From: Clostridiales bacterium
Lineage (GTDB): Bacteria; Bacillota; Clostridia; Christensenellales; Pumilibacteraceae
Direction: 5' to 3'
NCBI GenBank assembly: GCA_031255775.1
Contig: JAIRRW010000015.1
Coordinates: 1 to 55,274, forward strand
Length of the DNA stretch: 55,274 bases
Shown here: positions 1 to 55,274 of the stretch, one piece after another
Numbering within the stretch: the first letter of the stretch is position 1
Layout: each line of letters starts with the position of its first letter
Program-made: the position numbers and the translations under genes
Notes under the pieces: generated by a model
Told to the model about the DNA's origin: nothing
Database searches by the model: none
What the model saw: the letters and a program-made list of their open reading frames with translations, nothing else

Positions 1-1
1 T

Positions 2-3000
2 TATGACAACCGGGCGTATGACGGCGGCGGCATCTGGGCGCGGATCAATTATGATTTGTTGGAATCATTCGGCAAGCTCCGCGTACGCGACTGCGACATC
101 TATCAAAATGCAGCGGGAAAAAGAGGCGGCGGCATACGGATCGAGGGGTTTACTTCCTCGGATCCCCAAAACCAACCCCCGGTATCCAACGCCGATGATT
201 ATTTGATCATAGAAAACAGCCGGTTCCGGCATAATACGGCATCGACCGGCGGCGGCGTCGATATACCGAATTCTACCCGTTTGGGCGGCGCCGTGATCCG
301 GGACAGCGTCTTTTCGGACAATTCGGCCTCGGGCATTACCGGAGAGGGCGGCGCCATTTTCAAGGGCGCCAACAGGGGCACGCGTCCTTTCCGGCTGGAG
401 CGATGCGTCTTTACCGACAATACGGCAACCGTTTCCGGCGGGGCAGTCTCGCTAGGCAATGGCGCGAGCGGTCCCGACAAAAGCGTGGTCGCATACTGCT
501 ATTTTGCCGACAACCAGGCCAATCAGGGCGGCGCGATCTATCTAAAGACACACGCAGATACGACCGCCGAGCTGTTTTCGAATACCTTTGTCGACAACAC
601 GGCGGCAACGTCGGGCGCGGCAGTGCTCCTGTCGGGAGGCGCTGCGACAAAGGCTCAGCTATTATTCAATACGGTCATCGGCGCGGCGGCGGATCCCGTC
701 GCTTCCACCGGCGGCGTTTCCCCGATTTTATTCGGCAACATCCTGCAAAATCAGGGAGGGAACGGCGGCGAACATAATCTGCACCTGGCCGGCGGCCTGA
801 CCGGGACTTTTGTGCACGATCAGGGCGCGCCGCTCGTGACCGATTACGGCTTTTATGTGATCGATAAGACCGGCCCCGCCGCAACGCTGATGACAAAGGC
901 AGCGTACGCGGCCCACCGTTCCTCGTTCCCATCCTTGTACACCTTTGAGGAGCTGACCGAGATGACCGATCCCGGCGGCGTCCCGCGGGCAAGCGATGAG
1001 GCCGGGCTTTGCTTTGGCGCCTATGTGCCCACGCCCGACCTCACGATCTCGTTTATTGACAGCGGCGACAACGCGCCGCTCCCCGCCCTTTCCACCGTCC
1101 GCAACGTCGTGTACAAGATCGACGTGACCGATTATACAAAGGACGGCCACGAATTTTTAGGCTGGGCAAGCGGCGGCGCGATCCTTTTCCGCCCCGTTGC
1201 GGACGAGACCTCCGGCCAACCGCGTGCCGTCACGGCCGTAAAGGCCGTAACCGACGAGGATTTGTACCTGTACGCCGTCTATGAGGGCGACGCGCAGTCC
1301 GGCTTTACCGTGGACTTCGACACCGACGGCGGCACGCCCACGCCCGAGACGCAGACGGTCAACGCCGGAGCCGTTTTGGCGGCGGTGGAGGCTCCGCAAA
1401 AGGCAAACCTCTTTTTTGACGGCTGGTACGACCAGACCCTGACAAATAAGTGGGTGTTTAGCGCGCCGGTCACGGGCGATATGACGCTGTATGCCAAGTG
1501 GATGGCGGGCGCGACCCTTCATTACGGCGACGGCCGGGCGGACACGATCCAAAAAATAGAGATCGGCGCGGCCTTTTCGCCGCCCGACGCGCAGCGCGTC
1601 CACTATACCTTTATGGGCTGGTATGGAAATACGGCGGACGAAAACACCAAGTGGACCAACGGCTCAAGCCTGTCCACGGCGATCGACCTGTACGCCAAAT
1701 GGACGCTCACGCCCGTCGAATTTCCGTTGGAGAGCTTCGGCGCCGTCACGTATGACACGGGCACGCAAACCTTTCTGTTCCCCAACGGCGCCGTAGGGCT
1801 CGGGTACAGCGTGGTCTTTCCCAAGGCGCTTTGCGCAACGGCGCCCAACATCCGTTATGAGCTGATCATCCAGTCGGGATCGCTGCCCGGCCTTAACCTC
1901 GTCGGCAACGCGCTGAGCGGGACACCCACCGCGGCAAGCGTCTGCCTTTTTAAGCTCCGCGCCTATACGGACTCGGGCGCACAGGATTTTATCGACTGTG
2001 AGATCGAAATCGTCAGCGCTTCCGTCACCGTTTCGTTCGACAGCAACAACGGGACGCCCGTGCCCTCAGAAAATTTAGCGGCGGGCGGCCGATTGTCCGA
2101 GCCGACCGCGCCGACCAAGGTCGGTTTTACCTTTGACGGCTGGTACGACCAGACCCTGACGACCAAATGGGTGTTTACCGCGCCGGTCAATGCCAGCATG
2201 ACGCTGTACGCCAAATGGACGCCCCTTCCCATCACCTTCAATCCGCCTTCGCCCGGGAGTTGGACATACCTTGACGGGACTTATAGCTACACCTTTCCCG
2301 CGGCCTCGACCGAGATCGACGGTCAGCTGGTCTATTCGGCCAACGGCCTTCCCGCGGCGTTTTCGTTTGACGGCGCCGCGCGCACTATCACGACCGCGAC
2401 CGCCCTACCCGGCACCTATTCGTTTACGCTGACCGCGGCGATATCCGGCAGCGACCGCAAGGAGATCGTTCCCCTTTCGATCGAGGTTCTGCGCGCGCAG
2501 GGCGCAATCGAGCTCTCCGTCCCGTCGGTCGCGGCCATTACCTCGCAGTCGGTCACCCTAACGGCCAAGAACGGCAAGACCTTTCAGTTTTACGCGGTCT
2601 TGACCGAAAACGATCCGCCTGCGCTCGACAGCGAGCTTTGGCGCTCGACGGGCGTCGCCGCCAATACCTTTACGGTGACCCGCGACAGCGCCGGACAGCT
2701 CTTGCAGCCCGACACCCTCTATTATTTCTTTGTCAAGGCCAACCAGACCAACGAATACACGGCCGCGGTGAGCGCGGGCGTATCGGCGGAGACGCTGGCG
2801 CGCTTTACCGTTTCGTTCGACCCCGACAACGGCGGCGGAACCTCTGAGGCCGAGTGTGACGACGGCGCCTTGGTCGGCCTCCCGACCCAGCCGACTAAAA
2901 AGGGGTTTACCTTTGACGCTTGGTATTTGTTCGAGAGCGGGCAGCCCGTCCGCGCCTGGAACTTTGCCGCGGACACCGTTTCGGCCGACGTCGTTTTGCG

Positions 3001-6000
3001 CGCGACCTGGACGGCGCTTGACTTTACCTTTTCGGGCGGGACGCTGGGACAGGACGGAAGCATCGTGTACAACGGCGCTTTCGGCGTCACGATAACGGCG
3101 GAAAGCGCCTTTGACGGCACCTTTGCGTACACGCTGGATCGGCTCGACTCCCTGCCCGCCGAATTTACCCTAAATCCGAACGGCTATTTGAGCGTATCCG
3201 GCACAATCACTTCCAAGCCCGGGACCTTCAGCTTTACGGTCACCGCGACCTGTCAAGAGACCGGAAACCCCAAGACCGCCAACTTTACGCTGACCGTCTC
3301 TAAGGGCGCTTATGCCCTGGCGGTCACCGACGCGGACATACGGGCGACACGCGCCCTGCTGACGACAAGCCTTGTATTCGACCGATACGGCTTCTCGCAA
3401 TCGAACGACACGATCCCCGCCCCCGGCGCGCTGACCGTCATGACGACCCCCGGCGCCTCGCTGGAGCTGACCGGGCTCTCCCCCGGCCAACCCTGCTATG
3501 TGTTTTTGTATTATTCGGCGAGCGGCAACGAATATTATCTGCCCTCCGCCGTCATTCGGTATGGCTTTACCACCGCCGCGGGACATAAGCTCACGCTTTT
3601 GGCGTCCCCGGGCGAAGAGATCGGCGAAATGTACCTAAACGACGGTGACGAGATCGACCCCGCCGACCTGCCCACCCCCGAAAAAACCGGGTATGACTTT
3701 GACGCTTGGTACACGGAAGCCGCCTGCACAAACGAATGGGATTTTGACACGGTCGTCACGGAGAATCTGACGCTGTACGCAAAATGGACGGAAAAGGAGC
3801 TGGCTTTTACGGGCGGGACGCTGACGAACGCGACCTGCACCCAACCTTATACCTATAGCTTTGACGCGACGGCGGGCGGCGATACCGATTTTAGTTATGC
3901 GTTGGCGGCGGACTCCGATCCCCTGCCGGGCGGCTTGACGATTTCGGGCGGGAACCTGGTCGGTACGCCCACGGCAAGCGGTACGTTTACCTTCACGGTC
4001 GAAGCCACCTACCTAAGCGTCGCGCAGCGGAAGATTTCGGCGACCTTTACGCTGACCGTCGAAAAGGCGGAGCGCGAAGAGCGCCCGGCTATCAGCGAGG
4101 TCGTCGTGACGGCGACAACGGCCACGATACGCTCGGAGGTCGGCTTTGACCTGTATTGCGTGACGACCGAATCCGGCGCGCCCGCGCTTGACAGCGGGCT
4201 ATGGACGCCGATCGGGCTGACGACCGAATTGGTCATAAACAATCTTGAGGCCAACACCGAGTATTATTTTTATATCGCCCTATCGGGGAACGCCCAATAT
4301 AACACGGCGGTATCCTCGGGGAGTAAGCAGCAGACCGAGGCGGGCTGCCCGGTCACTTTTGAACCGAACAACGGCGCGCCCGCCTATGATAGAACGGTCG
4401 ACCTCGGCCAGAAATTGACTAAACCCGCCGATCCCACCAGGACCGGATTTACCTTTATCGCCTGGCACAGCGCGCCGACGTTTGACGCTCCCTGGGACTT
4501 CGACGAGGACGCCGTGACCGGCCCTCTGACGCTGTACGCCGAATGGAAAAAGGACTTGCAGGCGCTTGTCTTTCCCGATGTAGACATGAACGCGGGCGGC
4601 GTAACCTATCGTCTGGACGGCGCGCCGTTTAGCTATCCGATCACGCCGCCGGCGACGGATCAGACGTTTACCTATTCGGTCAAAAACAACGACCTGCCCG
4701 ACGGCTTTATCCTCCTGGACGGCGCGGTTTCTGCGCTCAACGGCATCACGGCGCGCCCCAACACTTACGCCTTTATCATCGTCGCGACGTCGATCGAGAG
4801 CGGCGAATCCATCGAGGCGGAATTTTCGATCATCATCGAAAAAAGCCAAAGAGTGATCGAAATTTTGGACATCCAAACCACCATGTTCGGCGCGACGATC
4901 TACACCTTTCCGCAGGCGACCGCCTATTCGTATACCTGGACAGAACCGGGCGGCGGCGGCGGCTCATTGCCCAAATGTAAGGGACTGCTGCCCGGCGGCG
5001 CCAACCAATTCACCATAGACGACCTGCTGCCCGGCACGGCCTATACCTTTGTCGTCTACTTAGACGGGCATAGCGATTATGAGGATTCGGAATCGGCGCC
5101 CTATCTCGCCCATACGCAAAGCAAGCACACGGTAACCTTTTATCTGGTCGGAGTGCCCGACGCCTTCGCCGCGCTGACGGTCGACCACAACGACCCGCTA
5201 TCCCTGCCCGAGCTGCCCGAGATGACGGGCTGGTATATAGACGGCTGGTATTTGGACGAGAGTGACGGCGCGATAAAATGGGATTTCGAAAACGGCCGGG
5301 TGACGGAGAGTATCAACCTGTACGGTCTGAAAACACCCCGGCCGATCGAATTTGAGGGAGGGGCTCTGCCGGACGCCTATTATGGTTTGACCTATAAAAT
5401 CGAGCTGCCCCGCGCCCGAACGGGCGACGACAGTACGTTCCGCTACGAGCTCGGCGGGCAGCCGGACTGGATCACCTATACCGCCTCGCTCCATACCATT
5501 GAGGCGGTGACGGAATTCTCGATGGTCGACCGGACATTTACCTTCACGGTGACCGCCGTATGCGTCGAAACGGACGAAACCATGACGGCGGAATTTTCGA
5601 TCACCGTCACGCGCCGAGTCCGCCCCGGCATGACGATCGAGTCCAGATCGGAGCTCGACTCGGTGACCTTCACCTTTGATTACGCGCCCGACGCATACGC
5701 GTATCTAACAAGCGGCGAATCGTTGGAGGATTTGACGTACACGCCGCTGTCCGAAACCACGTTGACCCTGTCGGGCTTGACCAAGAATACGGATTACCGT
5801 CTCTATGTGCGCGTCAATCAAACGGACGACTATCGGGAGGCGATATTTACGCACGCTTTCTCGACCCTGTACGAGTTTGATATCGAATTTGTCACCGATA
5901 CCGACCAAGGCTCGCTGTATGAGACGGTCGGCGCGGCGCAGACCGTGACGGCGCCGGACGCGCTTGTCAAAATCGGCTTTGCGCTCGAAGGCTGGTATCT

Positions 6001-6967
6001 GGACGAAGGCTTTGCGGAGGCGTGGGATTTTTCGGACCCGGTCACCCGCCACTTAAGGCTGTACGCCAAATGGAGCCCGGCGCACTTTACCTTTGCCGAT
6101 CAGGAAATCGGCCGGGGCAACGGGGACGCGGTGCGCTATCAGGGCGATCTGGCTTACACGATCCAAGCGCCGCTCGCGCCCTACGGCGGAACCTTTGCCT
6201 ATGCCGGGTCGGCCGAACACCCCTTGCCCGAGGGCTTTATCCTAAGCGAAGGGAAAATCCTCGCAACGGGCATCGAACTCATGCCCGGCGACTATACCTT
6301 TGGCGTCCTCGCCGTCTGCAACGAGAGCGGCTTATCGATCGGGGCGCAATATACCGTGACCGTCTCGAAAGGGCTCTATACCCTGTCGGCCGTTGACATA
6401 ACGCCGAAAGCCCGTCGAATCCTCGTACAGGCCGATAACCCGTTTGATTATTACGCGATCGTCGCCGCGGATTCGTCCGCCGAGCGCGTCTTTATCGAGA
6501 CGGCCGGAACCGAGGACTATTGCGAAATCAGCGGCTTGAACCCGGGGACTTCCTATACCGTGTATCTCCGTTTTTCGGGCTCGTCCTATTTTGAGGAAAC
6601 AATCTCCGCGGGCATCCCGGTCACGACCGCCGCCCTCGCGCAATATTCGGTCACCTTTGTCTCAAACGGCAGCGTCCTTCAAGCGATAGAGGTCAACGAA
6701 GGCGAGGCCGCGGCGCCGCCCGCGCAAGAGCCGGAAAATGCCGATCATATCTTTTTAGGCTGGTACACCGACGAAGCGTGCACGCAGCCCTATGACTTCG
6801 GCCGGCCTGTCGAAAGCGACCTGACCCTATACGCCAAATGGGAAAAGCGGATCGACATAGGCCGCGGCTGCGGCTCCGCTATCAGCCGGACCGCCCTCCT
6901 GCCCGCCTGCCTCGCCGCTCTGTGCGCCGCCGCGATCCTCCTAAAAAAGAAGAAGGAAACCGAATAA
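2..6967 (+). CDS. Giant repeat-rich cell-surface protein, 5' truncated
   Basis: The reading frame is open from the first bases, so the TTG at 56 is not the true start; about 2320 residues of the C-terminal part are visible. The first ~340 residues have recurring GGGI/GGAI/GGAV plus N-T-A motifs typical of right-handed beta-helix (Pmp-like) surface proteins. From about nt 1030 come about ten InlB B-type (Listeria-Bacteroides) repeats with the hallmark GWY...LYAKW, most followed by an Ig-like (He_PIG-type) domain and an FN3-like domain, giving a B-repeat/Ig/FN3 unit of roughly 260 residues repeated about seven times. The end has GCGS, a hydrophobic segment and KKKKETE, which looks like a tripartite envelope anchor. 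Role inferred: adhesin or host/glycan-contact protein. A strong terminator follows. The gene call is secure; the function is not. Confidence 0.85.
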   Translation, partial: YDNRAYDGGGIWARINYDLLESFGKLRVRDCDIYQNAAGKRGGGIRIEGFTSSDPQNQPPVSNADDYLIIENSRFRHNTASTGGGVDIPNSTRLGGAVIRDSVFSDNSASGITGEGGAIFKGANRGTRPFRLERCVFTDNTATVSGGAVSLGNGASGPDKSVVAYCYFADNQANQGGAIYLKTHADTTAELFSNTFVDNTAATSGAAVLLSGGAATKAQLLFNTVIGAAADPVASTGGVSPILFGNILQNQGGNGGEHNLHLAGGLTGTFVHDQGAPLVTDYGFYVIDKTGPAATLMTKAAYAAHRSSFPSLYTFEELTEMTDPGGVPRASDEAGLCFGAYVPTPDLTISFIDSGDNAPLPALSTVRNVVYKIDVTDYTKDGHEFLGWASGGAILFRPVADETSGQPRAVTAVKAVTDEDLYLYAVYEGDAQSGFTVDFDTDGGTPTPETQTVNAGAVLAAVEAPQKANLFFDGWYDQTLTNKWVFSAPVTGDMTLYAKWMAGATLHYGDGRADTIQKIEIGAAFSPPDAQRVHYTFMGWYGNTADENTKWTNGSSLSTAIDLYAKWTLTPVEFPLESFGAVTYDTGTQTFLFPNGAVGLGYSVVFPKALCATAPNIRYELIIQSGSLPGLNLVGNALSGTPTAASVCLFKLRAYTDSGAQDFIDCEIEIVSASVTVSFDSNNGTPVPSENLAAGGRLSEPTAPTKVGFTFDGWYDQTLTTKWVFTAPVNASMTLYAKWTPLPITFNPPSPGSWTYLDGTYSYTFPAASTEIDGQLVYSANGLPAAFSFDGAARTITTATALPGTYSFTLTAAISGSDRKEIVPLSIEVLRAQGAIELSVPSVAAITSQSVTLTAKNGKTFQFYAVLTENDPPALDSELWRSTGVAANTFTVTRDSAGQLLQPDTLYYFFVKANQTNEYTAAVSAGVSAETLARFTVSFDPDNGGGTSEAECDDGALVGLPTQPTKKGFTFDAWYLFESGQPVRAWNFAADTVSADVVLRATWTALDFTFSGGTLGQDGSIVYNGAFGVTITAESAFDGTFAYTLDRLDSLPAEFTLNPNGYLSVSGTITSKPGTFSFTVTATCQETGNPKTANFTLTVSKGAYALAVTDADIRATRALLTTSLVFDRYGFSQSNDTIPAPGALTVMTTPGASLELTGLSPGQPCYVFLYYSASGNEYYLPSAVIRYGFTTAAGHKLTLLASPGEEIGEMYLNDGDEIDPADLPTPEKTGYDFDAWYTEAACTNEWDFDTVVTENLTLYAKWTEKELAFTGGTLTNATCTQPYTYSFDATAGGDTDFSYALAADSDPLPGGLTISGGNLVGTPTASGTFTFTVEATYLSVAQRKISATFTLTVEKAEREERPAISEVVVTATTATIRSEVGFDLYCVTTESGAPALDSGLWTPIGLTTELVINNLEANTEYYFYIALSGNAQYNTAVSSGSKQQTEAGCPVTFEPNNGAPAYDRTVDLGQKLTKPADPTRTGFTFIAWHSAPTFDAPWDFDEDAVTGPLTLYAEWKKDLQALVFPDVDMNAGGVTYRLDGAPFSYPITPPATDQTFTYSVKNNDLPDGFILLDGAVSALNGITARPNTYAFIIVATSIESGESIEAEFSIIIEKSQRVIEILDIQTTMFGATIYTFPQATAYSYTWTEPGGGGGSLPKCKGLLPGGANQFTIDDLLPGTAYTFVVYLDGHSDYEDSESAPYLAHTQSKHTVTFYLVGVPDAFAALTVDHNDPLSLPELPEMTGWYIDGWYLDESDGAIKWDFENGRVTESINLYGLKTPRPIEFEGGALPDAYYGLTYKIELPRARTGDDSTFRYELGGQPDWITYTASLHTIEAVTEFSMVDRTFTFTVTAVCVETDETMTAEFSITVTRRVRPGMTIESRSELDSVTFTFDYAPDAYAYLTSGESLEDLTYTPLSETTLTLSGLTKNTDYRLYVRVNQTDDYREAIFTHAFSTLYEFDIEFVTDTDQGSLYETVGAAQTVTAPDALVKIGFALEGWYLDEGFAEAWDFSDPVTRHLRLYAKWSPAHFTFADQEIGRGNGDAVRYQGDLAYTIQAPLAPYGGTFAYAGSAEHPLPEGFILSEGKILATGIELMPGDYTFGVLAVCNESGLSIGAQYTVTVSKGLYTLSAVDITPKARRILVQADNPFDYYAIVAADSSAERVFIETAGTEDYCEISGLNPGTSYTVYLRFSGSSYFEETISAGIPVTTAALAQYSVTFVSNGSVLQAIEVNEGEAAAPPAQEPENADHIFLGWYTDEACTQPYDFGRPVESDLTLYAKWEKRIDIGRGCGSAISRTALLPACLAALCAAAILLKKKKETE

Positions 6968-7009
6968 GTTCCCCGGTGGTTTGACACGCGCGAAAAACAC
7001 CGCCTACGC

Positions 7010-7043
7010 AAAAAGCCCGTCTGTTTCGAGAGACGGGCTTTTT
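7010..7043. terminator. Bidirectional intrinsic terminator
   Basis: A perfect 13-bp stem (AAAAAGCCCGTCT with its complement) surrounds an 8-base loop, with T-runs on both strands. It lies between the convergent ends of the giant surface gene and the zinc-ribbon protein gene and can serve both. Confidence 0.9.
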
Positions 7044-7072
7044 GTGTAGACAAAGGCATTTTATCGAAAGCG

Positions 7073-7591
7073 TCAGTGTTTTTGGGGCGGGTCGGAAAAA
7101 GGATCGTTGTGGGGTGTGCCGTTGTGGGGCGTAGCGTTGCGGGGGCGGTAGACATAGGGGCCATAGCGGCAATCCCAGTCGTCTTTTTTGCCCGCCATGA
7201 CGATCACATAGATGAGGCCGGGCCAAAAGTACAGAAAAAATAGCAGGATCGCCAGCCAGGCGGTCGTCTTTGGGCGCGGCGGAATATACCCGGGCGGCGG
7301 ATAGGGATGGGGTATGCCGTCGTACGAATACCGTCCCTGACCGCCGTCGTGATAGGCGTCTTGCCCGGAAAAGGGCGGCGGGTCGAACGAAGGATCTTGC
7401 CCGGAAAAGGGCGGCGGGTCGAACGAAGGGTCTTGCCCGGGAAAACGGGGGTTATCCCCCGCGGTTTGGCCGTCGGCCAAATCCCCGGCGTCATGATAGG
7501 TGCCGCAGAGCTGGCAAAAACCGCCCCGTTTTGTGTCGTCCAGCCGGATATCGGCACCGCACCCGGCGCATTTTGCCGAAATAAAAGCCAT
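7073..7591 (-). CDS. Zinc-ribbon, single-span membrane protein with proline-rich repeats
   Basis: 172 residues, family not recognised. The N-terminus has two CxxC pairs (C8/C11 and C26/C29), a zinc-ribbon like those of bacterial zinc_ribbon_2 proteins. A Gly/Asp/Pro-rich linker follows in which GQDPSFDPPPFS occurs twice in tandem and begins a third time. One hydrophobic segment (about residues 107-132) is followed by a short polar tail. The start ATG at 7591 has GGAGGGA at a normal distance. It lies 23 nt downstream of the ABC exporter pair and is probably co-transcribed with it, but nothing visible ties it functionally to transport. Confidence 0.75.
   Translation of the reverse strand: MAFISAKCAGCGADIRLDDTKRGGFCQLCGTYHDAGDLADGQTAGDNPRFPGQDPSFDPPPFSGQDPSFDPPPFSGQDAYHDGGQGRYSYDGIPHPYPPPGYIPPRPKTTAWLAILLFFLYFWPGLIYVIVMAGKKDDWDCRYGPYVYRPRNATPHNGTPHNDPFSDPPQKH
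7361..7446. repeat. In-gene tandem repeat, about 36 bp units
   Basis: Two nearly identical 36-base units plus partial flanks encode the repeated GQDPSFDPPPFS segment of the zinc-ribbon protein. Near-identity at DNA level points to recent tandem duplication, or to a length-variable linker. Confidence 0.75.
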
Positions 7592-7614
7592 GCTCGATCC
7601 CTCCTTACGGCCGT

Positions 7615-9507
7615 TTATACGACCTCTCTCAATTTTTCGATTTCCGCTGCGGCGGCGGGCTGCGGCACGGGCTGCGGCGCGGGCTGCGCGGCCGGGTCCT
7701 TGGCCAGTTCTTTATGCCCGGACATGACCAGCTTATAATAATATCCCCGCTTTTCCATCAATTGCGCGTGTGTGCCCGCCTCGGCGATGCCCTTATTGGC
7801 GATGTAAAAGATGCAGTCGGATTTTTGGATGGTGGACAGCCGGTGGGCGATGACAAAGCTGGTGCGCCCGGCCAGAATGACGTCCAGTGCCTCCTTGATC
7901 AGCGCCTCGGTATGCGTGTCGATCGACGCCGTCGCCTCGTCCAAAATGAGGATTTTGGGGTCGGTCAGGATGACGCGCGCAAACGAAATGAGCTGACGCT
8001 CGCCGGTGGAGAGCTTGGCGCCCTGCTCGATGGTTTCGGTATAATAGCCGTCGGGCAGGCTTTCGATAAAGGCGTCGGCGTGGACGCGCCGCGCGGCCTC
8101 GATACACGCCTCGTCCGTCGCGTCGGGCTTTCCGTATCTGATATTTTCGATGATGGTGCCCGAAAAAATAAAGCTGTCCTGCATCATGACGCCCACCTGC
8201 TTGCGAAGCGAATACAGCGTCACCCCGGCGATGTCCTGTCCGTCGATCAGTATGCGTCCGGCGTTGAGGTCGTAAAACCGGGACAGCAGGTTGACGACCG
8301 TAGACTTGCCCGCGCCGGTCGGGCCGACAAGCGCGATCGACCTGCCCGCCGGTATCTCGAAGCTGACGTCCTCCAGGATCATGCGGCTGTTGTCGTAGCT
8401 GAAATAGACGTGGTCGAACAGGACGTTTCCTTCGACCGGCAAAAGCTCTTCCGCGCCGTCACGGTCCTTGACGGTGGGCTCGGTCTCGATGATGTCAAAG
8501 ACGCTCTCCAGGTTGGAGGTGGCGCGGGACAGCTGCTGAAAAATTGACGTAATCTCGTTTAAGGGGCCGGATATCATGCCCATGTACGAGATAAAGCCGA
8601 TAACCTTTCCCAGCGTCAGACTGCCGATCCCCAGCGTGCCGGTCGCCATAAACAAAACGACGACATACACGACGGCCAGGCCGATATAGAAAAAGCCGTC
8701 CATGACGGGCATATGCAGCTCGTTGACGCGAATGACCTTATCCCAGCTCTTGCGCACCTCGTCGTTGAGCTCGGAGGATATCGCCGTGTTTTTGTCGATG
8801 CGGTTGAACGCCTTGACGACGCCGTGCCCCTGAATATTTTCGGCGATAAAGGCGGTGCGGTTAGAACGCTTGTTGCGAAAGACCCTGTGGCGGCGGGTGA
8901 GCACGGTGCGAAGCAGCATGACGACAAAGGACATCGGGACGACGGCGGCAAGGATGATCAGCGCCAGCCGGAAATCGATGACAAACAGCCAGATGAGAAT
9001 GATGACAATGCGGAGCATGTCAACGATGAGGAGCACAAAGGAGTTGGCAAACACGTCCGCCATCTCGTCGAGATAGGAGGTGAGCCGCGCCAAAATCTTG
9101 CCGTTGGGTCGGTTGTCGAAGTAGTCGAAGGCGAATTTTTGGAGGCGTTCGAAGGCCTTAAAACGCATGTCGTGCACGATGCTGTGCCCGGTTTTTGTCA
9201 TAAACAGCGTGCGGAAATAGGTAAAAACGGTATCCGAATAGACGGCGACCGCGACCAGTCCGACGATGACGACCCCAAGGGCAAGCGCGCTTAGACCCAG
9301 CCCGCCCTTTCCCGTCGCCACATAGTCGAGGATAAAGGTATTGAGCATGGGCGGCAGGAGCGCGACAAAGCTCATCACCGCCATTAAAACGGTCATGGTG
9401 ACGACGGTTTTTTTATAGGGCTTGACGTACCACAGTACCTTGCGCAGGGACGACTTGTTAAACTTGTACTTGATCGCCTCGTCCTCGTTGTATCGGTTGC
9501 GTGCCAT
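7615..9507 (-). CDS. Heterodimeric ABC exporter, subunit with catalytic Walker B Glu
   Basis: 630 residues: N-terminal six-helix ABC exporter membrane domain (to about 330), then a nucleotide-binding domain. Motifs: Walker A GPTGAGKST, signature LSTGE (weaker than the canonical LSGGQ), Walker B ILILDEATASID with the catalytic Glu, H-loop IAHRLST. The C-terminal extension is rich in Pro/Gln/Ala. It starts 1 nt after the stop of the partner gene and its ribosome binding site lies inside that gene, implying translational coupling and 1:1 production. With its partner it forms one canonical and one degenerate ATP site, as in TM287/288, LmrCD and BmrCD. Likely exports drugs, lipids or peptides; the substrate is unknown. 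Confidence 0.92.
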   Translation of the reverse strand: MARNRYNEDEAIKYKFNKSSLRKVLWYVKPYKKTVVTMTVLMAVMSFVALLPPMLNTFILDYVATGKGGLGLSALALGVVIVGLVAVAVYSDTVFTYFRTLFMTKTGHSIVHDMRFKAFERLQKFAFDYFDNRPNGKILARLTSYLDEMADVFANSFVLLIVDMLRIVIILIWLFVIDFRLALIILAAVVPMSFVVMLLRTVLTRRHRVFRNKRSNRTAFIAENIQGHGVVKAFNRIDKNTAISSELNDEVRKSWDKVIRVNELHMPVMDGFFYIGLAVVYVVVLFMATGTLGIGSLTLGKVIGFISYMGMISGPLNEITSIFQQLSRATSNLESVFDIIETEPTVKDRDGAEELLPVEGNVLFDHVYFSYDNSRMILEDVSFEIPAGRSIALVGPTGAGKSTVVNLLSRFYDLNAGRILIDGQDIAGVTLYSLRKQVGVMMQDSFIFSGTIIENIRYGKPDATDEACIEAARRVHADAFIESLPDGYYTETIEQGAKLSTGERQLISFARVILTDPKILILDEATASIDTHTEALIKEALDVILAGRTSFVIAHRLSTIQKSDCIFYIANKGIAEAGTHAQLMEKRGYYYKLVMSGHKELAKDPAAQPAPQPVPQPAAAAEIEKLREVV

Positions 9508-9508
9508 T

Positions 9509-11314
9509 TTAACTCAATTCCTCCTGCCGCGCGGTCTCCTGATCGTGATAGATCCGGCTGTAAACGCCGTCCAGCGCGAGCAGCTCGTCGTGCGTGCCCC
9601 GCTCGACGATCTCGCCGTTTTCCAAAAACAGGATCTCGTCGCAGGTCTGCACCGAGGAAGCCCGGTGCGAAACCTTGACCACGGTCTTGTCGTCCAAAAA
9701 CTCGATAAAGTTTTCGGTGATCTTCTTTTCGGTCTCGTAGTCCAGCGCCGAGGTACAGTCGTCCAACAGAATGACGGGCGCGTTTTTTAGGAGCGCCCTC
9801 GCGATGGAGATGCGCTGCTTTTGCCCGCCCGAAAGCCCCAAGCCCCGCTCGCCCACCACGGTCTCGTAGCCGTCGGACAGCTTGGGGATAAACTGGGCGG
9901 ATTCGGAAATTTCGGCGGCGGCCGTGACGGCCTCGTCGGACGCCTCCTCGTTGTAAAACGCGATGTTTCCCTTGACCGAATCCGAAAACAAAAAGACGTC
10001 CTGCATCACATAGGCCAAATTGCGCCTAAGGTCGTCCACCCGCACCTCCTTGATGTTGACGCCGTTGACCGTAATTTCCCCCTCGGTGCAGTCGTATAGG
10101 CGGTTCATCAGCTTTAAGAGGACCGACTTGCCCGATCCGGTACGCCCCATAATGCCCAGCTTTTTGCCGTACGGGAGGTCGATGCAGATGTTTTTGACGA
10201 CCGGCGCGCCCTCGAAATCGACGGACACGTTGCGAAAGGCAAACGAAGGCGCGCCCTCGACGGGCAGCGGCTCGGCCGCGTCCTTGACGGGCTCGGGCGC
10301 GTCCATAAACTCGAAATACCGGCGGCCTGCGATCAGGCTGTTTTGGAGGTTGCCAAAGTGCACGGCCATGCCGATGATCGCGCCGTTGATCGTATTGGTA
10401 TAGGCGGTAAAGGTGGCAAATTCGCCCAGCGTCAAAAACCCGTTTAGGGTGAGAATGATGCCGATGATGACGGAGGAGACGCCCATGGTCTCGCCGATCG
10501 TGCGGAATATCGCCGAATACTTGGACGCCGTTTTGGCAAGATCGACATAATTGTCGCGGAAGGCCGCGTTGCGCCGCTCGAATTTGTCCAGCTCCTGCCG
10601 CTCGGTCGCAAAGCTGCGAATGATGCGCACGCCGTTGATGTTTTCTTGAATACAGGAGTTGAGGGCGATGTTGCCGTCGCGGATGCGGTCGTATTTTTTG
10701 CGGATGTTGCGGTTGTAAAACACGATGATGACGGACGTGACCGAGCCGGATATGAGGGGCACGATCATCAAAAAAATGTTGATGCGGGACAGAAAATAGG
10801 TCGCCGCGGCAACATTCAGGAAACATTCGAAAATAAAGAACAGGTGGCCGTTGTACATCTCCTTGACGGCCGCGGCGTCGTTGTTGGTGATGTTTAGGAG
10901 GTTGCCGCTGGTGTACTTGTTGAGGATGAGGGGGCTTTGGCGCAGCATTTTGTGAAACACGTCGTCGCGCATCAGATTGACGCCCAGCATCAAATGATGG
11001 TGGTGCACGTTCCAGCGGATGTAATGGCAGATATAAAACGCCAGCCGATTGGACAGCATGAGGGCGAGCATGGCGGTCAGCATCCCCCAGTAGTCGTCGG
11101 GCGCGTACCCGTCCAAAACAAAGGAGAATACGTTGCCGGACGAATAGACGGGCGCGGCGCCGAGGGCGGGATTGAGAATACGGTCGATGATGAGCTGCGG
11201 AATCTGCGGCATCAGGATGCCAAGACCGAGCTGAATAAAGACAAACGAAAAAACCAACAGAAAATCGGGCCAATACCGCTTGTAATATTTCCATGATTTG
11301 CGTATGACGTTCAT
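9509..11314 (-). CDS. Heterodimeric ABC exporter, subunit with degenerate Walker B
   Basis: 601 residues: exporter-type membrane domain, then nucleotide-binding domain. Motifs: Walker A GRTGSGKSV, canonical signature LSGGQ, and Walker B VILLDDCTSALD, where Asp replaces the catalytic Glu; H-loop VSHRASS. The Asp substitution is the known mark of the degenerate-site subunit of heterodimeric exporters and complements the LSTGE signature of the partner. The ATG at 11314 is preceded by GGGGAG. First gene of a three-gene minus-strand operon with its own promoter and a structured leader. Function inferred: membrane export, possibly multidrug; substrate unresolved. Confidence 0.92.
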   Translation of the reverse strand: MNVIRKSWKYYKRYWPDFLLVFSFVFIQLGLGILMPQIPQLIIDRILNPALGAAPVYSSGNVFSFVLDGYAPDDYWGMLTAMLALMLSNRLAFYICHYIRWNVHHHHLMLGVNLMRDDVFHKMLRQSPLILNKYTSGNLLNITNNDAAAVKEMYNGHLFFIFECFLNVAAATYFLSRINIFLMIVPLISGSVTSVIIVFYNRNIRKKYDRIRDGNIALNSCIQENINGVRIIRSFATERQELDKFERRNAAFRDNYVDLAKTASKYSAIFRTIGETMGVSSVIIGIILTLNGFLTLGEFATFTAYTNTINGAIIGMAVHFGNLQNSLIAGRRYFEFMDAPEPVKDAAEPLPVEGAPSFAFRNVSVDFEGAPVVKNICIDLPYGKKLGIMGRTGSGKSVLLKLMNRLYDCTEGEITVNGVNIKEVRVDDLRRNLAYVMQDVFLFSDSVKGNIAFYNEEASDEAVTAAAEISESAQFIPKLSDGYETVVGERGLGLSGGQKQRISIARALLKNAPVILLDDCTSALDYETEKKITENFIEFLDDKTVVKVSHRASSVQTCDEILFLENGEIVERGTHDELLALDGVYSRIYHDQETARQEELS

Positions 11315-11507
11315 ATGTGCAGCTGCTCCCCGACCCTAACCTGACCGACTATAAAAAAAAGGCCGACTTATGCCGGTTTTTTCTCACCGGACATAATCAA
11401 CCTTATAGATGATTCAACTGACCGCACCCCGGCTTTACTGACAGCCGGCTTTTGGTCCCCCGCCCTTGCTAGCGCCGCACTTCGAGGGATTTCCGTTCGG
11501 TAACCCT
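11315..11507 (-). promoter_or_regulatory. Structured 5' leader with attenuator-like hairpins
   Basis: Leader of about 185 nt between promoter and first ABC gene. Read on the minus strand it holds CCGGCT-8 nt-AGCCGG (6-bp stem) right after GGGGGACC and before GGGGTG. Further on, CCGGT...ACCGG competes with CCGGC-ATAA-GTCGG, which is followed by eight T residues (terminator, 11353-11376). The two pairings share the second CCGG, so they are mutually exclusive, as in transcription attenuation. The GGGGGACC...GGGGTG pattern vaguely recalls the ydaO/c-di-AMP aptamer, but the rest does not match anything I recognise. Confidence 0.55.
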
Positions 11508-11536
11508 ATTATACGTGACGCCTCCGCACAAGTCAA
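11508..11536 (-). promoter_or_regulatory. Sigma-A promoter of ABC exporter operon
   Basis: On the minus strand: -35 TTGACT (11531-11536), 17-nt spacer, -10 TATAAT (11508-11513). Near-consensus and correctly placed for the leader above. Confidence 0.85.
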
Positions 11537-11575
11537 CCCTTTTATACAATTTAAATAAATTTTTTTATGGTTTTT

Positions 11576-12706
11576 TTATGGTTTTAGCTTTTTCAAAAGC
11601 TCGCCGCAATCCACTAGGCCGCAGCCGCATTCGTTGGGCGGGAAATCCAGTTTTTTGACCGCGCCGGTGAGGACTTCTTTGACGCGGTCGGGGGTATAAC
11701 CCGGTTTTTTGGACAGGACTTGCGCGGCGAGGCCGGCGACGATCGGCGTGGACATACTGGTGCCGGACAGCACGGTATAGTCCCCAAAGGGGTCGCAGCA
11801 GCTGATGTCGACGGCGGGCGCGACGAGGTCGGGCTTGTTGAGCTCGTTGACCGGGCCGCGGGAGGAGAATTTGGCGACATAGGGCTTGCCGTCCGTAAAT
11901 CCCGCGCCGCCCACGGTGATCACTCTGGGGGAGGCGCCCGGGGACGTGATGGTCCTGCCTGCCGGACCGGCGTTTCCGGCGGAGGCGACGACGGTGATAC
12001 CGCTGTTCCAGAGCACCTCGGCGCCCAAAATCAGGGGATCCTCGTCGGGAAGCGGCGCGGTGCCAAACGACATACAGGCCACGCGAATGTTGTGCGTTTC
12101 GCGGTGGAGATAGATCCATTGCATGGCCTCCAGGATATGAAAGGCGCTGCCCTCCCCGTTGCCGTCCATGGCTTTGAGGGCGACCAGCTCGGTTTTGGGG
12201 GCGATGCCCCGATAGAGTCCGGCGGACCTTAGGCCGTTTCCCAAGAGAATGGAGGCGACGGCGCTGCCGTGGCCGTTGTCGTCGTAGGCGGTCGGCGCGC
12301 CGTCCACAAAATCCTCAAACGCGCGGATGCGGTAGCGCGGCAGGCAGAAATCCAAGTGGGGCGACACGCCGGTATCGATCACGGCGGCCGTCACGCCCGC
12401 GCCGTACATGCCCTCTAAAAACAGCTTTTCGGCGCCGATTCGGCCGCGTGAGCGGTTGAGCGCGGCGTGTACGGTCGTGTGCGCGGAGATGGCCTTGACA
12501 AAGGGCAGCCGGACAATATCCTCCAGCCGATGGACGTGCACCAGCGCGCCGAACCCCGAAATGAACGGGAAATGCTTGACGATGCGGGAAACGTAGGGCT
12601 TTAGTCCCCGCTTGGCCTCGTCATAATCGGTCGCTAAGACCACACACTTGGTCTCGCCGCTGTTGTCGGCGGTCAGCCGAATGAGCGGATCGATCTTATT
12701 TGCCAT
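11576..12706 (-). CDS. Intracellular subtilisin-like serine protease (S8)
   Basis: 376 residues. Catalytic triad visible: D111 (VIDTGVSPH), H146 (NGHGSAVAS), S317 (GTSMSTP), with oxyanion Asn N245 (SAGNAG). No signal peptide or membrane segment, so it probably acts in the cytoplasm like AprX or IspA-type subtilases. The ~95-residue N-terminal part before the catalytic domain resembles an inhibitor-I9-like propeptide region, by position only. The His motif is GHGSAVAS rather than the usual GHGTHVAG. It overlaps the upstream 89-residue gene by 11 nt, so the two are translationally coupled. Substrate unknown. Confidence 0.9.
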   Translation of the reverse strand: MANKIDPLIRLTADNSGETKCVVLATDYDEAKRGLKPYVSRIVKHFPFISGFGALVHVHRLEDIVRLPFVKAISAHTTVHAALNRSRGRIGAEKLFLEGMYGAGVTAAVIDTGVSPHLDFCLPRYRIRAFEDFVDGAPTAYDDNGHGSAVASILLGNGLRSAGLYRGIAPKTELVALKAMDGNGEGSAFHILEAMQWIYLHRETHNIRVACMSFGTAPLPDEDPLILGAEVLWNSGITVVASAGNAGPAGRTITSPGASPRVITVGGAGFTDGKPYVAKFSSRGPVNELNKPDLVAPAVDISCCDPFGDYTVLSGTSMSTPIVAGLAAQVLSKKPGYTPDRVKEVLTGAVKKLDFPPNECGCGLVDCGELLKKLKP

Positions 12707-12965
12707 CGATCATGCTGATGAGGGCGGCCAGCTTTTCCTTTTGGGCGTCGTTTAGGTAGGGCGCCACGGTGTTCATAAAATTCAGCATCTGCTCGCTGTC
12801 GTACGTGCCGTTTTGTTTCGAGGCCGTCACGCTCTTGACAAGCTCGTTTAAGAGGGCGTCCTCGTCCATATCGCCGTACTTGCCCATGACCTCGCCGTAA
12901 CGCGCCGTCGCGGCCGCTTTTTCGGCTTCGGAGGGCGCCGCGTCATAATTTTTTAACCGTTTCAT
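12696..12965 (-). CDS. Small acidic protein coupled to the subtilisin
   Basis: 89 residues from the ATG at 12965, chosen because AAGGGG lies just upstream; a longer frame runs back into a palindromic repeat and is unlikely to be coding. No recognised family. Sequence is charged and probably mostly helical, with no Cys, signal peptide or membrane segment. It overlaps the start of the protease gene by 11 nt. The tight coupling suggests a partner, chaperone or inhibitor of the protease, but this is inference from position only. Confidence 0.7.
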   Translation of the reverse strand: MKRLKNYDAAPSEAEKAAATARYGEVMGKYGDMDEDALLNELVKSVTASKQNGTYDSEQMLNFMNTVAPYLNDAQKEKLAALISMIDGK

Positions 12966-13000
12966 ATTTTTTCCCCTTATAAGCCCGTATATACACGACT

Positions 13001-13166
13001 TAGGTCGTGTTTCCACGCGTGTAATCGAGCAAGTTTTTAGAGATTTTTGCGTCTGTTGAAACGATTTTTCGCAGGGCGTAGCAGCGCTACGTTCAAGAAA
13101 ATTCGTGATAACAGACGCGAAAAGATCAACAACTTGCCGATTATCATCTCGTGGAAACACGACTTA
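13001..13166. repeat. Long palindromic element, family B, full-length copy 1
   Basis: A whole-element imperfect palindrome with ends TAGGTCGTGTTTCCACG and CGTGGAAACACGACTTA. Matching inner blocks are AATCG, GCAAGTT, GCGTCTGTT/AACAGACGC, and a central GTAGCAGCGCTAC. No ORF. The same plan recurs at 37186-37372, and solo ends occur at 24344-24390 and 28169-28202. Looks like a miniature transposable or REP-type element. It lies between the divergently oriented 89-residue gene and the gene at 13261. Confidence 0.75.
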
Positions 13167-13260
13167 GGTACTCTTATTTATATGCCGGCATATAATATAT
13201 TGTACCAATCCGCGCAAATTTACATAGGATAAAAACTATAGGCTTTGGGGGGAGAAACCC

Positions 13261-13785
13261 ATGGATCTGAGCAGCATTTTACCCCTTATGATGAACCATA
13301 AGGGCGGCGGCAACAACGATATGATGGCGGCCGTCCTCTCGCAGATGATGAGCAAAAATAAGGGCGGCGGGCAGACCCCGAACGCGCGGGCGCAAAATCA
13401 AAACGCCGCGTCCGGCAACACCGAAAACGGCGAACGGGACGCGGCGGGCGGCAACGATATGATGGCGGCTCTCCTCTCGCAAATGCTGCAAGGCGGCGGG
13501 GGGACGGCCAAAACGCAGTCGACCGGGGGCGGCGGGGCGGCAAACGGCCGGGACGCCGTGATGGAGCTGCTTTTAAAAAGCCGGGGCGACGGCAAGGGCG
13601 GCGGCGGCAACAACGATATGATGGCGGCCGTCCTCTCGCAGATGATGGCGCAGCAGAACCGTTCGAGCCAAACAAGGCCCGCAAGGGATGTGGGCTTTGC
13701 GCCCATCGTCGGCATCGTCAACAACGAAATACTGGGCAAAATGACCAAATTTTACACGAAAGTAAGTAAAAACCCGCCAAAATGA
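13261..13785 (+). CDS. Low-complexity protein with three NDMMAA-LSQM repeats
   Basis: 174 residues, unrecognised. Three copies of a short amphipathic segment (NDMMAAVLSQMM, NDMMAALLSQML, NDMMAAVLSQMM) are separated by Gly/Asn/Gln/Lys-rich linkers; a hydrophobic ILPLMM stretch begins the protein and a basic segment ends it. No signal peptide. The first and third repeats are nearly identical in DNA, so duplication is recent. GGGGGAG precedes the ATG at a good distance, supporting translation. The segments could be oligomerisation helices spaced by flexible linkers; function unknown. Confidence 0.65.
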   Translation: MDLSSILPLMMNHKGGGNNDMMAAVLSQMMSKNKGGGQTPNARAQNQNAASGNTENGERDAAGGNDMMAALLSQMLQGGGGTAKTQSTGGGGAANGRDAVMELLLKSRGDGKGGGGNNDMMAAVLSQMMAQQNRSSQTRPARDVGFAPIVGIVNNEILGKMTKFYTKVSKNPPK

Positions 13786-13918
13786 AAGCAACGCGTCATT
13801 TGAACGAACGCGGCAGCGCTCTTTAATCTTTTTTACAAAAACGACGTTTTTTGTAAAAAAGTGCCTCTTCCCTCGTTCAAATGAAAGCAACGCGTCATTT
13901 GAACGAACGCGGCAGCGT
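13783..13918 (-). repeat. Two-hairpin repeat, family A, copy 1 (plus extra partial unit)
   Basis: Minus orientation. Hairpin 1 (13875-13904): arms GTTCAAATGA/TCATTTGAAC around a 10-base loop. Hairpin 2 (13829-13860): perfect 13-bp stem TTTTTTACAAAAA around loop CGACGT. Linker GAGGGAAGAGG between them; prefix CGCTGCCGCGTTC present. A further partial hairpin-1 unit with the same arms lies at 13783-13820. Located between convergent gene ends; hairpin 2 could also terminate transcription. Confidence 0.8.
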
Positions 13919-13944
13919 AAAGCGGCAGCGCGACAGCGGCAGCG

Positions 13945-15003
13945 CTATTCATATTTCCCCAAGCGGTTGAGAATTTTGACTACCCGAAAGACCAGCGCGT
14001 CGTCAAAGCGGCGGAGGTTGAGTCCGGTTTCGCTCTCGAGCTTGTCCAGCCGATACAGGAGGGTATTGCGGTGGATATACATGACCCGGCTGGTCTCGGA
14101 GATGTTGAGCGAATTTTTTAGAAACTCGTCGGCGGTATACATGAGCTCCGCGTCGCCGAGGATTTTACGTTTTTTGCGGTCGATGAGGATGTCCAGACAG
14201 GCTTCGATCCGACCCTTGGGCAACTCGGACAGGAGCTTGGCCAGCACGTATTCGCGATGATCGTACAGCCCCATATGGGGAGACAGCGCCCGCCCCAGAT
14301 GCGCGGCAAACAGCGCCAGCTCGTAGGAGGCCTTTAGCTCCTCGGGCGCGGCGACGTCGGGGCCGGTGCTGAGCACAAGCTCGACGCGCATTTCCTCCTT
14401 GATGTTGTCGTAGAGGACGCGGGCAAATTCGGCGGCCGAGCGGTAATCGTTTTGTCCCGCCTTTTTTTTGAAAAAGACCAGCGTTTCGCCGTCGGTGCCG
14501 ACGTGAAAATCGCCCTTTTCCTCCAGCGTGGCCAAAAACGCGCCCAGCTCCTCCCGCTTGGCCTCGCCGCCCTCGGTCAACAGCACTAAGAGATAGTGAT
14601 TTAGCGGATCGTCCTGAAAGAGCGCCCTGCCGTTTTTGCGCGACGGGTCGAGGCCTCCGGTCAAGAGCTGACGCACCGCCTCCTCGGCGGCGGGCGGCGT
14701 CTCGGCGTCGGCGCGGCCGGACTCGGCCAGCAATTTGATCATGCCGGCCGCCGTGAGCGCCGCGGCGTCACAGCCCTTTATCCGGCCGTAAAACCCGGTC
14801 GGGACACTCTCGATATAAAAATAGGTCGCGTTTTCCCGTGTTGCGGCGTAGATTCCCTCGGCCGAAAACAGGTCGGCCGACGGCAGGCTAAAGCCGCTCC
14901 GGGGCGAATGCCCGGAGACCTGCACGCCAAACTCGCTGAAAAGACGGACGTCAACGCCCGTTTTTTCCTTGACAAGCCGGAGGATTTGCAGGATCCTTTT
15001 CAT
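13945..15003 (-). CDS. PucR/CdaR-type helix-turn-helix regulator
   Basis: 352 residues from the ATG at 15003; upstream in-frame sequence belongs to the metY frame. The C-terminal ~60 residues match the PucR-type helix-turn-helix pattern (LKNSLNISETSRVMYIHRNT, then LLYRLDKLE), as in CdaR/PucR regulators. The N-terminal part is a probable ligand-sensing region that I do not recognise. The start overlaps the metY stop as TGATG, a classic coupling signal, so it may respond to a metabolite of this operon. Effector unknown. Confidence 0.85.
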   Translation of the reverse strand: MKRILQILRLVKEKTGVDVRLFSEFGVQVSGHSPRSGFSLPSADLFSAEGIYAATRENATYFYIESVPTGFYGRIKGCDAAALTAAGMIKLLAESGRADAETPPAAEEAVRQLLTGGLDPSRKNGRALFQDDPLNHYLLVLLTEGGEAKREELGAFLATLEEKGDFHVGTDGETLVFFKKKAGQNDYRSAAEFARVLYDNIKEEMRVELVLSTGPDVAAPEELKASYELALFAAHLGRALSPHMGLYDHREYVLAKLLSELPKGRIEACLDILIDRKKRKILGDAELMYTADEFLKNSLNISETSRVMYIHRNTLLYRLDKLESETGLNLRRFDDALVFRVVKILNRLGKYE

Positions 15004-16280
15004 CAGAGGCGATCCAACCCCTGTTTGAGGTCGGCGATGATGTCCGCGCTGTCCTCGATGCCCACGCTTAGTCGGATCGTCCCCTCGGAAATCCCCGCTT
15101 CGACAAGCTGCGCGGCATTGAGCTGGCGGTGGGTGGCGGACGCCGGATGCAGCACGCCCGTGCGGACGTCGGCCACGTGAACCACGATCCGGGCCAGCCT
15201 TAGGGCGTCCATGAGCTTGACGGCGTCGGCGTACGAATGGAGCTCGAAGGAGACGACCCCGCTGCCCTTTCCGTCCATATATTTTTGGCACAGGCCATAA
15301 TACTTATCGCCCTCTAATCCGGGATAGGTGACGCTTTTTACCTTTTTGTGCCCCTGTAAAAACCGGGCGGCAGCCAGCGCGTTTTCGCTGTGACGCTCCA
15401 TCCTAAGGTGCAAAGTCTCCAGCCCCATGTGCGCCAAAAAGGCGTTCATGGCGCTGGGCGCGGCGCCGATGTCCCGCATCAGCTGCGCCCTTAGCTTGAC
15501 GATATAGGCGCTTTTGCCAAAGTCGCGGGTATAGGACGTGCCGTGATAGCTCTCGTCCGGGACGACAAGCTCGGGGAACCTGCCGCTCTTTTCCCAGTCG
15601 AAGTTTCCGCTGTCAACCACCGCCCCGCCCAGCGCGACGGCGTGTCCGTCGATATATTTAGAGGTCGAATGAATGACGATATCCGCGCCCCACTCGATGG
15701 GACGCAGGAGGTAGGGCGTCGGGAAGGTATTGTCCACGATGAGCGGAACGCGGCGCTTGTGCGCGATTTTCGCGACCTGCTCGATGTCTAGGACGCTGAG
15801 CGCGGGGTTGGCCAGGGATTCGCCGAAAACCGCGCGCGTGCGGTCGTTTATCGCGCCCTCGATGCCGCTAAAGTCGTCGGGCTTAAAAAAGGTCATGCCG
15901 ATGCCCATGCGCTTCATGGTGACGGCCAAAAGATTGACCGTGCCGCCGTACAGGTCGGTCGTGCAGACGACGTTGTCGCCGGCGGACGCGATGTTGAGGA
16001 CGGAAAACAGCGTGGCCGACTGGCCGGAAGCGGTCATGACCGCGCCGACGCCGCCCTCCAAATCGCAAAGCTTTTCCTCAAACCAGCCGGCGCTGGGATT
16101 GGCCAAACGGGTATAAAAATAGCCGCTCTCCTTCAAGTCGAACAGCGCCCCCACGTGCTCGGTCGAGTCGTATTTAAAGGTCGTGCTCATGACGACGGGC
16201 GGGGTGTTGGCCTCGCCGTTTTGCGGCCGATAGCCGCTCTGTACGCATTTTGTCCTGATGTTGTATCGATTTTGTTTCAT
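15003..16280 (-). CDS. metY: O-acetylhomoserine sulfhydrylase-type Cys/Met PLP enzyme
   Basis: 425 residues, full length for the family. The pyridoxal-phosphate lysine is K208 in HSTSKYIDGHAVALGG; other Cys/Met-metabolism motifs include YTRLANPS, SGQSAT and VDNTFPTPY. The length and motif set fit O-acetylhomoserine (thiol)-lyase, making homocysteine from O-acetylhomoserine and sulfide. Cystathionine gamma-synthase or methionine gamma-lyase activity cannot be excluded by eye. GGAGAAATC precedes the ATG. Sits in a long operon 36 nt after yigZ and is coupled to the PucR-like regulator. Confidence 0.87.
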   Translation of the reverse strand: MKQNRYNIRTKCVQSGYRPQNGEANTPPVVMSTTFKYDSTEHVGALFDLKESGYFYTRLANPSAGWFEEKLCDLEGGVGAVMTASGQSATLFSVLNIASAGDNVVCTTDLYGGTVNLLAVTMKRMGIGMTFFKPDDFSGIEGAINDRTRAVFGESLANPALSVLDIEQVAKIAHKRRVPLIVDNTFPTPYLLRPIEWGADIVIHSTSKYIDGHAVALGGAVVDSGNFDWEKSGRFPELVVPDESYHGTSYTRDFGKSAYIVKLRAQLMRDIGAAPSAMNAFLAHMGLETLHLRMERHSENALAAARFLQGHKKVKSVTYPGLEGDKYYGLCQKYMDGKGSGVVSFELHSYADAVKLMDALRLARIVVHVADVRTGVLHPASATHRQLNAAQLVEAGISEGTIRLSVGIEDSADIIADLKQGLDRL

Positions 16281-16316
16281 ACTTGATTTCTCCGTAATTT
16301 TTTCTGTTATTAAGGG

Positions 16317-16943
16317 TTACCGTTTTTCCTCTTCGACATAGGCCGTCTCCAAAAATTCGACGACGCCTTTCCCCGCAAACAAGCCGTTTAAACGCGCCTC
16401 CGCGCCGCTGCCGCCGGGCGCCGCGGCAAGGACAACCACCTTTTCGCCGTACGTGACGTCCTGCACCGTGCAAAACGCCCTGAGGCCGCGCTCGGCGCGG
16501 GCGTACAGCGCGGGCTCTGCGGTGACGCGGAATCGGTCGGACAGGGTCATGACGATCGGCTCCGCCCGATCCAAAACCGCCGCCGCGCAGTCGCCGTACG
16601 CCCGGGACAGTCCCCCCGTCCCCAGCTTGACGCCGCCAAACCAGCGGACGACCGCCACAAGCGTTTCGCATAGGCCCCGGCCGCGGATCGCGTCCAAAAT
16701 GGGTTTCCCGGCGGTTCCGCCCGGCTCGCCGTCGTCCGAAAACCGCAGGGCGGCGCCCGTCTTGTCGTACACGGCGCCGTAACAGATGTGCGTTGCCGTC
16801 TTGAACAGGGCCTTGAGCGCGGCGACGCGGGCTTTAAGCTCGTCCTCGTCCCGCACGGGGTAGGCGTATCCCAAAAACCGCGAACGCTTGACCGTCAGCT
16901 CCGCCTGCGCGGGTCGAACCGTCGAATACGCGGCCGCGCTCAC
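16317..16943 (-). CDS. yigZ: YigZ/IMPACT family protein (UPF0029)
   Basis: 208 residues. The IMPACT signature is clear: FSDDGEPGGTAGKPIL and VVRWFGGVKLGTGGLSRAYG. A smaller C-terminal EF-G-like domain follows. Family proteins bind RNA or the ribosome in some organisms; the precise bacterial role is unsettled. The start is GTG at 16943, overlapping the tyrS stop as GTGA, so translation is coupled. Confidence 0.9.
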   Translation of the reverse strand: MSAAAYSTVRPAQAELTVKRSRFLGYAYPVRDEDELKARVAALKALFKTATHICYGAVYDKTGAALRFSDDGEPGGTAGKPILDAIRGRGLCETLVAVVRWFGGVKLGTGGLSRAYGDCAAAVLDRAEPIVMTLSDRFRVTAEPALYARAERGLRAFCTVQDVTYGEKVVVLAAAPGGSGAEARLNGLFAGKGVVEFLETAYVEEEKR

Positions 16944-18157
16944 GCCTTGATCGTGACCCTGATGTGCACTTTTTTGCCTTTGTGGAGGATAAAGACGGGC
17001 GAATCGGTCAAATCCCCGACGGCGGCGCCGACGGCGGACACCTTTTCGTCGTTGATCCTGACCCCGCCGCCCTCGATCAGCCGACGGGCCTCGCTCTTGG
17101 ACGGGGCGGCCTTGGCCGCGACCAAGAGGTCGGCCACCGGCATTCGCATATCTCCCGTGAGCGCCAGGCTCGGCATATCCGACGCGTCGCCGCCAAACGC
17201 GCCCTCCGCCTGTCGTTTGGCGTCCTCGGCCGCCGCCGCGCCGTGCACCAGCTTGGTGACCTCAAAGGCCAGCCGAACCTTGGCGGCGTTTATGCGCTCG
17301 TCCCGAAACCTTGTCAGCTCGGCGATTTCGTCAAGCTCGACAAAGGTCAGCAATTTAAAACATTCGGCGACCTTGACGTCCTCGACGTTGCGAAAATACT
17401 GAAAAAATTCGTAGGGCGCGGTTTTTTCGCCGTCCAGCCAGAGCGCGCCCTTTTGGGTCTTGCCCATTTTTTTGCCGTCGCTTGTCTCTAAGAGCGTGAA
17501 AGTCATCGCGTAGGCGTCGGCGCCCTCCTTGCGGCGAATGAGGTCGGCGCCCGCCAAAATGTTGCTCCACTGGTCGTTGCCGCCCATCTGGAGCCGACAG
17601 CCGTACTTGCGGTAGAGCACCAAAAAGTCGTATGCCTGCATGGGCATATAATTAAATTCGAAAAAGCTGAGCCCCTTTTCCATTCGGGACTTGAAGCAGT
17701 CGTAGGTCAGCATCTTGTTGACCGACAGATGCGTGCCCACCTCCCGCAAAAAATCGATATAATTGAGCCGCAGCAGCCAGTCGGCGTTGTTGGCCATGAG
17801 GGCGGCGTTTTCGCCCTCAAAGCGCATAAAACGCGCCATCTGCGCTTGAAAGCGGCGGCAGTTGTGTTGGACGGTCTCGGCGGTCATCATCATCCGCATA
17901 TCGCTGCGGCCCGAGGGATCGCCCACCATGCCGGTGCCGCCGCCGATGAGCGCGATGGGCGTATGCCCCGCCCGCTGCATATGCGCCATGGCCATGATGG
18001 GGATATAATGTCCGATGTGCAGGCTGTCCGCAGTCGGATCAAACCCGACATAACAGCGGATACTCTCGGCGCCGAGAAGCCTTTTTAAGTCCTCCTCGTA
18101 CACGGTCTGCTTGATAAACCCTCTCTCTAAGAGCGTGTCGAACACATTTTTCGCCAT
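16940..18157 (-). CDS. tyrS: Tyrosyl-tRNA synthetase
   Basis: 405 residues from the ATG at 18157, chosen because GAGGTTG precedes it; the longer frame adds an unconserved leader. Class I motifs: HIGH (LHIGHYIP), a KMSKS equivalent KMGKT, TyrRS-specific YVGFDPTADS and QMGGNDQW. The C-terminal ~65 residues are an S4 RNA-binding domain (APSKSEARRLIEGGGVRIND). Charges tRNA-Tyr in the cytoplasm. No T-box leader fits in the 78 nt upstream, so regulation probably comes from the operon promoter. Confidence 0.96.
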   Translation of the reverse strand: MAKNVFDTLLERGFIKQTVYEEDLKRLLGAESIRCYVGFDPTADSLHIGHYIPIMAMAHMQRAGHTPIALIGGGTGMVGDPSGRSDMRMMMTAETVQHNCRRFQAQMARFMRFEGENAALMANNADWLLRLNYIDFLREVGTHLSVNKMLTYDCFKSRMEKGLSFFEFNYMPMQAYDFLVLYRKYGCRLQMGGNDQWSNILAGADLIRRKEGADAYAMTFTLLETSDGKKMGKTQKGALWLDGEKTAPYEFFQYFRNVEDVKVAECFKLLTFVELDEIAELTRFRDERINAAKVRLAFEVTKLVHGAAAAEDAKRQAEGAFGGDASDMPSLALTGDMRMPVADLLVAAKAAPSKSEARRLIEGGGVRINDEKVSAVGAAVGDLTDSPVFILHKGKKVHIRVTIKA

Positions 18158-18235
18158 AACAACCTCAAACCCGACTCTAAAAACTTGCGCGCCGACCCGC
18201 GCATAAACGCGCCCCGCGACCCGCAAATTTACCCT

Positions 18236-19456
18236 TTATTCCGACTTATTATAGGAGATTTTCGCCGAATTGGCAAGCGTTTGGCCGATCAAACGGCCCA
18301 AAATCTCCATGCCGCGGTCGATGTCTTTGGGCGGCGCGTTAGAAAAGTTGAGCCGCAGGGTATTGCCGCCGCTGCCGTCGGCAAAAAAGACGCGGCCGGG
18401 CACAAACGCGATCCTCTGCTCGACCGCGCGCGCGAAAAGCCGATCGGTGTCGATCCGCTTGTCCAGCTCGCACCAGACAAAGAGCCCCCCCTCGGGATCG
18501 GTGCGGGTACAGACACCTGCCGGTATGTACCGATCCAGCGCCGCCGCCATCGCTTCTTTTCGTTCGCGGTAGATGTGGATGCCCGCCGCGATATTTTGAT
18601 TCAGCTTGCCGCTCTCTAGAAACCGCTGCGCGGCGTACTGGGAGAGCGCGCCGGTATGGAGGTCGGTGTTCTGCTTGCCGACGACCAGCTTTTGCGCGAC
18701 CGGCTTTGCCGCGGCGACCGCCGCGACGCGCAGGCCGGGCGAAAACACCTTGGACAGCGACTGAATATAGATGACGCGGCCGGTCTTGTCCAAGCTCTTG
18801 ATCGGGGGAACCGGCTGACCCGAAAAACGCAGCTTGGCGTAGGGATCGTCCTCGACGATCATGACGCCGTAGCGCTCGGCCAAGGCGAGGAGGGCGCGGC
18901 GGTTTTTGGCCGTGTACGTCTTGCCCGTGGGGTTGGAAAAGGTGGGGACCACATACAAGAGCTTGGGCGAGAGGGTCTTCATTTTTTCTTCGAGGTCGTT
19001 GAGATCCAAGCCCTCGTCCGTCGATCGGACGCCCACGGGACGCCCCTCGTAGGATTTGACGATCTGCAAAAACGCGAGGTAGGTGGGGTCCTCGACCAGC
19101 ACGGCGTCGCCCCGGTTGACAAAGGCCTTGCAGCACAGCTCCAGCCCCTGCTGCCCGCCGGACACGATGACGGTTTCGTCCGGATCCGCCTCGATGCCGT
19201 CCTCCAAAAAGACCCGGCCAAACGCCGCCCGAAGCGCCGCCGTCCCCTCCGAAATCCCGTATTGCAGGACGCGCGCAAGCCCCCCGCTTTGCATAAGCTC
19301 TTGCAAAATGGCCTCGATGTCGCCGACCGGCAGACATTCGCGGGCGGGGAGGCCGCCGGCAAAGGACAGGATGTCCCCGCCCTGCGTCAGCTTGAGTATC
19401 TCGCGGGTGGCTGTGCCGCTCAAGGCTTTGAGCCGGTCGCTGAATACGTATTCCAT
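18236..19456 (-). CDS. PLP-dependent aminotransferase, 2-aminoadipate/LysN-like
   Basis: 406 residues, fold type I class I/II aminotransferase. PLP lysine in SLSKVFSPGLRVA; other motifs SGGQQGLEL, DPTYLAF, PTFSNPTGKT, EDDPYAKLRF and the substrate-carboxylate Arg in LRLNFSN. This pattern matches stand-alone aminotransferases related to MocR C-terminal domains and 2-aminoadipate or aromatic transaminases. Substrate not determinable. Starts 3 nt after the Gx transporter gene. Confidence 0.85.
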   Translation of the reverse strand: MEYVFSDRLKALSGTATREILKLTQGGDILSFAGGLPARECLPVGDIEAILQELMQSGGLARVLQYGISEGTAALRAAFGRVFLEDGIEADPDETVIVSGGQQGLELCCKAFVNRGDAVLVEDPTYLAFLQIVKSYEGRPVGVRSTDEGLDLNDLEEKMKTLSPKLLYVVPTFSNPTGKTYTAKNRRALLALAERYGVMIVEDDPYAKLRFSGQPVPPIKSLDKTGRVIYIQSLSKVFSPGLRVAAVAAAKPVAQKLVVGKQNTDLHTGALSQYAAQRFLESGKLNQNIAAGIHIYRERKEAMAAALDRYIPAGVCTRTDPEGGLFVWCELDKRIDTDRLFARAVEQRIAFVPGRVFFADGSGGNTLRLNFSNAPPKDIDRGMEILGRLIGQTLANSAKISYNKSE

Positions 19457-19459
19457 ACC

Positions 19460-20029
19460 TTATGATTCCTCTTTTTCGTTTGCGCACGTGCGCATATTTT
19501 TGTTTTTTATCGGTTTTTTAAGGCTGTTGAGATAGACCGATCTCGGGAGGTAGCGCAGGATAAAATAGACGACAAGCCCGGTAAAGAGCCCGGCGGCGGC
19601 GCCGGACAGGAGGTACAGCGGCAGGACCGCAAGCAGCGGGACCCCCGTGACCAGTCGGGCGACAAGCAACTGGACGGCGTTAAAGACAAACGCGCCGATC
19701 ACGCTGATTCCGCAAAGGGAGAGACGGTTGAGTAAAAACTTGACCAAGAGAATCTGAACGGTCAGAGAGAGGAGCCCGGCCGGCAGCGCATACAGCAGCG
19801 CGCCGGGATTTCCGGCCAAGAGCGCGCCCAAAACCGATTTGACCAAAAACACCAAATAGGCGCCGTCCCAGCCCAACAAAAAAATCGCGAGCAGGCAGAC
19901 CGCGTTGGACAAGCCCAGCCTGACGCCGGGCGCAAACGCGAACAGCGGCGGCAGCGCGTTTTCCAACGCGTACATACTAAGGGCGGCCGCCGAAAGCAGC
20001 GCCGTATGCGCGATCTGTTTTGTTTGCAT
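19460..20029 (-). CDS. Gx transporter family membrane protein (EetB-like)
   Basis: 189 residues with about five membrane segments and conserved glycines, ending in a basic tail. Matches the family annotated as Gx transporter or heptaprenyl diphosphate synthase component I, with ECF S-component-like topology. In Listeria-type flavin-based extracellular electron transfer loci a member of this family (EetB) is next to a NusG-II protein (EetA) and near ApbE-type FmnB. Here the same three families are adjacent. Function inferred from context: envelope part of a redox or flavinylation module, or import of a quinone or flavin precursor. Confidence 0.75.
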   Translation of the reverse strand: MQTKQIAHTALLSAAALSMYALENALPPLFAFAPGVRLGLSNAVCLLAIFLLGWDGAYLVFLVKSVLGALLAGNPGALLYALPAGLLSLTVQILLVKFLLNRLSLCGISVIGAFVFNAVQLLVARLVTGVPLLAVLPLYLLSGAAAGLFTGLVVYFILRYLPRSVYLNSLKKPIKNKNMRTCANEKEES

Positions 20030-20073
20030 GGCCGTTGTCCGTCCTCCTCACATCAAGACAGGTTCTACAAGTT

Positions 20074-20466
20074 TTACGCCCCCGAGACGATAAACTGCCC
20101 GCCGTCGCCGACGATCTTGATCACGATCCGCTGCGGCAGGCAGACGATGGATTCGCCGCTTCGCCCGATGGACGGGTGCGCCTCGCAGAGCTTGTCCGGG
20201 CAGGCCGCCCCGACCACGTACGCCCTGCCGCCCTCGATGACGACCGTCAGTCCCGCAAGCTCGATCCGGGCGTCGGTCCCAAGGTCATAGGCGCGGGTCT
20301 CCCCATCCGTCCCGGTGATCTCGACCGCCGCCCCCGCTTGTTGGCCTAGTCCGGCGAGCGGCAGCAGAACGGCCGCCGCCAGTATGACGAGGAGCGCCGC
20401 GAGGTCGGGGATTTTGAGCGGACGGCCTTTTTTGACCGTTTCGATGCGTTCGACGTCGGTTTTCAT
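20074..20466 (-). CDS. NusG domain II membrane-anchored protein (EetA-like)
   Basis: 130 residues. One N-terminal membrane anchor (about residues 22-42) is followed by a NusG-domain-II-type extracytoplasmic domain with GGRAYVVGAACPDKLCEAHP and SIVCLPQRIVIKI. The Cys pair C111/C116-like spacing and CLP motif are typical of this small family. Overlaps apbE by 4 nt (ATGA). Together with apbE and the Gx gene it resembles eetA of electron transfer loci. Despite the name it is not a transcription factor. Confidence 0.75.
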   Translation of the reverse strand: MKTDVERIETVKKGRPLKIPDLAALLVILAAAVLLPLAGLGQQAGAAVEITGTDGETRAYDLGTDARIELAGLTVVIEGGRAYVVGAACPDKLCEAHPSIGRSGESIVCLPQRIVIKIVGDGGQFIVSGA

Positions 20467-21653
20467 ACCGTCACCCGCTCATAGGCTTGATACAGCGTAA
20501 AATCGGGCGCAAACGAAAACGCGCCGCGCACCGCCAGCCTGCCGTCGTCGGTAAACAGGAGCGCCTCGACGTCCGCGGTCTTTAAAAACGCGATTCCCTC
20601 CTCAAACGACATGACGCACAGGGCGGTCGCGTACGCGTCGGCGCGCATGGCCGAATCCGCCAGCGCCGTCGCCGAAACCACGCGGCCGGGATCGTTGCGC
20701 CAGGCGCCCGCCGATCCGGTTATGCCCGCAGGCAGGCCGACCCGGCCGTCGCTGATGTGGCAACATTCGACGACCGCGCCGTCGGCGGGATACGCGTACG
20801 GATAATAGCGCCGATAGCCGCCGCTGGTGGCAAGGCCGGGCCTGTCCGTCGTAAAGCCGCAGATCGAGAGGCCGCCGCCCGGCTTCGGGTTGTCGATCGC
20901 GACCGCCCAAGGCGTATCAAGGTTGCCGTCAAACCGTTTCCCGAAAAACGCGATCTCTCCGGCCACGTTGATATACGCGGACGCCGCGCCGTGTTTTTGG
21001 GCGATGCCGCGCAAGACGTCCGCCGCGTAGCCCTTGGCCATGCCGTTAAAATCCAGCGTAAAGCCGTCGGTCTTTTTGGTCAAGAATTTTTTGCCGTCCG
21101 ACTCCGTGAGCGCGAAATGCCGCCGATCGTACGCGTCGGCCGCGTCCGCCGCCCGCGCCAGCCCGCATACGGCCAGCGCCGCCGCGATCTCCTCGCCGCC
21201 CGGCAGCCCGTCCGGCTGTCCCCGCCCCGCGCCGTACTGCGCAAGGCCGAGGGCGTCGGTGTGCCAAAGCGCGTTGATCGCGCCCAGCGAAACGTCGTAC
21301 GCGCCCCCCGTTTCCTCATAATACCCGATCGCCGCCGCCGTCATGTCAAACAGGAGCCCGTCGGCCTCCACACGTTCTCCCGCCGCCGCGCCGTTGAAGC
21401 GCGACACCCCGCTATCGGGGTCGTTGCGGTTGACCGCCCGCGCCAGTTCCTCCATATACCCGGTCATTTCGGCAAACGCCGCGTCCGCGCCCCGCCCCCG
21501 GTACCACACCTCCAAGGATAGCTCGGTATCAAAGACAAAGGCGTGAAAGGTTTTGTACAGCGCGGAATCGCAGCCCGCAAAACCCGCGCAGACCGCGGCA
21601 ATCAAAAGAATGGACACGACACGCCGCCTATATATCCATCTGCTCAATTTCAA
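20463..21653 (-). CDS. apbE: FAD:protein FMN transferase (ApbE), lipoprotein
   Basis: 396 residues. Start is TTG at 21653, supported by GGGGGAGG six bases upstream. The N-terminus is a lipoprotein signal with lipobox GFAGC (C28), so the enzyme is anchored outside the membrane. ApbE motifs: SRFN, YDVSLG, LDFNGMAKGYAADV, YINVAGEI, TSGGYRRYYP, plus the metal-binding SATALADSAMRADAYAT. It transfers FMN from FAD to Thr of target proteins. The next two genes (NusG-II, Gx) suggest a flavin-based envelope redox system, but no flavinylation target or Ndh2 is in the window. Confidence 0.9.
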   Translation of the reverse strand: MKLSRWIYRRRVVSILLIAAVCAGFAGCDSALYKTFHAFVFDTELSLEVWYRGRGADAAFAEMTGYMEELARAVNRNDPDSGVSRFNGAAAGERVEADGLLFDMTAAAIGYYEETGGAYDVSLGAINALWHTDALGLAQYGAGRGQPDGLPGGEEIAAALAVCGLARAADAADAYDRRHFALTESDGKKFLTKKTDGFTLDFNGMAKGYAADVLRGIAQKHGAASAYINVAGEIAFFGKRFDGNLDTPWAVAIDNPKPGGGLSICGFTTDRPGLATSGGYRRYYPYAYPADGAVVECCHISDGRVGLPAGITGSAGAWRNDPGRVVSATALADSAMRADAYATALCVMSFEEGIAFLKTADVEALLFTDDGRLAVRGAFSFAPDFTLYQAYERVTV

Positions 21654-22092
21654 CCCCCGCCTCCCCCAACAACTGCATCGAAAACTCGTCGGGGTAGCCG
21701 CTTCGGTAGACGATGCGGACGATGCCGCTGTTGATGATCATTTTGGCGCAGATGACGCAGGGCTGGTGCGTGCAGTAAAGCGTCGCGCCCTCGATGGAAA
21801 CGCCCATGCGCGCGGCTTGGATGATGGCGTTTTGCTCGGCGTGGGTGGCGTAACAGATCTCGTGCCGGGTGCCGCTCCTGATGTCCAGCTTTTTTCGGAG
21901 GCACTCGCCGCGATCCTTGCAGGACTTGATGCCCGCGCTGGCCCCGTTGTAGCCGGTGGTGAGGATACGCTTATTTTTGGCGATCACCGCGCCCACCTGC
22001 CGATTTTCTTGAAAACAGCTTGACCAGGCCGCCACGGTTTCGGTCAGACTCAAAAACCGCTTGTCCCACTTTGTCCCTTTCATTTCGTCCAT
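21628..22092 (-). CDS. dCMP deaminase
   Basis: 154 residues. Zinc and catalytic residues H84/E86 (THAEQNAI) and C112/C115 (PCVICAK) are present, with the ComEB-type GYNGASAG motif. Deaminates dCMP to dUMP for dTTP synthesis in the cytoplasm. First gene of the probable nine-gene minus-strand operon; overlaps apbE by 26 nt. A good promoter lies just upstream. Confidence 0.9.
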   Translation of the reverse strand: MDEMKGTKWDKRFLSLTETVAAWSSCFQENRQVGAVIAKNKRILTTGYNGASAGIKSCKDRGECLRKKLDIRSGTRHEICYATHAEQNAIIQAARMGVSIEGATLYCTHQPCVICAKMIINSGIVRIVYRSGYPDEFSMQLLGEAGVEIEQMDI

Positions 22093-22123
22093 CGCGCTTC
22101 GCCCCGCCGACTAATTTTTTTCA

Positions 22124-22152
22124 AGTATACCACACAAATCCGCCTTTGGCAA
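22124..22152 (-). promoter_or_regulatory. Sigma-A promoter for the dCMP deaminase operon
   Basis: Minus strand: -35 TTGCCA (22147-22152), 17-nt spacer, -10 TATACT (22124-22129). Likely drives dCMP deaminase through the PucR-like regulator, because no other clear promoter or terminator separates these genes. Confidence 0.75.
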
Positions 22153-22169
22153 GCCGGGGAAAAGCGGCG

Positions 22170-22196
22170 TTAGCAGTCAAACATTCCGTTTGCCAA
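22170..22196 (+). promoter_or_regulatory. Variant CIRCE (HrcA operator), copy 1
   Basis: TTAGCAGTC, nine-base spacer, GTTTGCCAA. CIRCE is TTAGCACTC-N9-GAGTGCTAA; the exact N9 spacing and most of the left arm are kept, the right arm has diverged. Upstream of groES. Confidence 0.55.
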
Positions 22197-22203
22197 AAAC
22201 GGA

Positions 22204-22230
22204 TTAGCAATCAAAGCCGCCGTTTGCTAA
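22204..22230 (+). promoter_or_regulatory. Variant CIRCE (HrcA operator), copy 2
   Basis: TTAGCAATC, nine-base spacer, GTTTGCTAA, with TTAGCAA and TTGCTAA perfectly complementary. Same N9 geometry as CIRCE and the same deviations as copy 1. Lies 28 nt before the groES -35 box. Confidence 0.65.
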
Positions 22231-22257
22231 TTTTTTTAAAAAAGCGTGCTCAATCGC

Positions 22258-22286
22258 TTGCCAAAAAAAGCGAAAAGTGATATATC
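22258..22286 (+). promoter_or_regulatory. Promoter of groES-groEL
   Basis: TTGCCA (22258-22263), 17-nt spacer, TATATC (22281-22286), 40 nt before the groES ATG. Confidence 0.65.
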
Positions 22287-22325
22287 ATTATATAGTTTTA
22301 GAAAATCTTAGGAGGTTAAGACGCA

Positions 22326-24264
<1,939 letters not shown>

Positions 24265-24272
24265 AACCCTAT

Positions 24273-24314
24273 ACCTAAAAAGAACGGACGCCATCGCGTT
24301 CGTTCTTTTTAGGT
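24273..24314 (+). terminator. Terminator of groESL
   Basis: 14-bp stem ACCTAAAAAGAACG/CGTTCTTTTTAGGT right after the groEL stop, with T-rich 3' arm. Confidence 0.85.
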
Positions 24315-24343
24315 AATAAGGCCGCGAATCGTAAAAACAGGCC

Positions 24344-24390
24344 TAAGTCGTGTTTTTCGTGAGATAATAATCTCGTGTATACACGACTTA
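24344..24390. repeat. Family B palindrome, short derivative (ends only)
   Basis: TAAGTCGTGT ... ACACGACTTA with an internal GAGAT/ATCTC pairing; 47 bp. It consists of the two outer ends of the long family B palindrome, without the middle. Ends one base before the -35 box of the glutamine synthetase promoter. Confidence 0.7.
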
Positions 24391-24391
24391 G

Positions 24392-24420
24392 TTGACAAGC
24401 GCTTTGTATGCGCCTATAAT
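24392..24420 (+). promoter_or_regulatory. Consensus sigma-A promoter of glnN
   Basis: Perfect TTGACA (24392-24397), 17-nt spacer, perfect TATAAT (24415-24420). Confidence 0.92.
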
Positions 24421-24439
24421 AATCGGTATAACTGTGCAG

Positions 24440-24490
24440 GCAGCAACGGCGCTGCGGGAGGATGATTCCTGCGGCGTCTTTTGTTTTTTT
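24440..24490 (+). promoter_or_regulatory. Attenuator-like leader of glnN, ANTAR-type hexaloop candidate
   Basis: Hairpin 1: GCAGC (24440-24444), hexaloop AACGGC, GCTGC (24451-24455). Hairpin 2: CGCTGCGGGA (24450-24459) pairing with TTCCTGCGGCG (24466-24476), followed by a T-rich run to 24490, an intrinsic terminator. The two share the GCTGC segment, so hairpin 1 excludes the terminator. The hexaloop has A at position 1 and G at position 4, the rule for ANTAR-protein antitermination sites. The usual first ANTAR hairpin was not found. Confidence 0.55.
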
Positions 24491-24505
24491 GAGGAGAGAA
24501 TTTTT

Positions 24506-26587
24506 ATGATCAACGTGCCCGAACTGTTTGGCAGCCTGGCGTTTAACGACACGGCCATGCAAAAATGCCTGCCCAAGGAGACCTACGCGGAGCTGAAGCG
24601 CCTGATGGACGCGGGCGAGCCTTTGACGCGCGAGATCGCCAACGTCGTCGCCAACGAAATGAAGGAATGGGCGATCGAAAAGGGCGCGACGCATTATACG
24701 CACTGGTTTCAGCCCATGACGGGCATCACCGCCGAAAAGCACGATTCGTTTATCCTGCCCCAAAAGGACGGCACGGTCATCATGAACTTTTCGGGCAAGG
24801 AGCTCATTAAGGGCGAGTCCGACGCCTCCAGCTTTCCGTCGGGCGGCCTCCGCTCGACCTTTGAGGCGCGGGGGTATACGGTGTGGGACCCCACCTGCCC
24901 CGCCTTTATCAAGGACGGAACCCTGTGCATTCCCACCGCTTTCGGCTCCTATTCGGGTCAGGTCTTGGACAAAAAGACGCCGCTTTTGCGTTCGTCCAAG
25001 GCGTTGAGCGACCACTGCGTCCGCCTCCTAAACCTCTTTGGCAAGCAGGTCAAGCAGGTGGAGATCACGGTGGGACCCGAGCAGGAATATTTTTTGATCG
25101 ATAAGGAGCTCTATAAAAAACGAAAGGATCTCATCTTTTGCGGACGTACGCTCTTTGGCGCCCGCCCCCCCAAGGGACAGGAGCTGGAGGAGCACTATTA
25201 CGGCAATATTCGGCCGCGCGTCCTCGCCTTTATGGCGGATTTGGATCGGGAGCTGTGGAAGCTGGGCGTCCTGGCCAAGACGCGGCACAACGAGGTCGCG
25301 CCCGCGCAGCACGAGCTGGCGCCCGTCTACACGACCGTCAACATTGCGGCCGACCACAACCAGCTGACCATGGAATTTATGAAAAAGGTTGCCGAACGGC
25401 ACGGCCTGGCCTGCCTGCTGCACGAAAAACCGTTTGCGGGCGTCAACGGCTCGGGCAAGCACAACAACTGGTCGCTCTCGACCGACACCGGCGAAAACCT
25501 GTTGGACCCGGGCAAAACTCCCGAGAGCAACCTCCGGTTTTTGCTGATCCTCTCGGCCGTCATTGCGGGGGTGGACAATCATCAGGACCTTTTGCGGCTT
25601 TCGGTCGCCAACGCGGGCAACGACCACCGGCTGGGCGCCAACGAAGCGCCGCCCGCCATTATCTCGGTCTATTTGGGCGACGAGCTGACGGCCATTTTGG
25701 AGTCGATGACCGAGGCAAAGGCCTACAACGGCAAAAAACGCGCGTCCATGAACATGGGCGTCAAGTCCATGCCGGCCTTTATGCAGGACACGACCGACCG
25801 CAACCGCACCTCCCCCTTCGCCTTTACCGGCAATAAATTTGAGTTTCGGATGCTGGGCTCCACCACCAACATCTCCTGCCCCAACACCATGATCAACGCG
25901 GCCGTCACCGAAATGCTGGACGAGTTTGCCTCGCGGCTGGAAAACAGCCAAAATTTTGAGGCGGACGTCAGGGCGCTCATCGTCGAGACCTATCAAAACC
26001 ACCGCCGCATCGTCTTTAACGGCAACGGATATTCTAAGGAATGGGAGGCGGAGGCCAAAAAGCGCGGGCTGTTAAACCTCAAGACGACGCCCGAGTCGCT
26101 GGTCTGTTATACCGCCGAAAAGAATCTGGCGCTCTTAGGGAAGTACGGCATCTATACGCCGCAGGAGGTCGCGGCAAGAGAGGAGATCCTCCTGGAAAAT
26201 TACTGCAAGATCATCAATATCGAGGCGCAGACCATGCTGGAAATGTGCGCCAAGGAGATCCTGCCCGCCTGCATCAAATACATGAACGGCCTAATCGCCG
26301 GCATCGAAAAAAAGCGCGCGCTCGCGCTTTCGGCGCACACCGAGGCCGACCTTGCGGCCAGGCTGACGGAGCTGATCGACCGCTCCTACGGGACGGCGGG
26401 GCGCCTGTCCGAGCGGGTCGTCTACGCCAAGGGCATCGAGAACGACGCGGCGGCCGCGCGGTATTACCGGGACGAGGTCTTTACCTGTATGCAGGAGCTG
26501 CGGGCGGCCTGCGACGCGCTCGAAATACTGGTGGATAAAAACCTGTGGCCCTTCCCCGCCTACAGCGACCTCCTGTTTTCGGTCTAA
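24506..26587 (+). CDS. glnN: Type III glutamine synthetase (GSIII)
   Basis: 693 residues from the ATG at 24506 (GAGGAGAG upstream); a longer frame would begin inside the promoter. GSIII motifs: FSGKELIKGESDASSFPSGG, GPEQEYFLID, RHNEVAPAQHELAP, and HEKPFAGVNGSGKHNNWSL with ATP/glutamate-site residues. The C-terminal helical domain of this large family is present, so length is normal. Makes glutamine from glutamate, ammonia and ATP as a dodecamer. Strong promoter plus a terminator-containing leader imply nitrogen-responsive antitermination. No second GS gene or nitR-like regulator is in the window. Confidence 0.96.
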   Translation: MINVPELFGSLAFNDTAMQKCLPKETYAELKRLMDAGEPLTREIANVVANEMKEWAIEKGATHYTHWFQPMTGITAEKHDSFILPQKDGTVIMNFSGKELIKGESDASSFPSGGLRSTFEARGYTVWDPTCPAFIKDGTLCIPTAFGSYSGQVLDKKTPLLRSSKALSDHCVRLLNLFGKQVKQVEITVGPEQEYFLIDKELYKKRKDLIFCGRTLFGARPPKGQELEEHYYGNIRPRVLAFMADLDRELWKLGVLAKTRHNEVAPAQHELAPVYTTVNIAADHNQLTMEFMKKVAERHGLACLLHEKPFAGVNGSGKHNNWSLSTDTGENLLDPGKTPESNLRFLLILSAVIAGVDNHQDLLRLSVANAGNDHRLGANEAPPAIISVYLGDELTAILESMTEAKAYNGKKRASMNMGVKSMPAFMQDTTDRNRTSPFAFTGNKFEFRMLGSTTNISCPNTMINAAVTEMLDEFASRLENSQNFEADVRALIVETYQNHRRIVFNGNGYSKEWEAEAKKRGLLNLKTTPESLVCYTAEKNLALLGKYGIYTPQEVAAREEILLENYCKIINIEAQTMLEMCAKEILPACIKYMNGLIAGIEKKRALALSAHTEADLAARLTELIDRSYGTAGRLSERVVYAKGIENDAAAARYYRDEVFTCMQELRAACDALEILVDKNLWPFPAYSDLLFSV

Positions 26588-26662
26588 CCCCTCCCGCACA
26601 AAAACCCGAAAACCACACAAAAACCAAAATCTGTCCACAAAAAACCCCGAAACTTCCACACA

Positions 26663-26696
26663 AAAACCCGGCGGAAAAAAGCCTCCACCGGGTTTT
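26663..26696 (+). terminator. Terminator of glnN
   Basis: AAAACCCGG, 16-base loop, CCGGGTTTT. Between it and the stop codon is a C/A-rich stretch with several CACAAAAACC-like units. Confidence 0.8.
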
Positions 26697-26743
26697 ATCG
26701 TTATATTCAATTTTTTAGCGATAGCTACCTTTCTACTTAACTC

Positions 26744-26833
26744 TTTTTTACAAAAACGACGTTTTTTGTAAAAAAGTGCCGTATCCCTCGATAAAATGCA
26801 AGTGTAACGGCATTTTATCGAAAGCGGTAGCGC
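26744..26833 (-). repeat. Two-hairpin repeat, family A, copy 2
   Basis: Minus orientation. Prefix GCGCTACCGCTT, hairpin 1 with arms TCGATAAAATGC/GCATTTTATCGA around 10-base loop CGTTACACTT, GGGATACGG, then hairpin 2 (26744-26775), a perfect 13-bp stem with loop CGACGT (ACGTCG on the sense strand). 55 bases (26779-26833) are identical to 54552-54606 on the opposite strand. Between the convergent glnN and rpsR genes. Confidence 0.88.
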
Positions 26834-26846
26834 AAAGCGATAGCGC

Positions 26847-27125
26847 TTATTCCCCTTTAAACGGCAGCAAAGCCATAGTGCGGGCGCGCTTGATGTTGAG
26901 CGCCAAATCGCGCTGGTGACGCGCGCAGAGCCCGGACGCCCGCCGGGGAATGATCTTGCCCTTTTCGGTGATATACTTTTTTAGCTTGCTCGCGTCCTTG
27001 TAGTCGATCACCGCGTTTTTCTCGACGCAAAACTGGCAGACCTTGCGCTTGGGGCCGCGCTTAAAGCGCCTGCTCTTATCGTCCTGGTCGTTGTTATTTT
27101 TTTGATATGATGATTTTTTTTCCAT
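26847..27125 (-). CDS. rpsR: 30S ribosomal protein bS18
   Basis: 92 residues. Typical core [17 protein letters not shown] and [23 protein letters not shown]. It keeps the CQFC...CARH zinc-ligand pattern (the C+ form). Lys/Asn-rich N-terminal tail. Pairs with bS6 in the small subunit platform. Last gene of rpsF-ssb-rpsR, 26 nt after ssb. Confidence 0.97.
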
Positions 27126-27151
27126 GATTGAATCGTGACCTCCTTACGTCA

Positions 27152-27583
27152 CTAAAACGGCAGATCGTCGTCCGCGTCCATCGCCTCCAGCTCGCTGACC
27201 TTGCGGTTGCTTTGCGGGGCGCGCTCGCCGCCGCCCTGCTGTGCATAGCCCCCGCCGCCGCTCTCGCTTTTTGGGGTGATAAACTCGACGTCGTCGGCAA
27301 TGATCTCGGTGACATACCGCTTATTGCCTTCCTTATCGTCATAACTGCGGTTTTGCATCTGGCCGACCACGCAGACCTTGCTGCCCTTGGTGAGATACTT
27401 CGAGCAGTTGTCGGCCAAGCCCCGCCAGGCGACGATATTGATAAAATCCGCCTCGCGCTCGCCGTTGGCGTTTTGATACGTGCGGTTGACCGCGACCGAA
27501 AAGTTGCAGACCGAAACGCCCGTCCCCGTCGTCTTATGCTCGGGGTCGCGCGTCAGATTGCCGATAAAAAAACACTTGTTCAT
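27152..27583 (-). CDS. ssb: Single-stranded DNA-binding protein
   Basis: 143 residues. OB-fold start MNKCFFIGNLTRDPE, core NFSVAVNR and FINIVAWRGLADN, Gly-rich linker, and acidic tip DDDLPF that recruits replication and repair partners. Lies in the conserved rpsF-ssb-rpsR order. Confidence 0.97.
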   Translation of the reverse strand: MNKCFFIGNLTRDPEHKTTGTGVSVCNFSVAVNRTYQNANGEREADFINIVAWRGLADNCSKYLTKGSKVCVVGQMQNRSYDDKEGNKRYVTEIIADDVEFITPKSESGGGGYAQQGGGERAPQSNRKVSELEAMDADDDLPF

Positions 27584-27663
27584 TGCTCTAAATCCTTATG
27601 CTTTGGGTTGTCTTGCCCGATCGGCTTTTTTTAGCCGTCGGCCGCTCTTATTCGTATATCCGC

Positions 27664-27945
27664 CTATTTCTTGACAACGATGAAACGCATGACTTCGTCC
27701 GAAATACGCATCTGCCGCTCTAATTCCTCCGGAAAATCGGGGGCGGCGGTAAAATTCATCAGGACGTAAAACCCTTCGCTCTTAAAGCCGATCGGGTACG
27801 CCAGCTTTTTGGCGCCCCATTTATCGACCGCTTCGACGGTTCCGCCGGACGACGTCACGAGAGCCTTGTACTTTTCGATCTGGGCCTCTCTGACCGCTTC
27901 TTCCGATTTCGTGTTGAGGATATAAAGAACTTCGTATCGGTTCAT
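27664..27945 (-). CDS. rpsF: 30S ribosomal protein bS6
   Basis: 93 residues from the ATG at 27945, chosen because AGGAGG lies just before it. Core MNRYEVLYILNTKSEE, GAKKLAYPI and FRR-type C-terminus (DEVMRFIVVKK). Partner of bS18 on the 30S platform. First gene of the operon; a promoter and hairpin leader lie upstream. Confidence 0.97.
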   Translation of the reverse strand: MNRYEVLYILNTKSEEAVREAQIEKYKALVTSSGGTVEAVDKWGAKKLAYPIGFKSEGFYVLMNFTAAPDFPEELERQMRISDEVMRFIVVKK

Positions 27946-27971
27946 ATATCTCTGCCTCCTTTTGGTCTGTG

Positions 27972-27994
27972 TCCGCCGCAAAATAACCGGCGGA
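27972..27994 (-). promoter_or_regulatory. Leader hairpin of rpsF, possible S6:S18 site
   Basis: Minus strand: TCCGCC, 11-base loop, GGCGGA, immediately upstream of the rpsF ribosome binding site. Known rpsF leaders bind S6:S18 through a CCG-containing hairpin. A second stem GTGCGG/CCGCAC lies further upstream. Homology to the known motif is not shown. Confidence 0.4.
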
Positions 27995-28088
27995 AAGGAT
28001 GTGCGGGGCAAATACGCGCCGCTGTCCGCACGTGCCGCGCTTATATTTGCACCCTCTTACGACTTGTACAAAAACGGACAGCCTATAG

Positions 28089-28118
28089 AGTATACCACAG
28101 CCAAGCCGCGTTTGACAA
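28089..28118 (-). promoter_or_regulatory. Promoter of rpsF-ssb-rpsR
   Basis: Minus strand: TTGTCA (28113-28118), 18-nt spacer, TATACT (28089-28094). Confidence 0.75.
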
Positions 28119-28168
28119 GCAAATCGGCGCAAAATCCTGCCGCCAAACATAAAAAGAGACTTAAAACC

Positions 28169-28202
28169 GACCGATTATAATCTTGTGTAAACGCGACCTA
28201 GA
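28169..28202. repeat. Family B palindrome, solo end
   Basis: Minus strand CTAGGTCGCGTTTACACAAG followed by ATTATAATCGG, closely matching the right end of the full palindrome at 13001-13166 (CTAAGTCGTGTTTCCACGAG, then ATGATAATCGG). It overlaps the stop codon region of the dehydrogenase gene. Confidence 0.6.
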
Positions 28203-29220
28203 GCCGATCGATGTCCACCAGCGTATAAATGTTTTTAAACGGGTCGTCCGCGTTGTCGGCCAAAAATTTATCCACCTCCGAAAACCGAATGGTTTCGGTG
28301 ACCAGCGGGTCGGACTCGATGCCGCCGGAGGCAAACGTATTGATCGCCGTCGGGATGTTCTCCACGCCCGCGGCCACAAAGGATACGGCGATCTGCCGAT
28401 CGATGAGGGGCGCCAGGTTGACGCTTAGGGCCTCGCCGCTTCCGGCAAAGCCGGTGACGACCGCCCGACCGCCCGGCATCACGCATTCGAAGGCGCGGGA
28501 GAGGGGCAGCGAACAGGGGAGCGCATAGACCATGGACTCGGCCATCTGTCCGCAGGTGATAGAAAAGACCTTTTTTAGGGGGTCGCTGCTCACCGCGTCC
28601 ACCGTATAATAGACCCCCAGCTTTTCGGCAATGTCCAGCCGATCGCGCCGGACATCCACCAAAATGGGCACGGCCTGATAGTACAGCGCCAGCTGCGCCA
28701 AGAGAATCCCCGTGGCGTTTGCGCCCATGATGACGACGTATTCGCCCTTTTCGGTATTGAGCCGGTCCAGCACGCTGATCCCGGCGGCCGCCCGCTCGAT
28801 AAACACGCTTTCGCTGTCGGTGACCTTATTGGGCAGCAGGTACAGGTCGCGCTGGGGCAGCACGGCAAAATCGCACAAAAGCCCGTCCCTATCGATGCCG
28901 TATTGACCCAAGGCGGCACATTCGCGCAGACGTCCGGCCTTGCAGGCCGCGCAGTCCCCGCAGGCCGACAGGGGGCCCGCGTACACACGGTCGCCGCGCT
29001 TAAACCTGACGGCGTTTTTCCCCGTTTCGCTGACAATGCCCATGCCCTGCCGCCCCGGAACCACGGGGATAGCCCCCGCCTGCCCCTTAAAGACCAGGCT
29101 GTCGGGCGTGTCCAACGCGCCCTTTAGCATTTTGATTTTGACACTGTCGTCGGGCACGGGCGCCGCGCCCCTGTCCTCTAACATGATTTCCCGTACGCCG
29201 GTGATGTTCCAGGCTTTCAT
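28198..29220 (-). CDS. MDR-superfamily dehydrogenase lacking catalytic zinc ligands
   Basis: 340 residues from the ATG at 29220; an upstream TTG at 29262 would add 14 residues. Medium-chain dehydrogenase/reductase fold with structural-zinc loop CGDCAACKAGRLREC (all four Cys) and a Rossmann domain with a GANATG loop. The usual catalytic Cys (CGTD) is replaced by ALDTPDS, and the GHE motif by GRQGMG, so the normal catalytic zinc site is not seen. Either it uses a zinc-independent reduction or has lost oxidoreductase activity. Relatives: sorbitol or threonine dehydrogenase-like proteins. The stop overlaps a repeat. Confidence 0.8.
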   Translation of the reverse strand: MKAWNITGVREIMLEDRGAAPVPDDSVKIKMLKGALDTPDSLVFKGQAGAIPVVPGRQGMGIVSETGKNAVRFKRGDRVYAGPLSACGDCAACKAGRLRECAALGQYGIDRDGLLCDFAVLPQRDLYLLPNKVTDSESVFIERAAAGISVLDRLNTEKGEYVVIMGANATGILLAQLALYYQAVPILVDVRRDRLDIAEKLGVYYTVDAVSSDPLKKVFSITCGQMAESMVYALPCSLPLSRAFECVMPGGRAVVTGFAGSGEALSVNLAPLIDRQIAVSFVAAGVENIPTAINTFASGGIESDPLVTETIRFSEVDKFLADNADDPFKNIYTLVDIDRL

Positions 29221-29337
29221 AGGCGAATCCGTTTCCTCCCTGCGTGAGACGTTCGGCTCCAAGCAAGTCCGCGCCTCCGTGTGTCCCGTCCGAAGTTTTT
29301 TCTTTCCCTTTTTTGGCTATGCGGCAAGCCCGCGCGT

Positions 29338-30249
29338 CTATTGATACGGCGGCAACCCGCGCTTGGACGTCATTGCGGCCGACCGATGATGAGCCAACGC
29401 TCTATCAAGAATTAGTTCTTTTCTGACTTCGATTATTTTTGTAAAGAATTTTTTTTGTGTCGCCGTAATGGAAGGCGTGTCCTCAATGATGGCTTTGATT
29501 TTTTGCATATCAATTTTCCCGCTCAAATCCGCTAAAGCCCTGAGGCAATCCTCGTTGTCCGTTTCCATGAGGAATTGCGCGTAGTTTATTTTTTTGTTAT
29601 CAAGCTGCACGGACGATGTGGGGAATACGAATATTCGCGTAGTAAGCTCTTCCTCGCTGCGTAAAACGAACGCCATTTTATCATCGTCAAGCTGCGGATA
29701 TAGGCACGAACCGCAATCGAAAATGGGCGCGATTTTAGCCTCTCCCGTTGTCGCGTTTACCAAAAAGCCCCAATTCCCGTTGTGCCTATCAAAATTCCCC
29801 AACAGGGCATCACCGATAAACATTTTCCAAAAAAAAGCCTTGAGCCTATCGGGCGGAAGTAATCGCTGCTCTTGAATTGTGTTTAGAATGTCGGTCAACT
29901 CGGTGCCATAACCGTTTTGCTCGCTATCAAGGATCGTGTTTTTTAAATGCGCGAAATCCTTTAATAAAAACCCGTTTACTTCAAAATCCTTGCAAGCAAC
30001 GGTCACCTTGTCGTTGTACAGCCCCAAAACGGTTTCCTGCGTTTCGAACCCTAAGGCTTCAAATATATGGCAAGCGACGTATTCGCTCATACAGCTATTG
30101 GAATAGTTTAATGCCGGATTTTTTTTTGCTTTGGGCGGAAATTTAAGCATATAGGTTTCATTTTTGTAAACGATGCCTATCTTGTTTCCGTTTGCGCCGC
30201 CGTACATTTTTGTCGGATTTATGGCTAGGTTTGTAAAATTTTCCATCAT
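29338..30249 (-). CDS. HipA-like (CtkA-type) Ser/Thr kinase
   Basis: 303 residues with HipA-C-like kinase features: Gly-rich loop YGGANGNKIGI, probable ATP lysine K36 (YMLKFP), catalytic loop GNFDRHNGNWGF (D154, N159) and metal-binding D178 (IFDCGS). No HipA N-terminal domain, so closer to short HipA-like/CtkA kinases. Less GC-rich than its neighbours, suggesting transfer. The small gene ends 5 nt upstream and a Fic-fold gene precedes that: a toxin/effector-type operon. Target unknown. Confidence 0.75.
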   Translation of the reverse strand: MMENFTNLAINPTKMYGGANGNKIGIVYKNETYMLKFPPKAKKNPALNYSNSCMSEYVACHIFEALGFETQETVLGLYNDKVTVACKDFEVNGFLLKDFAHLKNTILDSEQNGYGTELTDILNTIQEQRLLPPDRLKAFFWKMFIGDALLGNFDRHNGNWGFLVNATTGEAKIAPIFDCGSCLYPQLDDDKMAFVLRSEEELTTRIFVFPTSSVQLDNKKINYAQFLMETDNEDCLRALADLSGKIDMQKIKAIIEDTPSITATQKKFFTKIIEVRKELILDRALAHHRSAAMTSKRGLPPYQ

Positions 30250-30254
30250 ACCGG

Positions 30255-30455
30255 TTACGTCAATCCCAAATATTTTTCCCGTAAATATTTTGCCTCGCTG
30301 TCCGTTATGGCGCCGCTGTAAAGAGCCAGATTCACCGAGCCTTGCACCTCATTGTACAGGCAATCCAATACCGATGAGTTTTCCTCCTCGCCCTTCAGCA
30401 AAGCGGCTATATCCTTTTGCAGATAAATCGGCAAATATTTTTCTAATGTATCCAT
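30255..30455 (-). CDS. 66-residue protein in the Fic/HipA-like module
   Basis: Starts at the ATG at 30455 (GGGGGGGAGACGG upstream); the longer frame is a shadow of the Fic gene. Predicted mostly helical and acidic: MDTLEKYLPIYLQKDIAALL, ending in a basic EAKYLREKYLGLT-type segment. No recognised domain. Its position directly before the HipA-like kinase and its size suggest an antitoxin or adaptor. Similar small partners accompany other CtkA-type kinases, but homology is unproven. Confidence 0.65.
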   Translation of the reverse strand: MDTLEKYLPIYLQKDIAALLKGEEENSSVLDCLYNEVQGSVNLALYSGAITDSEAKYLREKYLGLT

Positions 30456-30487
30456 AAAAGCCGTCTCCCCCCCTTTTTGGCTATGCA

Positions 30488-31144
30488 TTAGTGGGTTGCC
30501 ATGCCGTCTATACACTTGTCGTATAAAAATCGGGTGATCGATTCCGGCTCGCCGGTTTCGTAAAAGCCGACGAGCAGCGTGAGAAAATCGGGTTGCTCGC
30601 GGATCGGAACCGACAGCACCCCCGCGCCGTGTGAAATGAGGATTTGATTTGCGGCAAGCATGGACGTCCTTTTGTTTCCGTCGAGAAAAAATTGGCCTCT
30701 GACGCAATAGAGCATCGTTTTTATCGCTCTTTCGGTTGGGTTTTCGATTTCGCCTATGGCGGAAAGCGTGTCCTTTATGCGCGTCTCGTCGGGGCGTTCC
30801 GGCTTCCAATCGGTTCCGCCGATCGATACGTCAAGATTTCTGATAAAACCGGCTCTCTGTATATCCCCATTCCCGATGAGCTGATTGAGCTTACACAAAT
30901 AGGGATAGTCAAAGGGGTATGCAAGATTATCCAGCAGAAAAGCCCAGGCATATTTGAGGTTGTTGATTTTTACAATCTCTTTGACCCCAAGACGGTCAAT
31001 GTTGATGCCGTTGTAGATCGCGTCCGTCTCCGGGTAAGTGACGGCAATTCCCTCAAGCCTTGCGCTCTTATACAGCATATCGACAATGTTTCTTTTCGCA
31101 AAAAAAACATTTTCCTCTATTGTCATATTGTATTTGCTTTTCAT
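30488..31144 (-). CDS. Fic-fold protein with Gln at the catalytic His position
   Basis: 218 residues from the ATG at 31144; an earlier ATG at 31192 would add 16. The Fic active-site loop reads QFFLDGNKRT (151-160) where AMP-transferring Fic proteins have HxFxDGN(G/K)R: the catalytic His is Gln. An N-terminal inhibitory-helix motif SARLEG (S27-E31-G32) fits the SxxxEG rule of self-inhibited class II Fic proteins. Whether activity is altered or lost is unknown. Upstream of the 66-residue and kinase genes; the promoter may be that of the ecf operon or internal. Confidence 0.8.
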   Translation of the reverse strand: MKSKYNMTIEENVFFAKRNIVDMLYKSARLEGIAVTYPETDAIYNGINIDRLGVKEIVKINNLKYAWAFLLDNLAYPFDYPYLCKLNQLIGNGDIQRAGFIRNLDVSIGGTDWKPERPDETRIKDTLSAIGEIENPTERAIKTMLYCVRGQFFLDGNKRTSMLAANQILISHGAGVLSVPIREQPDFLTLLVGFYETGEPESITRFLYDKCIDGMATH

Positions 31145-31231
31145 GCCAACAAGCGTCTCCCCCTTTTTTGGCGAGGCATTAGTGGGTGTCATGCGAGAAG
31201 CCGTGAAAGACTCCCGATCCCTACGGCGGCG

Positions 31232-31966
31232 CTACTCGTACTCGACGGCGTAAAGATACAGGCCGTGCGCCGACGCTACATAGTGTACCACGGTTTTGTC
31301 TTTTTTGTCAATCAAGGCGGCAATATCCGCCGCTTTTAGGCGTCCCTTGCCCGCGTCCATGAGGACGCCGGCCATCAACCGCACCATATTATATAAAAAC
31401 CCGTCGGCCGTCACCGAAAACACGGTCAGCCCGTTCTCCTCAAAAACCCGCGCGTCGTACACGGTGCGCACCGTGGTTTTGACGGCGCTGCCCATGCTTT
31501 TGAACGCGGCAAAGTCGTGCCTGCCCAAAAACGCCTTGGCCGCCGCGTCCATGGCGGCTATGTCCATATGTCCATAGACGCGCACGGCGCGGTCCCGGTA
31601 CACCGCGCGGTCGCTTGCGCCGCCGTACATATAGTAGCGATAGGTCTTTTTTTTCGCGTTTTTGATCGCGTGGAACGTTTCGGGGACGGGCGCGGCGTCC
31701 AAGATCCGAATGTCGCCGGGCAGGTAATGGTTGAGCCCGTCCCGCCACTTGATCGGCGGCAAGGCCTTATCCGTGTCGAGATGCGCGACCTGCGCCAGCG
31801 CGTGCACGCCCTTGTCGGTGCGCCCGCTGGCCACGACGGCCGACCGCTGCCCGGTCAGGGCGTAGACCGCCGCCTCCACCCGCTCCTGAACGGTGTCGAG
31901 GCCGTCCTGCCGCTGCCAGCCGTGGTAGGCTGTCCCGATATAATCGAGGGTCAGCTTGATCCTCAT
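31232..31966 (-). CDS. truA: tRNA pseudouridine synthase A
   Basis: 244 residues from the ATG at 31966, overlapping the ecfT stop as ATGA. Catalytic Asp in GRTDKGVHA; DGFLYNMVRLM near the C-terminus. Makes pseudouridine at positions 38-40 of tRNAs. Fourth gene of the conserved ecfA1-ecfA2-ecfT-truA order. Confidence 0.96.
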   Translation of the reverse strand: MRIKLTLDYIGTAYHGWQRQDGLDTVQERVEAAVYALTGQRSAVVASGRTDKGVHALAQVAHLDTDKALPPIKWRDGLNHYLPGDIRILDAAPVPETFHAIKNAKKKTYRYYMYGGASDRAVYRDRAVRVYGHMDIAAMDAAAKAFLGRHDFAAFKSMGSAVKTTVRTVYDARVFEENGLTVFSVTADGFLYNMVRLMAGVLMDAGKGRLKAADIAALIDKKDKTVVHYVASAHGLYLYAVEYE

Positions 31967-32811
31967 ACAAACCAGGGGAGCGCGCGAAAATCGACCAGTC
32001 CCGGGAAAAAGTTGAAGTTGAGCCACAAAAACATAAACAGAACGGCCGCCATGATCAGCATGGCGGCAAAATCCTTGGCGGTGAGCCTTAAAACCTTCAT
32101 GCGGGTGCGGCCCTTGGCGCCGCGGTAACAGCGCGAATCCATCGCGTCGGCCAAATCGTTGGCGCGGCGAAAGGAGGAAACGAACAGCGGGATCAAAACG
32201 GGCACCAGAGAGATCGCGCGTTTAAAGATATTTTTGCTGTCAAAGTCGGCGCCCCGCGCCTTTTGCGCGTTTTTGATCTTGTCCATCTCCTCGACCAGCG
32301 TGGGGATCAGTCTTAGGGCGATGCTCATGATCATGGCGATGGAATGGACGGGCACCCGAATCAGCTTTAGGGGGGCGAGCAGGCGTTCGACGCCGTCGGT
32401 GAGCGCCACGGGCGTGGTCGTAAAGGTGAGCATGGTGGGTCCGACGATCAAAAACATGATGCGCAGCGCCATTTTGAGCGAGCTGTGGATCGCGGTCCTG
32501 TAAATTTTGACGATCCACCACTGCCACAAAAGATCGTCGGGCTTGCCGTTGTAAAACAAAAGCGTGATGAGGACGGTAAAAACGACGAGGTACACAATCA
32601 TTCTCAGGCTCTTTAACACCTTTAAGGGGGGGACATGGGACAGCAGGATGACCGCGGTCAAAAACAGCAACAGCCCGCCGTAGGCGATAAAGGTGTCTAT
32701 AAAAAAGATCGTGACGATATAGATCAAAACGGCTAAAATCTTGACGCGCGGGTCCAGCCGGTGCATGACCGAATCGACGGGATAGTATTGTCCGATCGCG
32801 ATGTCACGCAT
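31963..32811 (-). CDS. ecfT: ECF transporter transmembrane subunit EcfT
   Basis: 282 residues from the ATG at 32811. About six membrane segments with the two coupling helices carrying AQKARGAD and DAMDSRCYRG, the A-R-G motifs that bind the two ATPases. Scaffold for group II ECF vitamin or metal importers that exchange S components. Overlaps ecfA2 by 8 nt and truA by 4. Confidence 0.95.
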   Translation of the reverse strand: MRDIAIGQYYPVDSVMHRLDPRVKILAVLIYIVTIFFIDTFIAYGGLLLFLTAVILLSHVPPLKVLKSLRMIVYLVVFTVLITLLFYNGKPDDLLWQWWIVKIYRTAIHSSLKMALRIMFLIVGPTMLTFTTTPVALTDGVERLLAPLKLIRVPVHSIAMIMSIALRLIPTLVEEMDKIKNAQKARGADFDSKNIFKRAISLVPVLIPLFVSSFRRANDLADAMDSRCYRGAKGRTRMKVLRLTAKDFAAMLIMAAVLFMFLWLNFNFFPGLVDFRALPWFV

Positions 32812-33670
32812 GGCCGCCACCCCGCTTGGCGCGCACCGCGCCGACCAAACGCTCCAATAAAACGGCCTCGTCCAGCGTGTCCTCCGGCAGCGAAAAACCG
32901 CGCTCATTCAGACGTCTGGTCAGCGTGCAGACGGCGGGCATATCGATGCGCAGCGCGCTTAGGAGTTCCTCGTTGTGAAACAGCTCCTCCGGCGCATAGT
33001 CGCCGTAGACGCGCCCCTCGTTCATGACGATGATCCGCGAGCAATTGGCCGCCACCTCGTCCATGTTGTGGGAGATCATGACGATAATTTTGCACATGGC
33101 GCGAAAGCCTTGGATCAGCCGCATGACCTCCCGCTTGCCCCGGGGGTCGAGCCCGGCCGTCGGCTCGTCCAGTATCAGGATCTCCGGCCGCATGGCCAAA
33201 ACCCCGGCGATGGCCGCCCGCCGCATCTGCCCGCCCGAGAGCTCGAAGGGGGAGCGCTCCTTAACGGCGTCATAGTCAAGCCCGACCATGCGGATGGCGG
33301 CCTCGACGCGGACGGCGATCTCCCTTTCGTCCAGCCCGAGGTTTTTGGGGCCGAAGGCGACGTCCTTATAGACGGTTTCGTCAAACAGCTGGTATTCGGG
33401 GTATTGAAAGACCATGCCGACCTTGGCGCGCAGCGCCTTATAATCGAATTTTTGCGAAAGGTCAACGCCGTCCACCACCACCGTGCCCTGCTGGACGCGG
33501 TTGAGCGCGTTGAAATGCGTCACCAGCGTGGACTTGCCCGAGCCGGTATGCCCGACGATGCCCAAAAAATCGCCGTCGCGCACGGTAAAGCCGATATCGA
33601 ACAGCGCCCGCTTTTGAAACTTGGTTTTTTGGTCGTAGTCGTAGGACAGGCCGCGGATCTCTACCGGCAT
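32804..33670 (-). CDS. ecfA2: ECF transporter ATPase EcfA2
   Basis: 288 residues from the ATG at 33670. Walker A GHTGSGKST, Q-loop VFQYPEYQLF, signature LSGGQ, Walker B LILDEPTAGLD, H-loop SHNMDE. Powers ECF-type vitamin uptake as a heterodimer with EcfA1. Overlaps ecfA1 by 10 nt and ecfT by 8. Confidence 0.95.
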   Translation of the reverse strand: MPVEIRGLSYDYDQKTKFQKRALFDIGFTVRDGDFLGIVGHTGSGKSTLVTHFNALNRVQQGTVVVDGVDLSQKFDYKALRAKVGMVFQYPEYQLFDETVYKDVAFGPKNLGLDEREIAVRVEAAIRMVGLDYDAVKERSPFELSGGQMRRAAIAGVLAMRPEILILDEPTAGLDPRGKREVMRLIQGFRAMCKIIVMISHNMDEVAANCSRIIVMNEGRVYGDYAPEELFHNEELLSALRIDMPAVCTLTRRLNERGFSLPEDTLDEAVLLERLVGAVRAKRGGGHA

Positions 33671-34488
33671 AACGCCTCCACCAGAGCGGGCAGCGTCATG
33701 ACGTCCGCGTCTATCCCGATGCCCCGCGCCCGAAGCGCGTTTGCCATGCGCACGGCAAAGGGCGTCTCCAGCCCCGCCTCTTTTAGCTCGGCCTCCCGCG
33801 TCAATATCTCGCGGCCGCCGTCCAAAAAGACCTTGCCCTCCTTTAGGACGACGATCCTGCCGCACTGCATGGCTTCCTCCATAAAATGCGTGATCAAAAT
33901 GACCGTCATTTTCTCCTCGTCCACCAGCTTTTTGACGACGCGCATAACCTCCTCCCGCCCCTTGGGGTCGAGCATGGAGGTGGATTCGTCGAGGATCATC
34001 ACGCGGGGCTTTAGCGCCAGCACGCCCGCGATGGCCACGCGCTGCTTTTGCCCGCCCGACAGCTTAAAGGGCATACCCTTGGCGTACTCGGACATCCCGA
34101 CGCCGGCCAGCGCCCAATCGACGCGCGCGCGGATCTCGGCCGGCGGCAGTCCCAAATTTTCGGGGCCGAAGGCGATGTCGTCCTCGATAATGGTCGCCAC
34201 CATCTGGTTGTCGGGGTTTTGAAAGACCACACCCACGCGGCTGCGGATATCGAAGAGGTTTTTGTCGTCGGCGGTGGACAGGCCGTCCACCAAAATCTCC
34301 CCCTCGTCGGGCTCGTACAGGCCGTTGATCAGCTTGGCCAGGGTCGATTTTCCCGAGCCGTTGTGCCCGACGACCGCGACAAACTCGCCCGCCCCGATAG
34401 AGAGGCTGACGCCGTCCAGCGCGACGGCCTCGTCCCTTTCGCCGGAATTATACGTAAATTTTACTGCGTTGAGCTCGATAAAAGACAT
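33661..34488 (-). CDS. ecfA1: ECF transporter ATPase EcfA1
   Basis: 275 residues from the ATG at 34488. Walker A GHNGSGKST, VFQNPDNQMV, signature LSGGQ, Walker B MILDESTSMLD, H-loop ITHFMEE. No Shine-Dalgarno sequence precedes the ATG, and the TATAAT box ends only six bases upstream, so the transcript is predicted to be leaderless. First gene of ecfA1-ecfA2-ecfT-truA, divergent from parA. Confidence 0.93.
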   Translation of the reverse strand: MSFIELNAVKFTYNSGERDEAVALDGVSLSIGAGEFVAVVGHNGSGKSTLAKLINGLYEPDEGEILVDGLSTADDKNLFDIRSRVGVVFQNPDNQMVATIIEDDIAFGPENLGLPPAEIRARVDWALAGVGMSEYAKGMPFKLSGGQKQRVAIAGVLALKPRVMILDESTSMLDPKGREEVMRVVKKLVDEEKMTVILITHFMEEAMQCGRIVVLKEGKVFLDGGREILTREAELKEAGLETPFAVRMANALRARGIGIDADVMTLPALVEALCR

Positions 34489-34494
34489 ACGTTT

Positions 34495-34523
34495 ATTATA
34501 GGTGTTTCGCGCCGCTTTAGCAA
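34495..34523 (-). promoter_or_regulatory. Promoter of the ecf operon
   Basis: Minus strand: TTGCTA (34518-34523), 17-nt spacer, TATAAT (34495-34500). Transcription would begin at about the A of the ecfA1 ATG. Confidence 0.7.
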
Positions 34524-34575
34524 GCATTTACCCCCCGGGCGTCCGTTTTTTAGCAAAGGAGTGGGCGAAAATGGC

Positions 34576-34604
34576 TTGCCATATGAGCGGTAGAATGGTA
34601 TAAT
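34576..34604 (+). promoter_or_regulatory. Promoter of parA
   Basis: TTGCCA (34576-34581), 17-nt spacer, TATAAT (34599-34604); 54 nt to the ATG. Confidence 0.78.
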
Positions 34605-34658
34605 TACCCCAAGAACGGCATACACAGACAGAGTAACATAAACGGAATAAGAGGTAAC

Positions 34659-35477
34659 ATGACCAAAATTATTGCGGTCGCCAACCAAAAAGGCGGCGTC
34701 GGAAAAACAACGACCTGCGTCAATCTCTCGGCATTTTTGGCGCTGATGGGAAAAAAGGTGCTGGCCGTCGATATTGATCCGCAGGGCAATTGCAGCAGCG
34801 GCTTCGGCATCGATAAAAGCAAGCTCAAGGCCTCGATTTACAGCGTCCTCGCGGGCGACTGCGCGGCCGGAAACGCGGTCATCCCCACGCTGATTAAAAA
34901 TTTGGAGATCCTGCCCTCCAACATCGATCTGGCGGGCGCGGAGGTCGAGCTTGTCGGGCTGGACGAGCGCGAGCGCGTCTTGAAAAAGGCGCTGAACCCC
35001 CTGCGCAACGTCTACGACTATATCCTGATCGACTGCCCGCCCTCTCTGGGGCTTTTGACGGTCAACGCGCTGACGGCGGCCGACGCCATCCTCATTCCCA
35101 TTCAGGGCGAGTTTTACGCGCTGGAAGGCTTGTCCCAGCTGATGAACACCATCAAGCTGGCCAAGAAGCACCTAAACCCCGCGCTGGACGTGGAGGGCGT
35201 CGTCCTCACCATGTACGACCAGCGCTCCCGTCTTGTCCAGAGCGTCACCGAGGAAATCCACAAATTTTTCGGGAAAAAGGTTTTCCACGTCCGAATCCCG
35301 CGCAACGTGCGCTTGGGCGAGGCGCCCAGCTACGGCCTGCCGATCGCCCTTTTTGAGCCGAAATCCACGGGGTCGATCGCCTACAAGCAGCTGGCCGAGG
35401 AATTTTTGGCGCGCAACAACGACAATTATACCCGCTTGGGCGACCTGGGTCGGCTCAAATACCGGGGCAAGCCGTAA
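34659..35477 (+). CDS. ParA/Soj-type partition ATPase
   Basis: 272 residues. Deviant Walker A KGGVGKTT, DIDPQGN (switch I), and IDCPPSLG (Walker B-like), as in chromosomal Soj. Dimerises on ATP and binds DNA nonspecifically. No ParB gene follows; instead a phosphoesterase starts at its stop codon (TAATG overlap). The AGAGGT ribosome binding site is close to the ATG. It could be a second, orphan ParA rather than the chromosomal Soj. Confidence 0.9.
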   Translation: MTKIIAVANQKGGVGKTTTCVNLSAFLALMGKKVLAVDIDPQGNCSSGFGIDKSKLKASIYSVLAGDCAAGNAVIPTLIKNLEILPSNIDLAGAEVELVGLDERERVLKKALNPLRNVYDYILIDCPPSLGLLTVNALTAADAILIPIQGEFYALEGLSQLMNTIKLAKKHLNPALDVEGVVLTMYDQRSRLVQSVTEEIHKFFGKKVFHVRIPRNVRLGEAPSYGLPIALFEPKSTGSIAYKQLAEEFLARNNDNYTRLGDLGRLKYRGKP

Positions 35478-36322
35478 TGCCCAAAACGGTGACGACCGTG
35501 TATGCGCTGGGTTTTTCGACCCTGCCCCCCGCCTTTGAGGGGTTCACCGTCGCGCATATCAGCGATTTTCACAATCACGCGCACGGCGCCGCCCTGACCG
35601 AACGGGTCAGCGCGGCCAAGCCCGATCTCATCGCGATTACCGGCGATATGATCCACGTCGAGGGACGCGCCGACCACGCGCTTGCCTGTATGCGGGCGCT
35701 TGCGCAGGCCGCGCCCTGCTACTACGTCAGCGGCAACCACGAGAGCGTTTTGGACTGCTACCCCGCCTTTATCGAAAGCATCGAGGCGCTGGGCATACGC
35801 GTCCTCCGCAACGAGGCCGTTTTGATCGAAAGAGCGGGCGGCAGGCTGGCGCTTTTCGGCATGGACGATCCGACCTTTTTTCCCGTTGCGCCCGGCTATT
35901 TGGAATCCAAGAGCGAACGGCGGCGGGCCAAACGCAAGGGCGAACGGGTCTCCAAGGCCGAACGCCGCCCCGCCGGGATCGGCCGCAAGGTCTCGTTTAA
36001 GGAAAAGCTGACCGAGCTGTCCGGGCTCTATGCCGACGACTTTCGGATCCTCCTATCGCACCGCCCCGAACTAAAGGACGACTATCTAAAGGCCGGCTTT
36101 GACCTGACCCTGACCGGGCACGCGCACGGCGGCCAGGTCATCCTGCCCCTCTTGGGCCCCCTCTACGCGCCCAATCAAGGCTGGTTCCCCAAGCTCACGC
36201 AGGGGCGGCACGACGGCCCGGGCGAAACCTGCATGGTGGTGAGCCGAGGTCTGGGCGACTCGCACAGAATCCCCCGCATCAACAACCCGTACGAGCTGGT
36301 GATCGTCTGTCTTAAACGCTAA
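35477..36322 (+). CDS. Metallophosphoesterase (YkuE-like)
   Basis: 281 residues. Calcineurin-like metal motifs: DFHNH (D-x-H), GDM, GNHE, a His in SHRPE, and GHAHGGQ. Lacks the N-terminal membrane anchor and twin-arginine signal common in YkuE, so probably cytoplasmic. A Lys/Arg-rich insertion sits near the middle (ERRRAKRKGERVSKAERR). Start overlaps the parA stop by one base. Substrate unknown. Confidence 0.88.
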   Translation: MPKTVTTVYALGFSTLPPAFEGFTVAHISDFHNHAHGAALTERVSAAKPDLIAITGDMIHVEGRADHALACMRALAQAAPCYYVSGNHESVLDCYPAFIESIEALGIRVLRNEAVLIERAGGRLALFGMDDPTFFPVAPGYLESKSERRRAKRKGERVSKAERRPAGIGRKVSFKEKLTELSGLYADDFRILLSHRPELKDDYLKAGFDLTLTGHAHGGQVILPLLGPLYAPNQGWFPKLTQGRHDGPGETCMVVSRGLGDSHRIPRINNPYELVIVCLKR

Positions 36323-36338
36323 ACGCTAAACGCGTTCG

Positions 36339-36426
36339 ACGCTACCGCGTTCGTTCAAATGACGCGTTGCTTTCATTTGAACGAGGGATACGGTGTCCGA
36401 GGGGAAAAAGTGTCATTTTTCCCCTC
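36339..36426 (+). repeat. Two-hairpin repeat, family A, copy 3
   Basis: Prefix ACGCTACCGCGTTC; hairpin 1 arms GTTCAAATGA/TCATTTGAAC, 10-base loop CGCGTTGCTT; GAGGGATACGG; hairpin 2 arms AGGGGAAAAA/TTTTTCCCCT around loop GTGTCA. The second stem is unrelated in sequence to copies 1, 2 and 7, yet pairs perfectly. Directly downstream of the phosphoesterase gene and usable as its terminator. Confidence 0.88.
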
Positions 36427-36494
36427 TCCCAATTTTATTAAAGCCATAAACATAGCAACATAAATAAAATCGTTAGCTCTTTTCTACTTAAATC

Positions 36495-36587
36495 TTTTTT
36501 ACATAAACGCCGTTTTTTGTAAAAAAGTGCCGTATCCATCGATAAAATGCCGCTTGCGGCATTTACGTTTGGCCGAAACGCTTTAGC
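36495..36587 (-). repeat. Two-hairpin repeat, family A, copy 4
   Basis: Minus orientation, facing copy 3. Hairpin 2 (36495-36526) TTTTTTACATAAA/TTTTTGTAAAAAA with one mismatch, loop ACGGCG on the sense strand; GGATACGG; then ATCGATAAAATGCCGC with GCGGCATTT replacing the usual hairpin 1, and a 3' part shared with 54739-54785. It abuts the stop codon of the next minus-strand gene. Confidence 0.8.
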
Positions 36588-36588
36588 G

Positions 36589-37065
36589 TCATTTGACGCT
36601 GGGCTCGTTGATCTGCATATTGATTTGGGTCATCTCGTTTTGCAGGGTGCGGACGGTTTTGGACAGGCCGACGGTTTTGGCCGCGTAGACCCACATCACG
36701 ATAAAAAAGACCAGCGCGGCAAGGCCGGGGAGGCCGGCGACGAGCGCGCGCAGCCACAGCTGCCACTCCAGCAGGGCGCTCAAAAACGGCAGGGGCACGA
36801 GCGGCGGCTCGAAAACCGTCGCCAGACTCAAGACGCCCGCGATCGCGCCGAACACCAAAAACAGCAGGGTATGCGCGACGAGCACGCCCGCCTTTTTGCG
36901 CCGCGCCTGCTTGGCCGCGTTCAGCTTTTCGGTGGTATCCTTGACCCGACAGGCCGGGCAGCGGCCCGAATGGCCGTCGAGACAGGAGCAGTTCATGCAC
37001 ATGGCTTTGCCGCACAGGAGGCAGACGGCGACCGCCTCGCGGTCATAGTGGATAAAGCATCTCAT
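36589..37065 (-). CDS. B-box-like zinc finger membrane protein
   Basis: 158 residues. The Cys/His-rich N-terminus (C3, H6, then CLLCGKAMCMNC and a CPAC pair) matches small bacterial B-box-type zinc-binding segments. Two membrane segments follow (about residues 60-80 and 102-125), then a helical C-terminal tail. Unknown function; AAGGTG precedes the ATG. Low-confidence role: membrane-linked adaptor. Confidence 0.75.
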   Translation of the reverse strand: MRCFIHYDREAVAVCLLCGKAMCMNCSCLDGHSGRCPACRVKDTTEKLNAAKQARRKKAGVLVAHTLLFLVFGAIAGVLSLATVFEPPLVPLPFLSALLEWQLWLRALVAGLPGLAALVFFIVMWVYAAKTVGLSKTVRTLQNEMTQINMQINEPSVK

Positions 37066-37185
37066 TGTTTCGCACCTTGATCATTTGATATTTTGGCGCC
37101 GGTTTTGACCCGGCCACTCTGCTATTGTACCACCGCGCCCGATTTTAGTCAACGCGGGCGGCGCACTTTAGCGGATATTTATTTT

Positions 37186-37372
37186 TAGGTCGTGTTTACA
37201 GGTCTTTTATTAGACCTGTTCTAAAACCAATCGTGAATGGATCAACGAGGATATATTTCGTCTGCCGAGGAAAAGGTTCTTTTTGGTAGCGGCGCTACCA
37301 AAAACGGTTCTTTGACGACAGCAGACGGAATATAGGCCGTTTAGCCGTCGCGATTGGTTGCAAGAACAGGTC
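37186..37372. repeat. Long palindromic element, family B, full-length copy 2
   Basis: Begins TAGGTCGTGTTT; arms of ~80 nt pair imperfectly. Matching blocks include AGACCTGTTCT, ACCAATCG, TATATT and CGTCTGC, with a central GTAGCGGCGCTACC. Same plan as the element at 13001-13166. No ORF. It ends right beside the stop codon of the DUF4435 gene, filling the 309-nt gap between that gene and the B-box protein gene. Confidence 0.78.
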
Positions 37373-37374
37373 TT

Positions 37375-38217
37375 TCATACCAGTATCAAGTTGTGCGCCG
37401 CCGCGTAGCTTTTGAGCGCCTTGTACAGCTTGGTTTTTTTGAAGGACGCGCGCGAATAGGACAGGCGGAGGGCTGCGGAGATCACCTTTTCGTTGAGGCG
37501 TTTTTTGACGTTGTTGCTGGCGCTTTCGGTACAGTATACGCAAAACGCCTCGACAAAATCGTGCCCGTTTGTCAGGTATAGGTACTCCCTTAGGTCGTAT
37601 GTATCGGTAAACTGCGCGATGTGCGCCGCCCGAAGCCCGTCGATTGGGTTGTGGCGGTTGTAGCGGTTGACAAACTCGACCGCCTCGGCCGAATCCGCCG
37701 TGCGGCGCGGGGACACGACCGCCGAGAGATCGGTCTCGCTGACCTTGACGCCCCATTTGCCCAGCGCCGAGCATTTGCGGATCACGCTGATATAGTACAG
37801 GCTCTCGAAAACGCGCAGGCGGAGCGCGGCGGGCTCCAGCTTGCCGCGGTAATGATTGGTGGACAGCTTGTCAAAGGTTTCGTCGTCGGACACCATCATC
37901 ATTTCGGCGCAAGAGTAATCGCAATAAAAAATCTTGTCGTGCCGCTTGACACGCTGATAGTCGCGGTCGCGCACCGCGATGACCCGGGGCGTGTTGGAAA
38001 AGTACTGCGGGATCAGGCTGTCAATGGAGGAGCTGGCGCCGTAGGCCTTGATCAGCGTCACGTTGCTTTTGACCAAAAACTTGAACAGCTTGACGTCGTC
38101 CTCCCCCTCCAGCAGGAGGACGACCCGCTTTTTCTCGACGTCGGCGGACAAGAGCAGCTTGATCTCGGAGACGGTGTTGTCCTCTCTTAGGCAGGTCAGA
38201 ATGGAGTTAGTCCTCAT
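37375..38217 (-). CDS. DUF4435/TOPRIM-like protein, AriB candidate
   Basis: 280 residues. TOPRIM signatures: LLLEGEDDVKLF (E37) after a beta strand, and DxD in AVRDRDY (D84, D86). This is the arrangement of DUF4435 proteins, including AriB, the nuclease partner of PARIS anti-phage systems. It overlaps the preceding AAA ATPase gene by 11 nt, in the ariA-ariB order. Function inferred: nuclease released or activated on phage sensing. The neighbouring family B palindrome marks the locus boundary. Confidence 0.75.
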   Translation of the reverse strand: MRTNSILTCLREDNTVSEIKLLLSADVEKKRVVLLLEGEDDVKLFKFLVKSNVTLIKAYGASSSIDSLIPQYFSNTPRVIAVRDRDYQRVKRHDKIFYCDYSCAEMMMVSDDETFDKLSTNHYRGKLEPAALRLRVFESLYYISVIRKCSALGKWGVKVSETDLSAVVSPRRTADSAEAVEFVNRYNRHNPIDGLRAAHIAQFTDTYDLREYLYLTNGHDFVEAFCVYCTESASNNVKKRLNEKVISAALRLSYSRASFKKTKLYKALKSYAAAHNLILV

Positions 38218-39430
38218 ACATCTCCCCCAAGTCCACCTGAAGCTCCCAATTGCCGGTCAAAACCTGGGGCGAATGCGTCGCGATGATGATGCCGGTCTGA
38301 TTTTTCAACGCCGCCAAAATGCGCTTTAGGTCGCCCACCAGCTCCAGCTGCCAGGCGATGTGGAGAGAAATCTCGGGCTCGTCGATCAGGAGCATCGACC
38401 GATCCTCCGACTCGAAAACAAGCCGGTAATAAAAGATGATGATCTGCTGCTCGCCGGAGGAGAGCGCGGACAGCGGCAGGCGCATGACGCCGGTCTTGAG
38501 GTCGGTGACAAACAGGCCCTCGCGCCGGGAGACGAGCAGCCGCTTGAATTTCAGCTTTTCGTTGATAAGGCCGGTAAACGTATCCAGCCGATCCAGCAGC
38601 GGCTCGAAAACGGCCAGCTTTTTCAATTGATCCTCGGCGTAAAGCCCCAGTGCCGCCGCGTACCTCTCGTGATAGCGCGCGGGCTCCCGGTCCGTTTTGA
38701 TAAAGCCGTAATTTTTGAGACGCGCCCGCAGTCCCGCCACCCGCCGCATCGCGGCCTCAAACCCGGCGGCGCTCACCCCTTTTTCGACCGCGCAGAGGCG
38801 TTCGGGATAGGTTTCGTCCAGCGCCTCGGCGGCCTCGGTGTAGGCAAGCAGGGTCTCGTCGATCCGATTGTTCAGCTTTTCGGGGATCTCCCCGACGGTT
38901 TTGACGACTTGCCTGCGGTCACGCCCCGACTCCTCCTCGGTCAAAAGCCGCTGGTCGCGGATAAACTGAACCGCGCCGAGCTCGGCGGCCGCCTCTTGGT
39001 ACGCCGCCTTGATCAGCTCGATTTTTTTCCCGAGCTCGGCGGTCTGTCCGGCGCTCAGCTCCTCGCCCCGGTCGCCGTAGGCCGCGCGGACGCCGCGGAC
39101 AAAGCCGGACGCCGCGCCCGGCTGATGCAGGCGGATATTTTTGTAGCTTTCGGCCTCCACGCCCTCGATGCCGACCTTTCCCACGGTGAGGGAGGTTTCG
39201 GTCTTTTTGAGCTCGAAACGCTTTTTATCGGCAAAGGTCAGCGTAAACGCGTCAAACGGGACGCGCAAAAGCCCGTAGACGTCGCCCGCGGCGACGCTGT
39301 TGATCATCCCCAGGATCGTGGACTTGCCAAATCCGTTGGGGCCGGTCAGGATGGTGATACCGCCCTCCTTGAGCTCAAACGCGTAGTCAAACGTCCCAAA
39401 CAGTCCTTTTACCTCGACGGACTTTAGCAT
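38207..39430 (-). CDS. AAA ATPase (AAA_15/OLD-like), AriA candidate
   Basis: 407 residues from the ATG at 39430 (AAGGAGG upstream). ABC/RecF-like ATPase: Walker A GPNGFGKST, a long coiled-coil middle (about 130-310), signature LSSGEQQ, Walker B SMLLIDEPEISLH, H-loop ATHSPQ. Coupled to a DUF4435/TOPRIM protein, the pair resembles PARIS (AriA plus AriB). OLD or Gabija-type systems carry ATPase and TOPRIM on one chain, which is not the case here. Role inferred: sensor and scaffold that holds the nuclease partner. Confidence 0.78.
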   Translation of the reverse strand: MLKSVEVKGLFGTFDYAFELKEGGITILTGPNGFGKSTILGMINSVAAGDVYGLLRVPFDAFTLTFADKKRFELKKTETSLTVGKVGIEGVEAESYKNIRLHQPGAASGFVRGVRAAYGDRGEELSAGQTAELGKKIELIKAAYQEAAAELGAVQFIRDQRLLTEEESGRDRRQVVKTVGEIPEKLNNRIDETLLAYTEAAEALDETYPERLCAVEKGVSAAGFEAAMRRVAGLRARLKNYGFIKTDREPARYHERYAAALGLYAEDQLKKLAVFEPLLDRLDTFTGLINEKLKFKRLLVSRREGLFVTDLKTGVMRLPLSALSSGEQQIIIFYYRLVFESEDRSMLLIDEPEISLHIAWQLELVGDLKRILAALKNQTGIIIATHSPQVLTGNWELQVDLGEMYED

Positions 39431-39485
39431 ATCGGCCTCCTTAAAAATAGAGAGTGGGCAAATCGACCCACTATCTGCCACTCCG

Positions 39486-40244
39486 TTAAAAATAATGGTT
39501 GTCGTCGGCGTCGTCCGCCTCCCCTTCAAAGGGGATCTCCTGCTTCCAGCGTTCGGGTCGGCGGAGCAGCGGCGTGTTGTCGGCAAAGTGCGGCAGGTTG
39601 ATCTTTTTCCGCATGGCGACAAAGCGCACGGACAGGATCAGCGCGATGCTGATCAAGGCCGCGCCCAGCTGGCCCAGGATCGTCGGCACCAAAAAATAAT
39701 AGAGCACGGCGCCCAAAATAGACGCGATCGCATAAATCTCCTTGCGCAGCACCAGCGGCTTGCGGTTGGCGATGACGTCGCGGATCATGCCGCCGCCGAT
39801 CGCCGAGGTCACGGCGACAAACACGACCAAAATGAGCTTGGCAAGCGCGTGCGCGCCCTGCATCATCTCCATATCGGGCAGGAGCCGCAGGGCGATCTGC
39901 GCGCCGGAGACGGTAAACACGGCCAGCCCCACCGCGTCGAATACGTTGATAACGGTCACCATGACCGGCAGGTTTTTGACCGTCATTTTCTTGCGGAAAA
40001 AGACATAAAAGACGATACAGGCGGCGGCCACGCCGATGGCCAAGAGGATGTACACGGGGTCGCGAAAGGCCATGGGCGGCGTGTTGCCCAAACACAGGTC
40101 GCGGACGATCCCGCCGCCGAGCGAGGCGATAATGGCCAAAAAGGGAATGCCAAAGTAGTCAAACTTATATTCGATGCCGACAAAGGCGCCGTTGAGCGCA
40201 AAGGCGAACAGACCGATGTATTCCAATACCTGAAAGACTTGCAT
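39486..40244 (-). CDS. TRIC/UPF0126 family cation channel
   Basis: 252 residues from the ATG at 40244. Two homologous membrane halves, each with a GGG-RD motif: GGGIVRDLCLGNTPP and GGGMIRDVIANRKP, with about seven membrane segments. TRIC-type trimeric channels conduct monovalent cations. Followed 55 nt later by the AAA ATPase gene, but the association looks incidental. Promoter upstream. Confidence 0.92.
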   Translation of the reverse strand: MQVFQVLEYIGLFAFALNGAFVGIEYKFDYFGIPFLAIIASLGGGIVRDLCLGNTPPMAFRDPVYILLAIGVAAACIVFYVFFRKKMTVKNLPVMVTVINVFDAVGLAVFTVSGAQIALRLLPDMEMMQGAHALAKLILVVFVAVTSAIGGGMIRDVIANRKPLVLRKEIYAIASILGAVLYYFLVPTILGQLGAALISIALILSVRFVAMRKKINLPHFADNTPLLRRPERWKQEIPFEGEADDADDNHYF

Positions 40245-40287
40245 ATCCGGCCTATTTTTCGCCTCCGCCCCGTTTCTCTGTACAGTC

Positions 40288-40316
40288 AATATACTACACC
40301 GGCGGCTGACTGTCAA
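40288..40316 (-). promoter_or_regulatory. Promoter of TRIC gene
   Basis: Minus strand: TTGACA (40311-40316), 17-nt spacer, TATATT (40288-40293). May also transcribe the AAA/DUF4435 pair downstream, as no clear terminator intervenes. Confidence 0.82.
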
Positions 40317-40349
40317 GCAACGAAAAAAAACCGCCCGATAGCGCTGGGC

Positions 40350-42179
40350 TTATTCGACTGTGACGGACTTGGCCAGATTGCGGGGCTTGTCGATATCCAG
40401 CCCCTTGGCCGCGGCGGTATAGTACCCAAACAGCTGCATGACGGCGGCGGACAGAACGGCCGAAAAAGCCGGTTCCGCGTCGGGCAGCGTGACGATATAT
40501 TCGTATTCGCCCGCAAAAAACCCGCTCTTGTCGTCGGTCACCAAAAAGACGACCGCGCCGCGCGTGCGCACCTCGGTGATGTTGGAGCGAATCTTGGGAT
40601 ACAACGCCGGGTCGGTGGCCAGCGCCACGACCAGCGAGCCCTTTTCGATGAGGGAGATGGTGCCGTGCTTCAGCTCGCCCGCGGCGTACGCTTCGGCGTG
40701 GATGTACGAAATCTCTTTCAGCTTTAGCGCGCCCTCCATCGCTGCGGCGTAATCGGTGCCCCGACCGATATAATACGCGTCGTTTGCGCCGTGAAACAGG
40801 GACGCCAACAGCTGGACGGCGGGCGTCGCATCCCCGATCATGCGCTCGACGAGGGCGGGCAGCTCGGCCAGCGCCCCGGCGTAGGCGGCGAGCGTTTTTG
40901 GCGCGGCCGTCTCCTTGATCCCGGCCAAATACAGCCCCAACAGATAGAGCGCCGAAACCTGCGTGGTATAGCCCTTGGTCGTCGCCACCGAGATTTCGGG
41001 GCCGGCGGCGGTATAGAGGACGTCGTCGCTCTCCCGCGCGATAGAAGACCCCACGACGTTGACGATGGAGAGGACGGCGGAGCCTAAGCGCTTGGCCTCC
41101 CGAAGCGCGGCCAGAGTGTCCGCAGTCTCGCCCGACTGGCTGATGATGACGGTCAGGGTCCTGTCGTCGATGAGGGGGTCGCAGTACCGAAATTCGCTGG
41201 CCAGCGTGACCTGAACGGGTATGCGGCAGAGCTTTTCGATAAAATACTTGCCCACGATCCCGGCGTGATAGGCCGACCCGCAGGCCGCGATATGCAGACA
41301 GTCAAAGGCGGCAAACGCCTCTCTCGTCAGCTTTTTTAGGTGAAGCTCCACGTTTGAGGCGGCGAGGCGCGGCGACAGCGTTTGCCGGAGCGCGCGGGGC
41401 TGCTCGTGAATCTCCTTTAACATAAAGTGCGGAAATCCGTCCTTTTCGGCCGCCGCGACGTCCCATTCGGCGGTGAAGGGCTCTTTTTCGACCGGCTCGT
41501 TATTGGCGTTGTAGATGTCAAAGCCGTCCGCGCGGATGCAGGCGGTCTCGTTGTCGTCCAACAGGATAAACCGCCGCGTATGGGCAAGCAGCGCCGGCAT
41601 ATCGGAGGCGACAAAGCCCGCGCCCGCGGACAGGCCGATGACCAGCGGCGAATCCTTGCGCGCGCAGTACAGCCGATCGGGCTCGCCGGCATAGAGTACG
41701 CCCAGCGCGTAAGAGCCCTTTAGCTTGTTGACCGCCTTGTGCAGGGTCTCGGTCATGCTGCCCGAAAAATAATGCTCGATGAGGTGCGCCACCACCTCGG
41801 TATCGGTATCCGACTGAAAGCGAAAGCCCCGCCCGATCAAAAATTCCTTGAGTTCGAGATAGTTTTCGATGATGCCGTTGTGCACGATAGCAAACTTTTT
41901 TTGCCCGGACATATGCGGGTGGGCGTTTGTGTCGCTGGGCGCGCCGTGCGTCGCCCACCGCGTATGGCCGATGCCGGTGCTGCCCGACAGCTTTTTTCCG
42001 TCGTCGGTCAACGCCTGCAAGTTTTTTAAACGCCCCTTTGCCTTGACGGTCTCGATGCCGTCCGGACGCACCACCGCGATGCCCGACGAGTCATAGCCCC
42101 GGTACTCGAGCTTCGCCAAGCCCTCCAACAGCACCGGCGCCGCCTGTAATTTCCCCACATAGCCTACGATTCCGCACAT
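40350..42179 (-). CDS. glmS: Glutamine-fructose-6-phosphate aminotransferase
   Basis: 609 residues, full length. N-terminal glutaminase with catalytic Cys2 (MCGIVGYVG), EYRGYDSSG and HTRWATHG, then two SIS isomerase domains with SQSGETADT. C-terminal DKPRNLAKSVTVE is typical. Makes glucosamine-6-phosphate for peptidoglycan. No glmS ribozyme consensus was found in the 190 nt upstream; instead a promoter with a palindrome and a repeat hairpin in the leader. Confidence 0.97.
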   Translation of the reverse strand: MCGIVGYVGKLQAAPVLLEGLAKLEYRGYDSSGIAVVRPDGIETVKAKGRLKNLQALTDDGKKLSGSTGIGHTRWATHGAPSDTNAHPHMSGQKKFAIVHNGIIENYLELKEFLIGRGFRFQSDTDTEVVAHLIEHYFSGSMTETLHKAVNKLKGSYALGVLYAGEPDRLYCARKDSPLVIGLSAGAGFVASDMPALLAHTRRFILLDDNETACIRADGFDIYNANNEPVEKEPFTAEWDVAAAEKDGFPHFMLKEIHEQPRALRQTLSPRLAASNVELHLKKLTREAFAAFDCLHIAACGSAYHAGIVGKYFIEKLCRIPVQVTLASEFRYCDPLIDDRTLTVIISQSGETADTLAALREAKRLGSAVLSIVNVVGSSIARESDDVLYTAAGPEISVATTKGYTTQVSALYLLGLYLAGIKETAAPKTLAAYAGALAELPALVERMIGDATPAVQLLASLFHGANDAYYIGRGTDYAAAMEGALKLKEISYIHAEAYAAGELKHGTISLIEKGSLVVALATDPALYPKIRSNITEVRTRGAVVFLVTDDKSGFFAGEYEYIVTLPDAEPAFSAVLSAAVMQLFGYYTAAAKGLDIDKPRNLAKSVTVE

Positions 42180-42204
42180 ATGTATTCGCTCCCATATATC
42201 AATT

Positions 42205-42262
42205 TACGCTGCCGCTTTCGATAAAATGCCGCTTGCGCTTGCATTTTGGCGAGACAAGCGGC
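42205..42262 (+). repeat. Two-hairpin repeat, family A, copy 5 (hairpin 1 only)
   Basis: Prefix ACGCTGCCGCTTTC then TCGATAAAATGC, 11-base loop, GCATTTTGGCGA. A further stem GCCGCTTG/CAAGCGGC with T-run (42228-42268) overlaps it. The unit lies within the predicted 5' leader of glmS, in opposite orientation to the gene. Confidence 0.7.
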
Positions 42263-42268
42263 TTTTTT

Positions 42269-42298
42269 ATCATACCAAAATTTGCGCAAATTTGGCAA
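42269..42298 (-). promoter_or_regulatory. Promoter of glmS with embedded palindrome
   Basis: Minus strand: TTGCCA (42293-42298), 18-nt spacer, TATGAT (42269-42274). A perfect 16-base palindrome AAATTTGCGCAAATTT (42278-42293) occupies the spacer, the position of a repressor operator. Confidence 0.65.
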
Positions 42299-42373
42299 AC
42301 GGTTTATGGGCGGGCGGCCCAAAAAATCGGCGCCGTCCGTTTTAGCGTCCGTTTTAGGTCGTGTTTGTACGGC

Positions 42374-43045
42374 CTAGGCGGAGGTTTTTTCGTTGCCGGC
42401 CGCCACGACCCGGCGGATGGTCATTTGTTCGAGTCCCAAGCCGCTGCCCGCCGCCATGGACAAAAAGCCGTGCTTTTTGGTTTTTTCGGAGACAAAGCCC
42501 TTTAGGGTCAGCGTCGTCGTATTGCCGTCCGGCGCGTAACAGACGACGGTCTCGGCGTTTTTCATAAACCGAAAATCGGTCACGGCGACATGGAGCTTAA
42601 AAAATCGGCTCAAAGACTTGAGCATCCGCTCCAGCGCCCGCGCGTTGCGCCTTGTATAGAGGTAGCCGTCCATGTTGATATACAGCGCGGTGACGGACAG
42701 ATCATACCCCGCCACGAGCTGAACCGACCGATATTCGACCGTTGTCAGGCGCTTCATTCGGTTGGAGGGCGACAGCCCGGTCCTAAACAGCTTGAGATAA
42801 TAGGCCGTTTCGCGGTCGCGCACCGGAACCTTGCGGATCAGGGATTTGCTGTACGCCACGTATTCCGCGACCGACATCGCGGCAAACGGGATCTCGCCCT
42901 CGACAAAATACGTTTTGCCGTCCTTTGGATAGACCGCCAAAATCTCGTCGTTGTCCAGACAGAGCCGGTTGCTTGCGCGCGCGTCCAAAAACGCCTTGCG
43001 CTTTGCCTTAACATCGCCCATACAAAAAGTAACGCCGTACCGCAT
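42374..43045 (-). CDS. Unknown protein, possible degenerate ABC-ATPase-like fold
   Basis: 223 residues from the ATG at 43045 (GGGAGATC upstream); family not recognised. Middle and C-terminal region LTTVEYRSVQLVAGYD then ALYINMD, RRNARALERMLKSLSRF and HVAVTDFRF aligns by eye with the pattern signature helix, Walker B, D-loop and H-strand of ABC ATPases, but with no Walker A and no canonical LSGGQ. This may be a degenerate ATPase-like regulator or coincidence. No membrane segment. Confidence 0.55.
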   Translation of the reverse strand: MRYGVTFCMGDVKAKRKAFLDARASNRLCLDNDEILAVYPKDGKTYFVEGEIPFAAMSVAEYVAYSKSLIRKVPVRDRETAYYLKLFRTGLSPSNRMKRLTTVEYRSVQLVAGYDLSVTALYINMDGYLYTRRNARALERMLKSLSRFFKLHVAVTDFRFMKNAETVVCYAPDGNTTTLTLKGFVSEKTKKHGFLSMAAGSGLGLEQMTIRRVVAAGNEKTSA

Positions 43046-43113
43046 ATTCGATCGATCTCCCTTGAACCAACTTATATACGGCATAAATATTGACAAAAAC
43101 TCTGCATTTTATA

Positions 43114-43169
43114 CGCTGCCGCGTTCGATAAAAGTCCGTATTTGTTGTATTTTGGCAACGGCGGCAGCG
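43114..43169 (+). repeat. Two-hairpin repeat, family A, degenerate copy 6
   Basis: CGCTGCCG (43114-43121) pairs with CGGCAGCG (43162-43169); between them are GTTCGATAAAAG and TTTTGGCAACG, a degraded form of hairpin 1. Between carB's end and the unknown gene's start. Confidence 0.6.
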
Positions 43170-43182
43170 GATAGATTGCGTG

Positions 43183-46100
43183 TCACATAATGTCCTGCAA
43201 AGCAATCAAGGACAGCTCTCCGTCGTTTTTGCCCACCTTTAGCGCCTCGACAAAGGCGGACACGGTATCGAGCGAGGTAAAGCAGCTGACGCCGTTTTCG
43301 ACCGCCATGCGGCGGATCCGAAAGCCGTCGCGCCGCGTATTGCGTCCCTTGGTGGGGGTATTGATGATGATTTTGACCTTGCCGGACTTGATGATCCGCT
43401 CGATGTCGTCGCTCTCGTGCAGCTTTTTGACGGCGTTTGCCGCCACGCCCTCGGCCGCGAGCGCCGCCGCCGTGCCCTCGGTCGCGTACAGCGTAAAGTC
43501 CAGCGCGTACAGCGCTTTCGCGAGCGGCAGCATCTCGGCCTTGCTTTTATTGGCGACCGAGATAAAGACGCCCCCCTTGTCCATTTTAAGGCCGCTGGCG
43601 TACAACCCCTTCAAAATGGCCTCGCCCGGGTCGTAGGACAGCCCCAAAACCTCGCCGGTGGACTTCATCTCGGGCGAAAGCGAAATTTCGAGATCGGGCA
43701 GCTTTTCGTTGGAGAACACCGGCACCTTGATGGCCGTGACCTTGGATCTTTTGTAGAGGCCGAGGCCGTAACCCATGTCCGCCAGCCGCTCGCCCAAGCA
43801 GCAGCGCGTGGCCAAATGCACCATGGGGATGCCGGTCACCTTGCTGATGTAGGGGACGGTGCGGCTGGAACGGGGATTGACCTCGATGATATAGATGTCG
43901 TCGCCCTTTAGAATGTACTGGATGTTGATGAGCCCCAGGGTTTTTGTCCCCAGCGCCAGCTTTTTTGTGATGTCCACCAAGCGCTCGACCACCGCGTCCT
44001 TGAGCGTCGCGGACGGATAGCGCGAAATGCTGTCGCCGCTGTGCACGCCGGTGCGTTCGATATGCTCCATAACGCCGGGAATGAGGATGTCCTTGCCGTC
44101 GCAAATGGCGTCAACCTCCAGCTCCTTGCCCTCGATATACTGATCGACGAGAATGGGGTGCTCCTGCTCGGTTTGGTTGATGATGTCCATATAGTCGCGA
44201 ATCTCGGCATCGGTATAGGCGATCTCCATGCCCTGCCCGCCCAGCACATAGGAGGGCCGCACAAGCACGGGATAGCCCAGCGCGTGCGCGGCGTCAAGCG
44301 CCTCCTCCCCGGTGTACACGGTGCGCCCGGCCGGCCGGGAAATTTTGAGGGTTTCGAGCAAGCGGTCAAAGGCCTCGCGATCCTCCGCGTCGTTGATGCT
44401 GTCCACCGACGTCCCCAAAATCCGATAGCCCTTATCCTCCACGGCCTTGGCCAGCTTGATCGCGGTCTGGCCGCCAAACTGAACGACGACGCCGGCGGGC
44501 TTTTCGAGCGCCAAAACGTTCCACACCTCCTCGGAGGTGAGCGGCTCGAAGTACAGCCGGTCGGAGATGTCAAAGTCGGTGGATACCGTTTCGGGGTTGT
44601 TGTTGATGATGACGGCCTCGTAGCCGCTCTCCTTGACGGCGCGGATACACTGCACCGAGCAGTAATCAAATTCGACGCCCTGCCCGATGCGGATGGGGCC
44701 GCTGCCCAAAACGACGATGGATTGATTGGGGACGGGATGCGCCTCGTTTTCGGTCTGATAGCACGAATAATAATAGGGGGACACCGCGTCAAACTCGGCC
44801 GCGCAGGTATCGACCATCTTATAGACCGGCCGGATCCCGTTTTTTTCGCGGTGCCGCCGGACGGCGTCCTCGGTCTCGCCGATCCACTTGGCGACGGCCT
44901 TGTCCGCAAACCCCTTTTGCTTGGCGTCCTTTAGGAGCCCGATCGGCAGGTTTTTTAGTCCCTTGATCTGCTTGAACCGTTCCTCCAGCTCGACGATCCC
45001 CTTGATCTTGAACAAAAACCACGGGTCGATGGTGGTGATCTCGTTGATGAGGGCGACCGAAACGCCCTTTCGGAGCGCCGCGCACACGCAAAACATCCGC
45101 TCGTCGTTTTTGAGCGCCAGCGCGCAGTACAGCTCGTCCTTGGTCATGTCCCCGTATTTTTTATAGTCTAAGGAAATAAAGCCAAGCTCTAAGGAACGGA
45201 CGGCCTTTAGGAGAGAGGCCTCAAAATTTTCGCCGATGGCCATGACCTCGCCGGTGGCCTTCATGCGGGTGCCCAGCGTCTTGTTTGCCTCGGTAAACTT
45301 GTCAAACGGCCAGCGCGGAAACTTGGCGACGACATAGTCGATGGTGGGCTCGAAGCAGGCATAGGTTTTGCCGGTGACGCCGTTGATGATCTCGTCCAAG
45401 CGGTACCCGACGGCGATGAGCGTCGCGACCTTGGCGATGGGATACCCCGTGGCCTTGGAGGCCAGCGCGGAGGAACGGGAGACGCGGGGGTTGACCTCGA
45501 TGACCGCGTATTCCATGCTCTTGGTGTTGAGCGCAAACTGCACGTTGCAGCCGCCGCAAATCTTTAGGGCGGAGATGATGTTGAGCGCGGCCGACCGCAG
45601 CATTTGATATTCCTGGTCTCTAAGCGTCTGCGCGGGGGCGAATACGATGCTGTCGCCGGTGTGGATGCCGACGGGATCGAGATTTTCCATGCTGCAAATG
45701 GTGATGACGTTGTCGGCCTCGTCGCGCATGACCTCGTATTCGATCTCCTTCCACCCGGCCACCGATTTTTCGATGAGGCACTGGCCGACCCGCGAGGCGG
45801 ACAGTCCGGCCTTGCAGACGGATTTTAGCTGCGCCTCGTTGTCGGCGATGCCGCCGCCCGTGCCGCCCAGCGTATAGGCGGGACGCACGATGAGCGGAAA
45901 GCCCGCGCCCTTGGAAAACGCCACCGCGTCCTCCACCGAATAGACGATGGCCGACTCGATACAGGGCTCGCCGATCGCCTCCATCGTCTCTTTAAAGAGC
46001 TCGCGATCCTCCGATTTTTTGATCGAATCGACGTTTGTCCCCAAGAGGCGCACGTTGTGCTCGGTCAAAAAGCCGCTCTCATAGAGCTCGCAGGCAAGGT

Positions 46101-46389
46101 TTAGCCCGGTCTGCCCGCCCAGCGTGGGCAGAATACTGTCCGGCTTTTCCTTTAGAATGATGTTTTTTAAGACGGCGGGGGTGAGGGGCTCGAGGTATAC
46201 GCGGGAGGCCATTTGCTTGTCCGTCATGATGGTGGCGGGGTTGCTGTTGACCAGGATCGTATAAATGCCCTCGTTTTGCAGCGCGCGGCAGGCCTGCGTG
46301 CCCGCGTAATCGAACTCGGCGGCCTGGCCGATCGCGATGGGGCCGCTGCCGATGATGAGTACCCGTTTGATGCCGGGGTCCTTTGCCAT
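43183..46389 (-). CDS. carB: Carbamoyl-phosphate synthase large chain
   Basis: 1068 residues, full length. Two ATP-grasp halves, starting LIIGSGPIAIGQAAEFDYAG and VVLGSGPIRIGQGVEFDY, each with a carbamate/bicarbonate kinase domain, and a C-terminal MGS-like regulatory domain. Makes carbamoyl phosphate from glutamine-derived ammonia, bicarbonate and two ATP. Last gene of the UMP operon; AGAGGAGA precedes the ATG. Confidence 0.98.
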   Translation of the reverse strand: MAKDPGIKRVLIIGSGPIAIGQAAEFDYAGTQACRALQNEGIYTILVNSNPATIMTDKQMASRVYLEPLTPAVLKNIILKEKPDSILPTLGGQTGLNLACELYESGFLTEHNVRLLGTNVDSIKKSEDRELFKETMEAIGEPCIESAIVYSVEDAVAFSKGAGFPLIVRPAYTLGGTGGGIADNEAQLKSVCKAGLSASRVGQCLIEKSVAGWKEIEYEVMRDEADNVITICSMENLDPVGIHTGDSIVFAPAQTLRDQEYQMLRSAALNIISALKICGGCNVQFALNTKSMEYAVIEVNPRVSRSSALASKATGYPIAKVATLIAVGYRLDEIINGVTGKTYACFEPTIDYVVAKFPRWPFDKFTEANKTLGTRMKATGEVMAIGENFEASLLKAVRSLELGFISLDYKKYGDMTKDELYCALALKNDERMFCVCAALRKGVSVALINEITTIDPWFLFKIKGIVELEERFKQIKGLKNLPIGLLKDAKQKGFADKAVAKWIGETEDAVRRHREKNGIRPVYKMVDTCAAEFDAVSPYYYSCYQTENEAHPVPNQSIVVLGSGPIRIGQGVEFDYCSVQCIRAVKESGYEAVIINNNPETVSTDFDISDRLYFEPLTSEEVWNVLALEKPAGVVVQFGGQTAIKLAKAVEDKGYRILGTSVDSINDAEDREAFDRLLETLKISRPAGRTVYTGEEALDAAHALGYPVLVRPSYVLGGQGMEIAYTDAEIRDYMDIINQTEQEHPILVDQYIEGKELEVDAICDGKDILIPGVMEHIERTGVHSGDSISRYPSATLKDAVVERLVDITKKLALGTKTLGLINIQYILKGDDIYIIEVNPRSSRTVPYISKVTGIPMVHLATRCCLGERLADMGYGLGLYKRSKVTAIKVPVFSNEKLPDLEISLSPEMKSTGEVLGLSYDPGEAILKGLYASGLKMDKGGVFISVANKSKAEMLPLAKALYALDFTLYATEGTAAALAAEGVAANAVKKLHESDDIERIIKSGKVKIIINTPTKGRNTRRDGFRIRRMAVENGVSCFTSLDTVSAFVEALKVGKNDGELSLIALQDIM

Positions 46390-46451
46390 ATATGTATCTC
46401 CTCTGTCTTTAACGTTTGTCCGGGGTCTTGATGCCGTGTATCGGTCGGCTT

Positions 46452-47525
46452 TTATTGTTTTGAAAACGCGTCGATACTGTCCTTAAATTCGGTAAAGAGA
46501 TGCGCGGTGTCGCGCGGGCCGGGGCAGACCTCGGGATGAAACTGAACCGAAAAGGTCAGGCCGTCGTTGTAGCGCATCCCCTCGCAGGTGCCGTCGTTGT
46601 AGTTGAGGTAGGAGACCGTCCCCTTGGCCGCGAGGGTTTCGGCGCGAACCGCGTAGCCGTGGTTTTGGCTGGTGATAAACAGCTTGCCCGTGGCGGTATC
46701 CTTGACGGGATGGTTGGCGCCCCGATGGCCGTACGGCAGCTTTTGCGTATCGCCGCCCAGGGCAAGCGCGATGAGCTGGTGCCCCAGGCAAATGCCGAAC
46801 ATCGGCTTTTTGCCGATCAGCTTTTTAACGGTCTCGATCTCGCGCACATTTTCCTTGGGGTCGCCCGGGCCGTTGGTCAGCATGATGCCGTCGGGCGCGT
46901 AAGCCAAAACCTCCTCGGCCGAAACCGTCGAAGGGAATACCTTGAGCCGGCAGCCCATGCGCTTTAGCGAGGCCAGAATATTGTTTTTTAAGCCGTAATC
47001 GATGACGGCCACCCTTTTGTCCCCCCCGCCGGTCTCGTAGGCGGTTTTGACCGAGATGTCGCCCACGGGATAGCGGTACGCGTAGGCCTTGACCGCCGCC
47101 AGTTTTTTTTCGTCGGGGAGCGTCTGCGCGATGATGCCCGACATCGTCCCCCCGTCCCGAATCTTTTTGGTCAGCGCCCGCGTGTCGATCCCCTCCAAGC
47201 CCACGATCTTATGCTTGATCAGGTAGTCGTTTAGGGTGCCCTCCGAGCGCCAGTTGGAGGGCGCTTCGCAGAGGTTGCGGACGATAAAGCCCCGCACCTT
47301 GGGCGCGTCCGACTCGACGTCCTCCGCGTTTACCCCGCAATTGCCGATCAAGGGATAGGTCATGCAGACGATCTGTCCCGTATAGGACGGGTCGGTCAAC
47401 AACTCCTGATAGCCGGTCATGCCGGTGTTGAAGACCACCTCGCCGACCGCCTCGCCCGAATACCCGATGCCCCTTCCCTCGTATGCCGTGCCGTCGCTCA
47501 ATACCAAATACGCCATATATGCCAT
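46452..47525 (-). CDS. carA: Carbamoyl-phosphate synthase small chain
   Basis: 357 residues. Class I glutamine amidotransferase triad visible: Cys in FGICLGHQL, His/Glu in VQFHPEVCPGP; N-terminal small-subunit domain ends with the GLKNNILAS region. Supplies ammonia to CarB. GGAGGG lies before the first of two close ATGs. Follows pyrE by 12 nt. Confidence 0.97.
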   Translation of the reverse strand: MAYMAYLVLSDGTAYEGRGIGYSGEAVGEVVFNTGMTGYQELLTDPSYTGQIVCMTYPLIGNCGVNAEDVESDAPKVRGFIVRNLCEAPSNWRSEGTLNDYLIKHKIVGLEGIDTRALTKKIRDGGTMSGIIAQTLPDEKKLAAVKAYAYRYPVGDISVKTAYETGGGDKRVAVIDYGLKNNILASLKRMGCRLKVFPSTVSAEEVLAYAPDGIMLTNGPGDPKENVREIETVKKLIGKKPMFGICLGHQLIALALGGDTQKLPYGHRGANHPVKDTATGKLFITSQNHGYAVRAETLAAKGTVSYLNYNDGTCEGMRYNDGLTFSVQFHPEVCPGPRDTAHLFTEFKDSIDAFSKQ

Positions 47526-47537
47526 ATATGTCCCTCC

Positions 47538-48158
47538 TTACAGGCTGTCCCGAAACGCGATAACTTCTTTGGCGCGATCCGCCTTGATATAGCCGCCCTC
47601 GACCGCGACGCCCAAGAGGGTCTCGATGTCGCACAACGCGCGGTAAGAGGTGTTTTCGGCCGCGAAGTTTTCGAAACCCCGCCCGATATTATAGGTAAAA
47701 ATGGCCGCGACGCCCAAGACCTCGGCGTCCGCCTCCCGCAAAGCCCGGACCGCCTCGATACAGCTGCCGCCGGTGGAGATGAGGTCCTCGACCACCACCA
47801 CCCGGTCGCCGGGGTTGAGCCGCCCCTCGATCCGATTGCCCTTGCCGTGCTCCTTTTTTGCCCCGCGCACATAGCCCATCGGGTACGCCAGACGGTCGGC
47901 GACCAGCGCCGCGTGCGCGATCCCCGCCGTCGCGGTGCCCATCAAAACCTGCGCCGTGGGATAGGCCTCCTTGATCATGTCGGACAGCCCCGCCTCGATG
48001 ACGGCGCGTGCCTTAGGGTACCCCAAGACCAGCCGGTTGTCGCAGTAAATGGGCGACTTGATCCCGCTGGCCCAGGTGAACGGCTCGTTTGGCCGCAGAA
48101 CCACGGCGCCGATCTCCAATAGCTGCGCCGCGGCGGCGCGTGCCCGTTGCTTGTGCAT
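47538..48158 (-). CDS. pyrE: Orotate phosphoribosyltransferase
   Basis: 206 residues. PRPP-binding motif VVVVEDLISTGGS; orotate-site region FTWASGIKSPIYCDNRL. Converts orotate plus PRPP to OMP. AGGAGAG upstream of ATG at 48158. An 83-nt gap separates it from pyrF. Confidence 0.96.
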   Translation of the reverse strand: MHKQRARAAAAQLLEIGAVVLRPNEPFTWASGIKSPIYCDNRLVLGYPKARAVIEAGLSDMIKEAYPTAQVLMGTATAGIAHAALVADRLAYPMGYVRGAKKEHGKGNRIEGRLNPGDRVVVVEDLISTGGSCIEAVRALREADAEVLGVAAIFTYNIGRGFENFAAENTSYRALCDIETLLGVAVEGGYIKADRAKEVIAFRDSL

Positions 48159-48241
48159 ATGTACACTCTCCTTGTTTTTTTGGTCGTGTGAGCGTGACCT
48201 GATCCGTTTTTTACCGTTTTTCTATCCCGTCCGCCGGGGGC

Positions 48242-48952
48242 TTACGCCGACCCCAAAAAATCCTGCCGCGCGCGTCGGTACGCCGCCGCGGGATCGTCCG
48301 CGCCCGTGATCGGCCGGCCCATGACGATATAGCCGCTGCCCAGCGCCCGCGCCCTTTCGGGCGAGACCACGCGTTTTTGGTCGTCGGCCGCCCCCTCGGG
48401 AAACCGAATACCGGGCGTGACCGAAAATAGCCCCAGCTCCCGCATGACGGGCGCCTCTAAGGCCGAACACACCACGCCGTCCAGTCCGGCCTTTTTGGCG
48501 TTTTGCGCGTAATGCCGCACCGTATCCGCCATGGGGGCATCGATCAAAAGCTCCTCTTTAAGCATTTGCGGCGAGGTGGAGGTCAGCTGGGTGACCGCGA
48601 TGACCAGCGTATCGGGCGAAACCGCCCGGACGGCCTCGGCCGCCGCCCGCATCATGTCGATGCCGCCGCCCGCGTGCACGTTGAGCATATCGACGCCGAG
48701 CGCGGCGATTTGGGCGGCCGCGCGCCCTACCGTGGTGGGGATGTCGTGCAGCTTTAGGTCTAAAAAGATCGGATAGCCCGCGTCCTTCAGGCGGCAAACC
48801 AACGCCGCGCCGCAGCGGTAATACATCTCCATGCCGATTTTTAGATAGGGCTTTTGGTCGGCCAATCCGGCTAAAACCGCGTCCAGCCGCTCTTCGTTTT
48901 CGAAATCGCAGGCCACGATCACGTCGCCCCTTTGCGTCACCCGTCTGTTCAT
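48242..48952 (-). CDS. pyrF: Orotidine-5'-phosphate decarboxylase
   Basis: 236 residues from the ATG at 48952 (ATGA overlap with pyrD). Catalytic DLKLHDIPTTV (D-x-K-x-x-D) and TPGIRFPEG, GRPIT near the C-terminus. Decarboxylates OMP to UMP. Confidence 0.96.
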   Translation of the reverse strand: MNRRVTQRGDVIVACDFENEERLDAVLAGLADQKPYLKIGMEMYYRCGAALVCRLKDAGYPIFLDLKLHDIPTTVGRAAAQIAALGVDMLNVHAGGGIDMMRAAAEAVRAVSPDTLVIAVTQLTSTSPQMLKEELLIDAPMADTVRHYAQNAKKAGLDGVVCSALEAPVMRELGLFSVTPGIRFPEGAADDQKRVVSPERARALGSGYIVMGRPITGADDPAAAYRRARQDFLGSA

Positions 48953-49860
48953 AACGCCCTGCCCCTTACGGTATTGATGTCGTCCGTCCCAAGCTCTTGG
49001 AGTACGGACGGAAGCCGTTCGATTATTTTTTTGCAGACAAACGGATCGGTCAGGTTTTTTGACCCCACCATGACCGCCGTCGCGCCCACGGACATAAATT
49101 CGATCACGTCCTCCGCCGTCTCGACGCCGCCCATGCCGATGACCGGGATCTTGACCGCTTTTGCGACCTGGTGCACCATGCGGAGCGCCACCGGCTTGAT
49201 CGCGCCCCCCGAATGTCCCGCGTAGGTATTGGCGATGATCGGCCGCCCCGTCCGATAGTCGACCGCCATCCCCAAAAGCGTGTTGATAAGGCTGATCCCG
49301 TCCGCGCCCGCGTCCTCCGCCGCCCTTGCGATGGCGGCAATATCGGTCACGTTGGGGGACAATTTGACGATGAGCTGACAGCGGCACACCTTTTTGACGG
49401 CGGCGGTCAGCCCGGCCGCCAGCCCGGCGTCCGTCCCGATGGCCATGCCGCCCGCCTTGACGTTGGGACAGCTGATGTTGAGCTCCACCGCGCCCACGAT
49501 CGGGTCGTCGGACAGGAGCTCGACCGCCTTGATATAGCTCTCCTCGTCATGCCCGCCCACGTTGACGATGAGCTTGTCCGAAAACACCCTGCGGATCGCC
49601 GGAAAATACAGGCTTTTGACCGCCTGCGCGCCCGGGTTTTGGAGGCCGACGGCGTTGAGCATCCCCGACGCCGTCTCGGCAATGCGGGGCAGGGGGTTGC
49701 CGACGCGCGGCTCCCATGTCGTGCCCTTGGTCGAAAAGGCGCCCAGTACATTGAGATCGTAGAGCATCGAAAATTCCAGGCCGTAGCCAAAAGTGCCGCT
49801 GGCCGGTATCACGGGGTTTTTGAGCGTCCAATCATTCAGCTTGACCGAAAGGTTGATCAT
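48949..49860 (-). CDS. pyrD: Dihydroorotate dehydrogenase, class 1B catalytic subunit
   Basis: 303 residues from the ATG at 49860, overlapping pyrK as ATGA. FMN barrel with NPVIPASGTFGYG, NISCPNVKAGG (catalytic Cys region) and IIGMGG-like VIGMGGVETAED. Adjacent pyrK shows it is the NAD-dependent class 1B type. Confidence 0.96.
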   Translation of the reverse strand: MINLSVKLNDWTLKNPVIPASGTFGYGLEFSMLYDLNVLGAFSTKGTTWEPRVGNPLPRIAETASGMLNAVGLQNPGAQAVKSLYFPAIRRVFSDKLIVNVGGHDEESYIKAVELLSDDPIVGAVELNISCPNVKAGGMAIGTDAGLAAGLTAAVKKVCRCQLIVKLSPNVTDIAAIARAAEDAGADGISLINTLLGMAVDYRTGRPIIANTYAGHSGGAIKPVALRMVHQVAKAVKIPVIGMGGVETAEDVIEFMSVGATAVMVGSKNLTDPFVCKKIIERLPSVLQELGTDDINTVRGRAL

Positions 49861-50594
49861 AGGAGAATGTCCTCCGCCAAAAAAACGGGGCCGTCGGCGC
49901 AGATCCGCCGCGCGCCCTTTCGCGTCACCATCGTGCAGCCCATGCACACGCCAAAGCCGCACCCCATGCGCGACTCGTACGACAGCTGTCCGGGCAGGCC
50001 GGTCCCGGCAAAGGCGTCCAGCATCCCCTGCGGGCCGCAGGCAAAATAATACCCCGGCTCTTTTTCCAGCGCGCGGGTGGGAAAGCCCTTTTCCCCCAGC
50101 TCGCCGCTGACCGAATACACCTCGACGTCGGCGGCAAGCGCCCGGAATTCGGCCAGATAAAAGGCGTCGTCCCTGCCGTTAAAGCCGAGCGCCACGCGCG
50201 GCCGAAAGCCCCTTTCGATCAGCGTTTTTGTCAGACAATAGATCGGCGCCGCGCCGGTGCCGCCCGCGGCCAACAGCACGTCGCCCGTCCCTGCGGGGAT
50301 CGCCCCTAAGGTAAAGCCGTTCCCCAGCGGCAGCATGACGTTTAAAACGGTCCCGGCGGCCATGGCGGCCATGTCTGCGGTTCCTCCGCCCGCGACCTTA
50401 TACAAAAGCGTGATCGAATCTGCGGTATAATCGCAGACGCCGAAGGGACGGCGCAGAAATTTGCCCGGGAGCGAAAGGTTGACAAACTGTCCGGCGGCCA
50501 CCGAAAAATCCGCCGCGCCCGTCAGGACCATTTCGTACACGTTTTGATTGAGCGCCCGGTTTTTGGCTATGACAAAATCGGCAGTTTTCAGCAT
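49857..50594 (-). CDS. pyrK: Dihydroorotate dehydrogenase electron transfer subunit
   Basis: 245 residues. FAD motif RPFGVCDY, NAD-binding GGTGAAPIY, and a [2Fe-2S] cluster with CGFGVCMGC plus a later Cys in RRICADGP. Transfers electrons from PyrD to NAD+. Overlaps pyrC by 7 nt and pyrD by 4. Confidence 0.95.
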   Translation of the reverse strand: MLKTADFVIAKNRALNQNVYEMVLTGAADFSVAAGQFVNLSLPGKFLRRPFGVCDYTADSITLLYKVAGGGTADMAAMAAGTVLNVMLPLGNGFTLGAIPAGTGDVLLAAGGTGAAPIYCLTKTLIERGFRPRVALGFNGRDDAFYLAEFRALAADVEVYSVSGELGEKGFPTRALEKEPGYYFACGPQGMLDAFAGTGLPGQLSYESRMGCGFGVCMGCTMVTRKGARRICADGPVFLAEDILL

Positions 50595-51871
50595 GGACGC
50601 ACCAGCCGGCCTTCGCGCACGAGGCGGCGGCCGGAGACGATGGTCTCGGTCACCATGCCGTGCGCCTTAACGCCGTCAAAGGGCGTGTTTTTTCCCATCG
50701 AAACCAGCCTTTGGGCGTCGATGCGCCAGCTCAAATCCGGGTCGATGACCGTGATGTCGGCGCGTTCGCCCTCCCGTAGGCGTCCGCCGAGGCCGGTGAT
50801 TCGGCGGGGGGCGGCGGACAGGAGGTCGCCGAGCTTAACGATGTCGATGATGCCGCTCTGCACCAAAATGGTGTAGCTGAGCGAAAACGCGGTCTCCAGG
50901 CCGCTGATGCCAAAGGGCGCGCCGACAAAATCGGCCGCCTTTTCGCCCGCGCTGTGGGGGGCGTGATCGGTCGCGATGACGTCGATGGCGCCGTCGGCGA
51001 TCCCCTCGATAACCGCCTTGCGGTCGTCCTCGGTTCGGATGGGGGGATTGACCTTGGCGGCGGTGTTGTAGTCCAAAATACAGGCGTCGTTGAGCGCGAA
51101 ATAATGCGGACAGGTCTCGGCCGTGACGGCAACGCCCTTGCGCTTAAAATAGCGGACGAGCTCCACCCCGCCCCGGGTGGAGACGTGGCAGATATGGATG
51201 CGGATGCCCAGCGTCTCGGCTAAAATGAGGTCGCGGGCGATCCCCGCTTCCTCGGCGGCGCGCGAAATCCCCGGGAGTCCCGCCGCCACCGAATTTGCGC
51301 CCTCATTGACGACGCCGCCCGCGGACAGGCTCTTGTCCTCGCTGTGCGAGAGAACCAGCAGCCCCAGGCCGTCGGCGTACTCCATGCCCCGGCGCATGAC
51401 CGCGCCGTCGGATACCGGGCAGCCGTCGTCGGACACGGCCAAAACGCCCGCAGTCTTTAAGCCCGCCATGGCGCTCAGCTCCGCGCCCTTAAGCCCCTTG
51501 GTGATGGCGCCGACCGGGTGAACGCGGACATAGCCCGCCTGCTCGGCGCGTCGGTTGATAAATTCGGCCACCACCTCGCTGTCGCAAACCGGGTTGGTGT
51601 TGGGCATACAAAAAATATCGGTAAACCCGCCCTTCGCCGCCGCCGCCGCGCCCGTTTTGACGGTCTCTTTATGGGTAAAGCCCGGCTCTCTTAGGTGCGT
51701 GTGCATATCGCAAAAGCCGTAAAAGACGTATTTCCCCTCGGCGTCAACGGTCTCGTCCGCGCCCCGGTCGATGCGGCCGATGCGCGAAATATAGTCGTCC
51801 TTGATGAGAATATCGGCGACGCGAACGCCGTCGCGCACCAGACTGCCGTTTTTGATTAGGATCGTGCCCAT
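50588..51871 (-). CDS. pyrC: Dihydroorotase (class I)
   Basis: 427 residues. Metal motif DMHTHLREPG, further His ligands in LSHSEDKS and HICHVST, ATDHAPHS with the catalytic Asp. Closes carbamoyl aspartate to dihydroorotate. Starts 4 nt after pyrB. Confidence 0.96.
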   Translation of the reverse strand: MGTILIKNGSLVRDGVRVADILIKDDYISRIGRIDRGADETVDAEGKYVFYGFCDMHTHLREPGFTHKETVKTGAAAAAKGGFTDIFCMPNTNPVCDSEVVAEFINRRAEQAGYVRVHPVGAITKGLKGAELSAMAGLKTAGVLAVSDDGCPVSDGAVMRRGMEYADGLGLLVLSHSEDKSLSAGGVVNEGANSVAAGLPGISRAAEEAGIARDLILAETLGIRIHICHVSTRGGVELVRYFKRKGVAVTAETCPHYFALNDACILDYNTAAKVNPPIRTEDDRKAVIEGIADGAIDVIATDHAPHSAGEKAADFVGAPFGISGLETAFSLSYTILVQSGIIDIVKLGDLLSAAPRRITGLGGRLREGERADITVIDPDLSWRIDAQRLVSMGKNTPFDGVKAHGMVTETIVSGRRLVREGRLVRPC

Positions 51872-51875
51872 AGCG

Positions 51876-52793
51876 CTACGCCTCCTCCCTTTTCGCCGCC
51901 GCGACCGTCTCTAAAACCGCCATGCGCACGGCCACGCCGTTTAGCACCTGCCCGTGGATCAGGCTGGGCGCGCTTTCGACAAGCGAAAAATCCAGCTCGA
52001 CGTCCCGATTGACCGGGCCCGGATGCAGGATGACGGCGTTGCGCGTGTTGTGCGCCAAAAGCGCCGGAGTGATCCCGAAAAAACGGTTATACTCCCCCGC
52101 GTCCGGGATGAGCGCGCTCCGCTGGCGTTCGAGCTGCAAGCGCAAGCCCATGATGACGTCGGCGTCCTTGACCGCGTCCGCCGCCGCGTAGACGACCTTG
52201 CAGCCAAGCCGTTCGATCTCCTTGGGGACAAGCGTTTTCGGCCCCGCCACCGTGACGGACGCGCCCAGCTTGACCAGCCCCAAAATATTGCTCCGCGCGA
52301 CGCGGCTGTGCGCGACGTCCCCCAAAATGGCCACCGAAAGCCCCGAAAGCCCGCCAAACCGCTCGCGCATGGTAAAAAAGTCCAGGAGCGCCTGCGTGGG
52401 GTGCTCGTGCATACCGTCGCCCGCGTTGATCACCGAGGCCGCGATTTGGCCGGATAAAAAAAGAGGCGTCCCCGATACCGCGTGACGAATGACGATGATA
52501 TCCGCCAGCAGCGCGTCCAGGGTCCGGCCCGTATCGATCAGCGATTCGCCCTTGTTGACGCTGGACGTCGAAACCGCCAGCGACGACACGTCCGCCCCCG
52601 TATACCTTGCCGCCAGCTCAAAGCTGAGCTTGGTGCGGGTGCTGTTTTCGTAAAAGAGCGTGACGACGCTCTTCCCCCTAAGCGCGTCCGACTTTTTCCG
52701 ATTTAAAAGGCGCTGCTTGGCGTCCTCGGCGCGATCCAAAAGGCCGGTAATATCCGCCGCCGTCAATGCTTCGATGCCCAATAAATGCTTCAA
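51876..52793 (-). CDS. pyrB: Aspartate carbamoyltransferase catalytic chain
   Basis: 305 residues from a TTG at 52793, chosen because GGAGGACGGCG precedes it and MKHLLG is the usual family start. Carbamoyl-phosphate motifs STRTKLSFE and HPTQALLD, GDVAHSRVARSN, and HPGPVNRDVE. First gene of the operon. No pyrI regulatory chain is in the window. Confidence 0.95.
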   Translation of the reverse strand: MKHLLGIEALTAADITGLLDRAEDAKQRLLNRKKSDALRGKSVVTLFYENSTRTKLSFELAARYTGADVSSLAVSTSSVNKGESLIDTGRTLDALLADIIVIRHAVSGTPLFLSGQIAASVINAGDGMHEHPTQALLDFFTMRERFGGLSGLSVAILGDVAHSRVARSNILGLVKLGASVTVAGPKTLVPKEIERLGCKVVYAAADAVKDADVIMGLRLQLERQRSALIPDAGEYNRFFGITPALLAHNTRNAVILHPGPVNRDVELDFSLVESAPSLIHGQVLNGVAVRMAVLETVAAAKREEA

Positions 52794-52807
52794 ACGCCGT
52801 CCTCCGT

Positions 52808-52838
52808 AAAAAAAATGACTACCCCTTTGGGCAGTCAT
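52808..52838 (-). terminator. Attenuator terminator in the pyr leader
   Basis: Minus strand: ATGACTGCCC, tetraloop AAAG, GGGTAGTCAT (10 bp with one G-U), then a run of T. It lies just before the pyrB ribosome binding site, so transcription must be antiterminated to enter the operon. The upstream segment GATAAGTAAATAG may pair with the TTATTATTTATT preceding the stem as antiterminator. Confidence 0.85.
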
Positions 52839-52948
52839 AATAAATAATAACACCTTTGCCGCTGCCGCTGTTGCATGAGACCTCGTGCAGCGTACAGTAC
52901 TATTTACTTATCGTCTTAAAAAAGCGTTAGTGCCCAAAGACCTTACCT

Positions 52949-52977
52949 ATATTACCACGAAGCGGCGGAAATGTAAA
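52949..52977 (-). promoter_or_regulatory. Promoter of the pyr-car operon
   Basis: Minus strand: TTTACA (52972-52977), 17-nt spacer, TAATAT (52949-52954). Gives a leader of roughly 150 nt. Confidence 0.75.
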
Positions 52978-53034
52978 GTCTTTTTCCGCCCGCGCGGCAA
53001 AATAATCACAGCAACGCGATTTTATTTACGCCGG

Positions 53035-54522
53035 CTATAATTTGATCTCGCCCGTTGCGACGTTTTGGACAAAGGCGCGGTCGTGCTCGACAAACACCAT
53101 GGCGGCGCCGCTGTTTTTTAAGAGCGTTTCGATCTGGATACGGGCGTAGATGTCCATATAGTTTAACAGCTCGTCAAAGATGTACATATGCGCGGATACG
53201 GACAGGGCGGCGGCCAAGAGAACCTTTTTTTTCTGCCCGGCCGAATACGTCTGCAATTCCTTGTCAAACTGCTCGCGCCCCAGGCCGGTCTTGATCAAAA
53301 CGGTGCGAAACAGCGTGACGTTGAGGTCGGGACGCGCCGCCTCAAAGTCCCCGATCGTCCCGGTCAGGCGCGCGCCGTCCTGCGGCACATAGGCGATTTT
53401 TAGGGTTTTTGGCTTATAGACGACCCCCTCGTCCGGCGTCAGCTCGCCCAAAATCAGCCTTAGGAGCGTGCTTTTTCCCGAGCCGTTGGCGCCGGTCACC
53501 GCCAGCCGATCGCCCGCCCGAACCTCAAACGACAGGCCGGACAAGAGCGGCGCGCCCCCGTAGGAGAAGCCCACCCGTAAAAAGGACACCAGCCTATCGG
53601 TGTAAAAGGCGTCGGGGTTGAGCTTTAGACTCTCGCTTTTTTCGACGTTTTTTAACAGGCCAGCCTTTTCCTCGATCTTGTGCTCGTACCGACGTTCGAT
53701 GACCTTACTGCGCTTCATCATCTTGGCCGCCATACGGCCGACGTGCCCGCGGTCGGGTCGGACGTTGCCGTCAAAGACGCCCGTCTTGCTCGCCTCCACC
53801 CTGTCCGACCATTGCGCGGTCTGCGCCGCCGCCCTTTTCAGCTTGCCGATCTCCTTGGCCAGCCGGGCATTTTCCTCCCGCTCGTAGGCGTCGCGGCGTT
53901 CCTTGTTGAGCAGATAGGAGGAAATGCTCCCCTTTTCGATCTCGATGCTTTGCCGATTGACCGAAAGCGTATGATCGGTGCAGCCGTCCAGCAGGGCGCG
54001 ATCGTGCGACACCAAAATAAAGCCCTTTTTTTTGTCGAGGTAGGCCGCCACGGCCGCGCGCCCCGCCGCGTCGAGGTGATTGGTCGGCTCGTCGATCAGC
54101 AAAAACCGATCCTCGCCCGAAAACAGCAGGCAGAGCATCAGCTTTGTCCGCTCGCCCCCCGAGAGGACCCGGTACGGCCTGTCCGCCGTATCGCCGGAGA
54201 GCCCGAGCAGCCCCATTTCCCGATACAGCCGCCACAGCTCAACGTCGGGCGCAAGCGTCTCCGCCAGCGCGAAAAAGGGCAATTCCTCCTCCGGGTCGAC
54301 CGGGTACGGAAAATACCCGAAGCGTACCGGCGCGTCAACGCTGCCCGCGTATCCGGCCAGCTCCCCCGTCAAAATCTTTAAAAACGTCGTTTTGCCGCGT
54401 CCGTTGCGGCCGGTAAACCCCAGCTTCCAGTCGGTGTCGAGCGTAAAGGACACGTCCCGGAATATATCGTCAAAATGCCTGTCGTACGAAAAAGTCAGGT
54501 TGGATACCCGTATTTGAGCCAT
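53035..54522 (-). CDS. ABC-F ATPase, Lsa/Vga-type ribosome protection candidate
   Basis: 495 residues from the ATG at 54522 (GGAGGTTTTT upstream). Two nucleotide-binding domains joined by a charged helical linker, no membrane domain: ABC-F. First domain: GRNGRGKT, LSGGERTK, LIDEPTNHLD. Second: GANGSGKST, YSAGQKKK signature, IFDELLNYMD. The YSxGQKKK/..DE-LN-xD pattern and length match Lsa-type antibiotic resistance ABC-F proteins rather than EttA/Uup. Would rescue ribosomes from lincosamide, streptogramin or pleuromutilin-type drugs; untested. Confidence 0.82.
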   Translation of the reverse strand: MAQIRVSNLTFSYDRHFDDIFRDVSFTLDTDWKLGFTGRNGRGKTTFLKILTGELAGYAGSVDAPVRFGYFPYPVDPEEELPFFALAETLAPDVELWRLYREMGLLGLSGDTADRPYRVLSGGERTKLMLCLLFSGEDRFLLIDEPTNHLDAAGRAAVAAYLDKKKGFILVSHDRALLDGCTDHTLSVNRQSIEIEKGSISSYLLNKERRDAYEREENARLAKEIGKLKRAAAQTAQWSDRVEASKTGVFDGNVRPDRGHVGRMAAKMMKRSKVIERRYEHKIEEKAGLLKNVEKSESLKLNPDAFYTDRLVSFLRVGFSYGGAPLLSGLSFEVRAGDRLAVTGANGSGKSTLLRLILGELTPDEGVVYKPKTLKIAYVPQDGARLTGTIGDFEAARPDLNVTLFRTVLIKTGLGREQFDKELQTYSAGQKKKVLLAAALSVSAHMYIFDELLNYMDIYARIQIETLLKNSGAAMVFVEHDRAFVQNVATGEIKL

Positions 54523-54551
54523 AAAAACCTCCAAAAATGCTAACATGTTTC

Positions 54552-54639
54552 GCGCTACCGCTTTCGATAAAATGCCGTTACACTTGCATTTTATCGAGGG
54601 ATACGGTGTCCGCAAACAAAAAATGTCATTTTTGTTTGC
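54552..54639 (+). repeat. Two-hairpin repeat, family A, copy 7
   Basis: Prefix GCGCTACCGCTT; hairpin 1 TCGATAAAATGC, loop CGTTACACTT, GCATTTTATCGA; GGGATACGG; hairpin 2 perfect 11-bp GCAAACAAAAA/TTTTTGTTTGC around loop ATGTCA, then a T-rich stretch. The first 55 bases are identical to copy 2 on the opposite strand. Confidence 0.9.
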
Positions 54640-54689
54640 TCCCTTTTTTTATTAAAGCCCATAACAAAAGCAGAATAAAAAAATCGGGA

Positions 54690-54785
54690 GCGACCGAAAA
54701 CGACGCTTTTCGGGAGCGGACATCAAATCTAAGTTCGGCGAAATGCCGCTTGCGGCATTTGCGCTTGGCCGCAACGCATCAGCGA
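54690..54785 (-). repeat. Two-hairpin repeat, family A, partial copy 8
   Basis: Minus orientation, facing copy 7. CCGAAAA/TTTTCGG around a CGACGC loop stands for hairpin 2; AAATGCCGCTTGCGGCATTT (54739-54758) is a palindrome also found in copy 4, and the flank TTGGCCG-AACGC continues the similarity. Confidence 0.65.
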
Positions 54786-54788
54786 AAT

Positions 54789-54830
54789 AGCCGCGGACAG
54801 GAAAGCTCTTCGCTTTTTCTGCCCGCGGCT
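54789..54830. other. Strong GC-rich hairpin in the ABC-F upstream region
   Basis: AGCCGCGG...CAG...AAAGC pairs with GCTTT...CTG...CCGCGGCT across a TCTTC loop. No clear T-run on the minus strand, so an attenuator role for ABC-F is possible but not shown. The 605-nt gap 54523-55127 holds the repeat copies 7 and 8, this hairpin, the short leader peptide and the promoter; the ORF at 54779-54964 has no supporting signals. Confidence 0.6.
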
Positions 54831-55005
54831 AAACAAAGGAGGTTAGAAAAACTATCTTTGATAAACGCTGGGAGGGAAAGTAAGATAAAATTCCTGGCCG
54901 GCGGTGCCCTGCAACAATCTGTCTGCACATTGTCCGGCTCAAGGATACGTTCCTTAACAAGCATATCGGACAGCGATTGCGCAAATTAGCGGTGCCGTTT
55001 GTCTG

Positions 55006-55026
55006 CTACCAAGAAATTCTCTTCAT
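55006..55026 (-). CDS. Possible leader peptide MKRISW
   Basis: A six-codon ORF whose ATG at 55026 has AAAGGGAGAAAAG directly before it and lies just downstream of a near-consensus promoter. Short translated leaders control several ABC-F and erm resistance genes by drug-dependent ribosome stalling. The distance to the ABC-F ATG (about 480 nt) is long. Confidence 0.35.
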   Translation of the reverse strand: MKRISW

Positions 55027-55061
55027 CTTTTCTCCCTTTGGATTACGCTTACCGTACCTAC

Positions 55062-55090
55062 AGTATAACCTACGTCAACCCATTTGTCAA
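55062..55090 (-). promoter_or_regulatory. Near-consensus promoter upstream of ABC-F
   Basis: Minus strand: TTGACA (55085-55090), 17-nt spacer, TATACT (55062-55067). Confidence 0.8.
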
Positions 55091-55127
55091 TACCCATTTT
55101 AAGAAAATTTTTTATTAAGAAATTTTT

Positions 55128-55274
55128 TTATTTTTTGTCGCATTTCCAGCTTTTCTCATCAAAATAATCGTCTTTATTTTTATAAGGATTTTTTTTTAAA
55201 TTCAGCCTAAGATCAGGATATCGTTTCTTACATTCTGCTGAATATATCCAGCCAACTCTCTTTGCTGTGGAAAC
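55128..55274 (-). CDS. 3' end of an unknown gene, cut by the window edge
   Basis: Open on the minus strand from the right edge to a TAA at 55128; 48 residues visible, ending YFDEKSWKCDKK. Lys/Tyr/Asn-rich, A+T-rich codons unlike the rest of the window, suggesting foreign origin. No family recognised. It ends about 40 nt before the ABC-F promoter. Confidence 0.6.
   Translation of the reverse strand, partial: VSTAKRVGWIYSAECKKRYPDLRLNLKKNPYKNKDDYFDEKSWKCDKK

Follow-up and report, generated by a model that had tools for sequence, protein, structure and literature searches.

A two-gene ATPase-TOPRIM locus in a Clostridiales genome is very probably a distant branch of the PARIS defence systems

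The locus studied here raises the question whether two overlapping genes, lying among housekeeping genes of a Clostridiales bacterium, encode an anti-phage system of the PARIS type. In characterised PARIS an oligomer of the ATPase AriA restrains the nuclease AriB until a phage anti-restriction protein frees it, and the freed AriB dimer then cleaves host tRNA, which halts translation (PMC12409363, PMC9122126, PMC11455837). The window, that is the whole stretch of 55,274 nucleotides that was analysed, comes from a genome of 1.7 Mb in 143 contigs. The first gene of the pair (38207..39430, minus strand) encodes an AriA-like ATPase of the ABC/OLD family with 407 aa, the second (37375..38217, minus strand) an AriB-like TOPRIM protein of 280 aa, a divergent relative of the DUF4435 proteins. 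According to the gene coordinates the two overlap by 11 nt (ATGAGGACTAA, 38207..38217, minus strand), so that the ariA stop and the ariB start are coupled. A first-pass annotation had correctly described this overlap; it had further recognised the gene order and domain pair of AriA/AriB and thought a divergent PARIS clade plausible. Our results lead to the same view, namely that the pair is very probably a PARIS-type system and forms a divergent two-gene branch of it. PARIS as such is already known, and the locus extends this known family.

ariA starts with an ATG, immediately preceded by the ribosome-binding site AAGGAGG. Between this start and the stop of the upstream gene (39486) lies a terminator-like hairpin (39453..39472, minus strand), which may divide the ariAB pair from that gene; as a prediction it is weak, since 3.5 such sites would be expected by chance alone and 3 were found. 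The neighbourhood consists of housekeeping genes (GlmS, carbamoyl-phosphate synthase, a glycine-transporter/UPF0126 gene, ParA and a phosphoesterase), and an Rfam scan of the window gave no match. Both genes can be regarded as real, because four other Clostridia genomes have homologous genes (27-50% identity) that stand in the same order and likewise overlap.

The motifs of the ATPase are intact, and those named in the first-pass annotation are confirmed: Walker A (GPNGFGKST, residues 30-38), the LSSGEQQ signature (323-329) and Walker B (LLIDEPEISLH, 347-357). The H-loop ATHSPQ occupies residues 384-389, and the protein ends 18 residues later. An AriA-type ATPase of PARIS is expected to carry AAA_15 or AAA_21 above the Pfam cut-off, and here AAA_21 reaches 65.8 bits (cut-off 27) and AAA_15 58.2 bits (cut-off 32.1). 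In the PADLOC search that had been suggested for both proteins AriA ranks first among 142 matches of the ATPase (2.1e-27), with PtuA at 1.1e-19. The best sequence match in the PDB is likewise AriA of PARIS (8ux9/8v45, 6.7e-16), and a profile search of the same database returned AriA with 3.4e-22 and the runner-up with 2.6e-10.

In a tree of 27 ATPases, the deep forks of which are poorly supported, the window ATPase falls into a clade of five Clostridia-type sequences (support 100/99), every one of which adjoins a gene homologous to that of the 280-aa protein. Closest to this clade stand ATPases from gammaproteobacterial plasmids that are partnered with DUF4435 proteins (support 80/85), and two long plasmid matches of the ATPase (93-98% coverage) are each followed directly by a gene annotated as DUF4435. 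The plasmid systems of Rouxiella (NZ_CP060593) and Salmonella (NZ_CP110658) have the same gene order, an ATPase 27-28% identical to that of the window across 93-99% of its length, and a partner which has the GHD, the TOPRIM and the R251/F259 residues in common with the window protein; they differ in that their partners are annotated as DUF4435, while the window clade is missed by that model. Septu and retron PtuA-PtuB systems possess a similar ABC ATPase core, but PtuB is an HNH nuclease, whereas the window partner has the TOPRIM/AriB fold and no HNH nuclease accompanies the ATPase. The HNH-partnered PtuA sequences stand elsewhere in the tree, outside the supported clade of the window ATPase.

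For the partner, the designation as a DUF4435/TOPRIM protein in the first-pass annotation is borne out by profile-profile comparison and by fold, but not by a direct Pfam match. DUF4435 (PF14491) was not found on the 280-aa protein at E 0.1, nor on the partners of the relatives L008, L009 and L010 (E 1) and L023 (E 0.01), nor in any of 61 genomes including that of the window; NCBIfam gave no match to the protein either, and its AriB score in PADLOC is marginal (16 bits, E 0.0025). The partner therefore stays below the rule used to detect PARIS (DUF4435 PF14491 >= 27 bits, PMC9122126). This rule is a search threshold and not a biological feature, and the underlying homology is present: when the partner clade, consisting of the protein and four relatives, was compared by hhalign with DUF4435 proteins, represented by AriB-like proteins from seven plasmids and one Clostridia genome, the match reached a probability of 99.1% (E 5.9e-19, 243 columns), with 0.1% for an unrelated protein as negative control.

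PDB sequence searches with the AriB-like proteins and their profiles did not find AriB, and therefore the link to AriB was made by fold. An AlphaFold2 model of the partner built from nine sequences has a pLDDT of 86.3 and a pTM of 0.85; an earlier one, built from three sequences, reached a poor pLDDT of 53 and was set aside. The sole significant Foldseek matches of the model are AriB in the PARIS complexes 8v46 and 8ux9, while a structure search of BFVD gave no significant match. VIA aligns the model with AriB 8ux9_A at Z 15.4 (rmsd 3.9 A, 247 residues) and with AriB 8v46_D at Z 14.9, and the match extends beyond the TOPRIM core over the C-terminal helical part. Compared with the PARIS complexes (PDB 8ux9, 8v45-8v49), the window likewise has a small two-gene unit in which an ABC/OLD-type ATPase stands beside a TOPRIM nuclease that is encoded separately and shares the AriB fold, but the partner is only 10-13% identical to AriB by structure. 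Its identity to AriB-like proteins outside its own clade is 16-19%.

Across this distance E37, G38, D41, D84, D86, E105, G218-H219-D220, R251 and F259 are invariant in all 14 AriB-like proteins. Among them are the acidic residues typical of TOPRIM domains, as in PARIS: the glutamate of the first strand (E37), the DxD pair (D84 and D86) and the glutamate for the second metal (E105). E37 and D84/D86 had been named in the first-pass annotation. These four residues are predicted to be catalytic, with E37 as a candidate counterpart of AriB E26. Unlike in most of the set, the lysine of a G-K motif just before the short helix that comes after the second strand, present in 12 of the 14 proteins, is replaced by alanine in the window protein (A61) and in that of L008, which is a further difference from PARIS. 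In AriB, K60 and K64 on a small helix grip the anticodon loop (PMC12409363). Because of this replacement RNA recognition may differ in the window protein and in L008, and the change in this motif, close to the helix presumed to bind RNA, could help to reveal which AriB residues choose the tRNA.

Based on these similarities the pair most likely consists of an ATPase sensor and a TOPRIM tRNase. The oligomer, the sequestration, the trigger, the cleavage of tRNA and the role in defence are carried over from characterised PARIS. By this analogy the AriA-like ATPase would oligomerise, bind the AriB-like TOPRIM protein and keep it silent; a phage protein, possibly an acidic anti-restriction protein mimicking DNA, would bind the ATPase, whereupon the TOPRIM protein would be released and dimerise. 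The dimer would then cleave the tRNAs of the host, using E37, D84, D86 and E105 for two-metal catalysis, translation would stop and the infection would abort. That the nuclease cuts tRNA appears probable.

The target could also be DNA, if the pair were a two-gene OLD/Gabija-like or other ATPase-TOPRIM conflict system in which the ATPase activates a TOPRIM DNase. AriB, RNase M5 and OLD have a common two-metal TOPRIM chemistry (PMC12409363), the loss of the G-K lysine leaves the choice of substrate wide, and TOPRIM domains of OLD proteins are indeed the next structural matches of the partner model (VIA Z 5.0-7.0). The best of these covers 158 residues at Z 7.0, far below the Z of 15.4 over 247 residues obtained with AriB. 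OLD and Gabija GajA resemble the window pair in combining an ABC ATPase with TOPRIM chemistry, but in them the TOPRIM domain is fused to the ATPase (PMC12839542, PMC12409363), C-terminally in Gabija and class 1 OLD, whereas in the window it is encoded by a separate gene with the GHD motif of DUF4435 proteins. We therefore consider a DNase improbable and prefer the PARIS-type reading. Within the latter, the loss of the G-K lysine in the window protein and L008, the divergence below detection and an ATPase without its middle part in L008 would fit a Clostridia clade that differs in function from other PARIS systems, with another RNA target and a trigger other than Ocr; we regard this as possible but rather unlikely.

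Relatives of the partner were found by whole-genome search. The one from the genome's own taxonomic family is 50% identical to it, two from other families reach 35% and 32%, and that of L023 27%; the nearest named organisms that carry the pair are uncultured Clostridia and Candidatus Alloclostridium. Occurrence of the clade is rare and patchy: a sample of 396 genomes of the order contains it four times, in four genera, and within the family two of 74 genomes possess it. The ATPase gene comes first in L008, L009, L010, L023 and L004. The reverse order, with the DUF4435 gene preceding the ATPase gene, was observed in L019 and L020 from the same phylum. The distances of the ATPases correlate with those of the nucleases (Mantel rho 0.56, 0/5000 permutations), as expected for genes working together; together with the pairs in the relatives this means that the two adjacent genes are inherited together, as in PARIS.

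In the nearest relative, L008, the overlap has the same length of 11 nt (8001-8011). Its ATPase (7184-8011) comprises 275 aa counted from the conserved start, about 130 middle residues fewer than the ATPase of the window, and its AriB partner is of full length. This protein is either a naturally minimal or a decayed AriA; as a naturally shortened form it could help to locate the regions of AriA that recognise the phage.

Two different genomes, L009 (246-3595) and L010 (1-3420), have a block of about 3.3 kb in common, which is first 98% and then 91% identical, contains a sigma-70 region 4 gene and the ariAB pair, and ends 7 nt beyond the ariB stop codon, with different flanks past that point. 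This common block indicates horizontal transfer and is a candidate for a small mobile unit. Relatives of the 280-aa partner were not found in phage and plasmid records, nor were relatives of it or of the L004 partner found in viral contigs. An empty site of the pair could not be shown because no more than five of 60 relatives have the Gly_transporter/UPF0126 gene that flanks it (32-41% identity).

The patchy occurrence, and the presence of a 91% identical block in two different contexts, would also suit a toxin-antitoxin or mobile-element stabilisation module without any response to phages, in which the ATPase is a mere antitoxin of the nuclease, and one commentary calls PARIS TA-like (PMC11455837). 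In the PARIS systems that have been tested, however, deletion of either gene is non-toxic and the pair protects from phage (PMC9122126), and the proteins of the window clade resemble those systems, so that such a module seems very improbable to us. That the ATPase is a RecF/SMC-type repair protein with an unrelated neighbour, as generic P-loop similarity (ABC_tran 32.4 bits, SMC_N 18.1 bits) might suggest and as the first-pass annotation had named as the finding that would speak against it, is hardly credible, since SMC_N stays under its cut-off, AriA heads the matches in both PADLOC and the PDB, and a partner with the AriB fold recurs beside the same ATPase in four other genomes.

With the PARIS-type reading preferred, the locus also bears on the frequency of these systems. 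AriB partners evidently exist that the Pfam DUF4435 model overlooks. A survey that used this model found PARIS in 5.2% of genomes (PMC9122126), and because the AriB of the window clade escapes it this value is probably a lower bound.

The ariB stop codon is immediately followed by an imperfect palindrome of 162 bp (37212..37373, no strand assigned), a dispersed MITE-like repeat able to form a long hairpin (RNA MFE -86.6 kcal/mol, z -9.7, for 37180-37380). The mobile-looking palindrome of the first-pass annotation is hence real, but it is a separate repeat and gives no evidence that the pair itself is mobile. The genome holds 13 near-full-length copies of it, this one included, with 92-100% identity, plus many fragments; in 60 relatives there is no full copy and a single match of 43 bp in one of them. 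Inspection of a few copies showed additional tip sequences (ACAGGTCT or GACCTGTTCT) close outside the repeat ends and no evident target-site duplication. With 13 copies across the genome the palindrome was ruled out as a component of the defence system; it is a MITE-like repeat specific to this lineage that neighbours the pair, and the case for mobility of the pair rests on the patchy occurrence and the block common to L009 and L010.

Elsewhere in the same genome, on contig C139 (L056, 327-3165), a gene for an N6-methyltransferase of 635 aa overlaps a gene for a protein of 316 aa, whose translation looks like a specificity subunit. This is likely a type I-like restriction-modification locus. 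With at least one N6-methyltransferase gene in the genome that stands beside an S-subunit-like gene, a first-line restriction which PARIS could back up is plausible.
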